Of a DNA stretch of 64,000 nucleotides, positions 1 to 64,000 are shown piece by piece. Under the pieces are notes generated by a model, which saw nothing but the letters and a program-made list of their open reading frames with translations, was not told the origin of the DNA and ran no database searches. The first letter of the stretch is position 1, and each line of letters begins with the position of its first letter. The DNA is from an uncultured Prevotellaceae bacterium (GTDB lineage: Bacteria > Bacteroidota > Bacteroidia > Bacteroidales > Bacteroidaceae): the NCBI GenBank assembly GCA_900315095.1, contig OMXS01000002.1, forward strand, positions 62,001 to 126,000, read 5' to 3'. Made by a program: the position numbers and the translations under genes.

Positions 1-750
1 ATAAGAGGAGTTGAAATGAGTGATGTCTGCATCGGCAAAAACGTTCCAGTGGTCATTAATGTCATATCCAAGTTTTATGTAACCGCCATACTGTTCAAAT
101 CCCATTCTCGGACGGTGATTGTCGGTGCGGCTGTACTGTGCAGCAACGGTAGATGAGAATTTCCCGCTTCTGAACTGGTTGCTTGCCTCGCTCTGAAATG
201 TTCCCCATGAGCCAGCGCCGAGATTGATGTGAGTGCGCACGCCGTCGCGTTTCATCCCTCGCGTAACGATGTTTATGACACCTCCGAGTGCATTTGAACC
301 GTAAAGCACAGATGCAGGACCTCGCAGAACCTCCACGCGCTCGGCCATCAGCGACTGGTAACTGTCTGAGATGGAATGTCCGAAAATACCTTGATATTGC
401 GGATGTCCGTCGATAAGCACCAACAACTGTCCTGTGCCCGATGACACACCGCGCAGGTTAATTCCTCCAGCAGCGCCGCCGCTGACACCATATCCCATCA
501 TCGAACGTGACGTGACAAAGAGTCCTGGAACCTGTTCCGCCAGCGTCGGCAGCACGTTGATGCGCTGGTTCTCTGTTAGTTTCTCACGTCCAACAACAGA
601 AATTGTCATTGGCAGGTGTCGCACATCGGTGGCATTACGTGTTCCTGTTACCACAACATTGTCTAATGCGATAGCTGTGGTGTCTGCTAATTGCGCGTGA
701 ACGGCAAGTCCGCTGAGTGCCGTTACAATGGTAAGGAATGTTTTTCTCAT
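1..750 (-). CDS. TonB-dependent outer-membrane receptor, N-terminal part (runs off left edge)
   Basis: The frame reads from an ATG at 750 to the window edge with no stop, giving the first 250 residues. It begins with a Sec signal peptide of about 20 residues, followed by a plug domain containing the typical segment LYGSNALGGVINI near residues 145-160 and the first strands of a beta barrel. TonB-dependent receptors import iron chelates, cobalamin or oligosaccharides across the outer membrane using TonB energy. There is no carboxypeptidase-like N-terminal extension of the kind seen in SusC proteins, so a siderophore or vitamin-type receptor is more likely. The substrate cannot be told. Family assignment is sure; the C-terminal barrel is outside the window. 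Confidence 0.93.
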   Translation of the reverse strand, partial: MRKTFLTIVTALSGLAVHAQLADTTAIALDNVVVTGTRNATDVRHLPMTISVVGREKLTENQRINVLPTLAEQVPGLFVTSRSMMGYGVSGGAAGGINLRGVSSGTGQLLVLIDGHPQYQGIFGHSISDSYQSLMAERVEVLRGPASVLYGSNALGGVINIVTRGMKRDGVRTHINLGAGSWGTFQSEASNQFRSGKFSSTVAAQYSRTDNHRPRMGFEQYGGYIKLGYDINDHWNVFADADITHFNSSY

Positions 751-783
751 TTGTTTATAATTAATAATTCTTCCGATTCTGAT

Positions 784-793
784 TGCAAATATA
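784..793 (-). promoter_or_regulatory. -7 promoter element of the TonB receptor gene
   Basis: On the minus strand the bases read TATATTTGCA, a match to the Bacteroidetes -7 consensus TAnnTTTG, about 35 bases upstream of the ATG. No good -33 box stands at the usual spacing. Confidence 0.6.
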
Positions 794-798
794 CGAAA

Positions 799-834
799 AA
801 ATCCGTAGCTCCTCTTTATACAAACTACGGATTT
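799..834. terminator. Hairpin between methyltransferase gene and TonB receptor gene
   Basis: A perfect 10-bp inverted repeat (AAATCCGTAG and its complement) with a 16-base loop lies downstream of the methyltransferase stop and just upstream of the receptor promoter. A run of T on the minus strand follows it, so it probably terminates the methyltransferase transcript. Confidence 0.6.
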
Positions 835-869
835 AATTACCATTTTTACATTATTAACTATAATGCAAG

Positions 870-1496
870 TCACTTCTTGTGTGCTGTCACGCATAGCCTG
901 TGCCTCTTCGGGTCGTGGAGTATCTCAATATCTGCGAACCCGGCATTAGTGAGATGCTCCTGTAGCTCTGCAGAATTGTAGGTGTGCATGTCGTCAACTA
1001 CCTTATCCCATTTTATTCCTTTCTCCTCGCCGTCGGCCTCATTCACAATAACAAACCTTCCTCTTGCTTTTAGCACTCGCCACACCTGACGGAACGAGTC
1101 TTCTATCGACGGCCAGAAATAAACTGTCTCGAAGGCGGTGACTAAGTCAAACTCTTCTTCGTTGTAGGGTAGTGTGGCAACATTGCCTTCCTTAACGTCG
1201 CATCTTTTATGTGCAATGGCGGCAGCATTCACTTCGATGGATTTCTTAACCGATACTGGTGAATAGTCGATACCGGCAACATATCCGTTAGGACAGAGTT
1301 GTAGCAGCCTTGCAATGTTGCCTCCACCTCCGCAGCCGATGTCGAGGACACGACTGTCGTCATTGATAACCAGATTAGACAGAGCCCACTTTGCAAGCAT
1401 AGCATGGGCGTTGCCGTTCATCCCTGTCACCATGATTTTGCCGATAACACCTTGTGGTTTACGGGCGTTGTTGAAAACTTTCTTTAGTACATTCAT
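870..1496 (-). CDS. Class I SAM-dependent methyltransferase
   Basis: This 208-residue protein has the Rossmann-fold methyltransferase motif I (VLDIGCGGGGN, residues 50-60), an acidic residue after strand beta2 (AGIDYSP) and a motif IV-like stretch (DLVTAFETVYFW). It belongs to the UbiE/Methyltransf_11 type group, which methylates small molecules. The substrate cannot be inferred. I placed the start at 1496, because the longer frame to 1583 crosses its own promoter at 1553-1584 and the protein from the internal Met has normal length. It stands alone between the receptor gene and the divergent rprX. Confidence 0.85.
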   Translation of the reverse strand: MNVLKKVFNNARKPQGVIGKIMVTGMNGNAHAMLAKWALSNLVINDDSRVLDIGCGGGGNIARLLQLCPNGYVAGIDYSPVSVKKSIEVNAAAIAHKRCDVKEGNVATLPYNEEEFDLVTAFETVYFWPSIEDSFRQVWRVLKARGRFVIVNEADGEEKGIKWDKVVDDMHTYNSAELQEHLTNAGFADIEILHDPKRHRLCVTAHKK

Positions 1497-1552
1497 GCTA
1501 CATTCATTTTTAATAAAAATAATACTACATATAAAACATTCCTTTTGCGCTG

Positions 1553-1584
1553 CAAAGATACTTTTTAAGCAAACAATAAACAAT
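1553..1584 (-). promoter_or_regulatory. Promoter of the methyltransferase gene
   Basis: The minus strand has TATCTTTG (1553-1560) and a TTG 20 bases upstream, a standard Bacteroidetes promoter. It rules out the longer start at 1583. The remaining 1585-1788 is AT-rich and shows nothing else recognisable. Confidence 0.7.
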
Positions 1585-1788
1585 ACCTAATATTTATGAA
1601 ATTTATAGTTAAATATGGTATGCATTTACTTTGCCAAGCTTTTTCTACGCCCGTCTTTTGTGTGCGTTTAAATATAAATCAATAATTTGTAGTGTATGAT
1701 TGTTAAATATAAAGCAATAAAACAGTTAATTAAATTAAAGTTAACCAAAATAATTAACTTAAAAAGTACAACAAAAGAGAAAAGACAT

Positions 1789-1796
1789 TACTTTTG
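1789..1796 (+). promoter_or_regulatory. -7 element of the rprX-rprY promoter
   Basis: TACTTTTG fits the -7 box and lies 47 bases upstream of the kinase ATG. No clear -33 box is seen. Confidence 0.55.
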
Positions 1797-1843
1797 CAGA
1801 TGTAAACGAAAACTCAGCGCCTCCATGTGAGACGCACAACGAT

Positions 1844-3388
1844 ATGAAGAAAAGAACGATATGGATGATAGCGACTGTGATGGGGCTTAGCTTCCTTGCT
1901 TTGCTCTTCTTGCAGCTCAGTTACATCGAAGAGATGGTGAAGATGAAAAAGGAGCAGTTCGATGAATCAGTCAAACGCTCGCTTTATCAAGCATCACGTC
2001 ATCTTGAGCTGAACGAGACACTTCGTTATCTGGAGAAGGATGTTAACCGAGCAGGGCGCCGCGCGGCAAGAAAAGACTCGGTGAACGGGCAGCAAGGCGA
2101 TGCTAAACAGGCATCACATCAGCTGGGAGCAGTGTCAAGCGGTGCTACTTATTCTTCATTCCAGTTAAAGTCGGTAAACATGAAGCCTGGGCAGATGCCC
2201 AAAGGCTTGATACTTCGCAACGACAAGAATGCTATTTCGGAGGCATCAAAGTCGATGAAGGAGATAGTTAAGAACCGTTATGTTTATCAAAAGGCTCTGC
2301 TCGACGAGGTTGTTTACAGTATACTTTATACCGCATCGGAAAAGCCTCTGCGTGAGAGAGTTAACTTCAATATGCTCGACAAGGACATTAAAGTGGAACT
2401 GACAAACAACGGAATCAATATTCCATATCATTTCACGGTGTCCACACAGGACGGACAAGAGGTTTACCGTTGTCCCGACTACACCGAAGAGGGAGAAGAA
2501 TACACATACATCCAGGATCTTTTTCAAAACGACCCTCAGCAGAAATCGGGTGTTGTGAAGATTCATTTCCCAACGATGAACAGTTACATTTTCTCCTCTG
2601 TACGCTTCATGATTCCTTCTGTGGCGTTCACGCTGGTGCTGCTCGTGACCTTCATCTTCACAATCGCTGTGATATTCCGTCAGAAACGACTGACCGAGAT
2701 AAAGAACGACTTCATCAACAACATGACTCACGAGCTGAAGACTCCTATCTCGAGCATCTCACTTGCTGCGCAGATGATGAACGACGAGGCTGTGACAAAG
2801 AGCCCTGCAATGATGAAGCATCTCGGTGGAGTGGTGAACGACGAGTCGAAGCGACTGCGATTCCTCGTGGAGAAAGTGCTGCAAATGTCAATGTTCGACG
2901 ACAAGACGGCAATCTTCAAGAAGAAAGAGCTCGACCTGAATGAGATGGTTGAAAACATCGCAAACTCTTTCTCGTTGCGCGTGGAGCATACAGGTGGCCG
3001 CATAAACACGTTGGTTGAAGCAGAGAACTCAAAGATATACGTTGACGAGATACACTTCTCCAACGTGATACACAACCTCATGGACAACGCGGTGAAATAT
3101 AAGAAGGAGGAAGGACCGCTGATTCTCGAGGTGCATACGTGGAACGCTGACGGCAAACTGATGCTCTCTATACAGGACAACGGCATAGGAATAAAGAAGG
3201 AGAACCTAAAGAAGGTGTTCGAGAAGTTCTATCGTGTACATACTGGCAACGTGCATAACGTGAAGGGATTCGGTCTCGGTTTGGCATACGTTAAGAAGAT
3301 CGTTGACCTGCATAAGGGTGAGATAAAGGTGGAAAGCACCTACGGCAAGGGAACAAAGTTCACCATCGCGCTGCCGGAGATAACTTGA
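1844..3388 (+). CDS. rprX: Membrane sensor histidine kinase RprX-like
   Basis: This 514-residue sensor kinase has a transmembrane helix at about 7-27, a periplasmic sensor region of about 230 residues and a second helix at about 258-280. The cytoplasmic core has an H-box with the phospho-acceptor His296 (MTHELKTPIS), an N-box (HNLMDNAVKYK), a G1 box (DNGIGI), an F-box (FEKFYR) and a G2 box (GFGLGLAYVKK). It autophosphorylates and passes phosphate to the regulator encoded 95 bases downstream. The pair matches my memory of Bacteroides RprX/RprY, a pair studied with respect to tetracycline and redox/metabolic regulation. The signal sensed is not evident. Confidence 0.9.
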   Translation: MKKRTIWMIATVMGLSFLALLFLQLSYIEEMVKMKKEQFDESVKRSLYQASRHLELNETLRYLEKDVNRAGRRAARKDSVNGQQGDAKQASHQLGAVSSGATYSSFQLKSVNMKPGQMPKGLILRNDKNAISEASKSMKEIVKNRYVYQKALLDEVVYSILYTASEKPLRERVNFNMLDKDIKVELTNNGINIPYHFTVSTQDGQEVYRCPDYTEEGEEYTYIQDLFQNDPQQKSGVVKIHFPTMNSYIFSSVRFMIPSVAFTLVLLVTFIFTIAVIFRQKRLTEIKNDFINNMTHELKTPISSISLAAQMMNDEAVTKSPAMMKHLGGVVNDESKRLRFLVEKVLQMSMFDDKTAIFKKKELDLNEMVENIANSFSLRVEHTGGRINTLVEAENSKIYVDEIHFSNVIHNLMDNAVKYKKEEGPLILEVHTWNADGKLMLSIQDNGIGIKKENLKKVFEKFYRVHTGNVHNVKGFGLGLAYVKKIVDLHKGEIKVESTYGKGTKFTIALPEIT

Positions 3389-3483
3389 AAAAAGAATAAA
3401 TCAATAAGTATTAACCACGCCTCTTGTAAGGTTTCGTTCACTCGGTGAGCATACGGAGGGAGGCATAATAAAATTAAAGGATT

Positions 3484-4185
3484 ATGGAAGAACAACTGAA
3501 AATCTTGCTTTGCGAGGACGATGAGAACCTCGGAATGTTGCTTCGTGAGTATCTGCAGGCAAAAGGCTTCAATGCAGAGTTGTGCACTGACGGTGAGGCT
3601 GGTTACAAAGCCTTCCTTAAGAGCAAGTTCGACATCGCTGTGCTCGACGTGATGATGCCAAAGAAAGACGGTTTCGCATTGGCACAGGACATTCGTCAGG
3701 CAAATGCCGAAATACCTATTATCTTCCTTACTGCAAAGACTTTGAAGGAAGATATCCTTGAGGGCTTCAAGATAGGTGCCGACGACTATATCACAAAACC
3801 GTTCTCTATGGAAGAGCTGGTGCTGCGTATCGAGGCAATACTGCGTCGTGTTCGCGGAAAGAAGACAAAGGAGAGCACCCAGTATCAGATTGGACGCTTC
3901 GTTTTCGATACACAGAAGCAACTGCTCACTATCGGCGACAAGCAGACAAAGCTTACAACAAAGGAAAACGAACTGCTGGCTCTTCTCTGCAGCCATGCTA
4001 ACGAGATACTGCAGCGCGACTTCGCTCTGAAGACCATCTGGATAGATGATAACTATTTCAACGCACGTTCTATGGATGTTTACATCACAAAACTGCGCAA
4101 GCATCTTAAGGACGATGACCAGATAGAAATCATCAATATCCACGGTAAGGGTTATAAACTGATAACCCCAGATGCTGAGGCTTAA
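3484..4185 (+). CDS. rprY: OmpR-family response regulator RprY
   Basis: The 233-residue protein has an N-terminal receiver domain with the acidic pair near residues 12-13, phospho-acceptor Asp55 (VLDVMMPKKDG), Thr in FLTAK and Lys in TKPFS, followed by an OmpR/PhoB winged-helix domain from about 135 to 230 ending HGKGYKL. The N-terminal sequence is close to what I recall of Bacteroides RprY, which supports the name. It is the cognate partner of the kinase encoded immediately upstream. It should bind DNA as a dimer when phosphorylated. Confidence 0.93.
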   Translation: MEEQLKILLCEDDENLGMLLREYLQAKGFNAELCTDGEAGYKAFLKSKFDIAVLDVMMPKKDGFALAQDIRQANAEIPIIFLTAKTLKEDILEGFKIGADDYITKPFSMEELVLRIEAILRRVRGKKTKESTQYQIGRFVFDTQKQLLTIGDKQTKLTTKENELLALLCSHANEILQRDFALKTIWIDDNYFNARSMDVYITKLRKHLKDDDQIEIINIHGKGYKLITPDAEA

Positions 4186-4224
4186 ATTGCCACTTGGCAC
4201 CTCTTAAGGTGCTACATATATCTA

Positions 4225-4304
4225 ACGGCTTAACAAAGTTAATAACATAGTCGAACAAAGTTAATAAGATTGTTCAACAAAGTTAATAACATTGTTAAGC
4301 CGTT
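4225..4304. repeat. Three tandem 22-bp palindromic units capped by a 13-bp inverted repeat
   Basis: Three units of the type AACAAAGTTAATAACATTGTT (4232-4253, 4254-4275, 4276-4296) follow one another. The outer ends 4224-4236 and 4292-4304 are perfect complements over 13 bp (AACGGCTTAACAA). The same unit occurs four times at 42934-43020. It lies between the rprY stop and the end of the convergent small gene, so it could serve as a terminator for both, but there is no U-tract. Confidence 0.8.
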
Positions 4305-4343
4305 TGGCGTTAGTTGAAAACAAAGAAGTTACGAGTGAGGTTC

Positions 4344-4535
4344 TTAGTACTTGTGATTTCGCTTCAAAATCACCACATGTGCAATTACTCCTGCTATGAT
4401 CAGGAAAAGTGAAACGAACAGCACAGCATGGCTTGTTGTCCATCCTAAAAGGAATGAAAGCACAAGCAACAACGTGCCGATATATACAGCTGCCAAGCCG
4501 ATGTGTGGCAAAATGATGTTCAGATATTTCCTCAT
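4344..4535 (-). CDS. Small two-helix membrane protein, unknown function
   Basis: The 63-residue product has two hydrophobic helices (about residues 12-31 and 36-56) separated by a short polar turn, and ends in a basic tail. It resembles the many tiny inner-membrane proteins annotated as hypothetical in Bacteroidales. I do not recognise its function. The start is supported by a promoter whose -7 box is only 8 bases away, which leaves almost no untranslated leader. It stands alone, convergent with rprY. Confidence 0.7.
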   Translation of the reverse strand: MRKYLNIILPHIGLAAVYIGTLLLVLSFLLGWTTSHAVLFVSLFLIIAGVIAHVVILKRNHKY

Positions 4536-4543
4536 TACGGGTG

Positions 4544-4551
4544 CAAAAGTA
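4544..4551 (-). promoter_or_regulatory. -7 element giving a nearly leaderless transcript
   Basis: TACTTTTG on the minus strand ends 8 bases before the ATG at 4535. The expected transcription start falls within a few bases of the start codon. Confidence 0.55.
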
Positions 4552-4669
4552 TGAAAAGAAATCGGATAAAAGCACTCTGTAGCAAAGAATTATACCGACG
4601 AAAGGTTAATAATGCTTAAATCTTGGATAACTCTTAACTTCTATCCCCTCACTTCTAACTAAAAAGTTG

Positions 4670-4677
4670 TACCTTTG
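4670..4677 (+). promoter_or_regulatory. -7 element and leader of the rpsF-rpsR-rplI operon
   Basis: TACCTTTG is followed by a 60-base leader. The leader contains a short ATGCC/GGCAT hairpin and CCG-containing bases near its 5' end. S6:S18 complexes bind such leaders in other bacteria to repress their own operon. I cannot confirm that fold here by eye. Confidence 0.55.
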
Positions 4678-4737
4678 CACCCGCTTTGGCGTATGCCCAG
4701 GCATAATCATTAATTAATCAATTTATTTACAAACAAA

Positions 4738-5082
4738 ATGAATCAATACGAAACCGTTTTCATTTTAACTCCCGTTTTGTCTGATGAGCAGGCAAAGGAA
4801 ACGGTCGCTAAATTCAAGAAAATTCTCACCGACAATGGTGCTGAGATTCTGAACGAAGAGGCCTGGGGACTGAAAAAACTGGCTTACCAGATTGAGAAGA
4901 AAACATCAGGATTCTACTTCCTGCTGGAGTACAAGGCTGAGCCAAGTGTAATCAAAACATTCGAGACAGGATTGCGTCGCGATGAGAAAGTAATCCGTTT
5001 CTTGACAGTTAAGCTCGAGAAGTATGCTGCACAGTATGCTGAAAAGAGAAGAAACAAGAACGCTAAAAAAGAGGAGGCATAA
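4738..5082 (+). CDS. rpsF: 30S ribosomal protein S6
   Basis: The 114-residue protein has the S6 start [12 protein letters not shown] and the central block [17 protein letters not shown] that packs against S18. It belongs to the small subunit platform. It has the usual length with a basic C-terminal tail. It is first in the operon rpsF-rpsR-rplI, two bases from rpsR, an arrangement common across bacteria. Confidence 0.98.
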
Positions 5083-5084
5083 TT

Positions 5085-5354
5085 ATGGCAGTACAAGACA
5101 GTGAAATCCGTTATTTGACAGCTCCTTCTATTGACACAAAGAAGAAGAAGTATTGCCGTTTCAAGAAGAGCGGTATCAAGTACATCGATTACAAGGATCC
5201 CGAGTTCCTTAAGAAATTCCTCAACGAGCAAGGAAAGATTCTTCCTCGCCGCATTACAGGAACATCTCTGAAGTATCAGCGCCGCGTGGCTCAGGCCGTT
5301 AAGCGTGCACGCCAGATAGCTCTGCTCCCATACGTTACAGACATGATGAAGTAA
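5085..5354 (+). CDS. rpsR: 30S ribosomal protein S18
   Basis: The 89-residue basic protein has the S18 signature region [17 protein letters not shown] and the C-terminal block [18 protein letters not shown]. It binds S6 and the 16S rRNA platform. It follows rpsF by two bases and precedes rplI by ten, so the three are co-translated. Length is normal. Confidence 0.98.
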
Positions 5355-5364
5355 GAAAAGAATT

Positions 5365-5922
5365 ATGGAAATTATACTTAAAGAAGACATCATAGGATTA
5401 GGTTACAAGAACGACATCGTAACCGTTAAGAACGGCTATGGCCGTAACTATCTTATCCCTACAGGAAAAGGCGTTATCGCAAGCGAGAGCGCAAAGAAGG
5501 TGCTCGCAGAGAACCTTAAGCAGCAGGCTCACAAGCTGGCAGCTCAGAAGGCTGCAGCAGAGGAGAAGGCCGCTAAGTTCGAGGGCGTAGCACTCGTAAT
5601 TCCTGCAAAGGTTTCTGCAACAGGTCAGCTCTACGGTTCTGTAAATGCTGCCAAGGTTGCTGAGGCATTGGCTGAGAAGGGTATCGAGGTTGACCGCAAG
5701 ATTATCACCATGCGTGACATCAAGCACGTTGGCGACTTCGAGGCTATTGTACACTTCCACAAGGAGGTTGAGGTTAAGGTTCCTGTAACTGTTGTTGCAG
5801 AGAACGAGCCTGTTGCTGCTCCTGCAGAGGAAGTAGAAGAGGCACCTGTTGTTGAAGAGGCTACAGTAGAAGAGCCAGAGGTTGAGGCTCCTGCAGAGGA
5901 GGAAGCTCCTGCAGAGGCTTAA
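5365..5922 (+). CDS. rplI: 50S ribosomal protein L9 with acidic C-terminal extension
   Basis: The N-terminal domain (residues 1-50, with GLGYKNDIVTVKNGYGRNYLIP), the long connecting helix and the C-terminal domain are typical of L9, which binds 23S rRNA near L1. The family is usually about 148 residues. This one has 185 because of a tail of about 40 residues made almost only of Glu, Ala, Pro and Val, encoded by reiterated GCTCCTGCAGAGGA-like segments. Such tails occur in some Bacteroidales L9 proteins and vary in length. The last gene of the operon is followed by a clear terminator. Confidence 0.96.
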   Translation: MEIILKEDIIGLGYKNDIVTVKNGYGRNYLIPTGKGVIASESAKKVLAENLKQQAHKLAAQKAAAEEKAAKFEGVALVIPAKVSATGQLYGSVNAAKVAEALAEKGIEVDRKIITMRDIKHVGDFEAIVHFHKEVEVKVPVTVVAENEPVAAPAEEVEEAPVVEEATVEEPEVEAPAEEEAPAEA

Positions 5923-5964
5923 TCGAAAGACAATTTTCGCGCTGTAAAGCAGTTTTTATAAGCG

Positions 5965-6001
5965 TCCCGGCTATCATTATTGATGGTCGGGATTCTTTTT
6001 G
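5965..6001 (+). terminator. Intrinsic terminator of the rpsF operon
   Basis: A 12-bp stem (TCCCGGCTATCA pairing with TGATGGTCGGGA, two non-Watson-Crick positions) with a four-base loop is followed by TTCTTTTTG. Confidence 0.85.
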
Positions 6002-6030
6002 CTATACAGTAAAAAAGTTGACATTTTTCA

Positions 6031-6060
6031 TTGATTATTACGCGATTAGTGTTATCTTTG
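6031..6060 (+). promoter_or_regulatory. Promoter of the secreted TIM-barrel protein gene
   Basis: TTG at 6031 and TATCTTTG at 6053 are separated by 19 bases, matching the Bacteroidetes consensus. The ATG lies 41 bases downstream. Confidence 0.7.
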
Positions 6061-6101
6061 CAGACATAAACAACCTATTCACTATTAACGCATTGTAATC
6101 T

Positions 6102-7976
6102 ATGAAAAGAATCGAGTCTTTACTCCTCTTATTGTTTGCAGTCGTATTGTCATTGCAAGCGAAGAACTATCAGAATTTCAAGGTGTCAACTTATATCCGT
6201 GCACAGGATGTGGCACGAATGGCTGACGACAGCTTCCTGGAATCTACGTGGCGAACCATCAGTGAGCAGATAGACATTGATAAAATCTATCTTGAGACAC
6301 ACCGCGATGCTTTCATCGTTGATGAGAAAACGCTTCTCAAAGTTAAGAACTTCTTTCTTAAACAAGGACTTGAAGTGGGTGGAGGTATTACATACACCAT
6401 TTCGGAACCTACCGATTTTGAGACTTACAGTTATGCAACACCTGCCGACCGCGATAAGGTGCGGCAGATAGCGGAATACACAGCGAAGCACTTCGATGAC
6501 TTTATTCTTGACGACTTCTTCTTTATCGACATCAAGAACGATAACGAGATAGCAGCGAAAGGCAGCAAGAGCTGGACCGACTACCGTCTGCGTCTTATGT
6601 CGGATGCTGGCAAGGAACTGGTGGTGGAGCCAGCAAAGCGTGTTAACCCAAAAGTAAAAGTGATAATAAAATACCCTAACTGGTACGACCATTTCCAAGG
6701 ACTGGGATTCAACCTCGAAGAAGAACCTCTCTATTTCGATGGTCTGTGGACAGGAACGGAGACACGTGACCCAGGCAGCGCACAGCACCTGCAGAACTAT
6801 CTTAGTTACAACATCATGCGTTTCTTTGAGAACATCGCACCAGGAAAGAACGGCGGCGGTTGGGTGGATGCCGGTGGAATACAGATGGGCATCGACCGTT
6901 ATGCCGAGCAGGTGCACCTCACCATGCTCTCTAAGTCGCGCGAGATAATCCTTTGGAACTACATGCAATTGGCAGAGGTCAAAATCAATCCTAACATGCG
7001 GCGTAGTTGGCAAGACGCTGGAGGCAACAGCTTCAACTACGACGAGATGATGTCGCCGTTCAAGAAGGGAAAGAAGACCATCGAGCCATCTACTCTTGCT
7101 CGCATTGCTGCCGTGACATTGAAGCAGGATGATGAACTTCTTAGCAAACTCGGCAATCCAACGGGCATCGTTTCTTACAAACCGTTTCATTCTTCGGGCG
7201 AGGATTTCCTGCAAAACTACCTCGGCATGATAGGTCTTCCGATGGACATGCACCCTAGTTTCGTTGAGGGCAAGCAGCAGATACTGCTCACACAACAGGC
7301 AGCCAAGGACAAGGACATCGTGGAGAAGATGAAGGCACAACTACGTCAGGGCAACGATGTCATCATCACCACAGGCTTGCTGAAGGAGATTAAGGAGCAG
7401 TTGGCAGACATCTGCGAACTCTATTGCGGTGACTTGAAGGCAATCGTAAATGATTTCGGGCTTTACGGAAAGTCAGAGCGTGAGTTCATCATCCCGCAAG
7501 TGAAGTATTTCACCAACGACTCGTGGGAGGTGGTCAGCGCTGGTCGTCCTCTTAATGGCGGCGTGTCAGGTTATCCCGTTCTTCTGCGCAACAAATACTC
7601 TAAAGGCACTCTCTTCGTGCTCACTATTCCTGATGATTTCGGAAATCTCTACGATTATCCCGAAGGAGCACTCAACATGATACGCAAGTATTTCAGCCGT
7701 GACTTAGGCTATTACATCGAAGGCAAGTCAAAGGTATCGCTGTTCCCTTATGACAACAACACATTCGTTGTGGAGAATTTCAACGATGAACCAGTAGAGG
7801 TGAACATCGTCTTTAATAACAAGGTTGCAGCGATGAAGAACCTCGAAAACAACAATAGCGTGAAACCGGCAGAGGGTATTGTATATGGTAACAACCGCTG
7901 GTCGCAATACAAAGAAGGGCAGACTGTGTTCAAGACCACACTGCCTGCCCATTCGTATAAGGCTTTCGGGTATTAA
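6102..7976 (+). CDS. Secreted putative glycoside hydrolase with GATase-like domain
   Basis: The 624-residue product has a signal peptide of about 20 residues. Residues 25-330 look like a TIM barrel, with an acidic cluster at the end of one strand (DDFFFID, about 144-150) and a second at DGLWTGTE. Residues about 365-520 resemble the glutamine-amidotransferase-like trimerisation domain of GH42-type enzymes (ILLTQQAAKD, VIITTGLL), and a small beta domain closes the protein. I infer a polysaccharide-active enzyme of the GH-A type, but I do not recognise a numbered family. It is convergent with the CE15-like esterase gene, 36 bases away. Confidence 0.55.
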   Translation: MKRIESLLLLLFAVVLSLQAKNYQNFKVSTYIRAQDVARMADDSFLESTWRTISEQIDIDKIYLETHRDAFIVDEKTLLKVKNFFLKQGLEVGGGITYTISEPTDFETYSYATPADRDKVRQIAEYTAKHFDDFILDDFFFIDIKNDNEIAAKGSKSWTDYRLRLMSDAGKELVVEPAKRVNPKVKVIIKYPNWYDHFQGLGFNLEEEPLYFDGLWTGTETRDPGSAQHLQNYLSYNIMRFFENIAPGKNGGGWVDAGGIQMGIDRYAEQVHLTMLSKSREIILWNYMQLAEVKINPNMRRSWQDAGGNSFNYDEMMSPFKKGKKTIEPSTLARIAAVTLKQDDELLSKLGNPTGIVSYKPFHSSGEDFLQNYLGMIGLPMDMHPSFVEGKQQILLTQQAAKDKDIVEKMKAQLRQGNDVIITTGLLKEIKEQLADICELYCGDLKAIVNDFGLYGKSEREFIIPQVKYFTNDSWEVVSAGRPLNGGVSGYPVLLRNKYSKGTLFVLTIPDDFGNLYDYPEGALNMIRKYFSRDLGYYIEGKSKVSLFPYDNNTFVVENFNDEPVEVNIVFNNKVAAMKNLENNNSVKPAEGIVYGNNRWSQYKEGQTVFKTTLPAHSYKAFGY

Positions 7977-8012
7977 AAGAGGTTGAGATACATTCCCTCT
8001 TCCCTCTGTATT

Positions 8013-9257
8013 TTACCACTTAATCCACTTATCCACATCCACTTTGCCATCGAACATCGGTGCAATGTGGATGTTTTCTGTCTTTGCATCTTCCTTTCCA
8101 AGAAGGAAACGGTCGAGGAACGCTCCAACCTCAGGGAACTGACTCTCCGGTAGTTGGCAATGACCATGCCCTGCGATGATGGAATAGCCCACACGGTCGC
8201 CGATGCCGAACTGCTCCCACACTTTCTTTGCAGCATTCATCGAGACGTATGCCGACTCGTCTGCAAGCCATTTGAAGTCGGGGTTGCCCAGCATTAGCAG
8301 CGCTCGCGGACAAATCATAGCGCACAGCTCGTGGCGGTCGTGCGGCAGCAGATACACATTGTCGCCAGAGAACTTTTCTTTCATGCTCTCAAGGAACCAA
8401 TGGTAGTCGGTGCGTTCGAGCGATTCCACATCTGCCATAGGATAAGACACACGCCATGCAGCAGCGCCTCCGCCACCAGGCTCTTGTGCTATGGTCAGCG
8501 CCACGCGCTCGTCGAATGCTCCGCAGAAGAGAGCCATCTTTCCGGCGTACGAACAACCGGTAACACCAATGTGCTTCATGTCGATGCGTGTTACCTCTTC
8601 ACCCAGCAGTTGCAGGCCATCGAGCAGTCGGCTAAATCCCCATGCCCACTCGCTATATGCACCGTTGTCCTTCAGTTCAGGATAAAGTCTGTCGAAGTTG
8701 TGCTCGCCGCGGTCGTGGTGAGGTCTCCATTGTCCTTGGCTGTAGTCGTTAACCTGCGACTCGTGGAAAGTCATCATAGCGATGCCTCTTTCCTCAAGCA
8801 GTTGTCGCGGCAGCGCTATCATGCTCGAGCCAATCATGAGCGGGTAGGGCGCCTTGCCTGTCTTAGGATATGTGATGTGCGATTTCAGATGCAGTTTCTC
8901 ATTTCCAATAGTCACTTCCACGTTCAGAGTGTCACGGTCCATCCATGCCTTGATGTCCTCTTTCTTAACGGCGGGTTTCTTTCCAATTTCAAATTGCTGT
9001 ATGCTTGCAGCAATCTCGTTGCGTCGTTTCTCCCATTGCTTGAATTTCTTCACGCGTCCCTTGCCGTCGAACCACGCAAGCGGGTCGGGCAGGGTGGTGC
9101 ATGGAGTCTTCAGTATGCTGATGTTCTTGTCATACGTCGCTCCAGAGTTCTCCTTGTCATAAACTAGTGGGATGTTCTTTTGTGCTAAGACATTACTTGG
9201 CAACAGCAGTGCTACCGTCAATGCTGTGCCCATTACTTTGCAAAATCTGTGTAACAT
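8013..9257 (-). CDS. Secreted CE15-like glucuronoyl esterase / alpha-beta hydrolase
   Basis: The 414-residue enzyme has a signal peptide (cleavage after about residue 25) and an alpha/beta-hydrolase fold. The nucleophile elbow is GCSYAGK with Ser236, the block EPGGGGAAAW gives Glu259 and Trp268, and the catalytic His is in GHGHC (364/366). This layout is that of carbohydrate esterase family 15, which cuts lignin-glucuronoxylan esters. In characterised members the residue after the serine is Arg and helps the oxyanion hole; here it is Tyr, so the substrate may differ. The promoter lies at 9281-9311. Confidence 0.72.
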   Translation of the reverse strand: MLHRFCKVMGTALTVALLLPSNVLAQKNIPLVYDKENSGATYDKNISILKTPCTTLPDPLAWFDGKGRVKKFKQWEKRRNEIAASIQQFEIGKKPAVKKEDIKAWMDRDTLNVEVTIGNEKLHLKSHITYPKTGKAPYPLMIGSSMIALPRQLLEERGIAMMTFHESQVNDYSQGQWRPHHDRGEHNFDRLYPELKDNGAYSEWAWGFSRLLDGLQLLGEEVTRIDMKHIGVTGCSYAGKMALFCGAFDERVALTIAQEPGGGGAAAWRVSYPMADVESLERTDYHWFLESMKEKFSGDNVYLLPHDRHELCAMICPRALLMLGNPDFKWLADESAYVSMNAAKKVWEQFGIGDRVGYSIIAGHGHCQLPESQFPEVGAFLDRFLLGKEDAKTENIHIAPMFDGKVDVDKWIKW

Positions 9258-9280
9258 AGTGATTATATTATTAATTGTTG

Positions 9281-9311
9281 CAAAGATAATAATTCTTTGT
9301 GATAAGTCAAA
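9281..9311 (-). promoter_or_regulatory. Promoter of the CE15-like esterase gene
   Basis: TATCTTTG (9281-9288) and TTTG (9308-9311) on the minus strand are 19 bases apart, a textbook Bacteroidetes promoter 24 bases upstream of the ATG. Confidence 0.8.
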
Positions 9312-9415
9312 GCATTGCCCCTAAATAATAAATAATGTATTAAAGATTTCCTTATGTCATGAGAAATGATTACCTTTGCAACCTGAAATTTAATCATTTA
9401 AGGTAAAAAAGTAAA

Positions 9416-10309
9416 ATGAAAGCATTCGTTTTTCCCGGACAGGGAGCACAGTTCGTAGGAATGGGTAAGGACCTCTACGACAACAATCCATTGGCAAAAG
9501 AACTTTTCGAGAAGGCTAACGATATTCTCGGTTATCGCATAACAGACATCATGTTCGAAGGAACAGATGACGAACTTAAGCAGACAAAGGTTACACAGCC
9601 TGCTGTCTTCCTCCACAGTGTTATCAGCGCGCTCTGCATGGGCGACGACTTCAAGCCCGCTATGACAGCAGGTCACTCACTCGGTGAGTTCTCTGCACTT
9701 GTTGCTGCTGGTGCTTTGAGTTTCGAGGATGGTCTTAAACTTGTTTATGCACGTGCTATGGCAATGCAGAAGGCATGCGAGGCAGCACCTTCAACTATGG
9801 CTGCTATCATCGCACTTCCTTTCGAGACAATCGAGAACATTTGTAACAAAATAACTAAGAAGGGCGACAAGGGTGTTGTTGTTCCTGCAAACTACAACTG
9901 CCCTGGACAGTTGGTTATCTCTGGAAACATCGAAGCCATCGATGAGGCATGCGAGCAGTTGAAGGCTGCTGGTGCTAAGCGCGCGCTGCCTTTGAAGGTA
10001 GGTGGTGCTTTCCACTCTCCTCTTATGCAGCCCGCAAAAGATGAGCTGCAGGCAGCAATCGAGGCAACAGAGATAAGCACTCCTAAGTGCCCCGTTTACC
10101 AGAACGTTGACGCTAAGCCACATACTGACCCTGTTGAAATCAAGAATAACCTCATTGCACAGCTCACAAGCAGCGTACGCTGGGCGCAGAGTGTAGAGAA
10201 CATGATTGCCGATGGTGCTGACGACTTCACAGAATGCGGTCCAGGCAAGGCTCTTCAGGGTATGATTGCAAAAATCAACCGTGAGGTAAGTGCACACGGA
10301 ATAGAGTAA
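9416..10309 (+). CDS. fabD: Malonyl-CoA:ACP transacylase
   Basis: The 297-residue protein transfers malonyl from CoA to acyl carrier protein at the start of fatty acid synthesis in the cytoplasm. It has FPGQGAQ near the N-terminus, the active-site Ser88 in GHSLGE, a conserved Arg in the YARAMAMQ segment and the catalytic His in GGAFHSPLM. Length is normal. It is monocistronic, with a -7 box TACCTTTG at 9371-9378 and a long hairpin after the stop. Confidence 0.97.
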   Translation: MKAFVFPGQGAQFVGMGKDLYDNNPLAKELFEKANDILGYRITDIMFEGTDDELKQTKVTQPAVFLHSVISALCMGDDFKPAMTAGHSLGEFSALVAAGALSFEDGLKLVYARAMAMQKACEAAPSTMAAIIALPFETIENICNKITKKGDKGVVVPANYNCPGQLVISGNIEAIDEACEQLKAAGAKRALPLKVGGAFHSPLMQPAKDELQAAIEATEISTPKCPVYQNVDAKPHTDPVEIKNNLIAQLTSSVRWAQSVENMIADGADDFTECGPGKALQGMIAKINREVSAHGIE

Positions 10310-10334
10310 ACAACTGTTCTGATTAAAGATATAT

Positions 10335-10393
10335 AAGAGTTATGATTACTTGTCAAGAACAAAATCCTTTGTGCTTGATTGGTCATAACTCTT
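10335..10393 (+). terminator. Long hairpin terminator after fabD
   Basis: AAGAGTTATGA (10335-10345) pairs perfectly with 10383-10393, and an inner arm CAAGAACAAA/TTTGTGCTTG pairs with one mismatch. TTTTGTTATTT follows. Its position shows that the amylase gene starts downstream at 10451 and not at 10379. Confidence 0.75.
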
Positions 10394-10450
10394 TTGTTAT
10401 TTAATAACACGCATATTGGCAAAAAACACATTACCAATCTTCAAAGTTCA

Positions 10451-12112
10451 ATGAAACCTGTAATCTATCAAGTCTTTACACGGCTCTTCGGAAACCGCAA
10501 CACTACAAACAAAGAGTGGGGCACTTTGGCTGAAAACGGATGCGGAAAGATGGATGATTTCGATATCTCTACCTTAAAGCGAATCAAGGACTTGGGTGTC
10601 ACACATATCTGGTACACTGGCGTCATCAGGCATGCTTCGGCAACTGATTATTCCAAATACGGCATACCGCAACAGCACCCCGACGTTGTGAAGGGCATTG
10701 CCGGCTCGCCATACGCCATCTGCGACTATTACGATATCGATCCGGATATCGCTAACGACGTGAATAACCGCATGGGCGAATGGGAAGCGCTGATAGAGCG
10801 TACGCACAAGGTGGGGCTGAAGGTGGTGATGGATTTCGTGCCAAATCATGTGGCACGTGAGTACCACAGCATTTGTAAACCAGATGAAGTAAGAGACCTA
10901 GGTGAGGATGACAACAGCGAATGGCACTTCTCTTCGCAGAACAACTTCTATTACTGTTGGGGACAGCCGCTCGATCTCTCAGACGTATGTGCAGAACAAA
11001 CCTATCAGGAGATTCCAGCCAAGGCAACAGGCAACGACCGATTCTTTAACCGTCCATCTAAGAACGACTGGTATGAGACGGTGAAACTGAACTACGGCAT
11101 AGACTATTGCGATGCAGGAGGACGCTCTGATCATTTCAACCCTATTCCAGACACATGGAACAAGATGACCGACATACTATTGTTCTGGGCAAAGAAAGGT
11201 GTTGATGCGTTCCGTTGCGACATGGCGGAGATGGTGCCAACAGCCTTCTGGGCGTGGGCTACAGACAAGGTGAAGTTCATGTATCCAGAGGTGAAGTTCA
11301 TCGGTGAGGTTTATAATCCTTCTGAATATCGTAACTACATCGGAGCAGGGTTCGACTGGCTTTACGACAAGGTGGGCATGTACGACTGCGTTCGCGATGT
11401 GATTTGCGGAAAACGACCCGCAGCAGCCATAACATACGAATGGCAAGCCACGGATGACATACACGACCACATGCTGTATTTTCTGGAGAATCACGACGAG
11501 CAACGCATAGCAAGTCCCTTCTTCGCTGGTGATGCACGCAAAGGGGTGCCTGCGTTGATTGCCAATGCCTTGATGCTCCCCAACCCATTCATGCTCTATG
11601 CAGGGCAGGAGTATGGGGAACGGGGTATGGACAAAGAGGGATTCAGCGGCAGGGACGGACGCACCACGATCTTCGACTATTGGTGTGTTGACTCCATACG
11701 TCATGGCTATTACCAACGCCGAAAACTTACCAATGAAGAAAAGGAGTTGGAGCAAAAATACAAGAAGATATTGAAACTTGTAAATAAGGAAAAAGCACTC
11801 CGCGAGGGAGATTTCTACGACCTGATGTATGCTAATCAGCATATCGGCAATCAGCAGTATGCTTTCCTACGAAAAGCCGGAAGGGAAGTAATACTTGTGG
11901 TGACGAATTTCTCTCCAAGGATGGTCTCGATAGAACTTACCATTCCACGCCACGCCTTCGAGCACTTGCATGGAGAACCCGTGGAGGTCATTTCCGTCAG
12001 CCTCTTGAACAAAGACAAACGCAAGTTGTTCATCTATCCCGACATGACCATTCCCCTCATTATACCCGCCTTGAGCGGAATAGTTTATAAAACAGTATTA
12101 CCGCAAAAATAA
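10451..12112 (+). CDS. Intracellular alpha-amylase family (GH13) enzyme
   Basis: The 553-residue protein has no signal peptide, so it should act in the cytoplasm on imported or stored alpha-glucans. GH13 regions are visible: DFVPNHV (region I), DAFRCDMAE with nucleophile Asp257 (region II), FIGEVY with acid/base Glu286 (region III) and FLENHDEQR with Asp349 (region IV). A beta-sandwich follows from about residue 460. I chose the ATG at 10451 because upstream sequence forms the fabD terminator. The next gene starts five bases after the stop, so the two are co-transcribed. Confidence 0.9.
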   Translation: MKPVIYQVFTRLFGNRNTTNKEWGTLAENGCGKMDDFDISTLKRIKDLGVTHIWYTGVIRHASATDYSKYGIPQQHPDVVKGIAGSPYAICDYYDIDPDIANDVNNRMGEWEALIERTHKVGLKVVMDFVPNHVAREYHSICKPDEVRDLGEDDNSEWHFSSQNNFYYCWGQPLDLSDVCAEQTYQEIPAKATGNDRFFNRPSKNDWYETVKLNYGIDYCDAGGRSDHFNPIPDTWNKMTDILLFWAKKGVDAFRCDMAEMVPTAFWAWATDKVKFMYPEVKFIGEVYNPSEYRNYIGAGFDWLYDKVGMYDCVRDVICGKRPAAAITYEWQATDDIHDHMLYFLENHDEQRIASPFFAGDARKGVPALIANALMLPNPFMLYAGQEYGERGMDKEGFSGRDGRTTIFDYWCVDSIRHGYYQRRKLTNEEKELEQKYKKILKLVNKEKALREGDFYDLMYANQHIGNQQYAFLRKAGREVILVVTNFSPRMVSIELTIPRHAFEHLHGEPVEVISVSLLNKDKRKLFIYPDMTIPLIIPALSGIVYKTVLPQK

Positions 12113-12117
12113 ACTCA

Positions 12118-12624
12118 ATGCCAGAAGACTACATCCTCAACGAGCACAACAAAGAAGAGTTCCCGCCTGCACATACGGCTGAGCATCTGCTGAATCAGTT
12201 GATGCAACGTATGTTCGGGTGCGAGCGTTCGTGCAATGCCCACATCGAGCGTAAGAAAAGCAAGATATCATATTTCATCGACCATAAGCCTGACCGCAAA
12301 GAAGAGCGAGAGATAGAGCAGACAATGAACGAACTGATAGAGCAGGACATGCCCGTCACCTTCGAGTATGTCACCCGTGCCGAACTGGAGGGTATCGTAA
12401 TGGATGCAGCTCCTGACTCTCCCGACTCTCGCCTCTCGCTTGAACGTCTTCCTGAAGATGCCTCCGAGACCATCCGCCTCGTGCGCATCGGCGACTATGA
12501 CGTATGTCCCTGTATCGGCAAGCATGTGCGTTCCACCTCCCAGATAGGACGCTTCGAACTTCTCGGCACCAACTGGGACGAGCAAAACAAGAGTTTCCGC
12601 GTCAGGTTTAAGGTGGTGCAATGA
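12118..12624 (+). CDS. AlaX-like trans-editing protein (tRNA synthetase second additional domain)
   Basis: The 168-residue protein has the zinc-binding pattern of the alanyl/threonyl-tRNA synthetase editing domain: HTAEH (His19, His23) and CIGKH (Cys132, His136). Stand-alone versions deacylate mischarged Ser- or Gly-tRNAAla. It lies five bases after the amylase gene and probably shares its transcript, though the functions are unrelated. Length fits the short AlaX types. Family is fairly sure; the exact mischarged tRNA is not. Confidence 0.82.
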   Translation: MPEDYILNEHNKEEFPPAHTAEHLLNQLMQRMFGCERSCNAHIERKKSKISYFIDHKPDRKEEREIEQTMNELIEQDMPVTFEYVTRAELEGIVMDAAPDSPDSRLSLERLPEDASETIRLVRIGDYDVCPCIGKHVRSTSQIGRFELLGTNWDEQNKSFRVRFKVVQ

Positions 12625-12700
12625 TTCCCACTTCTATCTTCTGATATTTCTTTTTTTCCGGTATCCATCCAGTTTCCAGGCAGCACGCGGCCACAGACTG

Positions 12701-14041
12701 TCAGCATGTCGTAAGACTGAGGATATCTCTCAGCAGCGCATTGAAGTCGATGACGTTGTCAGGCTTCGGGGAGAAGCCCAGGACAACCACTACCAACTCA
12801 TGCGAAGGGAAGATAAAGATGTCCTGACCGTCGTGGCCGTCGCAATAGAACATGTCCTTCGGCACATCGGGAAACTTGCTGTTTCCGTTCAGCCAGAAGA
12901 AAGCCCCGTAGTGTTCGCCACTGGCAGCAGCCGGTCTGCGCGTATAGTCCACCCATCCTTTCGGCAGTATTCGCTCGCTGTCCACACAGCCGTCGTCGAG
13001 GTACAGCTGTCCGAAGCGGGCGAAATCCCTTGCCGTGGCATAGAGATACGACGATCCCACAAACGTGCCGCTCAGGTCCTGCTCGAACACTGGTCTCACG
13101 ATGCCCAGCGGGTCAAAGAGCCGCGAGCGCATATAGCCGATAAATGCCTCTTCTGAAGGAAAGCGGCTGCGCAGATAGCGCATCACGATGTTAGTAGTGC
13201 CACTCGAGTATTGCCAGTATGTGCCAGGCTTGTGTTCTAGTGGCTTCGAGAGGGCATAGAGGCCCATGTCGCGTTCGCAATGCAGCATGATGTTAACGTC
13301 AGACCGTGCACCATAATCCTCGTTCCACTCCAGTCCACTCTGCATCTGCATCAGGTCGTGTAAGGTAATCGCCTTTCGTCCGTCGCCCTGCCATTCGGGA
13401 ATATCCATCGGTGCATGAATGTCCAGCAGACTGTCCTTCACCATCAGACCGATAAGTGCATTTGCAAAACTCTTTGCCATGCTCCAGCTTAGCAGCTTTG
13501 TGTCACGGCCGATGCCCTTGTCATAGCATTCTGCCACCACACCCCCCCTGTGCAAAACCACAAAAGCAAACGGATGTCCTTTATAGGCACGCTCGTCAAC
13601 GAAAGCCTTCGCTATGGGCGCAAGTCGTTCAGCCAAGGCAGAGTCGCCCAAAGAGAGTTGAGCGATGGAATCCTGTTTCCCTTGTCCTTCGCTAAGCACA
13701 CCCTTCGGGAACCGTTGCTCCCTCAACTCTTCAGCCGTGATACCGCGCAGCAAGGTGACACCGTAGCCCTCACGGTAAGCCGCAGTAGATTTGCTCCAAA
13801 GGAAGCGGCTGGTCACCGTCTTGTTCTCATAGTCCACCGTGTTGCTCGTGTAGCGGATGAGCGAGAAGTTCAGGTCGATCTCTTCCACATCCTTCGCCTC
13901 TCGTCCCGAAACGAACACAGCCGAGGCCAGATTCTTCGCCGCATAGCCCGTAATGATAGGCAGCAGCCTGTTCAGGTAAACACATCCCCCCACGATGGCA
14001 AGGAGCAATGCAATGGCAACATAGCGTAATACCTTTTTCAT
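12701..14041 (-). CDS. Membrane-anchored serine hydrolase of the beta-lactamase/class C family
   Basis: The 446-residue protein begins with a hydrophobic segment (residues 7-30) that includes a Cys at 20 in a weak lipobox context, so it is a lipoprotein or membrane-anchored. The S-x-x-K motif is SMAK (Ser187, Lys190), the second motif appears as YSSG, and a HDGQD stretch stands near the C-terminus. Such proteins include penicillin-binding-like carboxypeptidases, esterases and beta-lactamase homologues (6-aminohexanoate-dimer hydrolase type). Substrate is unknown. A -7 box TATCTTTG lies on the minus strand near 14110-14117. Confidence 0.85.
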   Translation of the reverse strand: MKKVLRYVAIALLLAIVGGCVYLNRLLPIITGYAAKNLASAVFVSGREAKDVEEIDLNFSLIRYTSNTVDYENKTVTSRFLWSKSTAAYREGYGVTLLRGITAEELREQRFPKGVLSEGQGKQDSIAQLSLGDSALAERLAPIAKAFVDERAYKGHPFAFVVLHRGGVVAECYDKGIGRDTKLLSWSMAKSFANALIGLMVKDSLLDIHAPMDIPEWQGDGRKAITLHDLMQMQSGLEWNEDYGARSDVNIMLHCERDMGLYALSKPLEHKPGTYWQYSSGTTNIVMRYLRSRFPSEEAFIGYMRSRLFDPLGIVRPVFEQDLSGTFVGSSYLYATARDFARFGQLYLDDGCVDSERILPKGWVDYTRRPAAASGEHYGAFFWLNGNSKFPDVPKDMFYCDGHDGQDIFIFPSHELVVVVLGFSPKPDNVIDFNALLRDILSLTTC

Positions 14042-14315
14042 AGCAAATCTGTTTGTTATATTTCTTAAGCAGGGCGTTTCCTGCTTCCCCTTTGGAGGAG
14101 TAAGGGCAAAGATAACAAAAAAACTATATACAATGCAAGAATAATCGCAGAAAAATCCGATGTACTACTTCTGAATTTACTCATTCTTTATTTGTAATTA
14201 TGCTGCAAGCAACATAGCGATAAGGAGACCAAGACCTTCTGCTGCCATCTTACCTTTCCACGAGTCATCTGTCAGTTTATGCTCAATGAAATAATCAAAA
14301 AAAACATGTTTTTAT
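14042..14315. other. Intergenic region at left edge of the accessory island
   Basis: Apart from the minus-strand promoter near 14110 no gene is supported. An open minus-strand frame ending at 14198 reads as a short hydrophobic C-terminus (SWKGKMAAEGLGLLIAMLL) without a convincing start, perhaps a gene remnant. Confidence 0.5.
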
Positions 14316-14346
14316 TTTGTATTTCGCTCCCTTCTTTATACCTTTG
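14316..14346 (+). promoter_or_regulatory. Consensus promoter driving the structured RNA
   Basis: TTTG at 14316-14319 and TACCTTTG at 14339-14346 are 19 bases apart. Transcription should start close to 14353, right before the structured segment. Confidence 0.85.
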
Positions 14347-14351
14347 TAACA

Positions 14352-14495
14352 TAATATCGCCTAATCGCCATAAACGGCAAGCCAAGGCAAGGCTGCGACT
14401 AAGCGAGAACAGAGTGATGCTAACATCAACTCTGTCAAGCTAAAGCAGGCTCGACCCTAGGTCAAATTCCTTGAGAGCAGGGTGGCGGTAAGATT
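14352..14495 (+). ncRNA. Predicted structured RNA, family not recognised
   Basis: The segment is GC-richer than its surroundings and folds by eye into a closed multi-branch structure. AUCGCC (14364-14369) pairs with GGCGGU (14484-14489). AGCC/GGCT (14380-14383 with 14391-14394) forms a hairpin. CGAG (14404-14407) pairs with CTCG (14450-14453) and encloses an 11-bp hairpin (14409-14419 with 14424-14435, loop CTAA, one bulged A). ACCCT/AGGGT (14454-14458 with 14479-14483) encloses TCAA/TTGA. It starts right after a consensus promoter and has no long ORF. I do not recognise tmRNA, SRP, RNase P, 6S or a known riboswitch. Confidence 0.55.
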
Positions 14496-14546
14496 TTCGT
14501 GGGTAAATAATAATAACAGCATTAGCAGTTATTCGACGTGCTTGGA

Positions 14547-14804
14547 ATGGTTGACAAGTCAAAACTTTGTGCCATTTTTGAGAAAGTAAAGAAAGAACTT
14601 CCTAACACTACTCAGTTCAAATTGAATGCTGGTAAATATGTTGGAACCTTCAACACGAAGAAGCTCTGGCATCTAACAGATCAAAGCGACTACATATTCT
14701 TCAAATACATGGATACGGATGCAGATTCTATCCAACAAATGGTCGAAAGTCATATTGCTGCATGTGTTTTAACAGACAAAGGAAATAGCAATGAACAAGA
14801 ATAA
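14547..14804 (+). CDS. Hypothetical small protein at head of helicase cluster
   Basis: The 85-residue product (from ATG 14547; a GTG at 14538 in the same frame is less likely) is mixed alpha/beta with no signal peptide or membrane segment. The stretch KYVGTFNTKKLWHLTDQSDYIF recalls, loosely, segments near the C-terminus of N6-adenine DNA methyltransferases. The frame continues in phase past its stop into a clear methyltransferase tail (14805-14909), so it may be part of the same decayed gene. Otherwise function is unknown. Confidence 0.5.
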   Translation: MVDKSKLCAIFEKVKKELPNTTQFKLNAGKYVGTFNTKKLWHLTDQSDYIFFKYMDTDADSIQQMVESHIAACVLTDKGNSNEQE

Positions 14805-14909
14805 AGAAGAGTCCTTGCGAAGCATTACGGATTCACAGAAGAAGAACTAGACTTCATTATCAATTACGACATCAAGTATCGTATGGGTGATGAATTGAAT
14901 GACAACTAA
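14805..14909 (+). pseudogene. Remnant of a DNA methyltransferase C-terminus
   Basis: In the same frame as the preceding ORF, after its stop, the translation reads HYGFTEEELDFIINYDIKY followed by RMG and ends at a TAA at 14907-14909. This is, from memory, the conserved extreme C-terminus of large N6-adenine methyltransferases of Eco57I/type IIG kind. There is no start codon of its own and no catalytic NPPY region nearby. I infer that a restriction-modification gene once stood here and was truncated. Confidence 0.55.
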
Positions 14910-14920
14910 TAAGAAAACTT

Positions 14921-17671
14921 ATGAAAGAAACATTAGCAGATATAGCTTGGGCTATAAACAATCATACGATAACGGAACATCAAAACATGCCTTGCCAAGG
15001 TGGTGTTGCTCGTTATTATGTGGATTTAGAAGAAATGCCAAATATTCATCAGATATTTCTAGCAAATGTGAAGGTGAGAAAACGTGTTTGGTATGGAGAT
15101 GATAGTATCAATATCTGGAAAAACTCGAAACTTGGAGGTGCTTTGATTATGAAAGGTATTGGTAATAGTATTTATTATGGAAATCGTCCACAACCCTATA
15201 AAATGAAGGTTTATAATGCTGCTAATTATCGCCATTGGATAACTGGTAGCATAGACCAGGTTCTAATCGAACAAGAAGATGGGAAAAAATATAGATTCGC
15301 TGATTTAAAAACTCTACTGAGCCAATTTCAGGAGGCGAGACGTCAGGCAGCTGAGAATCAAAAGCGCTTACGTGAACTCCAATTAGAACGAGAGGAGATA
15401 GAACGCCAGCAAAAGAAAGCTGCCGAAGAAGAAGCTTTACGCCTACAAAAAGAGCAGGAAGAAAACGAAAGAAGAACCCGGGAATATCAAGAAAAAGCAG
15501 AACTCTTAGAAAAAGAAATAGCAGAAACAAACGCAAAGATAAAGTTTATCAAGTCTTTCGTTAGAGATAGTTTAGAACTTCGCATTCAGCATATCTTGGA
15601 TCCAAGCCAAGAGGAAGCTAAGCGCTCGCATATCTATGACGATGTTCCAGTTCTTATAGATGGTGGTCCTGGTACTGGTAAGACTACCACTATGATTCAG
15701 AGGCTAAAGTTCTTGCTATCTGATGAGGCATTACGTGATTATACGAAGTTGTCGGATAAGGAAATTGACGAACTGACCAATCCTGCGACAATAAACACAA
15801 AATGGGTATTCTTTTCTCCTAATACTCTTTTATTGGAGTATCTTAGGAACAATATGAGAGAAGAGGAACTAATTGCAAATGATGGCAACACGTTTACATT
15901 AGAGCAGTTCCGAAAAAAAATGTTGTTGGAATATAAACTTCGAAATCCTGAAACAGATGCGCCTTTCAAGAATTACTCATCTAGAGAAGGAATAGCCCAG
16001 CCTCTTATTCTAAATGCGAAACAAACAATCTATGACTTTGAACATTTCTGCATAGATAATATAACGAGTATATTGCTTAAGGCATATAATTTGCCAACAG
16101 CTGACTACGAATGGCACTCTACGGCAGTAGAAATTAAAGCGTATTGCAAGAGAGCTGAGAACGTCAAGGATATGGCAGCATTGGTTAATTTGTTTAACTC
16201 GTTGCAAGATAACCAAAACAAGCACGTTAAGGAAATTGAGCAACAACTTGGGAGGTCTTTAGGTGCTGTGTCTGTGGAAGTGCAACAGGAAATACTCAAA
16301 GATGAATCAACTGTCAATGCTATTAAAGCCCTGTTAGAAAAATGGAATAAGGATTATTCGTTACAAAATGATGAAGAAATCCTAGAAACAGAAATGACAG
16401 AAGAGGACGATGTAGAGGACGAATCTAGTAAACTGAACTTTGAAGCCGATTTGTATAAGAGACTGAAGGCCCTAATACGAGCATTATCTATCAACAAAAT
16501 AGATTCAAAGAAAAAGCTAAGTGGTCGGCAAGCAGAACTATATAATGTTGTTTCAAGTCATATAAATGAAGATTCGCTCAAGAAGGTTGGCAGTTTGGCT
16601 TGGTTTGTTAAAAACTATGCTTCACTCACAAAAGGGATGGAACCAACTATCTTTAGCCAGATGCCTCGCCTTTACAAATTGTATCGTAAGAAGCAACTGG
16701 AAACGGCTTCTTCTAATTACGACCTCAGACTTTTGAAGAAGATCATTGAAAAAGGAGGTAACAAACATCTTCATGCCGATGAGCAGAATTTGCTTATTGG
16801 TTTTATCAATAATATGCTTTATCGGATTTACAAGCGTTCTTCCGTAAGATTCAATAACCTGAAGCACAAATATGCTTTGGCATACAAAGATTGGGTAAAA
16901 CCTGTTATTGGTGTGGATGAAGCAACTGACTATTCCATTCTCGATTACTACCTTATAAATTCATTTCGGCATTATCAATTTAATTCTGTAACGTTGAGTG
17001 GAGATATTATGCAAGGTATAACAGAGCATGGCATCAATGATTGGAAGGAATTGTCCAAATGGGTTTTACCAGAACTTACCAAATATGAACTGAAAGTAAG
17101 CTATCGTCAAACTCCAACCTTGGTTAATCTAGCACGAGAAATGTATAAAGATGAAGTAGACCATTATCCCTCATACAATTCAGATAAAGAAATGGATGAG
17201 AACAATGAGCCTGCTCCCATTGCCTGCGTATCAGATGATGAAGAGGAAAAAGCCGAATGGATAGCCAAAAGAATTATTGAAATCTATAAAGCATACGATA
17301 GCAAGATGCCGTCTGTAGCAATCTTTGTAGGTGATAATGTTGATGTCTCAAAGTTTATAAACATAATCTATGATACCGATTTGCTAAATGGTATCGATGT
17401 GGTAGATTGTACAGGTGGTCGATCACTTAACAGGTCAGATATTGTTAGGGTATTCCGTATCTCAGAGGTAAAGGGTATGGAGTTCGAGGTAGCATTCTTC
17501 CATAATTTAGATGAAGCATTGCATGGTAGAGAAAGTGGACTAATGATGAAATACCTATATGTAGGTCTATCTCGTGCAACTACGCATTTAGCCGCAACTT
17601 TCTGCGATCCTTATGAAGCTACTGATGTTTTAAACTATTTCGAGACTAAAGATAACAACTGGAAATTATAA
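14921..17671 (+). CDS. SF1 (UvrD-like) helicase with N-terminal coiled coil
   Basis: The 916-residue protein has a novel N-terminal region (1-125), a charged coiled coil (about 128-215, rich in Glu, Arg, Lys, Gln) and a superfamily 1 helicase core. Walker A is GGPGTGKTTT with Lys254; Walker B is a DEATD variant of DEAQD (Asp666, Glu667); late motifs include VSYRQTPTL, EVKGMEFE and YVGLSRATTH near residue 885. A helical insertion with an acidic patch separates motifs Ia and II. The protein resembles DNA helicases in defence islands. It follows the methyltransferase remnant by 11 bases and precedes the DprA-like gene by 6. Confidence 0.85.
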   Translation: MKETLADIAWAINNHTITEHQNMPCQGGVARYYVDLEEMPNIHQIFLANVKVRKRVWYGDDSINIWKNSKLGGALIMKGIGNSIYYGNRPQPYKMKVYNAANYRHWITGSIDQVLIEQEDGKKYRFADLKTLLSQFQEARRQAAENQKRLRELQLEREEIERQQKKAAEEEALRLQKEQEENERRTREYQEKAELLEKEIAETNAKIKFIKSFVRDSLELRIQHILDPSQEEAKRSHIYDDVPVLIDGGPGTGKTTTMIQRLKFLLSDEALRDYTKLSDKEIDELTNPATINTKWVFFSPNTLLLEYLRNNMREEELIANDGNTFTLEQFRKKMLLEYKLRNPETDAPFKNYSSREGIAQPLILNAKQTIYDFEHFCIDNITSILLKAYNLPTADYEWHSTAVEIKAYCKRAENVKDMAALVNLFNSLQDNQNKHVKEIEQQLGRSLGAVSVEVQQEILKDESTVNAIKALLEKWNKDYSLQNDEEILETEMTEEDDVEDESSKLNFEADLYKRLKALIRALSINKIDSKKKLSGRQAELYNVVSSHINEDSLKKVGSLAWFVKNYASLTKGMEPTIFSQMPRLYKLYRKKQLETASSNYDLRLLKKIIEKGGNKHLHADEQNLLIGFINNMLYRIYKRSSVRFNNLKHKYALAYKDWVKPVIGVDEATDYSILDYYLINSFRHYQFNSVTLSGDIMQGITEHGINDWKELSKWVLPELTKYELKVSYRQTPTLVNLAREMYKDEVDHYPSYNSDKEMDENNEPAPIACVSDDEEEKAEWIAKRIIEIYKAYDSKMPSVAIFVGDNVDVSKFINIIYDTDLLNGIDVVDCTGGRSLNRSDIVRVFRISEVKGMEFEVAFFHNLDEALHGRESGLMMKYLYVGLSRATTHLAATFCDPYEATDVLNYFETKDNNWKL

Positions 17672-17677
17672 AAATCC

Positions 17678-18121
17678 ATGGATGTGGAGTATCTTGGCAA
17701 CAAGGAACTGTTGAACCTGCCAAAAACGGCATTCCTGGCATCGAGTACCATTCCGCTTGATATGGTGATGAAGTGCTATGACTGGGCCTCATCAAAACAT
17801 GAGGGCTGTATCGTGGGTGGTTTCAGCAGTAAGTTGGAAAAAGACGTGCTTCATTTCCTGATAAAAGGGAAACAGCCTGTTATTATGGTATTGGCTCGCC
17901 AATTGTATAAGCAGATACCGCAAGAACTTCGGCCATTGTTGGAAGAGAACCGCCTGTTGATTATCTCTGTCTCAAATTCTGTACGTCAGTCAAAAGCAAC
18001 GGCCTTGGCGCGCAACCGCTATATCTGCGAAATGGCTGACAAAATCTTTATGGTGGGCGTTACCGAAAATAGCAGCCTATATGTCTTGCATAAAGCGTTT
18101 AAGAATAAGACTTCTTATTGA
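17678..18121 (+). CDS. DprA/SMF-like Rossmann-fold protein
   Basis: The 147-residue protein corresponds to the nucleotide-binding-like core of DprA/SMF: a GFSSKLEKDVLHFLIKGKQP block, an LLIIS strand and an ATALARNRYI helix with the Arg-rich edge that in DprA touches single-stranded DNA. Full DprA has N- and C-terminal extensions that are absent here. DprA loads RecA on incoming single-stranded DNA; short homologues also occur beside helicases in defence islands. It starts six bases after the helicase gene, so the two are almost certainly co-translated and may work on the same DNA. Confidence 0.72.
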   Translation: MDVEYLGNKELLNLPKTAFLASSTIPLDMVMKCYDWASSKHEGCIVGGFSSKLEKDVLHFLIKGKQPVIMVLARQLYKQIPQELRPLLEENRLLIISVSNSVRQSKATALARNRYICEMADKIFMVGVTENSSLYVLHKAFKNKTSY

Positions 18122-18215
18122 GTACATATTCAGTAATAATATCATCAATGATTAAGTCGATGGAATGCCGATTCTTACCAATACAACCTAAACGCATATA
18201 AAAACATTATATTTT

Positions 18216-18246
18216 TTTGGTAGTAAGGATATAATGGTTATATTTG
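18216..18246 (+). promoter_or_regulatory. Internal promoter before the J-domain-like gene
   Basis: TTTG at 18216-18219 and TATATTTG at 18239-18246 are 19 bases apart. It shows that the last two genes of the cluster can be expressed apart from the helicase. Confidence 0.75.
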
Positions 18247-18300
18247 CGGTCAGAAAGTTGACGCACCTCGAATGGGGTGGGATGTTATGATGTGTTATCT

Positions 18301-19155
18301 ATGAAAAAGTATAATCAGTTGACTGTAAGTCTGAGGAAGAGGCAGTTGCAAGAGGAATATGAGCGTCTGCAGGCTGAGTATTCTAATCTCATTGCTGTTC
18401 GCGATGAGATGGTGCAGGTCGAGGCTCCAAGACTGGAGGCAGTTTATATGGAGACTTTGGGACAACTGCAATATGAGGTTTTATCGCTGGAGTATGACAT
18501 CGCCCTACTGAAACTTGAGCGTGATTTGTTGCAATCCTACATAAATAGGGGCGAGAAACCTGACATTGAGGAGGTAGATGAAGAGGTGAGCAAGACGGCA
18601 GATGCTTATAATAAGACTCTGCACGAGGAGGAAGAGAAGATAAAAGAGGCGAAGGATTTCCTTGAACATCATTCAGAGAAAGATGCTGAACAGGATGCGC
18701 TGGAGAGGAGAGAATTGAAACAGTTGTACAAGAGCATGGTCCACAGACTTCATCCTGACTTGCATCCTGAGCAGACTGAATGGGAAAAGGAGTTGTTCCT
18801 AAAAGTACAGGAGGCGTATCGCACGGAAAATCTTGAGATGCTGCGCCAACTGGAAGAGAAACTAAATATTGGCATGCCTTCGTCTATGGTTAATAGTGAG
18901 ACTATTGAAGAACGGGAGGAGCGTGTAAGAAAACTAAAGGAGCAGATTGCACTATTGCAACAAGAAATTGAGGAAAGGAGAAACACTTTCCCATTTACAT
19001 ATAAAGAAAAACTATATGACAAGGAACTGATGTCTGCAATGCAGGAAGAATTGCGTGCAAGAATAGTTGCGCTAGAAAGGGAAAAGGAACGACTGATGAA
19101 AATAGTGGAGAAGATGAAAGGGAAGAAACATGGAAAACAGCATTGTAAAGATTAG
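18301..19155 (+). CDS. Coiled-coil protein with J-domain-like segment
   Basis: The 284-residue, highly charged protein is mostly coiled coil (about 5-135 and 200-284). Between the coils lies a segment with the HPD tripeptide at 151-153 (MVHRLHPDLHP) followed by VQEAYRTENLEML, which is the pattern of helices II-III of a DnaJ J-domain that stimulates DnaK. I use the ATG at 18301; the frame begins upstream with a GTG at 18277 that lacks support. Its end overlaps the HIRAN gene by 26 bases, which implies translational coupling. Confidence 0.7.
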   Translation: MKKYNQLTVSLRKRQLQEEYERLQAEYSNLIAVRDEMVQVEAPRLEAVYMETLGQLQYEVLSLEYDIALLKLERDLLQSYINRGEKPDIEEVDEEVSKTADAYNKTLHEEEEKIKEAKDFLEHHSEKDAEQDALERRELKQLYKSMVHRLHPDLHPEQTEWEKELFLKVQEAYRTENLEMLRQLEEKLNIGMPSSMVNSETIEEREERVRKLKEQIALLQQEIEERRNTFPFTYKEKLYDKELMSAMQEELRARIVALEREKERLMKIVEKMKGKKHGKQHCKD

Positions 19156-19522
19156 TCCTGAACTGCTGGAGATGCTTGGCTCAAGGTTGCCAAACAGCCT
19201 GCAGCCTTTCAGCCGAGAAATATTCTTGTTGGATATTGTTGTGGCAGGCACTTCTTTTTGTAAAAAGATGGATAAGATATATCCTGAACTGAATAAAGGA
19301 ACGGTTCTCAGAATGGAGCGACGCCCCAAGAACAGGTATGACAAGCAAGCCATAGCACTATATTATAAAAAGGTAAAGGTGGGGTGGGTTCCTAGAGAAC
19401 TCAACCTTGTGATTTCCAGACTTATGGATGCCGGTAAAGCGTTTTTCTGCCGTATTGAGGACGTGATGCTTGTGAACGACTATTGGGTAAAGATAGATGC
19501 CAAAATATATATGGTGGAATAA
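19130..19522 (+). CDS. HIRAN-domain protein
   Basis: The 130-residue protein carries a HIRAN fold in residues 35-128: FLLDIVVAGTSF, then LRMERRPKNRYDKQAIALYY and KVGWVPRELN. HIRAN domains bind 3' ends of single-stranded DNA at stalled forks in HLTF/Rad5 helicases, and stand-alone versions occur in bacteria. The first 34 residues resemble a short helical lead. It overlaps the J-domain-like gene and closes the cluster. The combination of a helicase, a DprA-like protein and a HIRAN protein points to a shared DNA-end or single-strand substrate (inference). Confidence 0.82.
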   Translation: MENSIVKISPELLEMLGSRLPNSLQPFSREIFLLDIVVAGTSFCKKMDKIYPELNKGTVLRMERRPKNRYDKQAIALYYKKVKVGWVPRELNLVISRLMDAGKAFFCRIEDVMLVNDYWVKIDAKIYMVE

Positions 19523-19612
19523 CAACTGCTTACGAAAGAATATAAAAAATGCGGTGAATAGTTGGTTCGGTGTTCGGGTAATTCTATGTCATAACGAAAC
19601 AATTACAGTCAC

Positions 19613-20004
19613 GGTCACATGGTCACAGCTGTGACCATGTGACCGCAGAGCGCAAGAAACACAGCATGATATGTATAACATGCTGATATACAAATACTTA
19701 TATCGACATAAGGATATGATTGTTGCGCGATAAATGGTCACACGGTCACAGCTGTGACCATGTGACCGCAGAGCGCAAGAAATATACATAATTTGTATAA
19801 CATACTGATATACAAATACTTATATTGATATAAGGATATAATTGTTGCGTGATAAATGGTCACACGGTCACAGCTGTGACCATGTGACCGCAGAGAAAAG
19901 GAGTGTGTATTCTTATATAACTTATTGATATACAGATATTTGCGGTTTGTAATATATCCTGTTGAGGACCGAGAGGTCACATGGTCACAGCTGTGACCGT
20001 GACC
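19613..20004. repeat. Tandem array of four 32-bp palindromes in ~120-bp units
   Basis: A perfect 32-bp palindrome built from GGTCAC, TGGTCACAGCTGTGACCA and GTGACC spans 19613-19644. Copies at 19736-19767 and 19858-19889 differ at one base, and a shortened copy lies at 19975-20004. Spacing is 123, 122 and 117 bases. The spacers are also conserved between copies 1 and 2 (GCAGAGCGCAAGAAA, then ATACAAATACTTATAT and TGTTGCG.GATAAAT), so it is a tandem duplication of a whole unit. No credible ORF is present. Confidence 0.95.
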
Positions 20005-20083
20005 GTTTTTTCCACTTTTATTGCGAGGTATATACCATTTGACCTTTTAGAGAATATTGGCAACAGGGTATAATAGTATATAT

Positions 20084-20259
20084 TCAACTTTCGCAAGCAT
20101 CGCTTGCTCTGTAGATAGAGGGAGCTAAAAGCAGATAGAGGGAGTTATAAGACAATAGTTTTGCTGCGTGATAGTTGCAGGCAGAGTGATGTCCTCTTTC
20201 TTCCGTCGCGACTATCTCCCATTATCTTCCTATATCTTCTTAAACATGCGAAACTTGAG
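20084..20259. mobile_element. MITE-like inverted-repeat element, copy A
   Basis: A 176-bp segment has imperfect terminal inverted repeats (CAACTTTCGCA at the left and the complement of CAAGTTTCGCATG at the right), inner arms AGATAGAGGGAG against CTCCCATTATCT, and no ORF. A second copy stands at 41300-41481 with roughly 85-90 percent identity by eye. I infer a non-autonomous or REP-like dispersed element. Confidence 0.75.
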
Positions 20260-20481
20260 TTATATATAAAAAAAATAAGAGGCAAATGGTGTTTGTCTCT
20301 TAGAATCAGAAGTCTAAAGTCGTGTGTTTAGACTTTATTCCAAAATACCATCATTGAACGTTTCCATGCAGCCGAGAGCAGAGTTCAAAACTCGTTTGAC
20401 TATGCCGAGGCAAGGGAAAGGTCGGATGAAATCCAACATTGGAGTTGTCCTTTGATGTAGTCACATTGGAGGTGACTTTTC
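20260..20481. other. Non-coding stretch with hairpins
   Basis: A perfect 9-bp hairpin (AAGTCTAAA, 20310-20318 with 20327-20335) and a second, AGTCAC/GTGACT hairpin near 20459-20478 followed by TTTT, are present. The second lies just past the stop of the 31-residue gene on the opposite strand. No gene is supported between them. Confidence 0.5.
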
Positions 20482-20577
20482 TTACATTACTTCCAGATGA
20501 TCGTGCTTAGCCATCCAAATGCTGAAAATTGCACCAACAAGAAGCATACCTGCTAAAGAAATAAATGCTGTTTCCAT
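20482..20577 (-). CDS. 31-residue single-helix membrane micro-protein
   Basis: The frame encodes a Met-Glu-Thr start, one hydrophobic helix (about residues 4-23, AFISLAGMLLVGAIFSIWM) and a polar tail AKHDHLEVM. It has its own consensus promoter at 20622-20652, a leader of about 40 bases and a hairpin after the stop, which favours a real gene over a chance frame. I do not recognise it. Tiny inner-membrane proteins of this size often modulate transporters or respiratory enzymes, but nothing here shows which. Confidence 0.55.
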   Translation of the reverse strand: METAFISLAGMLLVGAIFSIWMAKHDHLEVM

Positions 20578-20621
20578 CTTACAAATCTTTTTATTGTTAA
20601 TACTGTTTTCTTTTCACGATG

Positions 20622-20652
20622 CAAAGGTACGACGAAAATACAGGGTACGCAA
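20622..20652 (-). promoter_or_regulatory. Promoter of the 31-residue gene
   Basis: TACCTTTG (20622-20629) and TTG (20650-20652) on the minus strand are 20 bases apart. Confidence 0.7.
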
Positions 20653-20749
20653 CAATTGGTTATGAATAGTAAAGCATCTTACACATCAATAAAATCGAAA
20701 TGCTGCTATCGAAGAAATCGATAGCCGGCAGTTAATTTTATGTCTTTCT

Positions 20750-20782
20750 TTTGATGTGTTTAAAAGAAATTGTGTATCTTTG
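20750..20782 (+). promoter_or_regulatory. Promoter of the LysR-type gene
   Basis: TTTG (20750-20753) and TATCTTTG (20775-20782) are 21 bases apart. It places the transcript start after the ATG at 20756, so translation must begin at 20816. Confidence 0.75.
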
Positions 20783-20815
20783 TGCCTGATAAGGAACCTA
20801 TGTAACTTAAGTATT

Positions 20816-21721
20816 ATGGAACTAAGACAACTTAAGTATTTCGTTCAATTGTCCAAGACATTGAATTTCTCTACGGCGGCAAAGGAACTGTTTATAACGC
20901 AGAGCACGCTGTCGCACCAGATTCTGCAACTGGAGAACGAACTGGGACAGCCGCTGTTCCACCGTAACAGTCATGAAGTGATGCTTACCGAGGCGGGGCA
21001 GACGCTGCTGCCGTTGGCGATGCAGACGATACTTGATGCGGACAACTGTCTGCAGAGGCTTGACGAACTGAAGAATCTTATGAGCGGCGAGTTGAACATC
21101 GGCGTGACATTCTCCTTCGCTTGTATCATGGCTGAGACGTTGACAGCCTTCCTGCGGCGTTATCCTAATGTGAAAGTGAACGTGAGTCAGTCGAACATGG
21201 CGGACCTTATCAGGAGACTTGAGAATCATGAGTTCGACTTCGTGCTGGCATTCCGTCCGCTGGAGAGCAACCCTCGCATAGAGAGTCGTGTGCTGTTCAG
21301 TCATCAGCTGACGGCGGTGGTCAACGAGCATCATGCGTTGGCTTCGCGCCCTTCGCTCACATTGGAGGAACTGCAGAATTACGACCTTGCCTTGCCGCTT
21401 CGTGGCACTCGTGCGCGTAATGCCTTTGAGCGTATCATTGCCGGCAAGGGTTATCATTATAAGGTTAAGGTGGAGATGAATTATGTTTATCTTCTCTTTC
21501 ACCTCTTGCGTGAGTCAAACTATATCACTATTCTCAGCGAGAGTACGGTGATGGGCGAGCAGGGACTGCGCGCTATCCCTATCATCGGTATGGATACAGA
21601 AGAGAACCGCATGTACGGCTGCATCCATATCTTGCGCAATGTTTACCAGAAGAAATCGGCACAGGAGTTTATAAGAATGCTCGGCGAGAGCACATCGGTA
21701 CTCCGCCAAGCATTATTGTAA
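20816..21721 (+). CDS. LysR-family transcriptional regulator
   Basis: The 301-residue protein starts MELRQLKYFV, the usual opening of the LysR winged helix-turn-helix (residues 1-60, with FSTAAKELFITQSTLSHQI), then a linker helix and a periplasmic-binding-like effector domain from about 90. The effector domain shows no Cys pair of the OxyR type. It is closest in look to the CynR/CysB-like branch. No divergent target gene lies upstream except the 31-residue micro-protein gene, 238 bases away, which is a possible target. The ligand is unknown. Confidence 0.92.
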   Translation: MELRQLKYFVQLSKTLNFSTAAKELFITQSTLSHQILQLENELGQPLFHRNSHEVMLTEAGQTLLPLAMQTILDADNCLQRLDELKNLMSGELNIGVTFSFACIMAETLTAFLRRYPNVKVNVSQSNMADLIRRLENHEFDFVLAFRPLESNPRIESRVLFSHQLTAVVNEHHALASRPSLTLEELQNYDLALPLRGTRARNAFERIIAGKGYHYKVKVEMNYVYLLFHLLRESNYITILSESTVMGEQGLRAIPIIGMDTEENRMYGCIHILRNVYQKKSAQEFIRMLGESTSVLRQALL

Positions 21722-21727
21722 AGCCGC

Positions 21728-22351
21728 TTAGTCTTCTTTGAAGAAACTGCCTGTTGGCATTTGGGCATCGCATGCAACATATTCGTTATAGCGTTCACGA
21801 GAGCGGCGTTCGCATACGAACATGCGTTTTGTCTCCTCAGCATCTTGATGGAACTCGAGATGTTCGTCTATCGCCATGTCGTGCGCCATTGACTCCACAT
21901 CGAGATTGTCGGTTCCGATGAGCGTGAATGTCCAGTGTTGCTTCTTCAGTTTCTCGATGAGTTGTTTAATCATGGGCAGAGTCCACTCGCGAGAAGCATT
22001 CTCCCATCCGTCGGTGATTACTGTTACCAGTACGTTGTCGTCGTTCCCTGCCTGTGCGTTCACTTTTGAAATGGCATTTCCCATAGCGTCGTAGAGTGGG
22101 GTGGCAGCGCAAGGTGAATAGTCTTTCCATTTAAGGTCAATAGTTTTTGAAGCAGGCGTGTTGTCGTAGTGCCATTTGATGTGTTCGCTATCGAAGGTTA
22201 TGAGTGTGACACGTTGGTCGGTGTCCTCAAATTTGTTTTGCATCTGTCGCACCGTGGCGAGTGTCTCGTTCATTCCTGCGAATGCTTGCTTACGGATGCA
22301 ACTCATGCTTCCACTTTCGTCAACAATAATAAGATTGAATACTTTTTTCAT
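21728..22351 (-). CDS. Cytoplasmic von Willebrand A domain protein
   Basis: The 207-residue protein is a bare vWA domain with an intact metal-ion-dependent adhesion site: DESGS (Asp11, Ser13, Ser15), Thr in ATPLYDAM and Asp in VITDGWEN. No signal peptide or membrane segment is present, so it works in the cytoplasm, unlike BatA/BatB proteins. Similar proteins appear with toxic-metal resistance (TerY-like) and phage-related loci. It is divergent from the sigma/macro-like fusion gene, with 129 bases between, and may be functionally linked to it. Confidence 0.85.
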   Translation of the reverse strand: MKKVFNLIIVDESGSMSCIRKQAFAGMNETLATVRQMQNKFEDTDQRVTLITFDSEHIKWHYDNTPASKTIDLKWKDYSPCAATPLYDAMGNAISKVNAQAGNDDNVLVTVITDGWENASREWTLPMIKQLIEKLKKQHWTFTLIGTDNLDVESMAHDMAIDEHLEFHQDAEETKRMFVCERRSRERYNEYVACDAQMPTGSFFKED

Positions 22352-22480
22352 GACTTCTTGTTTTAATGGTTTGTAAATAAAGTAAAAATGCTAATGTTTT
22401 ATATCTTTAAAGAAGATTCTAAAGCAAAAATTAAGCAGAGTTGATTTTTTTTTCTTATCTTCGCAGAAAAATAATGAGCA

Positions 22481-23560
22481 ATGCGAAAAGGCAGACTTAC
22501 TGACGATCAGATTATAAACGGGTTCAAGAGGGGTGACTCATACATTATCCAGCATTATTTCTATGAATACTGCCAGGCTGGTTATTATGTGTTCGATAAA
22601 CATTATGACTTGAGTCATAAGGAGAATCTCGACTGTACATCGCTGACTCATCAATATGCCATTTATCTGCTTGAACATCAATGGAAACCTTTGGAGAACC
22701 GTTCTGCAGGAGTCAGTTTGCGTTCGTGGATTATCGGCGGATTCCGTTATATAGTACTTGACGCGCTGAAATGGTATCGCAAGGAATATGGCAAGATAAC
22801 GTTTGAGGATTACCTGCAGTCGTTCGACATCACGAGTGACTTGCGCATGCAGTTCCGTCAGACGGTAATGGACATGTGCGACACATGCAAGATGGAACGG
22901 CACGACCGTCTCATCATCCTAATGATGCTCGACCGTGATGTGAAAGGAAAGGATATTGCTGCGCAATTGGGGCTTACACCATCAGCGGTGAGCCAGCGTT
23001 ACAAAACGCTTAAAGAGAAGATAGTTGTCCCTTATTTCAAGCAGCATTTCGACATGGACTTAGACATGCCTGAAGTGATTGACAGAGAAGAGGCAATACT
23101 GGATATGCCTATGGGTGGTATTGCTGTTGAACCGTGCGAGGCCGCTCCATCAATGCATGACTATTCATATAACGAAGAAATATTTATGGAAAAGAAAAGA
23201 ACTACACCAGAGTTTATCACGAGTCTTGCACCGAATGAGATTTTCGTGTTTGGAAGCAACCTGAGAGGTATGCATGGCGGCGGCGCGGCATATGTTGCAC
23301 ACCGCAAGTTTGGTGCCATTATGGGACAGGGCGTAGGCCTGCAAGGACAGAGTTACGCCATCCCTACGATGCAGGGTGGCGTGGAGACCATACAACCTTA
23401 CGTTGATGACTTTATTGATTTTGCAAGGAACAATCCTAACCTTACGTTCCTTGTGACGCGTATCGGCTGTGGCATCGCAGGTTTCCGTGACGAGGAGATA
23501 GCCCCGTTGTTTGCTGCGGCACATGATGTTGAAAACATTGTGTTGCCAGAAGGGTGGTGA
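22481..23560 (+). CDS. Fusion of sigma-70-like region and phage-type macro-like domain
   Basis: Residues 1-190 look like a sigma-70 family protein: a region-2-like helical part (residues 5-110) and a region-4 HTH (VKGKDIAAQLGLTPSAVSQ, about 150-170). After an acidic linker (200-235), residues 240-359 form the A1S_2505-like fold found in phages, related to macro domains: FVFGSNLRGMHGGGAA, GLQGQSYAIPT and VTRIGCGIAGF. An in-frame ATG at 23188 could produce the second domain alone. I infer a regulator coupled to an ADP-ribose-type or nucleotide ligand. A -7-like TATCTTCG lies at 22456-22463. Confidence 0.75.
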   Translation: MRKGRLTDDQIINGFKRGDSYIIQHYFYEYCQAGYYVFDKHYDLSHKENLDCTSLTHQYAIYLLEHQWKPLENRSAGVSLRSWIIGGFRYIVLDALKWYRKEYGKITFEDYLQSFDITSDLRMQFRQTVMDMCDTCKMERHDRLIILMMLDRDVKGKDIAAQLGLTPSAVSQRYKTLKEKIVVPYFKQHFDMDLDMPEVIDREEAILDMPMGGIAVEPCEAAPSMHDYSYNEEIFMEKKRTTPEFITSLAPNEIFVFGSNLRGMHGGGAAYVAHRKFGAIMGQGVGLQGQSYAIPTMQGGVETIQPYVDDFIDFARNNPNLTFLVTRIGCGIAGFRDEEIAPLFAAAHDVENIVLPEGW

Positions 23561-23564
23561 CACA

Positions 23565-23714
23565 TTTCCAAAAGATGCTCTTTGGAGTCCCCAAAAGTAT
23601 ATTTTTGACATGACGAAAGGACACTTCTGACATGATGAAAGGACACCTTTCGCACTCTCAGATATATACTTTTGAGAAAATGAAAGCCATCAAAGGAGAT
23701 CCTTGATGGCTTTT
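23565..23714. repeat. Short tandem repeats and bidirectional terminator
   Basis: Two copies of a 22-bp unit (TGACATGACGAAAGGACACTT and a close variant) lie at 23607-23652. At 23683-23714 a hairpin AAAGCCATCAAAGG/CCTTGATGGCTTT followed by TTT serves both converging genes and overlaps the glutathione peroxidase stop. Confidence 0.75.
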
Positions 23715-24337
23715 TCTATTTCTTCCATGCTGTCTGTCGGCTCGAAGCGGTGTACGACATTGCCCTTGCGGTCGACAAGAAACTTTGTGAAGTTCCATTT
23801 TATGTCGCTCTTCTTGTCGTAGTCAGCATCGCGCTTGCGCATCATGTCGTCCATGAATTTGCCGCGCTGGTCGCTGGTGTCGAAACCTCCAAACCCCTTT
23901 TGTGCCTTCAAATAGGTGAATAGAGGTGACGCATCGTCGCCGTTGACATCAATCTTTGCGAACTGCTCAAACTGAGTGTTATAGTTCGAGGTGCAGAACT
24001 GGCGTATCTCCGCAATAGTGCCAGGTGCCTGTTCGCCAAACTGGTTGCACGGGAAGTCAAGAACCTCAAGTCCTTGAGCGTGATACTTCTCATACATCGA
24101 CTCCAGTTCCTTGTATTGTGGCGTGAAACCGCAACGTGTGGCGGTGTTCACGATGAGCAACACCTTACCTTTGTATTGCTTCATCTTCACGTCCTTGCCT
24201 TCAGCGTTCTTCACCTTGATGCTGTATATCTTTCCCTTTCCTTTGGAAAGCATAGAGTTCTCAGAGAAGACAGAGGACACGGAGGGTTGTGCAACGAAGG
24301 CGAGTATAGCAATCAATGATAATAGTGTTTTTCTCAT
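23690..24337 (-). CDS. Exported glutathione peroxidase-family thiol peroxidase
   Basis: The 215-residue protein has a Sec signal peptide (about 1-21) and the peroxidase domain: peroxidatic Cys69 in NTATRCGFTPQY, the Gln in NQFG and Trp in WNFTKF that complete the catalytic set. Bacterial members usually reduce peroxides with thioredoxin. Two further Cys lie in FPCNQF and FCTSN, one of which may resolve the sulfenate. It is followed upstream by an exported FMN-binding split-barrel protein gene, 12 bases away, so both may form an envelope redox operon. Confidence 0.92.
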   Translation of the reverse strand: MRKTLLSLIAILAFVAQPSVSSVFSENSMLSKGKGKIYSIKVKNAEGKDVKMKQYKGKVLLIVNTATRCGFTPQYKELESMYEKYHAQGLEVLDFPCNQFGEQAPGTIAEIRQFCTSNYNTQFEQFAKIDVNGDDASPLFTYLKAQKGFGGFDTSDQRGKFMDDMMRKRDADYDKKSDIKWNFTKFLVDRKGNVVHRFEPTDSMEEIEKAIKDLL

Positions 24338-24349
24338 ACCCTTGTATTG

Positions 24350-24832
24350 TTAAAAGTTTATTGTCTCCTCTTTAGCCATGAACGAACTCATAGTGGCGGT
24401 GCCTTCGGTGATATAGAGAGCCGCCATGTTGTTGTCTGTTGCCGAGTACATTCCTTTCAGTCCTGGGTTCTTTTCGAGTAGGAATTCCTTTGTGGCTACC
24501 TCGTCGTCGCAATTCAGTTTTCCGCTGATACGTATCCACTCTGTACCAGAGGGCTTGAGGGCTACAATCTCGAACTTAGGGTTGGCAGTAATCTGCTTGA
24601 ACACCCTTTTTGACTTACCCGTCATGATGTACAGGCGACCATTGTAGATTTCTGCTACTCCGAAAGGACGCACGCGGGGTTGGTCGCCGTCGGTAGTGGC
24701 AACGTAGAATACCTTGCACTCTGTCAGGTAGTCCTTAACTTTCTGTAAGTTTTCCATGTTTTTCTCCTGTGCTTGCGCTGGGATGGCAAACAACATTGCC
24801 ACAACCAGCATGATTGACCATAAATGCTTCAT
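24350..24832 (-). CDS. Exported pyridoxamine-phosphate-oxidase-like FMN-binding protein
   Basis: The 160-residue protein has a signal peptide (1-22, ending AQAQ) ahead of a split beta-barrel of the PNPOx/flavin reductase type (VFYVATTDGDQPRVRPFG, RLYIMTGKSKRVFKQI, KFEIVALKPSGTEWIRISG). These proteins bind FMN or F420 and reduce small molecules; nitroimidazole-resistance Nim proteins belong to the same fold. Export of such a protein is uncommon. An internal Met at residue 26 would give a cytoplasmic form, but the signal peptide is well formed. Transcribed with the peroxidase. Confidence 0.8.
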   Translation of the reverse strand: MKHLWSIMLVVAMLFAIPAQAQEKNMENLQKVKDYLTECKVFYVATTDGDQPRVRPFGVAEIYNGRLYIMTGKSKRVFKQITANPKFEIVALKPSGTEWIRISGKLNCDDEVATKEFLLEKNPGLKGMYSATDNNMAALYITEGTATMSSFMAKEETINF

Positions 24833-24876
24833 TGTTCTATTTTACTAAATTAAAATTATGCTATTAAATAAATTAC

Positions 24877-25599
24877 TTAAAGTTTCAAGTCTTTCATTAT
24901 AGCGTGGAAGAACGAGTAACTGAACTCGGGGTTCATTTCTTCGAGTTGTGCAATAATGCCTTTCATGTCGTAACGGTGTGATGCATCCTCGAAGGGGCAG
25001 TTCTTCACTTGTTTGCGGAATGCCTGTATTTCGGCATACTCTTGCAAATCGTGCTCGCGGATGAGGCATAATGGACGTATGATTGTCATGTCGAACTTGT
25101 CCATCTTCATCATTGGTCGCATTGTCGAAAAGGTTCCTTCGAACGTGAGGTTCATTAGTGCCGTCTGGATGATGTCGTCCTTGTTGTGTCCAAGTGCTAT
25201 CTTGTTGCATCCCAGTTCTTTAGCAGCACTGAATAAACGTTTTCTTCTATTCCAAGAGCACAAGAAGCAATGTGTGTGACGGTGGTCTTTGCTCTCGTCG
25301 AATGATGTCTCGAAGACGTGGAGTTTTACTCCCAACGACTCGGCATAACTGCATAGATATTCTTCATCGCATTGATACGGAATGTTCTTCATCCTCACGA
25401 ATGCTGCCTCCACATTGAAGCGAGGCTTGAAGATACGCGACCTCAGCGCCAGCAGTTGCAGTAGAGCCATCGAGTCCTTGCCACCCGAAAGTCCCACGAG
25501 AATGCGGTCGCCGTCCTCAACAAGAGCATAACGCTTCAGCGCTTCATTGAAGAGACGGTTTATCTGAGTGCAAAGCTGTTTATCGTCTTTTTCAAACAT
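24877..25599 (-). CDS. ttcA: TtcA-like tRNA 2-thiocytidine biosynthesis protein
   Basis: The 240-residue protein has the PP-loop ATP pyrophosphatase motif SGGKDS at 38-43 and the CxxC pair Cys111/Cys114 (HCFLCSW) that holds a [4Fe-4S] cluster in TtcA, and ends with the C-terminal helices of the family. TtcA adds sulfur to cytidine 32 of some tRNAs. The start at 25599 is supported by a promoter whose -7 box lies 8 bases upstream; longer frames would begin within or before that promoter. It is divergent from the nitroreductase-like gene. Confidence 0.85.
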   Translation of the reverse strand: MFEKDDKQLCTQINRLFNEALKRYALVEDGDRILVGLSGGKDSMALLQLLALRSRIFKPRFNVEAAFVRMKNIPYQCDEEYLCSYAESLGVKLHVFETSFDESKDHRHTHCFLCSWNRRKRLFSAAKELGCNKIALGHNKDDIIQTALMNLTFEGTFSTMRPMMKMDKFDMTIIRPLCLIREHDLQEYAEIQAFRKQVKNCPFEDASHRYDMKGIIAQLEEMNPEFSYSFFHAIMKDLKL

Positions 25600-25606
25600 T
25601 TGGTGC

Positions 25607-25614
25607 CAAAGATA
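25607..25614 (-). promoter_or_regulatory. -7 element of ttcA, nearly leaderless
   Basis: TATCTTTG on the minus strand ends 8 bases before the ATG, so the transcript should start within a few bases of the codon. Confidence 0.6.
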
Positions 25615-25677
25615 CAAATAAATGATAGAAATAAGAAAAGAAAACGACTTTTTCTTTATATTCTCATCTTTTTGACC

Positions 25678-25685
25678 TATCTTTG
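25678..25685 (+). promoter_or_regulatory. -7 element of the nitroreductase-like gene
   Basis: TATCTTTG stands 56 bases upstream of the ATG at 25741. No clear -33 box is seen. Confidence 0.55.
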
Positions 25686-25740
25686 CAGAAGTGTAAAGGA
25701 TGATATCTATAATGAAATGTTTAACCAATAAATACCAATT

Positions 25741-26364
25741 ATGAAGAAGAATCTTATTTTATGCTTGGCAATGACCATGCTTACTGGATGCGTTACGGCG
25801 CAGGACATTCAGTTGCCTGAACCTGACAAGAGTGCTAAAATGACTTTGATGGAGACACTCCAGAAGCGTGCGTCGAGCCGTGAGTTCAGCGACAAGGAAG
25901 TGTCTGATGCTGTGCTGTCACAAGTGTTGTGGGCAGCATGTGGTATCAACCGTCCTGAAGAGAAGAAGATAACAGCTCCTTCGGCAATCAACGCGCAGGA
26001 CATACTGGTATATGTGGCACGCAAAGACGGTGCCTATCTCTATCAGCCGGAGACAAACATGCTGAAGAAAGTGTGTGATGAGGATGTGCGCAAGATGGTT
26101 GCAGGTCAACAAGACTTTGCTGCTACTGCTCCAATTTCGCTCATTATGGTAAGCGACAAGTCGAAGTTTGGTGACCATAAGAATGGTGCTGAGATGATGG
26201 GCAACATCGACTCTGGCTATGTCTCAGAGAATATCTGTCTCGTTTGCACCGCTCTTGGACTGAAGACGGTGCCTAGAATGTCAATGGATAAAGAAGGACT
26301 TGCAAGGGCTCTGAAACTGACTGCCGACCAGGTGCTGTTGCTTAATAACCCGATAGGGTGGTAG
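25741..26364 (+). CDS. Lipoprotein nitroreductase-like (SagB/ThcOx-type) flavoprotein
   Basis: The 207-residue protein has a lipobox LTGC with Cys17, so it is anchored in the envelope. The rest is a short nitroreductase-family domain: KRASSREFSDKEV near residues 37-50 contacts FMN, followed by VLWAACGINRP and the C-terminal GLKTVPRMSMD region. Members reduce nitro compounds or oxidise thiazolines/quinones; those with a leader peptide in Bacteroidetes are usually uncharacterised. The neighbours (exported peroxidase and FMN protein) suggest a role in envelope redox chemistry. Confidence 0.85.
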   Translation: MKKNLILCLAMTMLTGCVTAQDIQLPEPDKSAKMTLMETLQKRASSREFSDKEVSDAVLSQVLWAACGINRPEEKKITAPSAINAQDILVYVARKDGAYLYQPETNMLKKVCDEDVRKMVAGQQDFAATAPISLIMVSDKSKFGDHKNGAEMMGNIDSGYVSENICLVCTALGLKTVPRMSMDKEGLARALKLTADQVLLLNNPIGW

Positions 26365-26369
26365 TTTTT

Positions 26370-26536
26370 GTTGAGCGTTGAGGGTTGAGCGTTGAGCGAG
26401 GTTTCCGATGAGTGTTGAAAGTTGAGCGTTGAGCGAGATTTGTCGTTTAAACAGAATTAAACTATCTTCGCTCAACGCTCAACTTTCAACGTTCTACAAT
26501 AAACGCTCAACGCTCAACCTTCAACTTTCAACGTTC
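26370..26536. repeat. TTGAGCGTTGAG-type reiterated inverted repeats
   Basis: Reiterations of GTTGAGCGTTGAG and AGTTGAGCG on the left (26370-26440) face CTCAACGCTCAACTTTCAAC on the right (26470-26536), so the segment can form a long hairpin. The same repeat stands at 30655-30749. Confidence 0.85.
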
Positions 26537-26537
26537 A

Positions 26538-26777
26538 TCACAGGCTGTCGCGCTCTCCTGACTTGAACACCTGTCCGTCCTCGAGAACATAAACCTGAAG
26601 GTCGCCGAAGAAACCAGTGTCCTGCATCAGTTTCAAGTCAATGTTAGCAGCCTGACGCTCGCTGTACTGCTTTGCTCCAGTCAGTTCATCCTTGAATTTC
26701 AGCAGTTTCTTGTTGTTGTCAAATTCTGAAACCCACTCGTTCTTCTCCCTGTCACCAATTACAAATATCTTTGCCAT
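26538..26777 (-). CDS. Conserved hypothetical protein, 79 residues
   Basis: The protein starts MAKIFVIGDREKNEWVSEF and is charged, mixed alpha/beta, without a signal peptide or membrane helix. I do not recognise a domain. The start at 26777 is chosen because a -7 box TATCTTTG lies at 26828-26835 on the minus strand and the longer frame to 26969 would run through it and overlap the HAD phosphatase gene. It has a leader of about 45 bases. Confidence 0.65.
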   Translation of the reverse strand: MAKIFVIGDREKNEWVSEFDNNKKLLKFKDELTGAKQYSERQAANIDLKLMQDTGFFGDLQVYVLEDGQVFKSGERDSL

Positions 26778-26901
26778 GTTATTTGTTGTTTTAGTTAGTT
26801 TGTTTTTAAGTTTTAAGTTTGTGTTGGCAAAGATACATATTATTTGTTTACGTTGTAATCGTGTGGTGCGCTTTTTTAACGATAACGTTTGCGATGACTC
26901 T

Positions 26902-27552
26902 TTATATATTGAGAAGCTCGCGGAAATCATCGATGATATATTCGGCATTAGCTTCAACAAGTTCTTCACGCTTCCCGTTGCCGTAGGTCACACCAACTGC
27001 CTTCACGCCAGCGTTGTGAGCCATAAGAATGTCAAAGCGAGTGTCGCCTACAACGATACATTCATCTGGTTGCAAACCGTTTTCTTCCATTGTCTTTAAC
27101 ACAGGTTCGGCGTGTGGTTTGGCGTGTGTCACATCATCGGCAGCAACAACATAATTGATGCAGTCTTCCAAATGCAACCTCTTTACATAACCGTTGAGTG
27201 TGGCACTTGCTCGACTACTGGCTATGGTAAGCATGTTGCCGCGCCGGTGTAGTTCTTGAAGCGTCTCGTATACGCCAGGGAACAGCGGAACAGCATCGGG
27301 GGTGTTGTTGACATCGAAGATGCGGCGATACACCTCGGCACAGCGGTCGCCAAAAGCATCGTCAACCACACAGTGGTCAAAGTCAGGGTACAAGTCGGTG
27401 AATGTCTGTTTCAGCGGCAGTCCTATCATTGCCGCACATTGTTCGCGTGTTCGTTTGGGCAGGTGCAGTTCGTCGATAGTCTGCATCATAGTCTTCACAA
27501 TGATATTTGTCGTGTCGCCCAATGTTCCGTCAAAGTCTAGAATGTATGTCAT
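26902..27552 (-). CDS. HAD-superfamily phosphatase, Gph/beta-PGM type
   Basis: The 216-residue protein has HAD motif I DFDGTLGD (Asp6, Asp8), motif II Ser in IASSRAS, the Lys in THAKPHAEP and motif III GDTRFD. The helical cap between motif I and II is of the C1 type used by phosphoglycolate phosphatase and beta-phosphoglucomutase. Substrate is unknown. It starts four bases after the stop of the upstream transporter gene, so the two are co-transcribed. Confidence 0.88.
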   Translation of the reverse strand: MTYILDFDGTLGDTTNIIVKTMMQTIDELHLPKRTREQCAAMIGLPLKQTFTDLYPDFDHCVVDDAFGDRCAEVYRRIFDVNNTPDAVPLFPGVYETLQELHRRGNMLTIASSRASATLNGYVKRLHLEDCINYVVAADDVTHAKPHAEPVLKTMEENGLQPDECIVVGDTRFDILMAHNAGVKAVGVTYGNGKREELVEANAEYIIDDFRELLNI

Positions 27553-27556
27553 GTCG

Positions 27557-28750
27557 TTAGTTTGTCAACTTGCGTTTGTTAAAGAAATCTTTTGTTGCAA
27601 ATAGGAAGAGTAGGGTGCCGCATATCTGTGCTGCTGCAACAGTCCAGAATGCTGATGAATAGCCGAAATGTTCGGAAACGAAGCCTCCGACAAGCACACC
27701 AAGTCCCATGCCGACATCCCATGACACCAGCAGGGTGCTGTTTGCTGTGCCCCGTTGGTTGTGCTGTGCTATGCTTATAACCATGTTTTGGAATGCCGGC
27801 CAGATGTGTCCGTTGCCCAGACCTAGGAAGAGTGCGGAACCATAGTATCCAAACTCATTAGGACAAGCAACAAATAGAAGGTAGCCAACAGTAGAGAGAA
27901 TAGTCCCCTCAGCGGCATTCATCGTCAGTTTCCCTTGGCGTAGCGCCTTGCTGCCCTGCAGTCTTGAGGCAATAAGTCCTACTGCCAGGATAATGAAATA
28001 TGTTCCTGTTCCGCCCGTGATACCCATCACTTCTTTGCTATATATTGCGAGGTAGTTGCTCAGTATGCCGAAGCAAAGACCGTAGAAAACCATGTTTACC
28101 GCAATAAGCCATCCTCGAGTGAGGAAGAAGCGGTCTAAAAGTTTGTGAGTTTCTTGTTCTTGAGATTTCTTGGGCTTTGAGTTATTGGTTTCATATTTCA
28201 GAGTACTGTCTATTATCATTCCTATTAAAGCAATAGCGAGGGCAAGCCAGAACAACAATTCGAAACTCTCAGTATATTTGTAGATGAAGATTCCCACCGA
28301 TGGTGCTATCGCCATTGCGAGGTTATTGCTCATTCCATAATAGCCAATGCCTTCGTTGCGGCGTGACGATGGCAGCACGTCAATTGCTGCAGTGCTGTTG
28401 GCTACTGTCACACTGCCGAAAGGTGCTCCGTGAAGTGTCCTTACTATGGTGAACAATAATATCGTTGACGCGGTGAGATAGCCTGCAAAGAAGATAAAGA
28501 AAAAGAAGAAACTCCACAGCAGCACTTTCTTCCTTGGGAATGTGTCAACAAGATAACCACTTATGGGACGGCTGATGAGTGCTGTCAGGGTATAACCAGA
28601 CAGCACCATTCCTATGATATCTTTAGTTGCTCCGAATGTCTCGCTGAGATAAAGCGGCAGCAACGGAGTGAGCAGGTAGAAGGCAAAGAATAGCGTGAAG
28701 TTGGCTGTCATCACCTTGCAGTAGTTGCTGTTCCATAGTCTTTCCTTCAT
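27557..28750 (-). CDS. Major facilitator superfamily transporter
   Basis: The 397-residue protein has 12 predicted membrane helices in two halves, the GYxLDTFPRKKVL-like loop 2-3 (GYLVDTFPRKK, residues 65-75), and a charged central loop (ETNNSKPKKSQEQE). It looks like the drug/arabinose-efflux branch (Bcr/YfcJ-like). Substrate cannot be inferred. It is co-transcribed with the HAD phosphatase gene and lies 75 bases after the AGCS symporter gene, separated by a heptamer repeat tract. Confidence 0.88.
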   Translation of the reverse strand: MKERLWNSNYCKVMTANFTLFFAFYLLTPLLPLYLSETFGATKDIIGMVLSGYTLTALISRPISGYLVDTFPRKKVLLWSFFFFFIFFAGYLTASTILLFTIVRTLHGAPFGSVTVANSTAAIDVLPSSRRNEGIGYYGMSNNLAMAIAPSVGIFIYKYTESFELLFWLALAIALIGMIIDSTLKYETNNSKPKKSQEQETHKLLDRFFLTRGWLIAVNMVFYGLCFGILSNYLAIYSKEVMGITGGTGTYFIILAVGLIASRLQGSKALRQGKLTMNAAEGTILSTVGYLLFVACPNEFGYYGSALFLGLGNGHIWPAFQNMVISIAQHNQRGTANSTLLVSWDVGMGLGVLVGGFVSEHFGYSSAFWTVAAAQICGTLLFLFATKDFFNKRKLTN

Positions 28751-28769
28751 AACCTTAACCGTTAAACTT

Positions 28770-28825
28770 TAACCTATAACCCATAACCCATAACCCATAA
28801 CCTATAACCCATAGCCTATAACCCA
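28770..28825. repeat. TAACCCA heptamer tract
   Basis: About eight degenerate copies of ATAACCC (variants ATAACCT, ATAGCCT) lie between the symporter stop and the MFS transporter start. On the transcribed strand they read GGGTTAT, so the leader of the MFS gene is G-rich and repetitive. Confidence 0.85.
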
Positions 28826-30223
28826 TTATTCCCAACATTCAATGTCATCGGCAATGTCGGGCATCGCCGAGCGGTGGAATTCAGGACTCTTGTTGCCCTC
28901 GCGTTTCTGCTTAATATAGTCATCGAGCAGTCTGAAGGCGTACTTCCCGAGGGTTACTATGGCAATGAGGTTACATGCTGTGAGCAATGCCATGCAGATA
29001 TCCACAATGTTCCACACCGTCTCGAGAGTAGCCATCGCACCGAACATCACCATGACTCCACCAGAAAGAATTCTAAAAATTATCAGTACCCATCGCTTGT
29101 TGCTCAGATAACGCACGTTTGCCTCGCCGTAATAGTAATTGCCTATGATGCTGCTGTAGGCAAAAAGGAAGATGGCAACAGCGATGAATACAGGTCCTGA
29201 AGAGCCAATCTCGCTCTCAAGTGCATTCTGAGTGAGTGCAATACCGTTGAGACCTTCCACTTCGTAGAGCCCGCTGATGAGTATGATGAATGCTGTGCAT
29301 GAACAGACAAGTAAAGTGTCGGTGAACACTCCCAGTGCTTGAATAAGTCCTTGCTTCACAGGATGAGTCACGGCAGCAGTGGCTGCGGCGTTTGGTGCGG
29401 AGCCTTCGCCAGCCTCGTTGCTGAAGAGTCCGCGCTTCACACCATATATGATAGTCATTCCAAGACCGCCTCCTGTGACAGGACCAATGCCAAAAGCATT
29501 TTCTACAATCACGCGAAGGACGTGGGGCACAAGATTTATATTCATTATCACCACAACGATAGAAATAATCAGATAACCCACAGCCATAATGGGGACTACG
29601 ATGCTACTTACCTTAGCCACGCGCTGAATGCCGCCAAAAACGACAAATAAGGTTATGATGGAAAGCACAATGCCTACGATGGTAGGATTCATCCCGAATG
29701 CCGTCTCCATAGCACTACAGATGGTGTTGCTCTGAACGGAGTTGTTCGATAAGGCGAAGGTGATGGTGATGAGTATAGCAAAGAGTGCTGCCATCCATCG
29801 GTTGTGCATGCCTTTCGATATGTAGTAGGCAGGTCCTCCTATGAAAGAGTCGGTGTGAGGGCGTTTATATAACTGTGCTAATGTTGACTCTACGAATGCT
29901 GTGGCAGCACCAAAGAGTGCGATAACCCACATCCAGAACACTGCACCAGGACCGCCGAAAGCTATTGCTGTGGCTACGCCAGCAAGATTCCCGGTGCCTA
30001 CTCGTGATGCTAGACTAACGGTGAACGCCTGAAAAGATGATATGTGACGCTTGCTGTGGTCGAACTTCTTGGCAGAGTCACCCAGCAGTCGTATCATCTC
30101 GACAATCATGCGGAACTGCACAAAGCGTGTGCGCCATGTGAACCACACGCCACAGCCAAGCAGGGCCACAAGCAGAATGTAGGTCCAGAGGAAATCGTTT
30201 ATTGAGGTTATCACTTCTCCCAT
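28826..30223 (-). CDS. Sodium:alanine symporter family (AGCS) protein
   Basis: The 465-residue protein has about 11 membrane helices and the family signature region GTGNLAGVATAIAFGGPGAV near residues 77-97, followed by FVESTLAQLYK. The SNEAGEGSAP stretch near 275 is typical too. It imports alanine or glycine with sodium. Length is normal for the family. The C-terminus is charged and cytoplasmic. It is the first gene of a possible AGCS-MFS-HAD transcript. Confidence 0.93.
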   Translation of the reverse strand: MGEVITSINDFLWTYILLVALLGCGVWFTWRTRFVQFRMIVEMIRLLGDSAKKFDHSKRHISSFQAFTVSLASRVGTGNLAGVATAIAFGGPGAVFWMWVIALFGAATAFVESTLAQLYKRPHTDSFIGGPAYYISKGMHNRWMAALFAILITITFALSNNSVQSNTICSAMETAFGMNPTIVGIVLSIITLFVVFGGIQRVAKVSSIVVPIMAVGYLIISIVVVIMNINLVPHVLRVIVENAFGIGPVTGGGLGMTIIYGVKRGLFSNEAGEGSAPNAAATAAVTHPVKQGLIQALGVFTDTLLVCSCTAFIILISGLYEVEGLNGIALTQNALESEIGSSGPVFIAVAIFLFAYSSIIGNYYYGEANVRYLSNKRWVLIIFRILSGGVMVMFGAMATLETVWNIVDICMALLTACNLIAIVTLGKYAFRLLDDYIKQKREGNKSPEFHRSAMPDIADDIECWE

Positions 30224-30483
30224 TGGTCAGTCATCCTTATTAATCTATTTGGAAAACGCAATCATTACATCTTCCAATGAACTGCAAAGGTACGAATAAT
30301 TACTTAAAACTTACTATGCATAAACTAAAAAAGTGATACATGGATTCTTTTAAGATGTAAAAAATACGAGCGGCAATGAAGAAAAAATGGGACAAAGTTT
30401 CGTGTTATTGTGATAAATGCTTATATTTGCAAACAGAAACTTTTATAAGGAAAAGCATTATTAACCATTTAAAAAGAGACAAG

Positions 30484-30642
30484 ATGAAAAAGTACATTTG
30501 CGACGTATGCGGTTACGAATACGACCCCGAAGTAGGTGATCCTGAAAACGGAATAGAGCCAGGAACAGCATTTGAGGACCTGCCAGAAGATTGGGTTTGC
30601 CCACTCTGCGGTGTTGGAAAGGACGAGTTCTCCGAAGCATGA
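30484..30642 (+). CDS. Rubredoxin
   Basis: The 52-residue protein has the two CxxCG(Y) loops that bind one iron: CDVCGYEY and CPLCGVGK. It transfers single electrons in the cytoplasm, for instance to rubrerythrin or oxidoreductases. The ATG at 30484 gives the normal family size; the longer frame from 30376 begins upstream of the -7 box TATATTTG at 30422-30429. It is monocistronic and followed by a TTGAGCG-type repeat hairpin. Confidence 0.96.
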
Positions 30643-30654
30643 ACTGTTTAGAAT

Positions 30655-30749
30655 GTTGAGCGTTGAGAGTTGAGCGCTGAGCGGAGTTTGTTTATTATTG
30701 TGTTTAAACGACTAATCTCGCTCAACGCTCAACTTTCAACTCTCAACGC
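30655..30749. repeat. Second TTGAGCG-type inverted repeat
   Basis: GTTGAGCGTTGAGAGTTGAG on the left faces CTCAACGCTCAACTTTCAAC on the right, as at 26370-26536. It lies between converging genes and reaches into the last codons of the ABC exporter gene. Confidence 0.85.
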
Positions 30750-32697
30750 TGTTCCCGTGCAGTTGATAGTATATGCCACCGAGTTCGAGCAGGGCTTCAT
30801 GAGTTCCGCGTTCGGCAATGCGGCCATGCTGCATCACAACGATGCTGTCACTATTGCGGATTGTGCTAAGACGATGGGCAATGACAAAGGTGGAACGTCC
30901 TTGCATCAGCGAGTCCATTCCGTGTTGTACCTGTTGTTCGGTGTGAGTGTCTATGCTGCTTGTCGCCTCGTCGAGAATAAGAGCCGGAGGATTAGCTACC
31001 GCTGTTCGTGCAATGGCAAGTAACTGGCGTTCGCCCTGACTGAGATTGCCACCATCGCCACGCAACATTGTCTGGTAACCATCTGCAAGACGGCAGATGA
31101 AGTCGTGTGCGCCGGTTTTCTTTGCTGCCTCGATGCATTCCTCGTCTGTTGCTGTAATCCTTCCGTAACGTATATTTTCCATTACGGTGCCAGTGAATAG
31201 GTGAGTCTCCTGAAGTACCATACCGAGCGAGCGGCGCAGGTCTTTGCGACATATCCTGTTTATTGGAATATGGTCGTAAAGGATTGAACCCTTCTCAATG
31301 TCATAGAATCGTGTTATAAGATTCATTAGCGTTGTCTTTCCCGCTCCCGTTCCTCCCACAATAGCAATCTTCTGACCGGCATCGGTGTCAAGGTTGATGT
31401 CGAAGAGTACCTGTTTGGGTGATGGATTGTCGGTATTTGGAGAGGGAGGGTAGGCGAAGTCAACATGTGAGAAATCCACTTCTCCTCGTTGGCGTGTAAG
31501 AATTTCTTTGCCGTTCTCCGTGCGTTTCCATGCCCATATACCAGTGACCTCGCTGGCTTCTGCCAGCGTTCCATCTGAATTCTCTTTTGCATTTACGAGA
31601 GTGACGTCTGCATTCGTGTCATCTTCTGGCTTTTCATCCATCAGTTTAAATACTCGCGATGCTCCAGCCACAGCCATCACAACACTGTTAATTTGGTTGC
31701 TTACCTGTGATACGGGCTGTGTGAAGTTTCTTATAAGCGTCAGGAATGAAACGAGTGTTCCGATGGTAATTGATAGATGAAGACTTGATATCGACAATTG
31801 ATTCAAAGCGATAAGAGCTCCGAAAACAGCACATAACACATAGATGAGGTTTGAGAGGTTACCGTTGATAGGCATAATGATGTTTGCAACGCGGTTGGCA
31901 TTGTTGGTGTTGCTACGCAGACTCTCGTTGAGTTTCTGGAACTGTTCTATCGCCTCGTCCTCGTGGCAGAATGTTTTCACCACTTTCTGACCTGTCAGCA
32001 TCTCTTCGATAAATCCGTTCATCTGTCCCAGACTCTGTTGCTGTGCTACGAAGTGGTTGGCAGAGCGAGCACTGAGCGATTTTGTTGTGAATACCATGGT
32101 AAGTGTCATTACTAGAACGAGCAGTGCCAGTGGCCAACTGAGCATAAGCATGCTGCCGAAGGTGATGCAGATGGTGATTATTGAAGAGAAAACGTTAGGC
32201 AGACTCTGACTTATCATCTGTCGCAGGGTGTCAACGTCATTGGTGTAGATGGACATTATGTCGCCGTGGGCATTGCTGTCGAAATACTTTATCGGCAGTT
32301 TCTCCATGTGCGAGAAGAGGTCGTTGCGTAACCGTTTCATCGTTCCCTGACTGACGTTTATCATCAGTCGGCTGTGAAGATAAGAGCAGATGGCACCAAC
32401 AATAAGCACAGCACCCAGCGTCATCAGAGCATGGGCGAGTGGCGAGAAGTCAGGTTGTGCCTGCTTCGTAAGGGGCAGAATATAGTCGTCGATGAGTGAG
32501 CGGGTGAACAATGTAGAAGCCAAAGTAGTGAACGATGTCACTACGATACATACCATCACTGCTGCAAGCGAGAAGCGATAGTTCTTCAAGACATATTTCA
32601 CCAGTCGCCCTATGGTTTTCATTCCACCTTTGGGCATCTTCACTTTTCCGTGGTTTCGTGGTCCGCGTGGTCCGCGCATATTCATTGTCGGTGGCAT
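30736..32697 (-). CDS. ABC exporter subunit B (catalytically competent Walker B)
   Basis: The 653-residue protein fuses six membrane helices (about 30-330) to a nucleotide-binding domain. Walker A is GGTGAGKTT, the signature is LSQGE in place of LSGGQ, Walker B is LILDEATSS with the catalytic Glu, and the H-loop is AHRLST. A Gly/Arg/Met-rich lead (1-25) and an insert of about 40 residues before Walker A make it long. With the next subunit it forms a heterodimeric multidrug/lipid exporter of the TM287/288 or BmrCD kind. The altered signature pairs with the degenerate Walker B of the partner. Confidence 0.92.
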   Translation of the reverse strand: MPPTMNMRGPRGPRNHGKVKMPKGGMKTIGRLVKYVLKNYRFSLAAVMVCIVVTSFTTLASTLFTRSLIDDYILPLTKQAQPDFSPLAHALMTLGAVLIVGAICSYLHSRLMINVSQGTMKRLRNDLFSHMEKLPIKYFDSNAHGDIMSIYTNDVDTLRQMISQSLPNVFSSIITICITFGSMLMLSWPLALLVLVMTLTMVFTTKSLSARSANHFVAQQQSLGQMNGFIEEMLTGQKVVKTFCHEDEAIEQFQKLNESLRSNTNNANRVANIIMPINGNLSNLIYVLCAVFGALIALNQLSISSLHLSITIGTLVSFLTLIRNFTQPVSQVSNQINSVVMAVAGASRVFKLMDEKPEDDTNADVTLVNAKENSDGTLAEASEVTGIWAWKRTENGKEILTRQRGEVDFSHVDFAYPPSPNTDNPSPKQVLFDINLDTDAGQKIAIVGGTGAGKTTLMNLITRFYDIEKGSILYDHIPINRICRKDLRRSLGMVLQETHLFTGTVMENIRYGRITATDEECIEAAKKTGAHDFICRLADGYQTMLRGDGGNLSQGERQLLAIARTAVANPPALILDEATSSIDTHTEQQVQHGMDSLMQGRSTFVIAHRLSTIRNSDSIVVMQHGRIAERGTHEALLELGGIYYQLHGNSVES

Positions 32698-32700
32698 AGG

Positions 32701-34446
32701 CTATTGTGGATTGTCGAAATCTCCGTTAGGTTGTGTCTGTACTTCATAAATCTCTCTGTAGATGTCGCATGTGCGAAGCAGTTCCTCGTGAGTGCCGAAT
32801 GCATTGATGCGTCCGCTCTGCATCACTATGATGCGGTCGGCATCCTGCACACTCGCAATGCGCTGCGCTATGATAAGCTTTGTTGTCTCAGGCATCTCGT
32901 TGCGGAATGCCTCGCGGATGCGTGCATCGGTGGTGGTGTCGCAGGCACTTGTTGAGTCGTCGAGAACAAGAATCTGTGGTTTCTTCAATAGTGCGCGCGC
33001 AATGCAGAGTCGCTGCTTCTGTCCACCAGAGACGTTATTTCCGTTTTGTTCGATGCGCGTGTTGTAACCATCAGGCATCTCCATTATGAAGTCGTCTGCC
33101 TGTGCCAGTCGGCATGCCTCACGACACTCTTCAAGGGTAGCATCTTCTTTTCCCCATCTAAGATTGTCTAAGACGGTGCCAGAGAAGAGCACATTGTTCT
33201 GTAAAACCATACTGACACTATTGCGTAGGGTGGTGAGGTCGTATCGCTTCACGTCAACGCTCCCAACCATCACCGTGCCTTTGCTGGCATCGTAGAGTCG
33301 GCTGACAAGTGCTGCAAGGGTAGATTTTCCGCATCCAGTTCCGCCAATGACACCTATAGTCTCGCCTGAGTTAATGTGAAGCGTGATGTCGCGAATGGCA
33401 TAATCGCCCGTCCCTTTGTCATAAGCGAAACTGACATCTTGAAAGTCGATGTCGCCATTCTTAACTACGGTGACAGCATTTTCCGTTGGTGATGTTATCT
33501 CTGTCTGTTCGTCTACTACCTCAAGAATGCGTCTGCCACTGGCGGCACTCATCGTTATCATGACGAAAATCATGGAGAACATCATAAGTGAAGACAAGAT
33601 ACTCATGATGTAGGCGAAAAGCGATGTCAGTTGTCCTGTGGTTAGTTCGCCGCCAACAATGAACTGTGCACCGAACCATGACAGCGAGATGATGCAGCCA
33701 TAGACCACAATCATCATTATGGGACTGTTGAGAGCCTGCAGACTTTCCGCGCGCACATATAATTTATATAGCGCCTCGGCAGCACGACGGAACTTCTCGT
33801 TCTCGAAGTCTTCACGCACGAATGCCTTCACGACGCGTATTGCCGAGATGTTCTCCTGTACCGAGGTGTTCAGGTCGTCGTACTTGGTGAACACCTGTGC
33901 AAAGAGTTTCACCGTGCGGCTGATGATATTATAGAGAGCAAAACCGAGAATAAGCAGGGCAGTGAGGAATATTATGCTGGTCTTCAGGTTTATGAAAAGA
34001 CACATGAACATGCTGAAAATCATGGTTAGTGGGGCTCGCACGGAGACGCGCAGAATCATCTGGAAGGCATTCTGCAGGTTGTTAACATCGGTGGTCATGC
34101 GTGTGATGAGTCCTGATGTGGAGAACTTGTCGATGCTTGAGAACGAGAATGTCTGTATGTTCTTGTACATCGCGTCGCGCAGGTTATAGGCAAAGCCCGA
34201 GCCTGCCTTGGCAGAACAGCGTCCAGAGAGGATGCCAAACGTGAGGCTCAAGGCAGCCATCACCACCATGATGCCGCCATATAAATAAACATTGTTAATG
34301 TTGCCCGCCATGATTCCACGGTCGATAATCCATGACGTTACGTATGGAATGAGTACACCCATCACCACCTCGCAGGCGGTGAACACAGGTGTAAGGATGG
34401 CGGGGGTGCGGAAACTGCCCACCTGTCGTAGTAACTTCTTTATCAA
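32701..34446 (-). CDS. ABC exporter subunit A (degenerate ATP site)
   Basis: The protein of about 581 residues has six membrane helices and a nucleotide-binding domain with Walker A GGTGCGKST, canonical signature VSGGQ, Walker B LVLDDSTS where Asp497 replaces the catalytic Glu, and Gln528 where the H-loop His is expected (IAQRIAS). That is the asymmetric layout of heterodimeric exporters. No ATG stands near the N-terminus. The frame opens with a TTG at 34479, which lies inside the -7 box (34477-34484), so I favour the TTG at 34446. The gene precedes subunit B by three bases. Confidence 0.88.
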   Translation of the reverse strand: MIKKLLRQVGSFRTPAILTPVFTACEVVMGVLIPYVTSWIIDRGIMAGNINNVYLYGGIMVVMAALSLTFGILSGRCSAKAGSGFAYNLRDAMYKNIQTFSFSSIDKFSTSGLITRMTTDVNNLQNAFQMILRVSVRAPLTMIFSMFMCLFINLKTSIIFLTALLILGFALYNIISRTVKLFAQVFTKYDDLNTSVQENISAIRVVKAFVREDFENEKFRRAAEALYKLYVRAESLQALNSPIMMIVVYGCIISLSWFGAQFIVGGELTTGQLTSLFAYIMSILSSLMMFSMIFVMITMSAASGRRILEVVDEQTEITSPTENAVTVVKNGDIDFQDVSFAYDKGTGDYAIRDITLHINSGETIGVIGGTGCGKSTLAALVSRLYDASKGTVMVGSVDVKRYDLTTLRNSVSMVLQNNVLFSGTVLDNLRWGKEDATLEECREACRLAQADDFIMEMPDGYNTRIEQNGNNVSGGQKQRLCIARALLKKPQILVLDDSTSACDTTTDARIREAFRNEMPETTKLIIAQRIASVQDADRIIVMQSGRINAFGTHEELLRTCDIYREIYEVQTQPNGDFDNPQ

Positions 34447-34476
34447 TTCGGTAAGTCTTTTCTTGTTATATGACTG

Positions 34477-34484
34477 CAAAGATA
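34477..34484 (-). promoter_or_regulatory. -7 element of the ABC exporter operon
   Basis: TATCTTTG on the minus strand overlaps the most upstream possible start codon (TTG 34479), which therefore cannot be used. Confidence 0.6.
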
Positions 34485-34596
34485 TGAAAAAAATGGATAC
34501 TTTTTAATGGCAAAACACTTTTTTGTGAACATTTTCTATGTTAAACGTAATGACTATCACCTTTTTTTATTAACTTTACACCAAAATTATGAAGCT

Positions 34597-35070
34597 ATGA
34601 AAAATATGGACGAAAAATTCATGCGCATGGCAATAGACCTTGCTGTGGAGAATGTGGCTAATGGTGGCGGTCCTTTCGGGGCTGTTATCGTGAAAGACGG
34701 TGAAGTGGTGGCAACGGGAGTGAACCGTGTTACGGCAAATAACGATCCCACGGCGCATGCCGAGGTGAGTGCCATTCGAGCCGCTTGCTCTAAACTGCAC
34801 ACCTTCGACCTTGAGGGAACCACCATCTACACGTCATGCGAACCGTGTCCGATGTGCTTGGGTGCCATCTACTGGGCTCATATCTCACATGTCTTCTGCG
34901 GTTGCAACAAGAATGATGCTGAGGACATAAACTTCGGCGACGCATTCATCTACCGCGAATTGGAGAAACCCAACGACGAGAGACTGCTGCGCCAGCAGTT
35001 CATCATGCACGACGAGGCACTGCGTGCTTTCCGCGCATGGTCGGCAAAAGAAGACAAAATAGAGTACTGA
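34597..35070 (+). CDS. guaD: Guanine deaminase (cytidine deaminase fold)
   Basis: The 157-residue protein has the zinc-binding deaminase motifs HAEVSAI (His and proton-shuttling Glu) and SCEPCPMC, and follows the Bacillus GuaD pattern closely (GGPFGAVIVKDG, NDPTAHAEV, LGAIYWA, DSFIY-like DAFIYRE). It converts guanine to xanthine in purine salvage. I chose ATG 34597 (34606 is possible); the frame from 34507 is too long and crosses a -7-like TAACTTTA at 34571-34578. The next feature downstream is a terminator that marks the edge of the RHS island. Confidence 0.92.
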   Translation: MKNMDEKFMRMAIDLAVENVANGGGPFGAVIVKDGEVVATGVNRVTANNDPTAHAEVSAIRAACSKLHTFDLEGTTIYTSCEPCPMCLGAIYWAHISHVFCGCNKNDAEDINFGDAFIYRELEKPNDERLLRQQFIMHDEALRAFRAWSAKEDKIEY

Positions 35071-35095
35071 CTTTCTTCACTACTGTCATGCAAAT

Positions 35096-35155
35096 AAAAA
35101 AGAGCCTGATGCATAAGTGGTTGCATCAGGCTCTTTTTATTTCGTTTCTTGTTCC
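35096..35155. repeat. Left 60-bp direct repeat: terminator plus copy of rng 3' end
   Basis: A strong hairpin AAGAGCCTGATGCA with its complement and a T-run is followed by ATTTCGTTTCTTGTTCC. The same 60 bp with three or four changes stands at 39004-39063, where the last part encodes the C-terminus EEQETK of RNase G. The two copies bracket the RHS island. Confidence 0.9.
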
Positions 35156-35460
35156 TTCGTTCGTTCCTTTCCGTCAGAATCAATATACTTCACTGGATTG
35201 TTCATACAATACACATACGGACTGACATTATAATACTTCTCTGCCAGCGGGTCAACACTCGTCCACATCGGTACTCCTGCCACAACTCCCAGTTCGTCGT
35301 AGTAGTCGATGTGACGCAGGAACGTGGTTCCCGCATCATCAAGAAACGTCTTCGTCTGGACGTAGTTTTTTGACGGGCTCTGGGCTATCGCACTGATGGA
35401 TGTCATCAGGACAAGCAAAAGAAAAAAGAACCTATTTGTTCTTGAACTAACTATATGCAT
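35137..35460 (-). pseudogene. Collapsed RHS-repeat protein (N- and C-terminal parts joined)
   Basis: The 107-residue frame begins with a signal peptide (ending AIAQS), continues with about 30 residues that look like the start of an extracellular RHS protein (KNYVQTKTFLDDAGTT), then jumps directly to the RHS core end VAGVPMWTSVDPLAEKYY, PYVYCMNNPVKYIDSDGK. The repeats that normally fill more than a thousand residues between these parts are missing. The last residues KEQETK come from the duplicated rng end. I infer an internal deletion relic, probably without function. Confidence 0.75.
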
Positions 35461-35515
35461 TGTTATATTTGATTATCTCTATAGGGAGTCCACTTGTATT
35501 GTTGAAGGAATCAAA
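35435..35515. repeat. 81-bp direct repeat, copy 1
   Basis: The sequence from TTTGTTCTTGAACTAACTAT to GAAGGAATCAAA is repeated at 36937-37017 with about 90 percent identity. Here it spans the start of the RHS relic and the end of the lipoprotein gene. Confidence 0.9.
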
Positions 35516-36105
35516 CCTGTCCCTCCGATTTCACTTACCATAAATTCATTGGGTTCATATGAGTATATCTTTTGGTCTTTTTTATCAATAAAATTACTTT
35601 TAAGTATTTCAATGTTATTAGGGACAACTAAAAAACCTTTGTGCCTCTTCAATTTCCCATTTTCATTATTCTTTTTATAAGTAAAAAGAGGGGATATTGA
35701 TTGTCTGTTTTTAATCTTGATTTTATTATTTGTAATTCGAAATAATGCCTGAGACACAGGTACTTCTGCCCACTGCAAACAATATATATATCCATCAATG
35801 ATTCGTTTGTTCTCATCTATTTTCAAAATTAACACATTATTGGTTTCAAAACTAGATTCCATACCTTGGTCATAACTAAAAGATAAAAATCTTGCCACTG
35901 TATACTCTCCTGGAACTGGATAAAATTCATTTTTCAATTTGACTCTTCCTATTGGGAAAGAATCTAATTTAGAAATCATGTCATAATTTATATCAGATTT
36001 CTGGGTAACTGAATACAAATAATATGGCAGATACTTTTCATCGTATCTAATACAACTAGAGAATATATACGACGTGAACAATAATATAATAATTATCTTT
36101 TTCAT
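35479..36105 (-). CDS. Lipoprotein of RHS island, unknown function
   Basis: The 208-residue protein starts with a signal peptide and a Cys near residue 17 (FSSC), which fits a lipobox. The body is beta-rich and polar and I do not recognise it. Base composition is clearly more AT-rich than the flanking core genes. Its position, transcribed toward the RHS relic, is typical for immunity or accessory genes left behind by cassette replacement. The last codons lie in the 81-bp repeat. Confidence 0.65.
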   Translation of the reverse strand: MKKIIIILLFTSYIFSSCIRYDEKYLPYYLYSVTQKSDINYDMISKLDSFPIGRVKLKNEFYPVPGEYTVARFLSFSYDQGMESSFETNNVLILKIDENKRIIDGYIYCLQWAEVPVSQALFRITNNKIKIKNRQSISPLFTYKKNNENGKLKRHKGFLVVPNNIEILKSNFIDKKDQKIYSYEPNEFMVSEIGGTGLIPSTIQVDSL

Positions 36106-36134
36106 ATTAATCTAATGCGAACGAAGTTTTTCGT

Positions 36135-36587
36135 TCACATAAAAAACTTTTTCACTTTTATATAAAACAAGCACAACAATAGAGTTATACAAATACCATA
36201 AACAATATTTAAGGAAGAGCCAAACCACCAAACTCTCTCATATACATCTATTCCCTGAACAGTCTTACGGAGCCACAACAGGTTGTCAGGAACGAATAAA
36301 TTAATTACATCGTATATATAAACGGTTATAATTACAAAGCAAATACTTTCTATAATGATTTCTGTTTTGGTGAATTTGTATTTATATAGTGGAATAATAA
36401 CTGCTAAATTATATATAGGATAAACTATACCAGAAATAAGTGCTGCAAAAACCGGTGAAGAAAAAGGCGTTTTTTCTTCAATGTTATTACAATAATCTAT
36501 AATAAGCGACCCGAACAATGCTACCAATGTAATTGCTATCACCGTCCACAAATAACTCCTTAATATATATAACAAGAAATTTTTCAT
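36135..36587 (-). CDS. Four-helix membrane protein of RHS island
   Basis: The 150-residue protein has about four hydrophobic helices (residues 10-32, 45-68, 78-97, 122-146) and small loops. It is AT-rich like its neighbour, which begins 29 bases further on. Small polytopic proteins are common as immunity partners of membrane-active toxins, but no toxin for it remains. I do not recognise a family. Confidence 0.6.
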   Translation of the reverse strand: MKNFLLYILRSYLWTVIAITLVALFGSLIIDYCNNIEEKTPFSSPVFAALISGIVYPIYNLAVIIPLYKYKFTKTEIIIESICFVIITVYIYDVINLFVPDNLLWLRKTVQGIDVYERVWWFGSSLNIVYGICITLLLCLFYIKVKKFFM

Positions 36588-36714
36588 TGTGAAAACACAT
36601 TAAAAGCCAATATGATTGCTCAAACTTTCATTCATTTTTCTTCTTTCTCTTTGGCGAGTTTCTGCAGATTCCCTTTGCTCTTTTGTCCAAGGCTTTACGC
36701 AGCCAAATCCTTGA

Positions 36715-36935
36715 GATCACGGGGACGGTTCTTTGATTCATTCTATATCCGTTGAATGATACCATAAGAGACACCTGTAATTCTGGAGAGTTGCCGTACC
36801 CCACCACCAAATTCCTTCAATGCTTGCAAAGATCACGGGGACTTGTTTATACTATATGGTGCAAAGATACTCTTTATTCTTGTTACCACCAAATATTCTT
36901 TATAAAAATGAGTCAAAGAACCGTCCCTGTGATTC
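36715..36935. mobile_element. Relic of a REP-associated tyrosine transposase element
   Basis: Ends of 25-26 bp (GATCACGGGGACGGTTCTTT... at 36715-36739 and its complement at 36910-36935) form an inverted repeat. Between them, on the minus strand 36832-36743, the frame reads LKEFGGGVRQLSRITGVSYG then IIQRI and a stop, which is the helix-turn-helix end typical of RAYT (Y1-type) transposases. The catalytic HUH part is gone. A third partial GATCACGGGGAC lies at 36831. Confidence 0.7.
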
Positions 36936-36936
36936 C

Positions 36937-37017
36937 TTTGTTCTTGAACTAACTATATGCATTGTTATATTTGATTATCTCTCTAGGGGGGACACTTGTA
37001 TTGTAGAAGGAATCAAA
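36937..37017. repeat. 81-bp direct repeat, copy 2
   Basis: Second copy of 35435-35515. On the minus strand it still encodes LIPSTIQV, the C-terminal residues of the lipoprotein, so it is the trace of a second copy of that gene. Confidence 0.88.
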
Positions 37018-37046
37018 AAACTGTCCCATCTAAGCAAAGTCCCTAT

Positions 37047-37520
37047 TTATTCTTTCCCAAACTCCTTCTGAACAGAGCACTCCCCGTCCACACTAATAAC
37101 ATGAAAAACATTAGAATATACAGTGCTTATCAATGCCTGATATAGTTTTCTTATATTGTATCTAAATCTATAAGTATTATCACACCCTTTCCTAAACATT
37201 GTTCTTTTTATTTCCCATTTTTCTTTTCTATCGCTTTCATTCTCTTTCAATATCATAACATTCTCAACCTTACGAATAGAGGGTATCTGGAAAATGTCTT
37301 CTGCAAATAATAGCCATTTATCATTAACTTTTTTTTCTAAAGATACAGATATGAGAACTTTCTCATCGCAATTATTTCTGAAATTAAAAGAAACAACATC
37401 GTTTATGGCATACTCTGTTTGTATGGAATCAATTTCTAAACAAGGTGCTGTTGACTGAGCGTATGTATAGAATACAAAGCCTTGTAATACAAGAAGCAAT
37501 AAACTTTTAATTGTTCTCAT
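37047..37520 (-). CDS. Probable periplasmic immunity protein for the Rhs toxin
   Basis: The 157-residue protein has a Sec signal peptide (about 1-21, ending YAQS) and a beta-rich body with paired Cys residues (PCLE, NNCDE, KGCD, DGEC), consistent with disulfides outside the cytoplasm. Its ATG at 37520 lies inside the last codons of the Rhs toxin gene, an overlap of 14 bases, which is the usual toxin-immunity arrangement. An exported immunity protein fits a toxin that attacks the cell wall. I do not recognise the family; the role is inferred from position and export. Confidence 0.65.
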   Translation of the reverse strand: MRTIKSLLLLVLQGFVFYTYAQSTAPCLEIDSIQTEYAINDVVSFNFRNNCDEKVLISVSLEKKVNDKWLLFAEDIFQIPSIRKVENVMILKENESDRKEKWEIKRTMFRKGCDNTYRFRYNIRKLYQALISTVYSNVFHVISVDGECSVQKEFGKE

Positions 37521-38667
37521 ATTTTTTAGTTCCTCCATTTGTCGAATGGTTTTGATTATTTCCATAATTTACAATAACATCTATTTTTGTATTTCCACTG
37601 TTGCGATATTCATTGAGTCTATCAAATAATTCAGTTTCCACCTCAGTACAGCCATGTGTATAACCTTTCTGAGAATCATGTAGATAATATGAATAATTAT
37701 CTCTTTCTGAATTTTTGGCTCCAGTTACTTTATCTGGCGCTAAATACGCACGATGTTTTCCCCATTCCGTATAAGTCCAGCCATACCCTTGCTTATTAGG
37801 ATTTTCTACAAAATCTGGGATTCTTTCTATTCCGCCATTTGGATCTCTCAACAAATCTCCTGTATTAATATCTGCCTTTGCAACCCTTTCTGGATTTGGT
37901 TCTAAATTGACATGGTACTTCCCTTCTGGGGTTGGACCACCATTCCTAACATTTTGATATTTAGCTTTTTGGAGATTCCATGTTTTCCCATTCGCATCAG
38001 GTCCTCTATACCCAGATGTTGCTTTATAAGTATCAATAAGATTTCTCTTATCGCCAGCCTCACCCCCATACCAACAAACAGCATTTCCAGTTACAAGAAG
38101 CCAATCTCTTCCGTCTAAATCAACCGCATTCACCGAGTTATTCATACAATAAACATACGGACTGACATGATAGTATTTCTCCGCCAGCGGATCAACGCTC
38201 GTCCATATAGGCACCCCTGCGACATCATACAAACGGGCACCGAAGTCGTACATGTTCAGGCCGTTCATCCTGTCAAGCTCCTTACCAGTGAAACGGTATG
38301 GATGCCGATCCTCCTCTGTCATCTGAGCCGGATCCTGCATCGTCATCTCACTGCCGAAGGGATAGTAGTTGATGGTTTCCCTAATATTATTGTTGCTATC
38401 AACTACCATCCTTGTACTGCCGAGGTGGTCGGTGACATAGTAGTTCCAACCTGTCGGGGCTCCGTTGTCGTCCAGATCCACATAGCCTCCGTCGAACTGC
38501 CACATCAGCGGCTCGCCGCCACGCAGGATCAGACCGTCAACATACATATCAGTAGTGGTCTTCTTTATATAGCCTGACACTTTGGGAAAGGACATCACAT
38601 GCCTGCTTGACAGTTTCCTGCCATCAGGCATATAATCATTGGTGATATTCCGCGGTCCTTTGCTCAT
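37507..38667 (-). CDS. Rhs core fragment with C-terminal DUF2778/L,D-transpeptidase-like toxin domain
   Basis: The 386-residue protein holds the last RHS repeats and the RHS core (YYVTDHLGSTRMVVDS, YRFTGKELDRMNGLNMYDFGARLYD, DPLAEKYY) up to about residue 162. The C-terminal domain (165-365) contains PTPEGKYHV, WGKHRAYLAP and LHDSQKGYTHGCTEV with His330, His338 and Cys340, a layout like Tlde1/DUF2778 L,D-transpeptidase-fold toxins that act on peptidoglycan. There is no signal peptide: the N-terminal bulk is missing. A promoter at 38707-38737 precedes the ATG at 38667, so this orphan end may still be expressed. Confidence 0.75.
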   Translation of the reverse strand: MSKGPRNITNDYMPDGRKLSSRHVMSFPKVSGYIKKTTTDMYVDGLILRGGEPLMWQFDGGYVDLDDNGAPTGWNYYVTDHLGSTRMVVDSNNNIRETINYYPFGSEMTMQDPAQMTEEDRHPYRFTGKELDRMNGLNMYDFGARLYDVAGVPIWTSVDPLAEKYYHVSPYVYCMNNSVNAVDLDGRDWLLVTGNAVCWYGGEAGDKRNLIDTYKATSGYRGPDANGKTWNLQKAKYQNVRNGGPTPEGKYHVNLEPNPERVAKADINTGDLLRDPNGGIERIPDFVENPNKQGYGWTYTEWGKHRAYLAPDKVTGAKNSERDNYSYYLHDSQKGYTHGCTEVETELFDRLNEYRNSGNTKIDVIVNYGNNQNHSTNGGTKKYENN

Positions 38668-38706
38668 GTTGTGGGACTTATAAGATAAGTTATTTGATTT
38701 TTTATG

Positions 38707-38737
38707 CAAAGATATGCAAAATATGTGATATGACCAA
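38707..38737 (-). promoter_or_regulatory. Promoter of the orphan Rhs-toxin gene
   Basis: TATCTTTG (38707-38714) and TTG (38735-38737) on the minus strand are 20 bases apart. It rules out the longer start at 38808. Confidence 0.65.
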
Positions 38738-38768
38738 GGTGTCTCATGAAAAACAAGGAAAAAATCAT

Positions 38769-38986
38769 TTAGCCCCCGCAAGCGTAGAAAGGTCGCCTTA
38801 CTCTTCATAGGTCATTACCTTACTCTACCCAAGGTGTTTGCACGCTTAAATAGTATGATTAGAATATGGATAGAGTGTGGTTGTAAATCACCAAAAATAT
38901 GGATAGAGTTTGCATTGTGCCTCTCCCTTTCATATTGTAACTGACAATGTGACTTCAATGTAATCTTTCTACGCTTACGGGGCTAA
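38769..38986. mobile_element. 218-bp element with 22-23-bp terminal inverted repeats
   Basis: The left end TTAGCCCCCGCAAGCGTAGA (38769-38791) is the complement of the right end (38965-38986) except for one mismatch and one inserted base. Inside are two copies of AATATGGATAGAGT. No ORF is present. It is a MITE-like element at the upstream edge of the orphan Rhs gene. Confidence 0.75.
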
Positions 38987-39003
38987 TTGTATATAGTTTC
39001 CAT

Positions 39004-39063
39004 AAAAAAAGAGCCTGATGCTAAGTGATTGCATCAGGCTCTTTTTATTTCGTTTCTTGTTCC
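39004..39063. repeat. Right 60-bp direct repeat: rng terminator and 3' end
   Basis: This is probably the original copy, because here the terminator hairpin follows the intact rng gene. Its duplicate at 35096-35155 bounds the other side of the island. Confidence 0.9.
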
Positions 39064-40619
39064 TCGCGCATGTCGATGATTTGTTTCTTGCTGTCAAAGA
39101 ATTCATATTGCAAGAAACCCATCTTCTGCGAAGGAATGATGTGCAGTCCCAGTCCGTATTTCATTTGCCATCGCCGTTTCAGGCTGATGAAGCCCTGGTT
39201 GATGTAGGCGGCAACATACGGGTGGACGTGCAAGTAGAACTTCTTAACGCCAATCTTATTGACAAGGCGGTCAATCTTACGCTCCAGTTGGTCGGTGAAA
39301 AGGAAACTCGACTTTATGGTTCCCTTGCCGAAACAGGTGGGGCAGGTCTCTTCTACGTTTACATCCATAGCAGGTCTAACGCGTTGACGGGTAATCTGCA
39401 TCAGTCCGAACTTCGACAGCGGCAGTATGTTGTGGCGAGCTCTGTCTTTCTGCATGTTCTTGCACATGCGCTCGTAGAGCATCTGCCTGTCTTCTGCCAG
39501 ATTCATGTCGATGAAGTCCACGATGATGATTCCGCCCATATCGCGCAGTCTGAGTTGTCGTGCTAGCTCGTCAGCAGCCCCGAGATTCACCTCCAGTGCG
39601 TTGCCCTCCTGTCCTTTTTCCGCTCTGGTTCGGTTGCCGCTGTTCACGTCTACCACGTGCATTGCCTCGGTGTGTTCGATGATGAGGTAAGCGCCATGCT
39701 TATAGTTCACCGTTTTCCCGAAGCTCGACTTAATCTGCTTTGTGATGTTAAAGTTGTCAAAGATAGGCACATTACCGTTGTACAGTTTCACAATGCCTGC
39801 CTTTTCAGGGGCAATCAGCGTCACGTATTCCTTCACCTCGTTGAACACTTGCTCGTCGTTGACGTAGATGTTCTCGTACGATGGGTTAAACAGGTCGCGC
39901 AAAAGTGCTACCACTCTGCTTGTCTCCTCGTAGATGAGTTGAGGTCTTGTTTGTGTCTTCTGTACCTTCGTAATGGCATCCTCCCATCGCTTCAGGAGGA
40001 TTTTCAGTTCGGTGTCGAGCTCTGCCACTCTTTTTCCCTCAGCCACAGTCCTTACAATAACGCCCACGTTCTTGGGCTTGATGCTCTGGATGAGTTGTTT
40101 CAGTCGGGCTCGCTCTTCGCCGCTTTTAATTTTAGAAGAAACAGAAACCTTATCGTTGAATGGTATCAGAACCAGGTATCTGCCTGCAAAACTCAGTTCG
40201 GCCGTCAGTCGTGGCCCTTTGGTAGATATCGGTTCTTTCACTATTTGCACCAGCACTTCCTTGTCTTTCTGCAGCAGTTCGGTGATGCTGCCGTCTTTTT
40301 TCACGTCTGGAAGCCTAAGTGCTTTTGAGAACGGATAAAGTTTTTTCCTGTCGCTCTGTACCTGTTTCAGATACTTCTCATAGGAGTTGAATTGTCCACC
40401 CAAGTCAAGATAATGCAGAAAAGCGTCGCGTTCGAATCCCACATCCACAAAACTGGCATTCAGTCCGGCCATCAGTTTCTTAACCTTAGCCACGTAGATG
40501 TTTCCAACAGAGAACGAAGCCGAGCGGGGCTCTGTCTGGTATTCCACCAGGTTCTTGTCCTCCAGCAAGGCAATTGATATCTCGTTCTGTTGGACGTCAA
40601 TTACAACTTCGCTGGTCAT
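39045..40619 (-). CDS. rng: Ribonuclease G (RNase E/G family)
   Basis: The 524-residue endoribonuclease has an N-terminal S1 RNA-binding domain (about 35-120), the 5'-sensor/RNase-H-like region, the DNase-I-like catalytic region with magnesium-binding Asp residues in VVDVNSG and IIVDFIDM, and the zinc-link CPTCFGKG. It lacks the long degradosome scaffold of RNase E. It matures rRNA and decays mRNA. It is last in the transcript HU gene, COX24-like gene, rng, and follows a 13-bp hairpin. The terminator is the hairpin at 39004-39048. Confidence 0.95.
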   Translation of the reverse strand: MTSEVVIDVQQNEISIALLEDKNLVEYQTEPRSASFSVGNIYVAKVKKLMAGLNASFVDVGFERDAFLHYLDLGGQFNSYEKYLKQVQSDRKKLYPFSKALRLPDVKKDGSITELLQKDKEVLVQIVKEPISTKGPRLTAELSFAGRYLVLIPFNDKVSVSSKIKSGEERARLKQLIQSIKPKNVGVIVRTVAEGKRVAELDTELKILLKRWEDAITKVQKTQTRPQLIYEETSRVVALLRDLFNPSYENIYVNDEQVFNEVKEYVTLIAPEKAGIVKLYNGNVPIFDNFNITKQIKSSFGKTVNYKHGAYLIIEHTEAMHVVDVNSGNRTRAEKGQEGNALEVNLGAADELARQLRLRDMGGIIIVDFIDMNLAEDRQMLYERMCKNMQKDRARHNILPLSKFGLMQITRQRVRPAMDVNVEETCPTCFGKGTIKSSFLFTDQLERKIDRLVNKIGVKKFYLHVHPYVAAYINQGFISLKRRWQMKYGLGLHIIPSQKMGFLQYEFFDSKKQIIDMREEQETK

Positions 40620-40663
40620 TGTCTTGTCTTTCTCCCTAACAGTATGTCGGTAGGGTGGTTAAG

Positions 40664-40695
40664 CATAAGAGCAAGTGTGATTACTTGCTCTTATG
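40664..40695 (-). promoter_or_regulatory. 13-bp hairpin between micro-protein gene and rng
   Basis: CATAAGAGCAAGT (40664-40676) is the perfect complement of 40683-40695, with a six-base loop. It contains the stop codon of the 29-residue gene. No U-run follows in the direction of transcription, so it looks like a processing or attenuation element and not a full terminator. Confidence 0.65.
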
Positions 40696-40770
40696 ACGAT
40701 TCTTTCTTAATCTCTTCTTACGCTTGTGGGTAGCCATCTTGTGGCCCTTCTTTTTCTTTCCGTTTGGCAT
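40681..40770 (-). CDS. 29-residue basic AURKAIP1/COX24-type ribosomal micro-protein
   Basis: The product is MPNGKKKKGHKMATHKRKKR followed by LRKNRHKSK, almost entirely Lys, Arg and His. It fits the AURKAIP1/COX24 C-terminal domain, shared with the mitochondrial ribosomal protein mS38, which databases list as a tiny conserved protein in Bacteroidetes (from memory). It should bind rRNA. It lies 27 bases after the HU gene and 61 before rng, so nucleoid, ribosome and RNase proteins share a transcript. Confidence 0.82.
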   Translation of the reverse strand: MPNGKKKKGHKMATHKRKKRLRKNRHKSK

Positions 40771-40797
40771 AATGTTAATATTTTAAGTTTTGAAAAA

Positions 40798-41097
40798 TTA
40801 GTCTTCGTCTTCCACTTCCTCGCCCTTCATCTTTGCCACGAAGCTCTTAGCAGGCTTGAAATCGGGGAAATCGTGTGCAGGAATCACTATTGTTGTGTTC
40901 TTGGAGATGTTTCTTGCAGTCTTCTCAGCGCGGTGCTTTACGATGAAACTGCCGAAACCACGCAGATAAACATTCTCTTTCTTGTCCAACAGACTGCTCT
41001 TAATAGCATCCATGAAGGCTTCAACCGTAGCAGAAACGTCTTTTCTGGCAATGCCAGTCTGGTTAACTATCTCCTCTATAATATTTGCCTTTGTCAT
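40798..41097 (-). CDS. HU-family DNA-binding protein
   Basis: The 99-residue protein is a canonical HU/IHF beta fold: helices in 1-40 (MTKANIIEEIVNQTGI), the GFGSF turn near 47-51, the DNA-contacting arm RNISKNTTIVIPAHDFPDFKP and a final helix, plus an acidic tail GEEVEDED. It bends and compacts DNA. A -7 box TATCTTTG at 41196-41203 gives a leader near 90 bases. Confidence 0.95.
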   Translation of the reverse strand: MTKANIIEEIVNQTGIARKDVSATVEAFMDAIKSSLLDKKENVYLRGFGSFIVKHRAEKTARNISKNTTIVIPAHDFPDFKPAKSFVAKMKGEEVEDED

Positions 41098-41195
41098 TTT
41101 TTTTGTTTTGTTAAATGATAATCAATTATTGTTTTCTCTCTCTTAATGTCTTAATTATCAGCTAGATTTATTCCATGCTGATTTTAAAGCGGTTG

Positions 41196-41203
41196 CAAAG
41201 ATA
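41196..41203 (-). promoter_or_regulatory. -7 element of the HU-COX24-like-rng transcript
   Basis: TATCTTTG followed by CAACCGC on the minus strand. The -33 region is A/T-rich without a clear box. Confidence 0.55.
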
Positions 41204-41299
41204 CGAGTTTTCCACGTGATAAAAAAATCTTTTTCGTTTTTTTTTGTAAAAAGAGCATATTTAATGAGAAAGAGAGTGATATTGACTCATAATGTAACT

Positions 41300-41481
41300 A
41301 AACTTTCGCAAGCCTCGCTTGCTCTGTAGATAAAGGGAGTTAGAAGCAGATAGAGGGAGTTAGATGACAATAGTCTTGCCGCGTGATAATTGCAGACAGA
41401 GTGATGTCCTCTATCTCCCGTCGCCGTTAGGCGACTATCTCCCTTTATCTTCCTATATCTCCTTAACATGCGAAACTTGAG
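41300..41481. mobile_element. MITE-like inverted-repeat element, copy B
   Basis: It matches 20084-20259 along its length, in the same orientation: AACTTTCGCAAGC start, AGATAGAGGGAGTTAGA middle, CTATCTCCC and ACATGCGAAACTTGAG end, with six extra bases (CGTTAGG region) near 41427. Arms pair with each other, so the whole could form one long hairpin. Confidence 0.75.
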
Positions 41482-41491
41482 ATGTATTTCT

Positions 41492-42325
41492 TTATTTGAA
41501 CGTAAACAGATAGTCGTAACTATAAGTGCGCACATAAACTCTCTTGCCCTTAACAACGATGTCGTCAGGTCCGTTTAGCACCTTGATGGTCTGCTTGCGC
41601 TTGCCTGTGGTCTTGTCAACGACATAAACGAAGTCGGGCTCATCGGTGAAACCATAGCCGCAGACGATAGAGTTGCCTGTGATGTCAAATGAGGAATTGC
41701 ACGTTAGAGGCAGCGTTGTCCACAGCTGTTTCATCGTGGCAAGGTCGATGGCGGTGATATATCCGTTTTTCCCCTGCGATGAGTCGGCGAATGTGCGGTG
41801 CCAGTGGCCGATGTACAGAATGCCGTTCTCCACCATAGCATAACCCACGGAAATCCTTGTATACTCAGGGTCAACCAACTCTTTCGGTCCATGTGCCCAC
41901 GAAGAGAGGTCTATGCTGTACTTCACGTTCTGGCACTCTCGGTCTGTAATTATCATCACAGTCTGGTTGACATCGTATGTGTCGCCATAAACGTAGATAG
42001 GATAGTCGCCACCGGTGAACTCCGAGTTAAGCTCCAGTCCGTTATATTTGGCAGGAACTCTTTCATTACCTGCGTCCTTATATTTGTAAGTCAGCTCCAG
42101 CCCTTTTTCCTCGCGCCACTTGTCGAGATAGATGGTTGGCTCGGCATATTTCTGACCTATGCACTTCAACATAATGGTTTTGACACCAACACCAGGCTTA
42201 ACCTTGCCGTTCCATGCTGGCGCACTCATCTTCACTGGTTCGGGAATTGTCAGAGTCTGCTGTCCCCATGCGACGCAAGAGCATATCAATGCAGCCGCAA
42301 ACAAAGTCGTGAATCTCTTTTTCAT
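41492..42325 (-). CDS. Secreted protein with PQQ/WD-like beta-propeller repeats
   Basis: The 277-residue protein has a signal peptide (about 1-21, with a Cys at 15 or 17 that is not in a strict lipobox). The second half shows two or three blade-like repeats (GYITAIDLATMKQLWTTLP, FVYVVDKTTGKRKQTIKVL), typical of PQQ-type propellers, which here seem to lack enzymatic residues. The first half is beta-rich and unrecognised. Function is unknown. A -7 box is at 42366-42373 on the minus strand. Confidence 0.6.
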   Translation of the reverse strand: MKKRFTTLFAAALICSCVAWGQQTLTIPEPVKMSAPAWNGKVKPGVGVKTIMLKCIGQKYAEPTIYLDKWREEKGLELTYKYKDAGNERVPAKYNGLELNSEFTGGDYPIYVYGDTYDVNQTVMIITDRECQNVKYSIDLSSWAHGPKELVDPEYTRISVGYAMVENGILYIGHWHRTFADSSQGKNGYITAIDLATMKQLWTTLPLTCNSSFDITGNSIVCGYGFTDEPDFVYVVDKTTGKRKQTIKVLNGPDDIVVKGKRVYVRTYSYDYLFTFK

Positions 42326-42401
42326 ATTAGTTACTTGTTTGGTTGTATATATTAATAATGTACTGCAAAGATAACCTTTTCTTTATAAAGAACAAAAGAA
42401 A

Positions 42402-42427
42402 ATCCTGCTTTATTTCTAAAGCAGGAT
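42402..42427 (-). terminator. Terminator of the HU-HIG gene
   Basis: ATCCTGCTTTA pairs perfectly with TAAAGCAGGAT across a four-base loop, followed on the minus strand by TTTCTTTTG. Confidence 0.85.
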
Positions 42428-42453
42428 GAAAAATAATATGGGGATGCTCCCTA

Positions 42454-42885
42454 TCAGTCCTCAGGCCAGAGTTTCACTTTGGCTCCATCGCTGAAGTTAC
42501 GCTTAATTCTGCCGTTCTGCTTGTTGCCAGTCTGTTCTGCGTCACGCGTGCCGGCAGGCAAGAACTTGCATTGTATGCGCTTGATATCGGTCTTCATGTT
42601 GAAGTCTTCTTCTTTCTCCACGCCCTCGCTTTCCACCACAAGGCGGAAGCGACCCAGGCCATCGAGCACCACAATCTGAGAGTCTTGCAACTGTCGTTTC
42701 ATTTCGGCTACAATCTCGTCAATCAGTCCTTTCACTTCACCTGGGCGGAAAGTGGTGTTTTCACTAACCGCCTTTGCAATCTCGCGGGTGTGCACCTCGC
42801 CGGTGTAAACAGTCTCGGTGTAAAGCTTTCCATAGCTGCTCTTGGTCTTGTTTTTGTACTTTTTCAGTCTTACAAATAAGCTCAT
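42454..42885 (-). CDS. HU-like (HU-HIG type) DNA-binding protein
   Basis: The 143-residue protein is a longer HU relative common in Bacteroidales. An N-terminal lead (1-30) precedes an HU-like core (TREIAKAVSENTTFRPGEVKGLIDEI, then VVLDGLGRFRLVVES), and the C-terminus is basic and polar (NKQNGRIKRNF). It should bind DNA as a dimer. It stands alone with its own terminator, downstream of the repeat at 42934-43020. Confidence 0.85.
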   Translation of the reverse strand: MSLFVRLKKYKNKTKSSYGKLYTETVYTGEVHTREIAKAVSENTTFRPGEVKGLIDEIVAEMKRQLQDSQIVVLDGLGRFRLVVESEGVEKEEDFNMKTDIKRIQCKFLPAGTRDAEQTGNKQNGRIKRNFSDGAKVKLWPED

Positions 42886-42933
42886 AATTCTCCTCTTTTA
42901 ATTAGTTGTATATTAATACGTTACAAGTGCGGC

Positions 42934-43020
42934 AACAAAGTTAATAACATAGTCGAACAAATTTATTAAGATTGTTGAACAAAGTTAATAACATTGTTGA
43001 ACAAAGTTAATAACATTGTC
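42934..43020. repeat. Four tandem 22-bp palindromic units
   Basis: Units at 42934, 42956, 42978 and 43000 share AACAAAGTTAATAACATTGTT with the array at 4232-4296; the order of variant units (ACATAGTCG, then AGATTGTT, then ACATTGTT) is the same in both places. It lies upstream of the HU-HIG gene. Confidence 0.85.
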
Positions 43021-43124
43021 TCCCGTTTTATATAACTCTTATCGTTCGATAGATATTGTTTGTGTGTTCATATTTTTTTTTGCCTGCTTGAAGAGGCATT
43101 TCAGGGTAGTGCAGCAGCATGAAT

Positions 43125-43154
43125 AAAGGCGAGCTCTGTGGTGAGTTCGCCTTT
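43125..43154. terminator. Terminator downstream of rpiB
   Basis: AAAGGCGA pairs with TCGCCTTT, extended by CTC/GAG across a mismatch, with T-runs on both strands. Confidence 0.8.
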
Positions 43155-43180
43155 AGTTTTATGCTTGTTTGCTGCGGAAT

Positions 43181-43624
43181 TTAATCCTGAACAGGAATCT
43201 TCTCAACACGGCGAGCGTGACGACCACCTTCGAATGGAACGGTGAAGAACTTGTCCATGATGGCGCGTGCTGTGTTGTTGTCGATGAAACGACCTGGCAT
43301 CACGAGCACGTTAGCATCGTTGTGCTGGCGGATAAGCTGTGCTATCTCTGGGTCCCAACATACTCCAGCGCGCACTTGCTGGTGCTTGTTCAGCGTCATT
43401 GATATGCCCTGACCGCTGCCGCAGATAGCGATGCCTGGATAAACCTCGCCACTCTCAATGCCTTGTGCAAGTGCATGACCGTAGTCGGGATAGTCAACTG
43501 AAGCATCACTCCATGTTCCATAGTCCTTTACAGGATAACCTTTTTCTTCCAGATATTGCAGAACAAACTGCTTAAGTGGATAACCTGCATGGTCGCAGGC
43601 AACTCCTACTGTTTTTACTTCCAT
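43181..43624 (-). CDS. rpiB: Ribose-5-phosphate isomerase B
   Basis: The 147-residue protein has the RpiB/LacAB fold: VACDHAGYPLKQ at the N-terminus, the DYPDYGHALAQ block and the catalytic loop CGSGQGISMTLNKH. It interconverts ribose 5-phosphate and ribulose 5-phosphate in the non-oxidative pentose phosphate pathway. It follows the transketolase gene by 126 bases on the same strand, a sensible partner that also serves pentose breakdown from the arabinose operon further on. Confidence 0.96.
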   Translation of the reverse strand: MEVKTVGVACDHAGYPLKQFVLQYLEEKGYPVKDYGTWSDASVDYPDYGHALAQGIESGEVYPGIAICGSGQGISMTLNKHQQVRAGVCWDPEIAQLIRQHNDANVLVMPGRFIDNNTARAIMDKFFTVPFEGGRHARRVEKIPVQD

Positions 43625-43745
43625 AATATTATAGACCTACCCCCAGCCCTCCCTATAGGGAAGGAGCAGTTACTTTTTTATGGTTATTACGATATTCGTT
43701 TAAGACTGATCACCCCCTCCCTATAGGGAGGGAAGGGGTGGGTCT
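43625..43745. repeat. CCCTCCCTATAGGGAGGG-type repeat
   Basis: Two blocks, CCTCCCTATAGGGAAGG near 43650 and CCCCTCCCTATAGGGAGGG near 43711, are near-palindromes between tkt and rpiB. A related segment stands at 56232-56290. Confidence 0.75.
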
Positions 43746-43750
43746 TTGTT

Positions 43751-45763
43751 TTAAGCAAGGAGCTTTTTCACTTGCTCATATACATTCTCACCAGTATAGC
43801 CAAGTTTCTCGTCGAGCACTTTGTAAGGAGCAGAGAAACCGAAGCTTTCGAGACCCCAGATGCAACCATCTGCACCTACAAGTCCTTCGAGAGTAACAGG
43901 CAGTCCGGCTGTCATACCAAACTTCTTCTTGCCTGCTGGCAGAACGCTCTGCTGATACTCCTTAGACTGGCTGCGGAAGAGGCCCTCTGAAGGAACGCTA
44001 ACCACGCGAACCTTAATGCCGTCGGCCTTCAGCAACTTAGCACCAGCCTCGAGTGTAGACACCTCAGAACCTGAAGCGAGCAGGATGACATCGTAGTCCT
44101 CGTCGCTGCCTGCAACAACGTAAGCACCCTTCTCTGCCTGGTTGTAATCGTTGCCCTCGGGGAGCATTTCGATGTTCTGACGAGAGAATATGAGCGCTGT
44201 TGGGGTAGTGGTGTTCTCCATTGCGAGACGCCAGCAAACTGTGGTCTCCTCTGCATCTGCAGGACGCAGAACGAGCATAGAGTTCTTTCCGCTGTGGTTC
44301 TTCAGCTTCTCCATAAGGCGAATCTGTGCCTCCTGCTCAACAGGCTCGTGTGTAGGACCATCCTCACCAACACGGAATGCATCGTGAGTCCAGATGAACT
44401 TCACTGGCAGTTCCATGAGGGCAGCCATACGTACGGCTGGTTTCATATAGTCGGAGAACACGAAGAATGTTCCGCATGCTGGGATAACGCCTCCGTGGAG
44501 AGCCATACCGATACAGCAGCAAGCCATAGTCAGCTCGGCAACACCTGCTTGGAAGAATGCTCCAGTGAAGTCGCCCTTCTGGAAAGAGTGTGTCTTCTTC
44601 AAGAAACCATCGGTCTTGTCGCTGTTAGAGAGGTCGGCAGAAGCACAAATCATGTTTGGCACTTGCTCTGCTAGAACGCTGAGAACAGTAGCTGAAGCAC
44701 CGCGAGTTGCAGCACCTGCCTTCTGCTCTACCTTGCTCCAGTCAACCTTTGGAGCCTCGCCCTTGAACCACTGCTCAAGCTGCTCTGCCTGTACTGGGTG
44801 TCCCTTTGCCCACTCTGCCTTCTCGGCATAGCGCTGAGCGCAAATCTCCTTCAGTTCGGCAGCACGCTTAGCGTACATCTCCTGAACTTCTGGGAATATC
44901 ACGAATGGCTTCTCTGGGTCAGCACCGAGGTTCTTCATTGTTTGAACGAAGTTGTCGCCTCCAAGTGGAGCACCGTGTGTAGCGCAGTTAGCCTCGTAGC
45001 TGCTGCCGTCTGCCTTGCGGGCACCCTTACCCATGATGGTGTGGCCGATGATAAGTGATGGACGCTCCTTCTCTGCCTGTGCGTTCTTAATGGCTGCACG
45101 AATCTCGTCAACGTTGTTACCATTGATTTCCTGAACATACCATCCCCAAGCCTCGTATTTCTTTGCTGTGTCCTCAGCCATTACGACCTTAACCTCTGTA
45201 GAGAGCTGGATGTCGTTGGCATCGTAGAACATGATGAGATTGTCAAGACCGAGAGTACCGGCAATACGGCCAGAACCCTGAGAAATCTCTTCCTCAACAC
45301 CGCCGTCAGAAATATATGCATAGATGGTCTGGTTCATAACGTTGCCCAGACGAGCCTTAAGGAACTTTGCTGCGATGGCAGCACCAACAGCAAATGTGTG
45401 TCCTTGTCCAAGAGGACCGCTGGTGTTCTCAATACCACGCAGGAGGTTGTGCTCTGGATGTCCGTGTGTTGGAGAACCCCACTGACGGAGTTGCTGCAGT
45501 TCTTCGAGAGAATACTTACCGATGAGAGCCAACTGTGCATAAAGCATTGGAGCCATGTGACCTGGGTCGAGGAAGAAACGGTCGCGACCTTCCCAGTTAG
45601 GATTCTCTGGGTCGTAAACGAGGAACTCACTGTAGAGAGTGTTGATGAAATCGGCACCGCCCATAGCACCACCTGGGTGACCAGACTTAGCCTTTTCTAC
45701 CATTGCGGCAGCAAGGATACGGATATTATCCGCTGCCATGTTCATAATCTTGTTGTCGTTCAT
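43751..45763 (-). CDS. tkt: Transketolase
   Basis: The 670-residue enzyme transfers two-carbon units between sugar phosphates with thiamine diphosphate. It has the N-terminal KSGHPGGAMGGAD block, the ThDP-binding motif GDGx-like SDGGVEEEISQGSG, the pyrimidine-binding domain (GDFTGAFFQAGVAELTM) and the DAFRVGEDGPTHEPVEQ stretch. Full length for the family. A -7 box TAAATTTG lies at 45817-45824 on the minus strand. With rpiB it handles xylulose 5-phosphate made by the arabinose operon. Confidence 0.97.
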   Translation of the reverse strand: MNDNKIMNMAADNIRILAAAMVEKAKSGHPGGAMGGADFINTLYSEFLVYDPENPNWEGRDRFFLDPGHMAPMLYAQLALIGKYSLEELQQLRQWGSPTHGHPEHNLLRGIENTSGPLGQGHTFAVGAAIAAKFLKARLGNVMNQTIYAYISDGGVEEEISQGSGRIAGTLGLDNLIMFYDANDIQLSTEVKVVMAEDTAKKYEAWGWYVQEINGNNVDEIRAAIKNAQAEKERPSLIIGHTIMGKGARKADGSSYEANCATHGAPLGGDNFVQTMKNLGADPEKPFVIFPEVQEMYAKRAAELKEICAQRYAEKAEWAKGHPVQAEQLEQWFKGEAPKVDWSKVEQKAGAATRGASATVLSVLAEQVPNMICASADLSNSDKTDGFLKKTHSFQKGDFTGAFFQAGVAELTMACCCIGMALHGGVIPACGTFFVFSDYMKPAVRMAALMELPVKFIWTHDAFRVGEDGPTHEPVEQEAQIRLMEKLKNHSGKNSMLVLRPADAEETTVCWRLAMENTTTPTALIFSRQNIEMLPEGNDYNQAEKGAYVVAGSDEDYDVILLASGSEVSTLEAGAKLLKADGIKVRVVSVPSEGLFRSQSKEYQQSVLPAGKKKFGMTAGLPVTLEGLVGADGCIWGLESFGFSAPYKVLDEKLGYTGENVYEQVKKLLA

Positions 45764-45816
45764 AATATAATAAATAATTAAATATAATGTAATTTCTCTC
45801 TTATACTTATAATCTG

Positions 45817-45824
45817 CAAATTTA
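45817..45824 (-). promoter_or_regulatory. -7 element of tkt
   Basis: TAAATTTG on the minus strand, 54 bases upstream of the ATG. Confidence 0.5.
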
Positions 45825-45870
45825 CTGAATTATCTTTAGACTACACCTTTTTTTTTGAATAATTAGCAAA

Positions 45871-45904
45871 AAAAACGAGAGAACAGCGTGTTTCCCTCGT
45901 TTTT
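45871..45904 (-). terminator. Terminator after the lipocalin-like gene
   Basis: AAACGAG pairs with CTCGTTT, and on the minus strand a run of eight T follows. Confidence 0.75.
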
Positions 45905-45921
45905 AGTGGTAAAATGCTTGA

Positions 45922-46338
45922 TTATTTTGCTTTCTCGAAGTTGAGAAGAATGTCAGAATCAGTAATCCTCAGAGTTAAATGATTTCTAGTAAGGCGCAGT
46001 ATGTCGTAATATTGTGCCTCGGGGTTTCCACCGAAAGTTTTCTTAAAGATGCACAGCCGATGGCCGTTTTCGGTCAGCATGTAAGCGCGTTCATTGAAGA
46101 AGTCGCCCCCAAACACATCACTCGACAAAATATCGCAGTCGCCTCTGTCTGGGGTTTCGCCAGGGGTGAAGATGTAATAAACGTATCCCTCAGAAACCAC
46201 GCCTTCGTCATACACTCGTTTCCACTTGCCTGCAAGCAGATTGATGTTCAGTTTGTCGTCATCGTCGTTGCTGCAAGAGACTAGGGAGAAGGCAGCAAGC
46301 ATAATAATGGCAAGTCTCCAGAGTTTCATTGTTCTCAT
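45922..46338 (-). CDS. Small lipoprotein, lipocalin-like
   Basis: The 138-residue protein has a signal peptide ending in the lipobox LVSC (Cys22) followed by SNDDDD, an outer-membrane sorting context usual in Bacteroidales. The body has the pattern LAGKWKRVYDEG, then YIFTPGE, and several short strands, as in lipocalin-like DUF families. Function is unknown. It stands between the tkt promoter and the GH51 gene's terminator, alone. Confidence 0.75.
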   Translation of the reverse strand: MRTMKLWRLAIIMLAAFSLVSCSNDDDDKLNINLLAGKWKRVYDEGVVSEGYVYYIFTPGETPDRGDCDILSSDVFGGDFFNERAYMLTENGHRLCIFKKTFGGNPEAQYYDILRLTRNHLTLRITDSDILLNFEKAK

Positions 46339-46460
46339 TTTGTTGCGGATTATAGGTTATTTCTTTTTGATTCTATTAAACACTTTCTATTACTAAATAC
46401 ACAACAAAGCAAAACATTGCATCGCAGCAGAGCAAATTTAACGATTTTTGGTAAATAAAA

Positions 46461-46510
46461 ATAGCGTCCGAAAAGACTCTTAATGAAAAGAATACTTGTT
46501 CGGACGCTAT
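46461..46510 (-). terminator. Terminator after the GH51 gene
   Basis: ATAGCGTCCGAA (46461-46472) pairs perfectly with 46499-46510, followed on the minus strand by TTTTTATTT. Confidence 0.85.
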
Positions 46511-46536
46511 TATCAGTTCTTAGGTTGTTGCCTATA

Positions 46537-48129
46537 TTACTTCAGTTCGAGAACGATGAGACTCTTTGCAGGAATCTTTACTGTGAGCACTCCGTTCTTC
46601 AGTTTTGCATCTTTAAACTCTCGAGGAGCAACCACATCAGGATTAACGAAGTCGTTGTAGTCGTCTGCTTTCTTTGATGTGAGAATACGGCCGCTTACGG
46701 TCTTTGCCTTGAAACCATCGATGTTGAATTCCACGGTTTGCCCTTTGTCGAGCGAAACGTTGGTCAGTGCCAGCACGATGCTGCCGTCCTTTGTCTTGGC
46801 TGCAGAGCCAGAGAGTTGTGGACATGGACGATAGCCAGCGTCACGAGCGCCCTCCTTCTCCTTGAAGTAAGCCTTGCTCACCTGCATTACCTCGCTCTCA
46901 AGGTCGAGTGGCAGATAAGTTGCTTCCTGGAACGGAGTGTACATCTCGAAGACATGGTATGTCGGAGTGAGCACCATGTGTCCTGTTCCAACCTGATCGG
47001 TGAGAATCATAGACTGCAGTACGTTAACCACCTGAGCAATGTTTGCCATCTTCACGCGGTCAGTATATTTATGGAACACGTCGAGACTGAGTGATGCAAC
47101 GAAAGCATCGCGCAGAGCATTCTGCTGGTAGAGGTGTCCAGGCACTGTGCCAGGTTCCTCATCCCACCATGTTCCCCACTCGTCAACTAGCAAACCAATC
47201 TTTCCTTCTGGGTCGGCCTCGTCCATGATAGCCTTGTGTTTCTTGATTACTTCCTCAATCTCCAGACACTTGCCCAATGCCCAGTAGTACTGGTCGGTGT
47301 CGAAGTTTGTAGCAGAACCCTTGGACCCTTCCCATCCAGAGCATGTGTAGTAGTGGAGCGAAACACCCTGCATCTGCTTGCCTATTTTCTCCATCAGCAC
47401 CTTTGTCCAATTATAGTCATAGTCGCTGGCACCAGATGCTATACGGTAGAGACGATTCTTTCCTTGGTCGCGCAGATAGGTGTTGAACTTACGGAACTCG
47501 TCGCTATAGTATTCGGGTGTCATGTTGCCACCGCACCCCCATGCCTCGTTGCCGATGCCGAAGTACTTTACGTGCCATGCCTTGTCGCGTCCGTTCTGTC
47601 GGCGCAGGCGTGCCATTGGAGTATCGCCGTCGCTGGTCATATACTCTACCCACTGTGCCATCTCCTTAACGGTGCCGCTACCAACGTTACCGCTGATGTA
47701 AGGCTCACAACCAAGCATCTCGCATAGGTTCAAGAACTCGTGTGTACCAAAAGAGTTATCTTCTATGGTGCCACCCCAGTTGTTGTTACGCAACGAAGGG
47801 CGCTGGTCTTTTGGTCCGATGCCGTCCATCCAGTGATAGTCGTCAGCGAAGCATCCGCCTGGCCAGCGAAGCACAGGAACCTGAAGCTTCTTCAAAGCCT
47901 CAAACACATCCTTACGATAGCCGTTGATGTTAGGGATGGGAGAGTTTTCGCCTACCCACAGACCGCCATAGATGCAGGTGCCGAGGTGTTCGGAGAACTG
48001 TCCGTAAATCTCTTTGTTGATAGTCGCTCCAGGTTTGTCAGCATGGATTGTAGCCTTTACGTTGCCAGTAGCCGTTGCTGTGACAGCACAAACCAGTGCG
48101 ATAGTCGCGGTTAAAAGTTTTTTTCTCAT
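46537..48129 (-). CDS. Secreted alpha-L-arabinofuranosidase, GH51
   Basis: The 530-residue enzyme has a signal peptide (about 1-21) and the GH51 core: [24 protein letters not shown], the acid/base Glu in [11 protein letters not shown], and the nucleophile Glu in [10 protein letters not shown], followed by the C-terminal beta-sandwich with the [10 protein letters not shown]-like stretch. It releases L-arabinofuranose from arabinan or arabinoxylan. The product is used by the arabinose operon at 53-61 kb. A 13-bp motif upstream (48225-48237) is shared with that operon. A -7-like TAACTTTG stands at 48172-48179. Confidence 0.95.
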
Positions 48130-48224
48130 TTCGTCTTTTCTAGGTTAATACTATTTGGGTACAAAGTTACGAAAAATCGAGGGCAGAACAAAATGAAATC
48201 ATTCTTTTTTTATGCCCGGTACAT

Positions 48225-48237
48225 TGTAAGTTTTACA
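48225..48237. promoter_or_regulatory. Putative AraR operator upstream of the GH51 gene
   Basis: On the minus strand it reads TGTAAAACTTACA, a TGT-7-ACA palindrome also found as TGTAAATATAACA at 61268-61280 upstream of the galM-ara promoter. In both cases it lies about 50 bases upstream of the -7 box. The link to AraR is inference. Confidence 0.45.
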
Positions 48238-48290
48238 TTAGATGGTAAAGATAACGAAAATAACGGGTGATAAACAAATGAAAAACAATT

Positions 48291-48325
48291 TAAAAGCCAT
48301 CATTTCCGAAGTATGATGGCTTTTA
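48291..48325 (-). terminator. Terminator after the esterase-like gene
   Basis: TAAAAGCCATCAT pairs perfectly with ATGATGGCTTTTA, nine-base loop, followed by AATTG on the minus strand. Confidence 0.8.
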
Positions 48326-48339
48326 AATACTCAGTTACG

Positions 48340-49395
48340 TTAGAAATTTTTTCTTACCCCCTGCCATTCAGGGAATTTCATTTTCAGATAATCGTCATCC
48401 AAGAAGAGGGCAGACTGTCCCACTTTTCCTTTCAACTGCCAATCGAGCCACTTTATCACGGCCTTGGCGTAATTACCACCATACTTCTCGTAATAGGTAC
48501 CGCTGTGACCATCTTTGGAGTTTAACATCACAACAGGAATATTGTCGGCTATGCGTTCATAATCCTTCTGTGCATTGCCGTATGCGATGTCGCCAGGTCC
48601 GCCAATCATATAAAACATTGGTTGGTGCAGGTTCTTCAATGCCTCTTTTGTTGACCCCATCATCTCCATATCGCCTATACCAGAGTTTAGCATTACGCAG
48701 GTCTTGATGCGTGGGTCGTGGGCAACGCCTAATACTTGTGCTCCACCGCATGACTGTCCCATTGCTGCCACATGGTCAAGATCAAGGCAATGGTAGTACT
48801 CCGAACCTTGGGAGGCATTCTGGTCTGTCAGCCAGTCAAGCACCTCCAACAACATCTTCGGATATGTACTGAATTGTAGTGTGGTCGACTGTTGCTTCTT
48901 GGCCTTCTTCACTTTTTTAGCTGCCAGCTCTCTCTGTTTGGCCATCTCTTCATCGCGTGCCTTTCGCTCTTCGGCAGTAAGAGGCATTATCTTTTCACCG
49001 TTGGCCATAATCACCTCTCCCTTTGTTTCAGGATAAGCGGACCTCAGTACGCCTCTCCATTGTGACATTACATCCTCTTCATCGTATGGACCTATGGCTG
49101 CTGCCACATAACCATAGGAGGCTACTTCACTCAGAAGCAGACGCATCTCCACATTGTTATTAAAACAGGCTCCATTGGCATATACAATCACAGGCAGGGC
49201 ACCTTGTTTTGCCACTACCTCTTTTAGATTCTGAGGGCGATACACTGTGAAGCCCGGACAGGAGGCATCTCCCACCACTTCAGACTTGTACGGTCCTGTA
49301 CCACCATCTTCTACTACTTGACGATGAGATGTTTGAGCATTCATCAATCCTACGCTTGCAGCGACCATCATCGCCGTCATTAATAATCTTTTCAT
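48340..49395 (-). CDS. Secreted alpha/beta hydrolase (esterase-like)
   Basis: The 351-residue protein has a signal peptide (about 1-20) and an alpha/beta-hydrolase fold: an oxyanion strand LPVIVYANGACF, the nucleophile elbow GQSCGG with Ser near 222, and a His in KDGHSGTYY. A charged Lys/Ala-rich insert (about 140-175, AAKKVKKAKKQQ) lies between the fold halves. It resembles acetyl xylan/poly-ester hydrolases and chlorophyllase-like families; the substrate is unknown. It stands alone between terminator and the divergent ROK gene. Confidence 0.75.
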   Translation of the reverse strand: MKRLLMTAMMVAASVGLMNAQTSHRQVVEDGGTGPYKSEVVGDASCPGFTVYRPQNLKEVVAKQGALPVIVYANGACFNNNVEMRLLLSEVASYGYVAAAIGPYDEEDVMSQWRGVLRSAYPETKGEVIMANGEKIMPLTAEERKARDEEMAKQRELAAKKVKKAKKQQSTTLQFSTYPKMLLEVLDWLTDQNASQGSEYYHCLDLDHVAAMGQSCGGAQVLGVAHDPRIKTCVMLNSGIGDMEMMGSTKEALKNLHQPMFYMIGGPGDIAYGNAQKDYERIADNIPVVMLNSKDGHSGTYYEKYGGNYAKAVIKWLDWQLKGKVGQSALFLDDDYLKMKFPEWQGVRKNF

Positions 49396-49566
49396 AATCT
49401 TGTCGTTTTCCGATTAGTCCACAAAGTTACACATAAACAAGCAAAATGCAAAAAGAAAACTGTTTTTCTTTTCATTATATAGTGCATAGGCCCTTTTACG
49501 AATTCATACATAATTATGCCACAGACATAAAAAAGTCATTGGTGTAAATAAAGAAAGGCCTAGATG

Positions 49567-49597
49567 TTGATGTTTGTCATCTTTTTTTGTATATTTG
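49567..49597 (+). promoter_or_regulatory. Promoter of the ROK-GH2 operon
   Basis: TTG (49567-49569) and TATATTTG (49590-49597) are 20 bases apart. A 15-codon reading frame (49609-49656) overlaps the ROK start and may affect its translation. Confidence 0.65.
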
Positions 49598-49639
49598 CAC
49601 CTGATATTATGAAGAATATGAAAAACAGTTTTGGATGCT

Positions 49640-50461
49640 ATGAAAATAGGAATTGACTTAGGAGGAACTAATATGCGAGTGGGGCTCATAGATGGTGCCA
49701 CGCTTGTGAATAGTGTGATTGAACCCTGTCCTTCTAAAGGTACAGAGGAAGAAGTGCTTTGTCAGTTGAAGCGACAGATTGCCCAACTGATGAGTCCTAT
49801 GGTGACCAGTATAGGCATCGGTGTACCTTCTGTAGTTGACAGTGTGCAAGGTGTTGTTTATAATGTTGCCAATATTCCTTCATGGAAAGAGGTTCACCTC
49901 AAAGAACTGCTGGAGCAAGAGTTCGGAATTCCCGTGGCGGTGAACAACGATGCTAACGGCTTTGCACTAGGTGTATGGAAATATGGTGAAGGAAAGGGAA
50001 CGCATGATATGGTTGGTCTGACGATGGGCACGGGCATCGGTTCAGGAATCATTATCAACGGTCAGTTGTATAATGGTGTCAACACATGCGCTGGCGAGAT
50101 AGGTTCGCTGCCTTTCAAGGATGCCGATTACGAGTACTATTGCAGCAGTAGGTTCTTCAGTCATCTGCATGGCGACACAGGAGCGAACTTCGCCGATCGG
50201 GCGCGTCGTGGTGACCGACAAGCGCTTGCTGTATGGCAGGAGTTCGGGAAAAACGTAGGGGAACTAATCAAGGCGGTCATGTTTACGTATGCTCCTGAAG
50301 CCATTATAATTGGCGGTGGTATCTCAAGCGCTTTCCCGCTGTTCGAAACTGCTATGCGTGCTTCGTTGGATACTTTCCCGTATCCTACTAATGTAACTGC
50401 TACCCGTATCATACCCTCCACAATGCCTCATGCTGCAATAATTGGAGCATCGTTGCTATAA
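49640..50461 (+). CDS. ROK-family sugar kinase (or regulator) without zinc motif
   Basis: The 273-residue protein starts MKIGIDLGGTNMRVG (phosphate-1 motif), continues with IGIGVPSVVD, the catalytic-base Asp in VNNDANGFALG, GLTMGTGIGSGI (phosphate-2) and IIIGGGIS (adenosine). It phosphorylates glucose, N-acetylmannosamine or related sugars. The Cys-rich zinc motif CxCGxxGCxE of classical ROK proteins is replaced by YEYYCSSRFF, so only one Cys remains. No HTH is present, so kinase is preferred. The ATG at 49640 is used; the frame opens nine bases earlier with a TTG. GH2 starts 13 bases after it. Confidence 0.87.
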   Translation: MKIGIDLGGTNMRVGLIDGATLVNSVIEPCPSKGTEEEVLCQLKRQIAQLMSPMVTSIGIGVPSVVDSVQGVVYNVANIPSWKEVHLKELLEQEFGIPVAVNNDANGFALGVWKYGEGKGTHDMVGLTMGTGIGSGIIINGQLYNGVNTCAGEIGSLPFKDADYEYYCSSRFFSHLHGDTGANFADRARRGDRQALAVWQEFGKNVGELIKAVMFTYAPEAIIIGGGISSAFPLFETAMRASLDTFPYPTNVTATRIIPSTMPHAAIIGASLL

Positions 50462-50474
50462 AAAAACGAAAACA

Positions 50475-53036
50475 ATGATTACAACAATACTATTACGTCA
50501 AAGTAAACGTGGACTGTTGGCTATTGTCATGTTTGTATTGACAATACATGTAAGTGCCATCACAATGAAGTTGACAAATGACTGGCAAGTACAGTCGTCT
50601 AGTAAAATTAACTCGACAGGAGATATTCTGTCCACACCTGCCGCTCAGACTGACGGATGGATTCCCGCGACAGTACCTTCAACTCTGATGGGAGTGCTGA
50701 CTGTCAACGGTATTGAACCAGAAGCGCTTACTGCAGCCGACTATCAGCGTATCGACCGGAAGCAGTTCGAGACGAGTTGGTGGTATCGTACCACGTTCGG
50801 TCTTCCAAAGAGTAAGAAGGGTGAGCGTGTAATCCTCACCTTCGATGGTATTTGCTATCGTGCCAATGTGTGGCTCAATGGCAGGAAGATTGCCGATAAG
50901 AATGACATGTTCGGTTCGTTCCGTCAGTTCAGTTTTGACATCACCAATATTCTGCGTCAGAACAATGTCCTTGCTGTGGAGGTGTTCCGTGCCCAGCCAG
51001 GAGAACCCAATATAGGCTTTGCAGACTGGAATCCGCGTCCTGCTGATGAGAGTATGGGTATCTTCAGAGAGGTAAGTATCAAGACATGCCGAAACGTGAT
51101 GGTAACCCATTCGGCTGTTCGCTCTAGAGTAAATGCACAGAGTCTTGATGAGGCTTGGCTGACCATCACTACAAAATTGACAAATCTTTCCAATAAACCT
51201 GTGACGGGTGTGGTTCGTGGGTCTATTGATGACAAGACTTTTGAATGCCCCGTCACCCTCTCTGCTGGTGAGCAGCGTCTCTTTACTCTTCCTATGGAAG
51301 TTTATGTCGCCCATCCTCGTCTTTGGTGGTGTCATAACATGGGAACCCCTGAGTTGTACAACCTTCATCTGGAGTTCGTGGAGAACGAGGGATTGTCTGA
51401 CAGTGAAGATATACGCTTCGGCATACGTGAGATCAGCAGTTATTTGACGCCCGAAGGCTATCGCGGTTTTATCCTCAACGGACGAAAGGTACTGCTCCGA
51501 GGGGCAGGGTGGACGGACGACATCTATTTGCGTGATACCCCTGAGACCAACCGACTGCAGCTGGAGTATGTGCGTGACATGAACATGAATACTGTTCGTT
51601 TGGAGGGTTTCTGGGGAACATCTCAGAACCTATATGATCTATGCGATGAGCTAGGACTTTTCATTCTTGTCGGATGGAGCTGCCATTGGGAGTGGGAGGA
51701 CTATTTGGGCGCTCCTTGTGATGAACGGTATGGTGGAATCACCAGTAAAGAGAATATCGCATTGATTGGCCAGTCGTTTGAGGATCAGGTACTCTGGCTG
51801 CGCTATCATCCTTCCATCATCGGCTGGTTCGTAGGCAGTGATATGTTGCCCAAACCAGAACTTGAACAACGATATCAGACATTCTTGAGTGAGAATGACG
51901 ACCGAGTCTGTATTATTTCAGCCAAGGCGATGGAGAGTACCATTTCAGGAATGTCGGGTACGAAGATGGCAGGTCCATATGAGTATGTCGGGCCGTCCTA
52001 CTGGTATCTCCCCGATGTTCCTGGCGGTGCCTTCGGCTTTAATACAGAGACAGGTATCGGTGCACAACTGCCAGTGAAAGAGTCGCTTGTCAGAATGCTG
52101 GGCAACCAACTCTTTCCCATAGATAACCGATGGGATGTTCTATGTACAGCCTCTGGTTCTGCAATGAACTCCCTTAGCAAGCTTAATGAGGTAATTCACC
52201 ACCGTTTTGGTGACGCAACCAATATTGACCAGTATCTTAGACGGGCGGATATGCTCAACTATGAGAGCACTAAGGCAATGTTCGAATCATTCCGTGTCAG
52301 ATGGCCCCATACCACAGGTATAATCCAATGGATGCTCAATGGTGCTCGACCAGGTATCTATTGGCAGTTGTACGACTACTACAAGCAGCCCAATGCTGCC
52401 TACTATGCCGTAAAGAAAGCCAATGCTTCCATACAACTGATTTATGACTATCATCGACATGTCGTGTATGCTGTTAACGAGACGTTAGAACCAATTTCCT
52501 TCAAAGCCACCATGAAACTGTTGAAAGGAAAAGAAGAATTGCAGGAGACACAAACTGTGACAGCCGCTCCCGCCACAGTAGTTAAGGTGTTTGGTGTGGA
52601 TGTGTCTGATGTTCCAGCCGCATTTCTTTTTCTCAAAGCATTGGATGAGTTTGGAAAGGAGATATCTACGAATGCTTATTTCCTGCCGATGGAAAAAGAT
52701 ACTTACGACTGGGAGAAAAGCAGTTGGATACATACACCAATCACCAAGTATGCGTCTTATGCTATGCTCGAGGAGATGACGGTAAGTACTTGTCAGTTTT
52801 CGGTGAATAGTAAGTCTGTTTCTTCGGGAAAGATGTATGAGATAATGGTAACGAATCCTGCTGACAAAGTGGCCTTTATGGTTCGCCTCACCGCAAAAAA
52901 CGCGACGGGACAACTATTCTGTCCAGCATATTGGTCGGATAACTATCTGATAATGGCTCCAGGAGAGACGAGAACCATTACCTGCTGGCTACCTACAGTA
53001 CAAAAAACAGATGTGGTTGAGTTCCAGATAGAATAA
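50475..53036 (+). CDS. GH2 enzyme, exo-beta-glucosaminidase-like
   Basis: The 853-residue protein has an N-terminal hydrophobic signal (about 10-28), a sugar-binding jelly roll (40-215), an immunoglobulin-like domain (215-325), a TIM barrel (330-640) and C-terminal beta domains. The barrel shows GSDMLP with acid/base Asp456 and NTETGIG with nucleophile Glu525. An Asp acid/base in GSD is the hallmark of the CsxA-like exo-beta-D-glucosaminidase/mannosidase-related branch. The adjoining ROK kinase gene would phosphorylate the sugar released, which suggests an amino-sugar or glucose product. Confidence 0.85.
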   Translation: MITTILLRQSKRGLLAIVMFVLTIHVSAITMKLTNDWQVQSSSKINSTGDILSTPAAQTDGWIPATVPSTLMGVLTVNGIEPEALTAADYQRIDRKQFETSWWYRTTFGLPKSKKGERVILTFDGICYRANVWLNGRKIADKNDMFGSFRQFSFDITNILRQNNVLAVEVFRAQPGEPNIGFADWNPRPADESMGIFREVSIKTCRNVMVTHSAVRSRVNAQSLDEAWLTITTKLTNLSNKPVTGVVRGSIDDKTFECPVTLSAGEQRLFTLPMEVYVAHPRLWWCHNMGTPELYNLHLEFVENEGLSDSEDIRFGIREISSYLTPEGYRGFILNGRKVLLRGAGWTDDIYLRDTPETNRLQLEYVRDMNMNTVRLEGFWGTSQNLYDLCDELGLFILVGWSCHWEWEDYLGAPCDERYGGITSKENIALIGQSFEDQVLWLRYHPSIIGWFVGSDMLPKPELEQRYQTFLSENDDRVCIISAKAMESTISGMSGTKMAGPYEYVGPSYWYLPDVPGGAFGFNTETGIGAQLPVKESLVRMLGNQLFPIDNRWDVLCTASGSAMNSLSKLNEVIHHRFGDATNIDQYLRRADMLNYESTKAMFESFRVRWPHTTGIIQWMLNGARPGIYWQLYDYYKQPNAAYYAVKKANASIQLIYDYHRHVVYAVNETLEPISFKATMKLLKGKEELQETQTVTAAPATVVKVFGVDVSDVPAAFLFLKALDEFGKEISTNAYFLPMEKDTYDWEKSSWIHTPITKYASYAMLEEMTVSTCQFSVNSKSVSSGKMYEIMVTNPADKVAFMVRLTAKNATGQLFCPAYWSDNYLIMAPGETRTITCWLPTVQKTDVVEFQIE

Positions 53037-53038
53037 TA

Positions 53039-53066
53039 AAAAGGGAAGTGATGCCACTTCCCTTTT
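53039..53066. terminator. Bidirectional terminator between GH2 and araB
   Basis: AAAAGGGAAGTG pairs perfectly with CACTTCCCTTTT over a four-base loop, with T-runs on both sides of the converging genes. Confidence 0.88.
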
Positions 53067-53088
53067 ATTGTTATGTTCGCTTCAAGTT

Positions 53089-54678
53089 TTACTTGTTCTC
53101 TACAGCACATTGCTCAATGGGCAGACAACGCTTGTAGTTGGCGATGTACTTCTCGAAGCCAGCCACATCCTCTGCGGTAGGTGCAATCTCTGTACCTGTA
53201 TTTCCTGCAAAGACCACGTCCTCGAGGTAGTCGGCAAGACTTAGCTTGTTGGGGTTGTTTACCATGTATCCGGCAAGCAGGGCAATACCCCATGCACCAC
53301 CTTCACCAGCAGTTTCCATTACAGAAATCGGTGAGTTAAGGGCGGCTGCCAGCATGCGCTGTCCAACGCCTGCAGTCTTGAAGTAGCCACCATGTCCTGT
53401 GATACGGTCAACTTTGATTTTCTCCTCCTTGAACAGAATGTCATTACCAATCTTCAGTACGCCGATGGCGCCGTAGAGATGGGCACGCATAAAGTTCGCG
53501 AGGTTGAACTTATCGTTAGCAGAACGCACGAACATCGGACGGCCTTCAGCGAGTCCTGTAACAGGTTCACCGCTAACGTAGTTGTATGCCATCAGACCGC
53601 CGCAGTCGGTGTCACCCTCCAGCGCTTTATTAAACAACTTGCCATATACCTCGTTCATATCTACAGGTACACCCAGCAGTTGCTGGTATTCCTTAAAGAG
53701 ATTTACCCAAGCATTGATATCACTAGTACAGTTGTTACAATGAACCATAGCCACCAGAGAACCATCAGGTGTGGTCACCATGTCAATCATCTCGTAAGGC
53801 TTGGACAATTCCTTTTCAAGGACAATCATCGAGAATGATGATGTTCCTGCAGAGACATTACCTGTGCGCTGTTTTACGGCATTGGTGGCAACCATGCCTG
53901 TGCCTGCATCGCCTTCGGGAGGACATACGGGGATACCAGCCTTTAGGTGTCCGCTAACATCCAGTCGTTTTGCACCTTCAGGAGTGAGGAATCCTGCACT
54001 CTCGCCAGCGTTCAGAGATTTCGGCAGGATGTCGAGAAGTTTCCATGAGAATCCCTTGGGAGCTATCAAGTCATCAAATTTCTTCACCATCGTGGCGTCA
54101 TACGTCTTGGTGTTGGGATCAACGGGAATCATACCTGATGCATCACCCACGCCAAGAACGAACTGTCCTGTTACCTGCCAATGCACATAGCCTGCCAATG
54201 TGGTAAGGTACTTGATGTCTCCCACATGTTCCTCATTGTCGAGAATAGCCTCATAGAGGTGGCTGATGCTCCAGCGGAGCGGGATGTTGTAGTTAAAAAG
54301 CTTGGAGAGTTCCGCAGCCGCCTTTCCTGTATTGGTGTTACGCCAAGTGCGGAAGGGAACGAGAATTTCCTCTTTTTCATTGAAGGCCATATAGCCGTGC
54401 ATCATGGCAGAGAAACCGATGGCGGCAAGAGCTTCTATCTCACAGTCATACTGTTTCATCACATCCTTGCGGAGGTCGGCATAGCAGTCCTGCAAACCAT
54501 ACCATATAGCCTCAGTACTATAGGTCCAAAGTCCGTCAACGAGTTGGTTCTCCCACTCGTGCGACCCCTGTGCAATTGGCTTGTTCTCCTCGTCGATGAG
54601 GACAGCCTTGATGCGGGTAGAGCCAAACTCTATTCCGAGAATGGCCTTGCCCGATTCTATTGTTTGCTTTGCATTCAT
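53089..54678 (-). CDS. araB: L-ribulokinase-like FGGY kinase
   Basis: The 529-residue FGGY-family kinase has the ATP-binding start LGIEFGSTRIKAVLID, the sugar-binding GFSAMMHGYMAF region, GDAGTGMVATNAV and the C-terminal GHGGYF and GEGGAWGIALLAGY blocks. FGGY members are close to one another, and xylulokinase cannot be excluded from sequence alone. Its place behind araA and araD, 21 bases after araA, makes ribulokinase the sound choice. It phosphorylates L-ribulose for AraD. Last gene of the operon. Confidence 0.88.
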   Translation of the reverse strand: MNAKQTIESGKAILGIEFGSTRIKAVLIDEENKPIAQGSHEWENQLVDGLWTYSTEAIWYGLQDCYADLRKDVMKQYDCEIEALAAIGFSAMMHGYMAFNEKEEILVPFRTWRNTNTGKAAAELSKLFNYNIPLRWSISHLYEAILDNEEHVGDIKYLTTLAGYVHWQVTGQFVLGVGDASGMIPVDPNTKTYDATMVKKFDDLIAPKGFSWKLLDILPKSLNAGESAGFLTPEGAKRLDVSGHLKAGIPVCPPEGDAGTGMVATNAVKQRTGNVSAGTSSFSMIVLEKELSKPYEMIDMVTTPDGSLVAMVHCNNCTSDINAWVNLFKEYQQLLGVPVDMNEVYGKLFNKALEGDTDCGGLMAYNYVSGEPVTGLAEGRPMFVRSANDKFNLANFMRAHLYGAIGVLKIGNDILFKEEKIKVDRITGHGGYFKTAGVGQRMLAAALNSPISVMETAGEGGAWGIALLAGYMVNNPNKLSLADYLEDVVFAGNTGTEIAPTAEDVAGFEKYIANYKRCLPIEQCAVENK

Positions 54679-54699
54679 AATAATCTGATTTACGTCTTA

Positions 54700-56232
54700 T
54701 TACATCAATGACTTGTTGAGCATGAAGTAAATCTCGTTGTTGCGGAGTTGCTGCTTGAACTCGTATGTCTTTGTCTCTTTGTTGATCTTGACATACTCGA
54801 TGCCGAGCATCTCTGCGAAGTCTTCCCAATACTCCTCGGTGATGTCATATGAGAATGCGCTGTGATGTGTGCCGCCTGCGAGAATCCATGCGCCTGCACC
54901 AATCTCGAATGTTGGCTGTGGAACCCAAAGAGCAGAGGCAACAGGGAGGTTAGGCATTGGCTTCGGCTCGATGCACTCAACTTCCTGTGAGATGAGACGG
55001 AAACGGTTGCCGAGGTCAACAACGGTTGCCTTGATACCGCGACCTGTCTTAGATGTGAATACGAGACGTGCTGTCTGCTGCTTGCGAATACCAATGCCGA
55101 GGAAGTGAACCTCGAGTTTTGGCTTGTCAACGGCGATGAGCGGACAAACCTCGAGCATATGGCTCTGCAGGCAAGACGAGCGGTCGCCAGCGAAGTTAAG
55201 GGTGTAGTCCTCAAGGAAAGAGCAACCTATAGGCATGCCCTGCTGGATAATCCAGAGTGAACGGTAGAGACAAGCCGTCTTCCAGTCGCCTTCAGCACCG
55301 AAACCGATACCCTCTGCCATCAGACGCTGTGATGCAAGACCTGGAATCTGGTCGAAACCAACGAAGTTAGGATCGTTGATGTCTGCATCGCCAAGGTCGT
55401 CGAAGTTGGTGGTGAATGCTGTAGCACCTTCGTCCTTCAGCACGCGGCGGAGTGCAATTTCTGCCTTTGCTGAGTTCTTAACCTTTTCCCAATACACTTC
55501 TTCACCGCTTTCGTCAATCTTGATGGTGTATTCTTTCTTGTACTCTTCAACAAGTTCCTCAACTTCTGCATCGGTAACCTTCTTGAAGTACTCCATCAAA
55601 GAGCTAACTGGATAGTAGTCAACATGATAACCCAGACGCTGCTCGAACTCAACACGGTCGCCATCGGTAACAGCAACGTTGTTCATGTTCATACCGAACA
55701 TAAGGCAGCGAACCTTTCTTGCGTCAGCAACACCAGCAGCAACGCGTGCCCAAACGGCAATCTTCTTCTGAGCCTCTTCGTTCTTCCAGTAACCGCAAAC
55801 CACCTTGCGTGGAACACGCATGCGAGAGCAGATGTGACCGAACTCGATGTCGCCATGAGCGCTCTGGTTGAGGTTCATGAAGTCCATATCCATTGTTTCC
55901 CAAGGAATCTCTGCATTATACTGTGTGTGGAAGTGGAGCAGAGGCTTCTGCAGAGCCTGCAATCCCTTAATCCACATCTTTGCAGGTGAGAAAGTGTGCA
56001 TCCAAGTGATGATACCAACACATTTCTCATCGTTGTTAGCAGCCTTCATTACTGCCTCTACCTCGTTGGAACTGTTTGCTGTTCCCTTATATACTACCTT
56101 AACAGGTATGTTTCCGCTATTGTTAAGGCCTTCAACCATTTCCTTAGAGTGTGCATCAACCTTTACTACTGCATCACCTCCATAAAGCAACTGTGCACCA
56201 GTTACCCACCAAATTTCTAAGTTTTCAAACAT
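54700..56232 (-). CDS. araA: L-arabinose isomerase
   Basis: The 510-residue enzyme converts L-arabinose to L-ribulose with manganese. It begins FENLEIWWVTGAQLLYG, has the CVGIITWMHTFSPAKMW block, the metal-ligand Glu residues in the AEGIGFGAEGDWKTA region and the His in GGTHHSAFSYDI near the C-terminus. Length is typical. It follows araD after a 294-base gap that contains repeats, which may uncouple its expression from the upstream genes. Confidence 0.97.
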   Translation of the reverse strand: MFENLEIWWVTGAQLLYGGDAVVKVDAHSKEMVEGLNNSGNIPVKVVYKGTANSSNEVEAVMKAANNDEKCVGIITWMHTFSPAKMWIKGLQALQKPLLHFHTQYNAEIPWETMDMDFMNLNQSAHGDIEFGHICSRMRVPRKVVCGYWKNEEAQKKIAVWARVAAGVADARKVRCLMFGMNMNNVAVTDGDRVEFEQRLGYHVDYYPVSSLMEYFKKVTDAEVEELVEEYKKEYTIKIDESGEEVYWEKVKNSAKAEIALRRVLKDEGATAFTTNFDDLGDADINDPNFVGFDQIPGLASQRLMAEGIGFGAEGDWKTACLYRSLWIIQQGMPIGCSFLEDYTLNFAGDRSSCLQSHMLEVCPLIAVDKPKLEVHFLGIGIRKQQTARLVFTSKTGRGIKATVVDLGNRFRLISQEVECIEPKPMPNLPVASALWVPQPTFEIGAGAWILAGGTHHSAFSYDITEEYWEDFAEMLGIEYVKINKETKTYEFKQQLRNNEIYFMLNKSLM

Positions 56233-56526
56233 AATGTATCCCCTCTCTTATCCCCTAGATAAAAGGGGAAGACCAAACAGGGGTGCGGGTCTTTAGTTAT
56301 TAATCAATTGTTTGTTTTTCGTTTAGTAGTTTCCCTTTGTGATGTGTCAAAATGCAGTTGTATATCATTCGTGTTCCAAAAGCACGTCTTTCGCGTCTCA
56401 AAGGTATACCTTTCGTGTTGCAAGAAGTGCCTTCTGAGCATGCAAGAAGTGGCTTCTGAGCATGCAAGAGATGCCTTCTTGCATTTCAAGAGACGTTAAA
56501 CGGCATCTTGACACATCCCGTCTTTC
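56233..56526. repeat. Repeat-filled gap between araD and araA
   Basis: The gap contains CCCCTAGATAAAAGGGG at 56256-56272 and three tandem 21-22-bp units GCAAGAAGTGCCTTCTGAGC plus AT (56420-56441, 56442-56463, 56464-56484). Each unit is itself hairpin-prone (AGAAGTGCCTTCT). No real ORF is seen. Confidence 0.85.
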
Positions 56527-57228
56527 TTATTTCTTCTTCTGTCCGTAGTAAGCATTAGGACCATGCTTGCGAGAGAAGTGTTTCTCGATAAGTAGAGGGT
56601 TCATTGTGGTGTTGGGGTTGACAGAGAATGAAACGAATGCCATCTTTGCCACTTGTTCCATAACCACAGCATTATAAACAGCATTGTCGGCGTCTTTTCC
56701 CCAAGAGAACGGACCGTGATTCTTCACCAGAACACCTGGTGTGTGAACGGGGTTGATGTTGCCCTTACGGATGCGTTTCACGATAACGTTGCCTGTCTCC
56801 AGTTCATAGTCGCCCTTTACCTCTGCCTCAGTCATGTCGTCGGTGCAAGGAATCTCATCGTGGAAATAGTCGGCATGTGTCGTTCCGATGTTCGGAATGT
56901 CCTTGCCTGCCTGTGCCCATGCTGTTGCATAAGTGGAGTGGGTGTGCACCACACCGCCAATCTCAGGGAACTCCCTATATAATATAAGGTGTGTGGGAGT
57001 GTCTGACGAAGGGTTAAGGTCGCCCTCAACAACTTTTCCTGTCTGAAGGTCAACCACAACCATGTCCTCTGCCTTCATCGTGTCGTAACTTACGCCCGAT
57101 GGCTTGATAACCACGAGGCCTTTTTCACGGTCGATTGCCGACACGTTACCCCATGTGAATATCACCAGATTGTGCTTTACCAGGTCAAGATTAGCACGGA
57201 ATACTTTTTCTTTCAGTTCTTCTAACAT
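56527..57228 (-). CDS. araD: L-ribulose-5-phosphate 4-epimerase
   Basis: The 233-residue class II aldolase-fold enzyme has the N-terminal [15 protein letters not shown], the phosphate-binding GVSYD, the zinc His pair in [14 protein letters not shown] and His in the [21 protein letters not shown] region. It converts L-ribulose 5-phosphate to D-xylulose 5-phosphate, which feeds transketolase. It follows araR by 11 bases in the operon. Confidence 0.97.
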
Positions 57229-57239
57229 AGCGTTTTGAT

Positions 57240-57917
57240 TTAAAGTTTAAACACTGGTTCTTCCAGATACATCTTCTTGTTGAAGCGATAGAGTGCCGCA
57301 CCTCGCTTTGAAGTTTCCTTATCGATAAGGTCGGTCTTTTCGATGAAGTCTATTGTCTTTATCTTCTTTCTAAAGTTGCGCTTGTCGATTTCCTCTCCGA
57401 GAATGGCTTCATAAACATGTTGCAGTTGCGTCAGGGTGAACAATTCAGGAAGGAGGTTGAAACTAAGCGGTTCTGTGTTTATTCTGCGACGCAGCAGAGT
57501 GATGGCTTTGTTCACCATCTTGTTATGGTCGCTGTAAAGTTTTGGCAACTTCTCCAGTTCCACCCATTGCACCTCGTGCTCTTCGAGCAAGTTCTTATCG
57601 TAGTCGTTGACATTTATAAGCGCACAATAGGCAACGGAAATAACACGCTCGCCAGGATCGCGGTCAACAGCGCCGAATGTGTGTACCTGTTTCATATACA
57701 GGTCTTTCAGTCCTGTAAGTTCATACAAGACCCTGCTTGCTGCTTCGTCAACACTTTCATTATTGTTAACGAAACCGCCATAGAGAGCCCATTCTCCGCG
57801 TCCCGGGTCCATATTGCGATGTCCGAGAAGTATTTTTAACTTATCGTGGTCAAATCCGAAGATTATAACGTCAACAGATACAAATGCTTTGGAATGCCCA
57901 GTATAAAATTCAGTCAT
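57240..57917 (-). CDS. araR: AraR, Nudix-type transcriptional regulator of arabinose genes
   Basis: The 225-residue protein has an N-terminal Nudix-like domain (1-140) and a C-terminal winged helix (150-225, [25 protein letters not shown]). The Nudix box at 48-70 keeps GGFVNNNES but has lost catalytic Glu residues ([10 protein letters not shown] in place of REUXEEXGU), so it should bind a ligand without hydrolysis. Such a Nudix-related AraR controls arabinose genes in Bacteroides (known from the literature). It lies within the operon it should control, between transporter and araD. Confidence 0.92.
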
Positions 57918-57941
57918 TTATTTATGAGGTTTTAAGTTTAA

Positions 57942-57990
57942 TAGGTTATGAGGTTTAAACGGCAAGGTGTGCCTTAAACCTCATAACCTA
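57942..57990 (-). terminator. 17-bp inverted repeat between symporter and araR
   Basis: TAGGTTATGAGGTTTAA (57942-57958) is the perfect complement of 57974-57990. It follows the symporter stop and may reduce read-through into araR or stabilise the upstream mRNA. A weak T-stretch follows on the minus strand. Confidence 0.75.
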
Positions 57991-57996
57991 AGTATT

Positions 57997-59958
57997 CTAC
58001 CACAGCAGGATGTAGAGTGCTGCGGTGATAACAGCGATGCCGAGGGCACCCCATGTGTAACCGCGTGTGGTGCTGAACAACTTCAGGTCGATAGGCAGAG
58101 CCTTCGGGTCACGAACGGTGTCGCGAGAGTTGCTGTAGAGCCATACTGCATTGCAGCCAACGAGCACGCCGAAGAAGAAGAATGCCTGGAAGCCGATATC
58201 GTTCAGGTAAGCGATGATATTGCTGTCTGGGTCTGCGCCTGGGTTCATTGCACCGAGAAGTGTAACGATTGCAGCAGCAATAATCATGACAACGCCTGTG
58301 CATCCGAGAATCTTTGCCCACTTCATCATCTGCTTCTGGTCGCGCTGCTCAGGACGCTCGCAATGGATGAAGTTCTTGTCGATGAGCGACACGATGATGA
58401 AGAATGAAACGAGTATGATGAAGATGTAGCCAGCACGGAACTGGAATGCCACGTCTGGAAGCAGCACCTTGAACAGGATTCCAAGTGGAATGGTGATGAT
58501 TGCTGACCATACTGCAGCCAGAGAAGAAGCACGCTTCCACAGCAGACCAAGGCCGAATACGGTGATGATACCTGGATAGATGAATCCTGAGTACTCCTGA
58601 ATGTACTGGAATGCCTGGTCGAGACCGCCGAGCAATGGCTTAACAGCGATGAGAGCGATAACAAGTGCGCTGACAGCAACGATACGTCCGGTGTTCACCA
58701 ACTGCTTGTCGCTTGCACCCTTGTTAATGTACTTCTTGTAAATATCCATCGTGAAGAGGGTAGAGGTGGAGTTGAACATTGAAGCGAGCGAAGAAATAAT
58801 AGCTGCTGTCAATGCTGCGAAACTCAATCCCTTGATACCTGTCGGGGTGAAGTTGCGGATGAGCCAAGGATAAGCATCGTCAGCAACGTTGATCTTGCCT
58901 GCAAGGTTCATGCTTGCGAAGGTGTCAGGATTCTCCATGATGTAGTATGCGCAGATACCTGGGAGCACAACGATGAACGGAATCAATATCTTCAAGAAAC
59001 CAGCGAAGATAAGACCTTTCTTAGCTTCGTCAACATTCTTTGCTGCCAAACCCTTCTGGATGATGTACTGGTTGAAACCCCAGTAACCCAAGTTGGTAAG
59101 CCATACACCGCCTACAACGGCAGCGATACCAGGAACGTTGGCAAATGCACTTTGGTTGTGGCTTTCCTGAATAACAAGGTGGAAGTGAACATCCTGAGCA
59201 TGTGCGCCAGTAGTCATGTCCTTATAAACCTGTCCGAGAGCGCCGAGGGCGTCGGTGCCGAGGATGGTTCCCATCTCTTTCAGAGCAACATATGCAGTAA
59301 TAAGACCGCCACCTACAAGGAAGGTCACCTGCATAACGTCGGTCCATGCTACTGATGCCAGACCTCCATAAATAGAGTAAACACCAGCGATGATGAAGAG
59401 GAAGAGGATGATGAGCATGCGGATTGAAACCTCAAAGCCGAAGATGCTTACTGCCAGTCCTTGCAAACCAAGAATCTGCTCGATGGCAAGAGCACCAAGC
59501 CAAGCCACAGAGGTGAGGTTTACGAATACATAAAGGAAAAGCCAGAGGATAGAGAATGCAAGACCCACACCGTCGTTATAACGCTCGCGAAGGAACTGAG
59601 GGATGGTGAAAATCTTGCGGTCGAGCATTACAGGGAGCAGGAACTTGCCAATTACAACAAGTGTTATGGCTGCCATCACCTCATAGGCTGCAATGGCGAT
59701 ACCGTCGCGGAATCCTGTTCCTGACATACCGATAAACTGTTCTGCAGAGATGTTGGCGGCGATGAGCGAAGCACCCACAGCCCACCATGTCAGAGTGTTA
59801 CCTGCGAGGAAGTAGTCGTTGGCACTTTTTTCCTTTCCGTTTTTGTTACGGCTGAGGAAAAGACCGAGGCTTACAAGCAGGATAAGATAACAAACCAGAA
59901 TGACAAAGTCGATGGTTTTAAATCCTGAAGAAGCAATTGCTTCTGAAATACTATTCAT
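57997..59958 (-). CDS. Sodium/solute symporter (SSS family), probable arabinose transporter
   Basis: The 653-residue protein has about 14 membrane helices with the SSS pattern: FLAGNTLTWWAVGASLIAAN early on, QFIGMSGTGFRDG, and GLSFAALTAAIISSLASMFNS with the sodium-binding Ser residues. Length fits the sugar (SGLT-like) branch. Its place between galM and araR in the arabinose operon makes L-arabinose the likely substrate (inference). It follows the galM gene by 36 bases. Confidence 0.92.
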   Translation of the reverse strand: MNSISEAIASSGFKTIDFVILVCYLILLVSLGLFLSRNKNGKEKSANDYFLAGNTLTWWAVGASLIAANISAEQFIGMSGTGFRDGIAIAAYEVMAAITLVVIGKFLLPVMLDRKIFTIPQFLRERYNDGVGLAFSILWLFLYVFVNLTSVAWLGALAIEQILGLQGLAVSIFGFEVSIRMLIILFLFIIAGVYSIYGGLASVAWTDVMQVTFLVGGGLITAYVALKEMGTILGTDALGALGQVYKDMTTGAHAQDVHFHLVIQESHNQSAFANVPGIAAVVGGVWLTNLGYWGFNQYIIQKGLAAKNVDEAKKGLIFAGFLKILIPFIVVLPGICAYYIMENPDTFASMNLAGKINVADDAYPWLIRNFTPTGIKGLSFAALTAAIISSLASMFNSTSTLFTMDIYKKYINKGASDKQLVNTGRIVAVSALVIALIAVKPLLGGLDQAFQYIQEYSGFIYPGIITVFGLGLLWKRASSLAAVWSAIITIPLGILFKVLLPDVAFQFRAGYIFIILVSFFIIVSLIDKNFIHCERPEQRDQKQMMKWAKILGCTGVVMIIAAAIVTLLGAMNPGADPDSNIIAYLNDIGFQAFFFFGVLVGCNAVWLYSNSRDTVRDPKALPIDLKLFSTTRGYTWGALGIAVITAALYILLW

Positions 59959-59994
59959 TGTTATTTATTATTTATAGATTTTTCTTTATTAAAT

Positions 59995-61170
59995 TTACTT
60001 CACCGAGAACTTGTATGCTGCGTGGCTGTAGTACTTCTCGCCTGGTTTGAGAACGGGACTTGCCCATTCTTTTACGTTAGGAGAGTTGGGGAACTTCTGG
60101 CTTTCAAGGCAAACGCTCACATGCTTTGGATACTTGATGCCGTGCTTGCATGCTATGCCTGTGCCCTGGAAGTTGCCGGTGTAAACCTGAACACCTGGCT
60201 CGTTGGTGAACATTTCAAGGAAAATACCTGTCTTTGGAGAATAGAGCGATGCGCAAACGGTCTGGTCGTTACCCTTGCCGTCTTTGTATGTGTTGAGGCA
60301 CCAGTTGTGGTCGTATCCTGTTGCATTTCCAATCTGGTCATAGTCGAAGTTATTGATGCCTGTGCTCAAAGCTTTTGGCTCACGGAAGTCCATCGGAGTT
60401 CCTTCCACAGAACGAATCTCGCCTGTTGGAATGTAGAGCTTGTCTGAAGGAGTGAAATTGTCTGCGTTCACATAGAGTACCATCTCTTCACCTTTCTGCG
60501 ATGGGTCGCCGTCAAGTGCAAAGTAGCTGTGGTTGGTCATGTTGATGATGGTCTCTTTGTCTGTGGTAGCCTCGAAAGTAATGTCAAGCGTGTTGTCTGC
60601 CTTCACGGTGTATGTTGTTGTTGCAGTAACGGTGCCTGGGAAACCGTTCTCGCCGTCTGGAGCGACAAGGGTAAGTTTCAGTACAGAGTCGCCAATCTGC
60701 TCTGCATCATATACCTGATGCATCCATCCTGTGTTGCCTCCTCCGTGCAGAGAGTTAGGACCGTCGTTCTGCTTCAACTGATAAGTCTTGTCTCCGAGAG
60801 TGAACTTGCCGTCCTTAATACGGTTAGCATAACGTCCTACAGACGAACCGAAGTCGCTTGGCGAACCAACGGTGTCGGCATACTGCTTGATGTTGTCATA
60901 ACCCAGAACAACGTCGGTACCTTTGCCGTTCTTGTCAGGCACTACCAGAGATACAACACGGCCGCCATAGTTGGTGATGCACACCTCCATGCCGTTGCTG
61001 TTCTTCAGCGTGTAAAGCTTCACCACCTTGTTGTTGATTGTGGTGTCGAAAGCTGCGGGATTCAAACCTGATGCCGTCTGATTATTATTGCTGGCATCGT
61101 TAACATTGGTGCATGCAGAAATCATAACGAATGCTATTCCTGCTCCCAAAATCGCTTTTAAGTTTTTCAT
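59995..61170 (-). CDS. galM: Aldose 1-epimerase lipoprotein
   Basis: The 391-residue protein has a lipobox ISAC (Cys20), so it is anchored outside the cytoplasmic membrane. The galactose mutarotase fold is clear: TNYGGRVVSLVVPDKNG, RYANRIKDGKF, the catalytic His in NMTNHSYF and Glu in TNEPGVQVYTGN. It interconverts sugar anomers. As first gene of the ara operon it probably prepares arabinose or another pentose for uptake; galactose is an alternative since galK is divergent in function but nearby. The promoter is at 61208-61238. Confidence 0.95.
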   Translation of the reverse strand: MKNLKAILGAGIAFVMISACTNVNDASNNNQTASGLNPAAFDTTINNKVVKLYTLKNSNGMEVCITNYGGRVVSLVVPDKNGKGTDVVLGYDNIKQYADTVGSPSDFGSSVGRYANRIKDGKFTLGDKTYQLKQNDGPNSLHGGGNTGWMHQVYDAEQIGDSVLKLTLVAPDGENGFPGTVTATTTYTVKADNTLDITFEATTDKETIINMTNHSYFALDGDPSQKGEEMVLYVNADNFTPSDKLYIPTGEIRSVEGTPMDFREPKALSTGINNFDYDQIGNATGYDHNWCLNTYKDGKGNDQTVCASLYSPKTGIFLEMFTNEPGVQVYTGNFQGTGIACKHGIKYPKHVSVCLESQKFPNSPNVKEWASPVLKPGEKYYSHAAYKFSVK

Positions 61171-61207
61171 TGTTTAATAAATTTGAGTAATAATTAGATT
61201 TTGGGTG

Positions 61208-61238
61208 TAAAGATACAACTTTATTTTTATACTGCAAG
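61208..61238 (-). promoter_or_regulatory. Promoter of the galM-ara operon
   Basis: TATCTTTA (61208-61215) and TTG (61235-61237) on the minus strand are 19 bases apart. Confidence 0.7.
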
Positions 61239-61265
61239 TGTTTTCTCCATCTTTTTTCATCATGT

Positions 61266-61282
61266 AGTGTAAATATAACACT
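61266..61282. promoter_or_regulatory. Putative AraR operator of the galM-ara operon
   Basis: AGTGTAAATATAACACT is a palindrome AGTGT-7-ACACT located about 50-67 bases upstream of the -7 box. Its core TGT-7-ACA recurs upstream of the GH51 gene at 48225-48237. Confidence 0.5.
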
Positions 61283-61422
61283 TTTTAATAATAGAGACCT
61301 CGTTTTGTGCTATTTAGGTTATATGTTTACCCAAATTTAATCCCATATACTCATTTAGAAATAAACACAATAATACTATATGATTAGACTGGCAGTATAC
61401 GATTTCCTTTATTTTCCATGTT

Positions 61423-61463
61423 TATATGTTTCAATGCAACCTCATATGTTTCAATGCAACCTC
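61423..61463. repeat. Two tandem copies of a 20-bp unit
   Basis: ATATGTTTCAATGCAACCTC occurs twice in direct succession, about 190-220 bases upstream of the galM promoter. From here to 61745 no gene is supported. Confidence 0.9.
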
Positions 61464-61748
61464 TCCAAATGCACTTTTACCTTGTCGAAATCAGCAATTA
61501 GGTGCTCCGTCCTGTCATAAATGCCCTATGAAGTGAGGTTTGTGTGTTATTTTTTGAAACACCCTTTTTGCTGCAAATGCAGTAAAAAACATCGAAAAAA
61601 GCGTTCCACATGTATTTTCGAGGCCTGTGAAGGACAGATAGATGATGTCTTTTTTGCCTTTTTAGAGGTAATGGAATCATTCTGTTTTTGGACAGGATGT
61701 TGAATATGTCTGATAGTCAGCCTCTTAGAAGAATATTATTTAATTCAT

Positions 61749-61920
61749 GTGTTTCAGTTTCAGTTGTTTCAGCTATTTTTTGAGGGGGTGTTATTCTTGC
61801 CTCTTTTATATTATTATATATAATATATTGATTATTAATTAGTTATATAGATATTGTATGGGATTTGAAAAATAAGCATACCTCAAAAAACGAACTGTAA
61901 CTGAAACAACTGAAACAAAC
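61749..61920. mobile_element. 172-bp inverted-repeat element with AT-only centre
   Basis: Left arm TTTCAGTTGTTTCAG plus TTTTTTGAGG (within 61751-61785) is the complement of the right arm CCTCAAAAAA plus CTGAAACAACTGAAA (61881-61917). The centre is a TATATTATTATATATAATAT-type stretch. No ORF is present. It is MITE- or REP-like, or a very large hairpin terminator region. Confidence 0.7.
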
Positions 61921-61981
61921 GATACTATCTCTTCCTACAAGGTTGCTCCTTCTCGAAAAATAACCACTATAAAAGTAACAA

Positions 61982-62013
61982 TTCCCCTGCCAAACAATTG
62001 TTGACAGGGGAAT
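61982..62013 (-). terminator. Terminator after galK
   Basis: ATTCCCCTG pairs with CAGGGGAAT (or its near complement) over a loop of about 15 bases that can itself form CAATTG; TTGTTACTTTT follows on the minus strand. Confidence 0.7.
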
Positions 62014-62059
62014 CTCTGGTTATGATTAGAATCTCTGGTGTACTTTTGTAAGTCGAGGA

Positions 62060-63223
62060 TTAATCTGAGATCTTGCGCGAACCGTCGCCGATTACCACAT
62101 CAATTACCTTTGGCTCTTTGCCATACTTTGCAGAATATTTAGCCTTGGCATCTGCAATGAACTGATCATAGAGTTCGTCCTTCACAAGGTTGATAGTGCA
62201 ACCGCCGAAGCCGCCACCCATGATACGGCTTCCGGTAACGCCGTTCTCGCGGGCGATGTCGTTGAGGAAGTCGAGTTCTTCGCATGAAACCTCATATTCT
62301 TTTGAAAGACCTTCGTGAGTCTCATACATCTTCTTTCCAACGGTCTCATAGTCACCTGCAACGAGAGCGTCGCAAACTGCAAGTACGCGGTCTTTCTCGC
62401 CGAGCACGAAATGAGCGCGCTTGAAGTCCTCTTCGCCAACCTCTTCGCGTACCTCGTCAAGTTGTTCCCATGTGCAGTCGCGCAATGTCTCAAACTTACC
62501 TTCCGGATGCTTGGCTGCAATATGCTTAACAACGTTCTCACATGAGTTGCGGCGGTCATTATACGGTGAACCGGCAAGTTCGTGCTTAACGCAAGAATTG
62601 AGAAGCACAAGTTTGTAGCCCTTCGGGTCAAATGGGAAATACTCGAACTCGCGAGAGCGGCAGTCGAGGCGCATCAGCTTACCTGCCTGTCCGAAAACGC
62701 TTGCAAACTGGTCCATGATACCGCAGTTAACGCCGCAGTAGTTGTGTTCGGTTGCCTGTCCTGCAAGCACCATATCCCACTTAGATACTTTGTTGTCGCC
62801 GAAAAGGTCGTTAATGGCGAAAGCGAAACAACTCTCGAGCGCTGCCGATGATGACATGCCTGCTCCGAGAGGAACATCGCCAGAGAATGCAGTATTGAAA
62901 CCCTTCACGTCAACGCCGCGTTTCTTCATCTCCTGAATGATTCCATAGATGTAACGTGCCCAACTGGTCTTCGGGCCTTTGGGGTCGTCAACCTTGAACT
63001 CAACGCGGTCTTTGAGGTCAATGGCATAGCACATTACTGTGTCGGTGCCGTTAGGCCTTACCTCTGCCATGATGCCACAATCCACAGCTCCCGGGAATAC
63101 GAAACCACCGTTATAATCGGTGTGCTCGCCGATGAGGTTAATGCGGCCTGGAGATGCGTATATCTTACCTGTTTTACCGTCAAAATGCTTAATGAAGCGA
63201 CTTCTTACATGATTTATATCCAT
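62060..63223 (-). CDS. galK: Galactokinase
   Basis: The 387-residue GHMP kinase phosphorylates galactose at C1. It has the signature GRINLIGEHTDYNGG near the N-terminus, the ATP-binding PLGAGMSSSAALE motif, the catalytic Asp in NCGIMDQFAS and the C-terminal GGGFGGCTI motif. I use ATG 63223, which gives the usual MDINHVRSRF start; the frame could begin at 63256 but that would overlap the transporter stop. It lies 25 bases after the MFS transporter gene, so the two form a galactose uptake and activation operon. Confidence 0.97.
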   Translation of the reverse strand: MDINHVRSRFIKHFDGKTGKIYASPGRINLIGEHTDYNGGFVFPGAVDCGIMAEVRPNGTDTVMCYAIDLKDRVEFKVDDPKGPKTSWARYIYGIIQEMKKRGVDVKGFNTAFSGDVPLGAGMSSSAALESCFAFAINDLFGDNKVSKWDMVLAGQATEHNYCGVNCGIMDQFASVFGQAGKLMRLDCRSREFEYFPFDPKGYKLVLLNSCVKHELAGSPYNDRRNSCENVVKHIAAKHPEGKFETLRDCTWEQLDEVREEVGEEDFKRAHFVLGEKDRVLAVCDALVAGDYETVGKKMYETHEGLSKEYEVSCEELDFLNDIARENGVTGSRIMGGGFGGCTINLVKDELYDQFIADAKAKYSAKYGKEPKVIDVVIGDGSRKISD

Positions 63224-63248
63224 AATATTATGATAGTTTAGGTTTATA

Positions 63249-64000
63249 TTATTCAACAGGAATGTCTTTGTTTACGTTCTTGCAACCGATGAGGGCATAG
63301 TAGAACATGTAGCCTACAGCAAGGAAGTAAACGAAATAGCTTGGCATATAACCCATGAAGTTGGAGAACCAACCCTGGATGAGTGGCAGAACGCCACCGC
63401 CAACTACCATCATCATGAAGATACCGCTGGCCTGAGCTGTGTATTTTCCAAGTCCTTCAGTAGCAAGGTTAAAGATACTTGCCCACATGATTGAGGTGCA
63501 GAGACCGCACAGAACAAGCAGAAGTGCGCTGAGTGGAACCTCAGCCGACCAGAACTTGAATTCCATAATGTCGAAAAGTGGCATGTTCACGGTGTTTGTC
63601 TTGGGGATAATCATGGCTGCAGCAATGAGAATCATGGCAATGGTTGTCGTTCCCAACATCAGTTGACGTGATGATATCTTGCCAGCAATGAAACCAGATA
63701 CCAATCGACCGCAGAGCATTAACAGCCAATACATAGCAGCAACAGCACCACCTATCTTGGCGGCATTCTCAATTAGTCCCGCTCCTTTGTCGGTGCCGTC
63801 AGACAAATAGAAGTTAAGTGCTCCAGGAATACCAACCTCAACACCAACGTAGAAGAATATTGCGATGACACCTAAGGTGCAATGGCGGAATGACCAAGGA
63901 GAGTGTTCGAACTTTGTGTCGGCAGTTACCTTGCCAAGCTCTGGATCCTGAATAGGGATGAATACCAAAGCGACGAATGCCAAAGCAAATACAGCCATAG
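63249..64000 (-). CDS. Sugar MFS transporter, C-terminal part (runs off right edge)
   Basis: The frame is open to the window edge and ends at 63249, giving about 250 C-terminal residues with six to seven membrane helices. It resembles the glucose/galactose permease branch (FHS/GGP, GluP-like), with VGVEVGIPGALNFYLSD, a GRLVSGFIAGKISSRQLM loop and ASGIFMMMVVGGGVLPLIQGWF near the end. With galK directly downstream, galactose or glucose is the likely substrate. The first half of the gene is outside the window. Confidence 0.92.
   Translation of the reverse strand, partial: MAVFALAFVALVFIPIQDPELGKVTADTKFEHSPWSFRHCTLGVIAIFFYVGVEVGIPGALNFYLSDGTDKGAGLIENAAKIGGAVAAMYWLLMLCGRLVSGFIAGKISSRQLMLGTTTIAMILIAAAMIIPKTNTVNMPLFDIMEFKFWSAEVPLSALLLVLCGLCTSIMWASIFNLATEGLGKYTAQASGIFMMMVVGGGVLPLIQGWFSNFMGYMPSYFVYFLAVGYMFYYALIGCKNVNKDIPVE

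Follow-up and report, generated by a model that had tools for sequence, protein, structure and literature searches.

Four genes that follow one another on the forward strand of the window, by which we mean the whole 64,000-nucleotide stretch of an uncultured Prevotellaceae bacterium analysed here, raise the question of whether they form a single defence system or are neighbours that share a direction. A preliminary description of this DNA had taken them for one undescribed cluster, and its account of four co-directional genes with a 6-base gap and a 26-base overlap is confirmed from the sequence. The genes, which we call HEL, DprA-like, J-like and HIRAN, are listed in Table 1 together with the features that surround them. 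The 6 bp separate HEL from DprA-like, and a further 155 bp separate DprA-like from J-like. The cluster had been given a start at 14547, which is a real feature but marks the remnant of a methylase, the helicase itself starting at 14921.

Table 1. Features of the locus, in positions of the window.
Feature	Position	Strand	Basis
HEL, SF1 (UvrD/HelD-like) helicase, 916 aa, predicted cargo gene	14921..17671	+	Profile and motif evidence
DprA-like, small SLOG-type protein, 147 aa, terminal gene of the putative operon	17678..18121	+	Pfam, PADLOC
J-like, J-domain-like protein between two coiled coils	18277..19155	+	DnaJ, E 1e-4
HIRAN, stand-alone protein, 26-bp overlap with J-like	19130..19522	+	Pfam HIRAN
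MT (methylase) C-terminal fragment	14547..14801	+	50% identity over 76 residues to the L147 MT C-terminus, E 1e-23
MT conserved 32-residue tail	14808..14903	+	94% identity to L109 MT residues 1063-1094
Operon leader remnant, 5' of the structured leader RNA	14481..14535	+	85% identity to L011 3092-3145
Bacteroidota-type promoter, former PLDH-MT operon	14316..14346	+	TTTG-N19-TACCTTTG; presumed consensus
Promoter of the J-like/HIRAN unit	18216..18246	+	TTTG-N19-TATATTTG; presumed consensus

The first indication of more than one unit comes from the promoters, which are called here by their consensus alone. A strict search of both strands of the whole window for TTTG-N17-23-TAnnTTTG, which we take to be the Bacteroidota promoter consensus, gave three sites on the + strand and five on the - strand. 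All three + strand sites fall within 13.9-20.8 kb (14316-14346, 18216-18246 and 20750-20782) and precede HEL's unit, J-like and a LysR-type gene respectively; on the - strand of the same interval the strict search found no consensus promoter. Because strict sites stand before HEL's unit and before J-like, there are probably two transcription units, one with HEL and DprA-like (14.35-18.12 kb) and one with J-like and HIRAN (18.25-19.52 kb), and the internal promoter that had been proposed has its support in this consensus. Comparison with L007 makes the ATG at 18301 the more likely start of J-like. The region is AT-rich: its GC fraction is 0.38-0.41 across 14-20 kb, between values of 0.53 immediately upstream and 0.45 immediately downstream. 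Both the decayed methyltransferase (14547-14903) and the array of repeats (19613-19895, 2.3 copies of 122 bp) that had been noticed beside the genes are real.

The domains named in advance were recovered by profiles, one above its cut-off and three below. HIRAN scores 47.2 bits with Pfam PF08797 against a gathering cut-off of 24.7, and is the only one of the four to do so. DprA-like is recognisable by Pfam DNA_processg_A (22.9 bits, cut-off 29.6, E 5e-5) and reaches 15.9 bits with the NCBIfam dprA equivalog, whose cut-off is 191. J-like is recognisable by Pfam DnaJ (22.7 bits, cut-off 27.8, E 1e-4), and its HPD motif, between helices II and III, is present in six of the seven aligned sequences, that of L097 reading HPL. 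HEL, likewise recognisable, scores 24.9 bits with AAA_19 (cut-off 25.1) and 22.0 with UvrD_C_2 (cut-off 27.4); its helicase motifs are invariant over 24 aligned sequences and, judged by eye, a coiled coil lies ahead of the Walker A motif. Against the PADLOC profiles the four proteins gave weak or partial matches only.

The DNA ahead of HEL resembles parts of a larger operon. Read in order, it matches the leader of PLDH in L011, the C-terminus of MT in L147 and the tail of MT, where PLDH denotes a PLD-SNF2 helicase-nuclease and MT an Eco57I-type, type IIG-like methylase, as profiled on the proteins of L109, L105 and L107. The L109 MT matches PADLOC REase_MTase_IIG (PDLC03628) over its full length at E 6.5e-272, and PLDH resembles PADLOC C3a139 HKD+Snf2 at E 4e-56. 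In L011 the counterpart of the leader remnant sits upstream of PLDH (start 3365), and window positions 14507-14535 also match the PLDH leader of L104. The order in L011 is PLDH, MT (there split over two frames), HEL, an antisense frame and DprA-like; HEL follows the end of the MT frame by 13 bp there and by 11 bp in the window, and the two HEL proteins are 90% identical with a dN/dS of 0.05-0.07. Since the three matches occur in this order, the locus is the same operon, internally deleted. Judged by these alignments, what is left in HEL and DprA-like is the 3' end of an operon PLDH - MT - cargo slot - DprA-like, and the deletion, with its junction between 14536 and about 14552, joined the promoter and the beginning of the leader to the final codons of MT. 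The operon promoter, those final codons, HEL and DprA-like have been kept, so that an MT tail still stands ahead of cargo and DprA-like, all on the same strand, and PLDH and most of MT have been lost: in G000, PLDH has no match at E <= 1e-80 and MT none at E <= 1e-50, 14547-14903 alone remaining. The MT-derived frame of the window carries a stop, and broken frames are also found among the relatives (MT in L011, L105 and L147, PLDH in L185).

The reading that we favour, and consider probable, is therefore one of two neighbours and not one system, with J-like and HIRAN as a separate unit and HEL and DprA-like as the remnant of a slot-bearing restriction operon whose mechanism we infer below.

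The slot itself emerges from the family genomes. PLDH was searched in 400 of them, the two best first-look candidates per genome being scored, and gave 20 matches in 19 genomes; MT was searched in 201. Of the 20 PLDH loci, 14 extend to a readable 3' end of MT and six break off before it, where either the contig or the match ends; two MT loci of G077 were added. In all 16 loci that can be scored, a DprA-like gene lies downstream of MT on the same strand. Seven of the loci (G419, G352, G151, G048, G049 and two in G077) have the two genes almost or quite in contact, at a distance of -7 to +3 bp; in the other nine (G169, G453, G403, G124, G340, G056, G005, G402 and G121) they stand 285-5286 bp apart, with no more than a frame of 79 codons between them in G121. 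As an internal control, PLDH and MT are separated by 2-51 bp in 13 of 14 loci, and in the one exception, G340, the MT start is missing. By this measure the MT/DprA-like junction is a slot, empty or filled with differing genes, several of which are known defence genes. At the level of the order, DprA-like was searched in 393 genomes, 20 of which have a match at E <= 1e-12, and 14 places were examined. Five show PLDH, MT, cargo and DprA-like in succession (L147, L149, L152, L155 and L157), L151 shows the MT end, cargo and DprA-like, and L154 a diverged relative with an extra MT tail; at seven (L148, L150, L153, L156, L158, L159 and L160) MT was not seen in the stretch covered. Since these loci were found through DprA-like, they are no test of its constancy. 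Nor is the association exclusive: at five of 14 strong stand-alone DprA-like loci MT was not seen upstream (L098, L099, L102 and L110, and L101, truncated where its contig stops), and the gene therefore also occurs in other settings. Outside Bacteroidota, beside PLDH-MT in the three plasmid records examined (Pelobacter, Anabaena and Synechocystis; 559 have a PLDH match) DprA-like is absent, and the core can therefore exist without it.

The genes found in the slot are diverse. That of L157 holds a complete Gabija pair (GajA E 5.8e-170, GajB E 1.1e-127) and that of L152 an NYN protein matching HEC-09 at E 1.8e-93. Schlafen AlbA_2 proteins occupy the slots of L103, together with RhuM and DUF4145, and of L151, together with DUF4062; other slots hold DUF2971 (L106), DUF3644 (L147) and a ParA-type ATPase (L149). 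Judged by eye, there are NYN-like proteins in L155 and L184 and further genes in L183, L187 and L188, and no profile family was found for the tested slot genes of L100 or for one gene each in L106, L147 and L149. HEL, as far as gene order can tell, is one such cargo gene, present also in L011 and L014. In L014, where HEL and three small genes lie between MT and DprA-like, the array continues with another piece of the MT tail, a nucleotidyltransferase/HEPN pair, the MT tail for the third time and another copy of DprA-like. At the DNA level these recurring tails share 89-91% identity, and the two DprA-like copies 86%. Between the window and L011, nucleotide identity is 84.6% over the MT tail and HEL, and 71.6% over DprA-like. 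Because the tail and HEL are more alike than DprA-like, and because tails are repeated in L014, an exchange of cassettes by recombination at the conserved MT tail is suggested, and the sequences fit it. The defence setting proposed at the outset was right.

How such an operon might work can be sketched from its parts. The intact operon would act by restriction-modification, MT marking self DNA and the PLD-SNF2 protein translocating on and cutting DNA that is unmarked. The small DprA-like protein may bind single-stranded DNA or the enzyme, restraining or redirecting PLDH, and such restraint would account for a DprA-like gene that is kept and placed last. Precedents are found in excerpts of the literature: the DprA of H. 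pylori is reported to inhibit a restriction enzyme and to stimulate a methylase (PMC4489622), DprA homologues are named as the antitoxins of shosTA, syrTA and rqlHI (PMC9122126), and RqlI restrains the helicase RqlH (PMC4670107). A cargo gene, co-transcribed with the operon, would supply a second response when restriction fails. The targets of HEL, whose motor is preceded by a coiled coil, would be DNA ends or stalled complexes. With the operon promoter kept in the window, HEL and DprA-like would still be readable from it, and the two may function together as a helicase/DprA pair; J-like and HIRAN would bring a DnaK-type chaperone to DNA ends.

For the window alone, the main rival to this reading is that the HEL/DprA-like pair acts by itself, as a toxin/antitoxin-like pair in which a genotoxic helicase is restrained by DprA-like (compare RqlHI and PsyrTA), the operon being merely the site where it was picked up. 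The 6-bp gap would suit such a pair, as would two genes that have stayed intact despite the loss of PLDH and MT, the low dN/dS of HEL, the match of DprA-like to PADLOC PsyrA (E 3.5e-9) and the naming of DprA homologues as antitoxins in excerpts of PMC9122126 and PMC4670107. The distribution of the genes speaks otherwise. HEL is matched in 4 of 201 family genomes and DprA-like in 29 of 201, the window's own genome counted in both, many of the weaker DprA-like matches being larger DprA-type frames. A scan of genome contigs gave at least 42 HEL loci, with flanks of up to 10 kb, several of them shorter, and with L045-L052 as partial matches. By tblastn, DprA-like was seen at four of the 42 listed (after HEL in L011 and L014, before HEL in L031, as a fragment in L027) and at none of the other 38; HEL sits in the exact MT/DprA-like slot only in L011 and L014, and diverged PLDH and MT relatives lie near it in L015, L016, L045 and L048. 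A DprA-like gene is present in 16 family loci without HEL, an antisense frame separates the two genes in L011, and HEL matches SF1 and not RecQ models, which together make the self-sufficient pair unlikely.

Somewhat more doubtful is that HEL and DprA-like are neutral debris of a dead restriction operon, which decay has yet to reach. It is true that PLDH has been lost together with most of MT, and that the MT-derived frame is interrupted by a stop, but HEL and DprA-like are full-length frames, the helicase motifs are present, the promoter has been kept and dN/dS is low, though this value comes mainly from a branch with the operon intact.

We regard as improbable a role for HEL as a HelD-like motor acting on RNA polymerase and not on DNA. 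HelD proteins carry an N-terminal probe and a clamp-opening insertion, and the closest structure-bearing sequence neighbours of HEL are HelD and UvrD, for which reason a polymerase role is possible; the best NCBIfam and PDB sequence matches are to HelR/HelD (37.9 bits, E 6e-10; 6yxu, E 5e-10), and the coiled coil ahead of Walker A would agree. Yet the NCBIfam scores, 37.9 and 30.8 bits, compare with cut-offs of 1100 (HelR) and 1051 (HelD), the HelR match is confined to motor stretches, and the genomic context is one of restriction genes.

The second of the two neighbours in our preferred reading, J-like with HIRAN, has a distribution of its own. J-like is matched in 8 of 400 family genomes, the window's own counted (2 of 61 in a smaller search). 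The pair recurs in G227 (L007; J-like 80% and HIRAN 92% identical to the window), in G075 (L091; 53% and 73%) and in G082 (L096; an adjacent HIRAN of 31% identity and a second of 55%), without HEL or DprA-like beside it. L092-L095 have J-like and no HIRAN match, and in L097 J-like is fused to an ADP-ribosylglycohydrolase. The LysR gene was not found in G227 in an empty-site comparison. By tblastn, neither J-like nor HIRAN occurs at any of the 42 listed HEL loci or at the 14 strong stand-alone DprA-like loci, and on this comparison they are an independent two-gene unit adjoining the HEL/DprA-like unit. That all four genes make one undescribed defence system is thus very improbable, since their co-direction and short gaps, and the match of HIRAN to PADLOC candidate PDC-M03B (E 1.9e-9), stand against separate promoters, an order seen in the window only and a J-like/HIRAN pair that never met HEL/DprA-like at the other loci searched. 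The preliminary description had itself named rare co-occurrence, and a helicase and DprA-like gene found mostly apart, as what would speak against a single cluster, and this is what the loci show.

An origin of HEL, DprA-like and J-like in phages or plasmids was considered and rejected, the matches in phages, plasmids and viral contigs being absent, distant or partial. J-like is unmatched in phages and plasmids, and viral contigs gave four distant matches (23-31%); DprA-like is unmatched in plasmids and has a single viral-contig relative, L225; for HEL, viral contigs gave two relatives at 43% and a third that is weak, and plasmids gave partial matches, of at most 34% among the matches listed.

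The leader whose first part survives in the window deserves a closer look, as a structured element of 163-185 nt lies upstream of PLDH in 9 of 25 distinct leaders (the A4 group), ending 49-65 nt before the start codon, or 133 in L014. Selected stretches of three leaders fold with z-scores of -7.0, -7.6 and -10.3, and a fourth with -2.3. Over the nine leaders, helices P1, P2 and P5 have 96.7% of cells paired, compared with 80.1% in shuffles, and double changes in 16 of 24 pairs (0 of 500 shuffles); further pair types in the main helices are unremarkable (50 and 51 of 500 shuffles). Structured leaders also occur outside the A4 group (L107, L109, L171, L175, L176 and L182; z -3.0 to -9.3, 25 shuffles each), and ten fold no better than about z -2 with the same number of shuffles (L105, L147, L149, L152, L155, L157, L169, L170, L180 and L181).

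With a model of the element, R1, 97 of 141 family genomes gave matches at E <= 0.001, the most in a single genome being nine. Among 31 of these matches (L007 and the best-scoring 30 loci), 97.3% of cells pair and double changes occur in 21 of 24 pairs (0 of 500 shuffles), in an alignment that was fitted to R1 and leans towards it. Of the best-scoring 30 loci, 14 have a restriction or DNA-methylase gene as the first one downstream, seven of these genes being recognised by Pfam and the other seven by their resemblance to the Pfam-recognised ones. In L220 the assignment is weak, in L211 the gene is GIY-YIG-like (T5orf172), and the remaining 14 loci have genes of other kinds. The proportion is inflated, because restriction leaders were the source of R1 and the 30 loci are its best scorers. 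The types downstream include PLD-SNF2, HsdM, D12, EcoRI-type and Eco57I-type methylases. R1 also precedes an operon at L007, of type I as judged by eye, is present in HEL locus L042 and matches weakly (36.6 bits) just before the diverged PLDH of L016. In the window R1 has no match, the remaining leader DNA lying 5' of the element. An Rfam identity for the leader remnant or the leader RNA was rejected, the candidates being weak miRNA models or matches outside the leader: two leaders at E <= 1 gave one miRNA model only (E 0.18), and 20 loci at E <= 0.01 gave three matches (a tRNA and two sub-threshold models), none of them in the leader. With modest support, a 3' hairpin, P6, mutually exclusive with P1, suggests a putative switch; the P6 conformer has a covariation of 0.285 compared with 0.215 (1 of 500 shuffles), and its pairs with double changes give 75 of 500. 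Thousands of candidate RNAs are reported in excerpts of PMC8040213, and the leader RNA may be among them.

A wider reading, which we offer tentatively and think possible though less than probable, is that one bistable leader RNA would switch unrelated restriction operons of Bacteroidales, that the slot of the PLDH-MT-DprA operon, from MT tail to DprA-like, would capture and exchange whole defence systems, and that the window would show such an operon after deletion of the RNA switch and the enzymes, its cargo HEL and DprA-like left under a bare promoter. With the operon in view, a puzzling four-gene set is explained, many stand-alone DprA-like genes of Bacteroidales are given a home as the last gene of restriction operons, a fixed nesting place is shown for known systems such as Gabija, and the contents of the slot become a direct route to new defence genes. 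The leader RNA, if truly a switch, would amount to one signal controlling restriction operons of different types.

Among known systems, the operon is closest in MT and PLDH to type IIG-like restriction-modification with an HKD/PLD-Snf2 partner, from which it differs by a third, DprA-like gene and a cargo slot, the window having lost PLDH and MT. With DprA-like and the slot, it is a variant of a known restriction-modification type, led often, but not always, by a structured RNA; in the literature searched, in part as excerpts (including PMC12839542, PMC2292703, PMC4489622, PMC8040213, PMC2864571 and PMC9122126), we found no description of such an operon with the DprA-like gene, the slot or the leader RNA. 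The Type-2 DUF499-centred BREX-related systems pair an N6-methylase with an HKD-nuclease/Swi2-Snf2 helicase effector and are proposed to be restriction-modification-like (PMC12839542, excerpts). Their third core gene is a DUF499 ATPase, whereas inspection of the gene order alone noticed no such large gene between PLDH, MT and DprA-like. As for DISARM, the L109 PLDH scores 144.2 bits with the DrmD-class helicase, whose cut-off is 610. RqlHI, PsyrTA and ShosTA likewise place a DprA-like protein beside a helicase or effector gene, but the window has a small single-domain DprA-like protein, an SF1 helicase instead of a RecQ-like one and an inconstant pairing; no RecQ-like partner of the PsyrTA/RqlHI kind was found, HEL matching SF1 models and giving no PsyrT match in PADLOC. 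Gabija shares a UvrD-like SF1 helicase in a defence setting, and its pair occupies the same slot in L157; membership of HEL in Gabija was rejected, with no GajA among its neighbours by eye and a GajB match of 15.9 bits. Type I restriction-modification operons can nest accessory defence genes, such as prrC-like ones, and the operon described here is alike in carrying defence genes inside a restriction operon, but does so in a fixed slot bounded by the MT tail and DprA-like.

The leader RNA shows strong covariation and lies 5' of PLDH, the PLD-SNF2 helicase-nuclease, as well as 5' of unrelated restriction operons. It was matched in 97 of 141 genomes of the family, and a comparison with Rfam matched no family.

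Coordinates of the leader RNA and of two features of the window
Feature	Location	Strand	Remarks
Leader RNA before PLDH or other restriction operons	L011:3138-3305; L104:14625-14797(-); L165:1258-1435; further loci		covariation
Tandem array, 122-bp repeat	window 19613-19895		contains palindrome GGTCACAGCTGTGACC
RHS-repeat-like core fragment	window 37507-38808	-	by eye only

On the Synechocystis plasmid pSYSX (L231, 8001-18545), two genes, one of them small and the other encoding a VapC-type toxin, stand between PLDH and the type IIG-like methylase (MT), and a ThiF/E2/multiubiquitin operon lies downstream, facing PLDH and MT. In L014 (13698-15678), a piece of the conserved MT tail, cargo and the DprA-like gene form units in tandem, the second cargo being a nucleotidyltransferase/HEPN pair.

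Within the window, the tandem array is placed between the HIRAN gene and a LysR-type gene. The stretch 35479-38808 is AT-rich (GC 0.33 within 36-38 kb), and here, by eye only, small secreted or membrane frames adjoin the RHS-repeat-like fragment.

Elsewhere, the J-domain-like coiled-coil region forms one protein with an ADP-ribosylglycohydrolase and reads HPL in place of HPD (L097:7960-9579), or its gene stands in the order WYL regulator, J-like, HIRAN, 170-aa gene and second HIRAN gene (L096:7041-10598).
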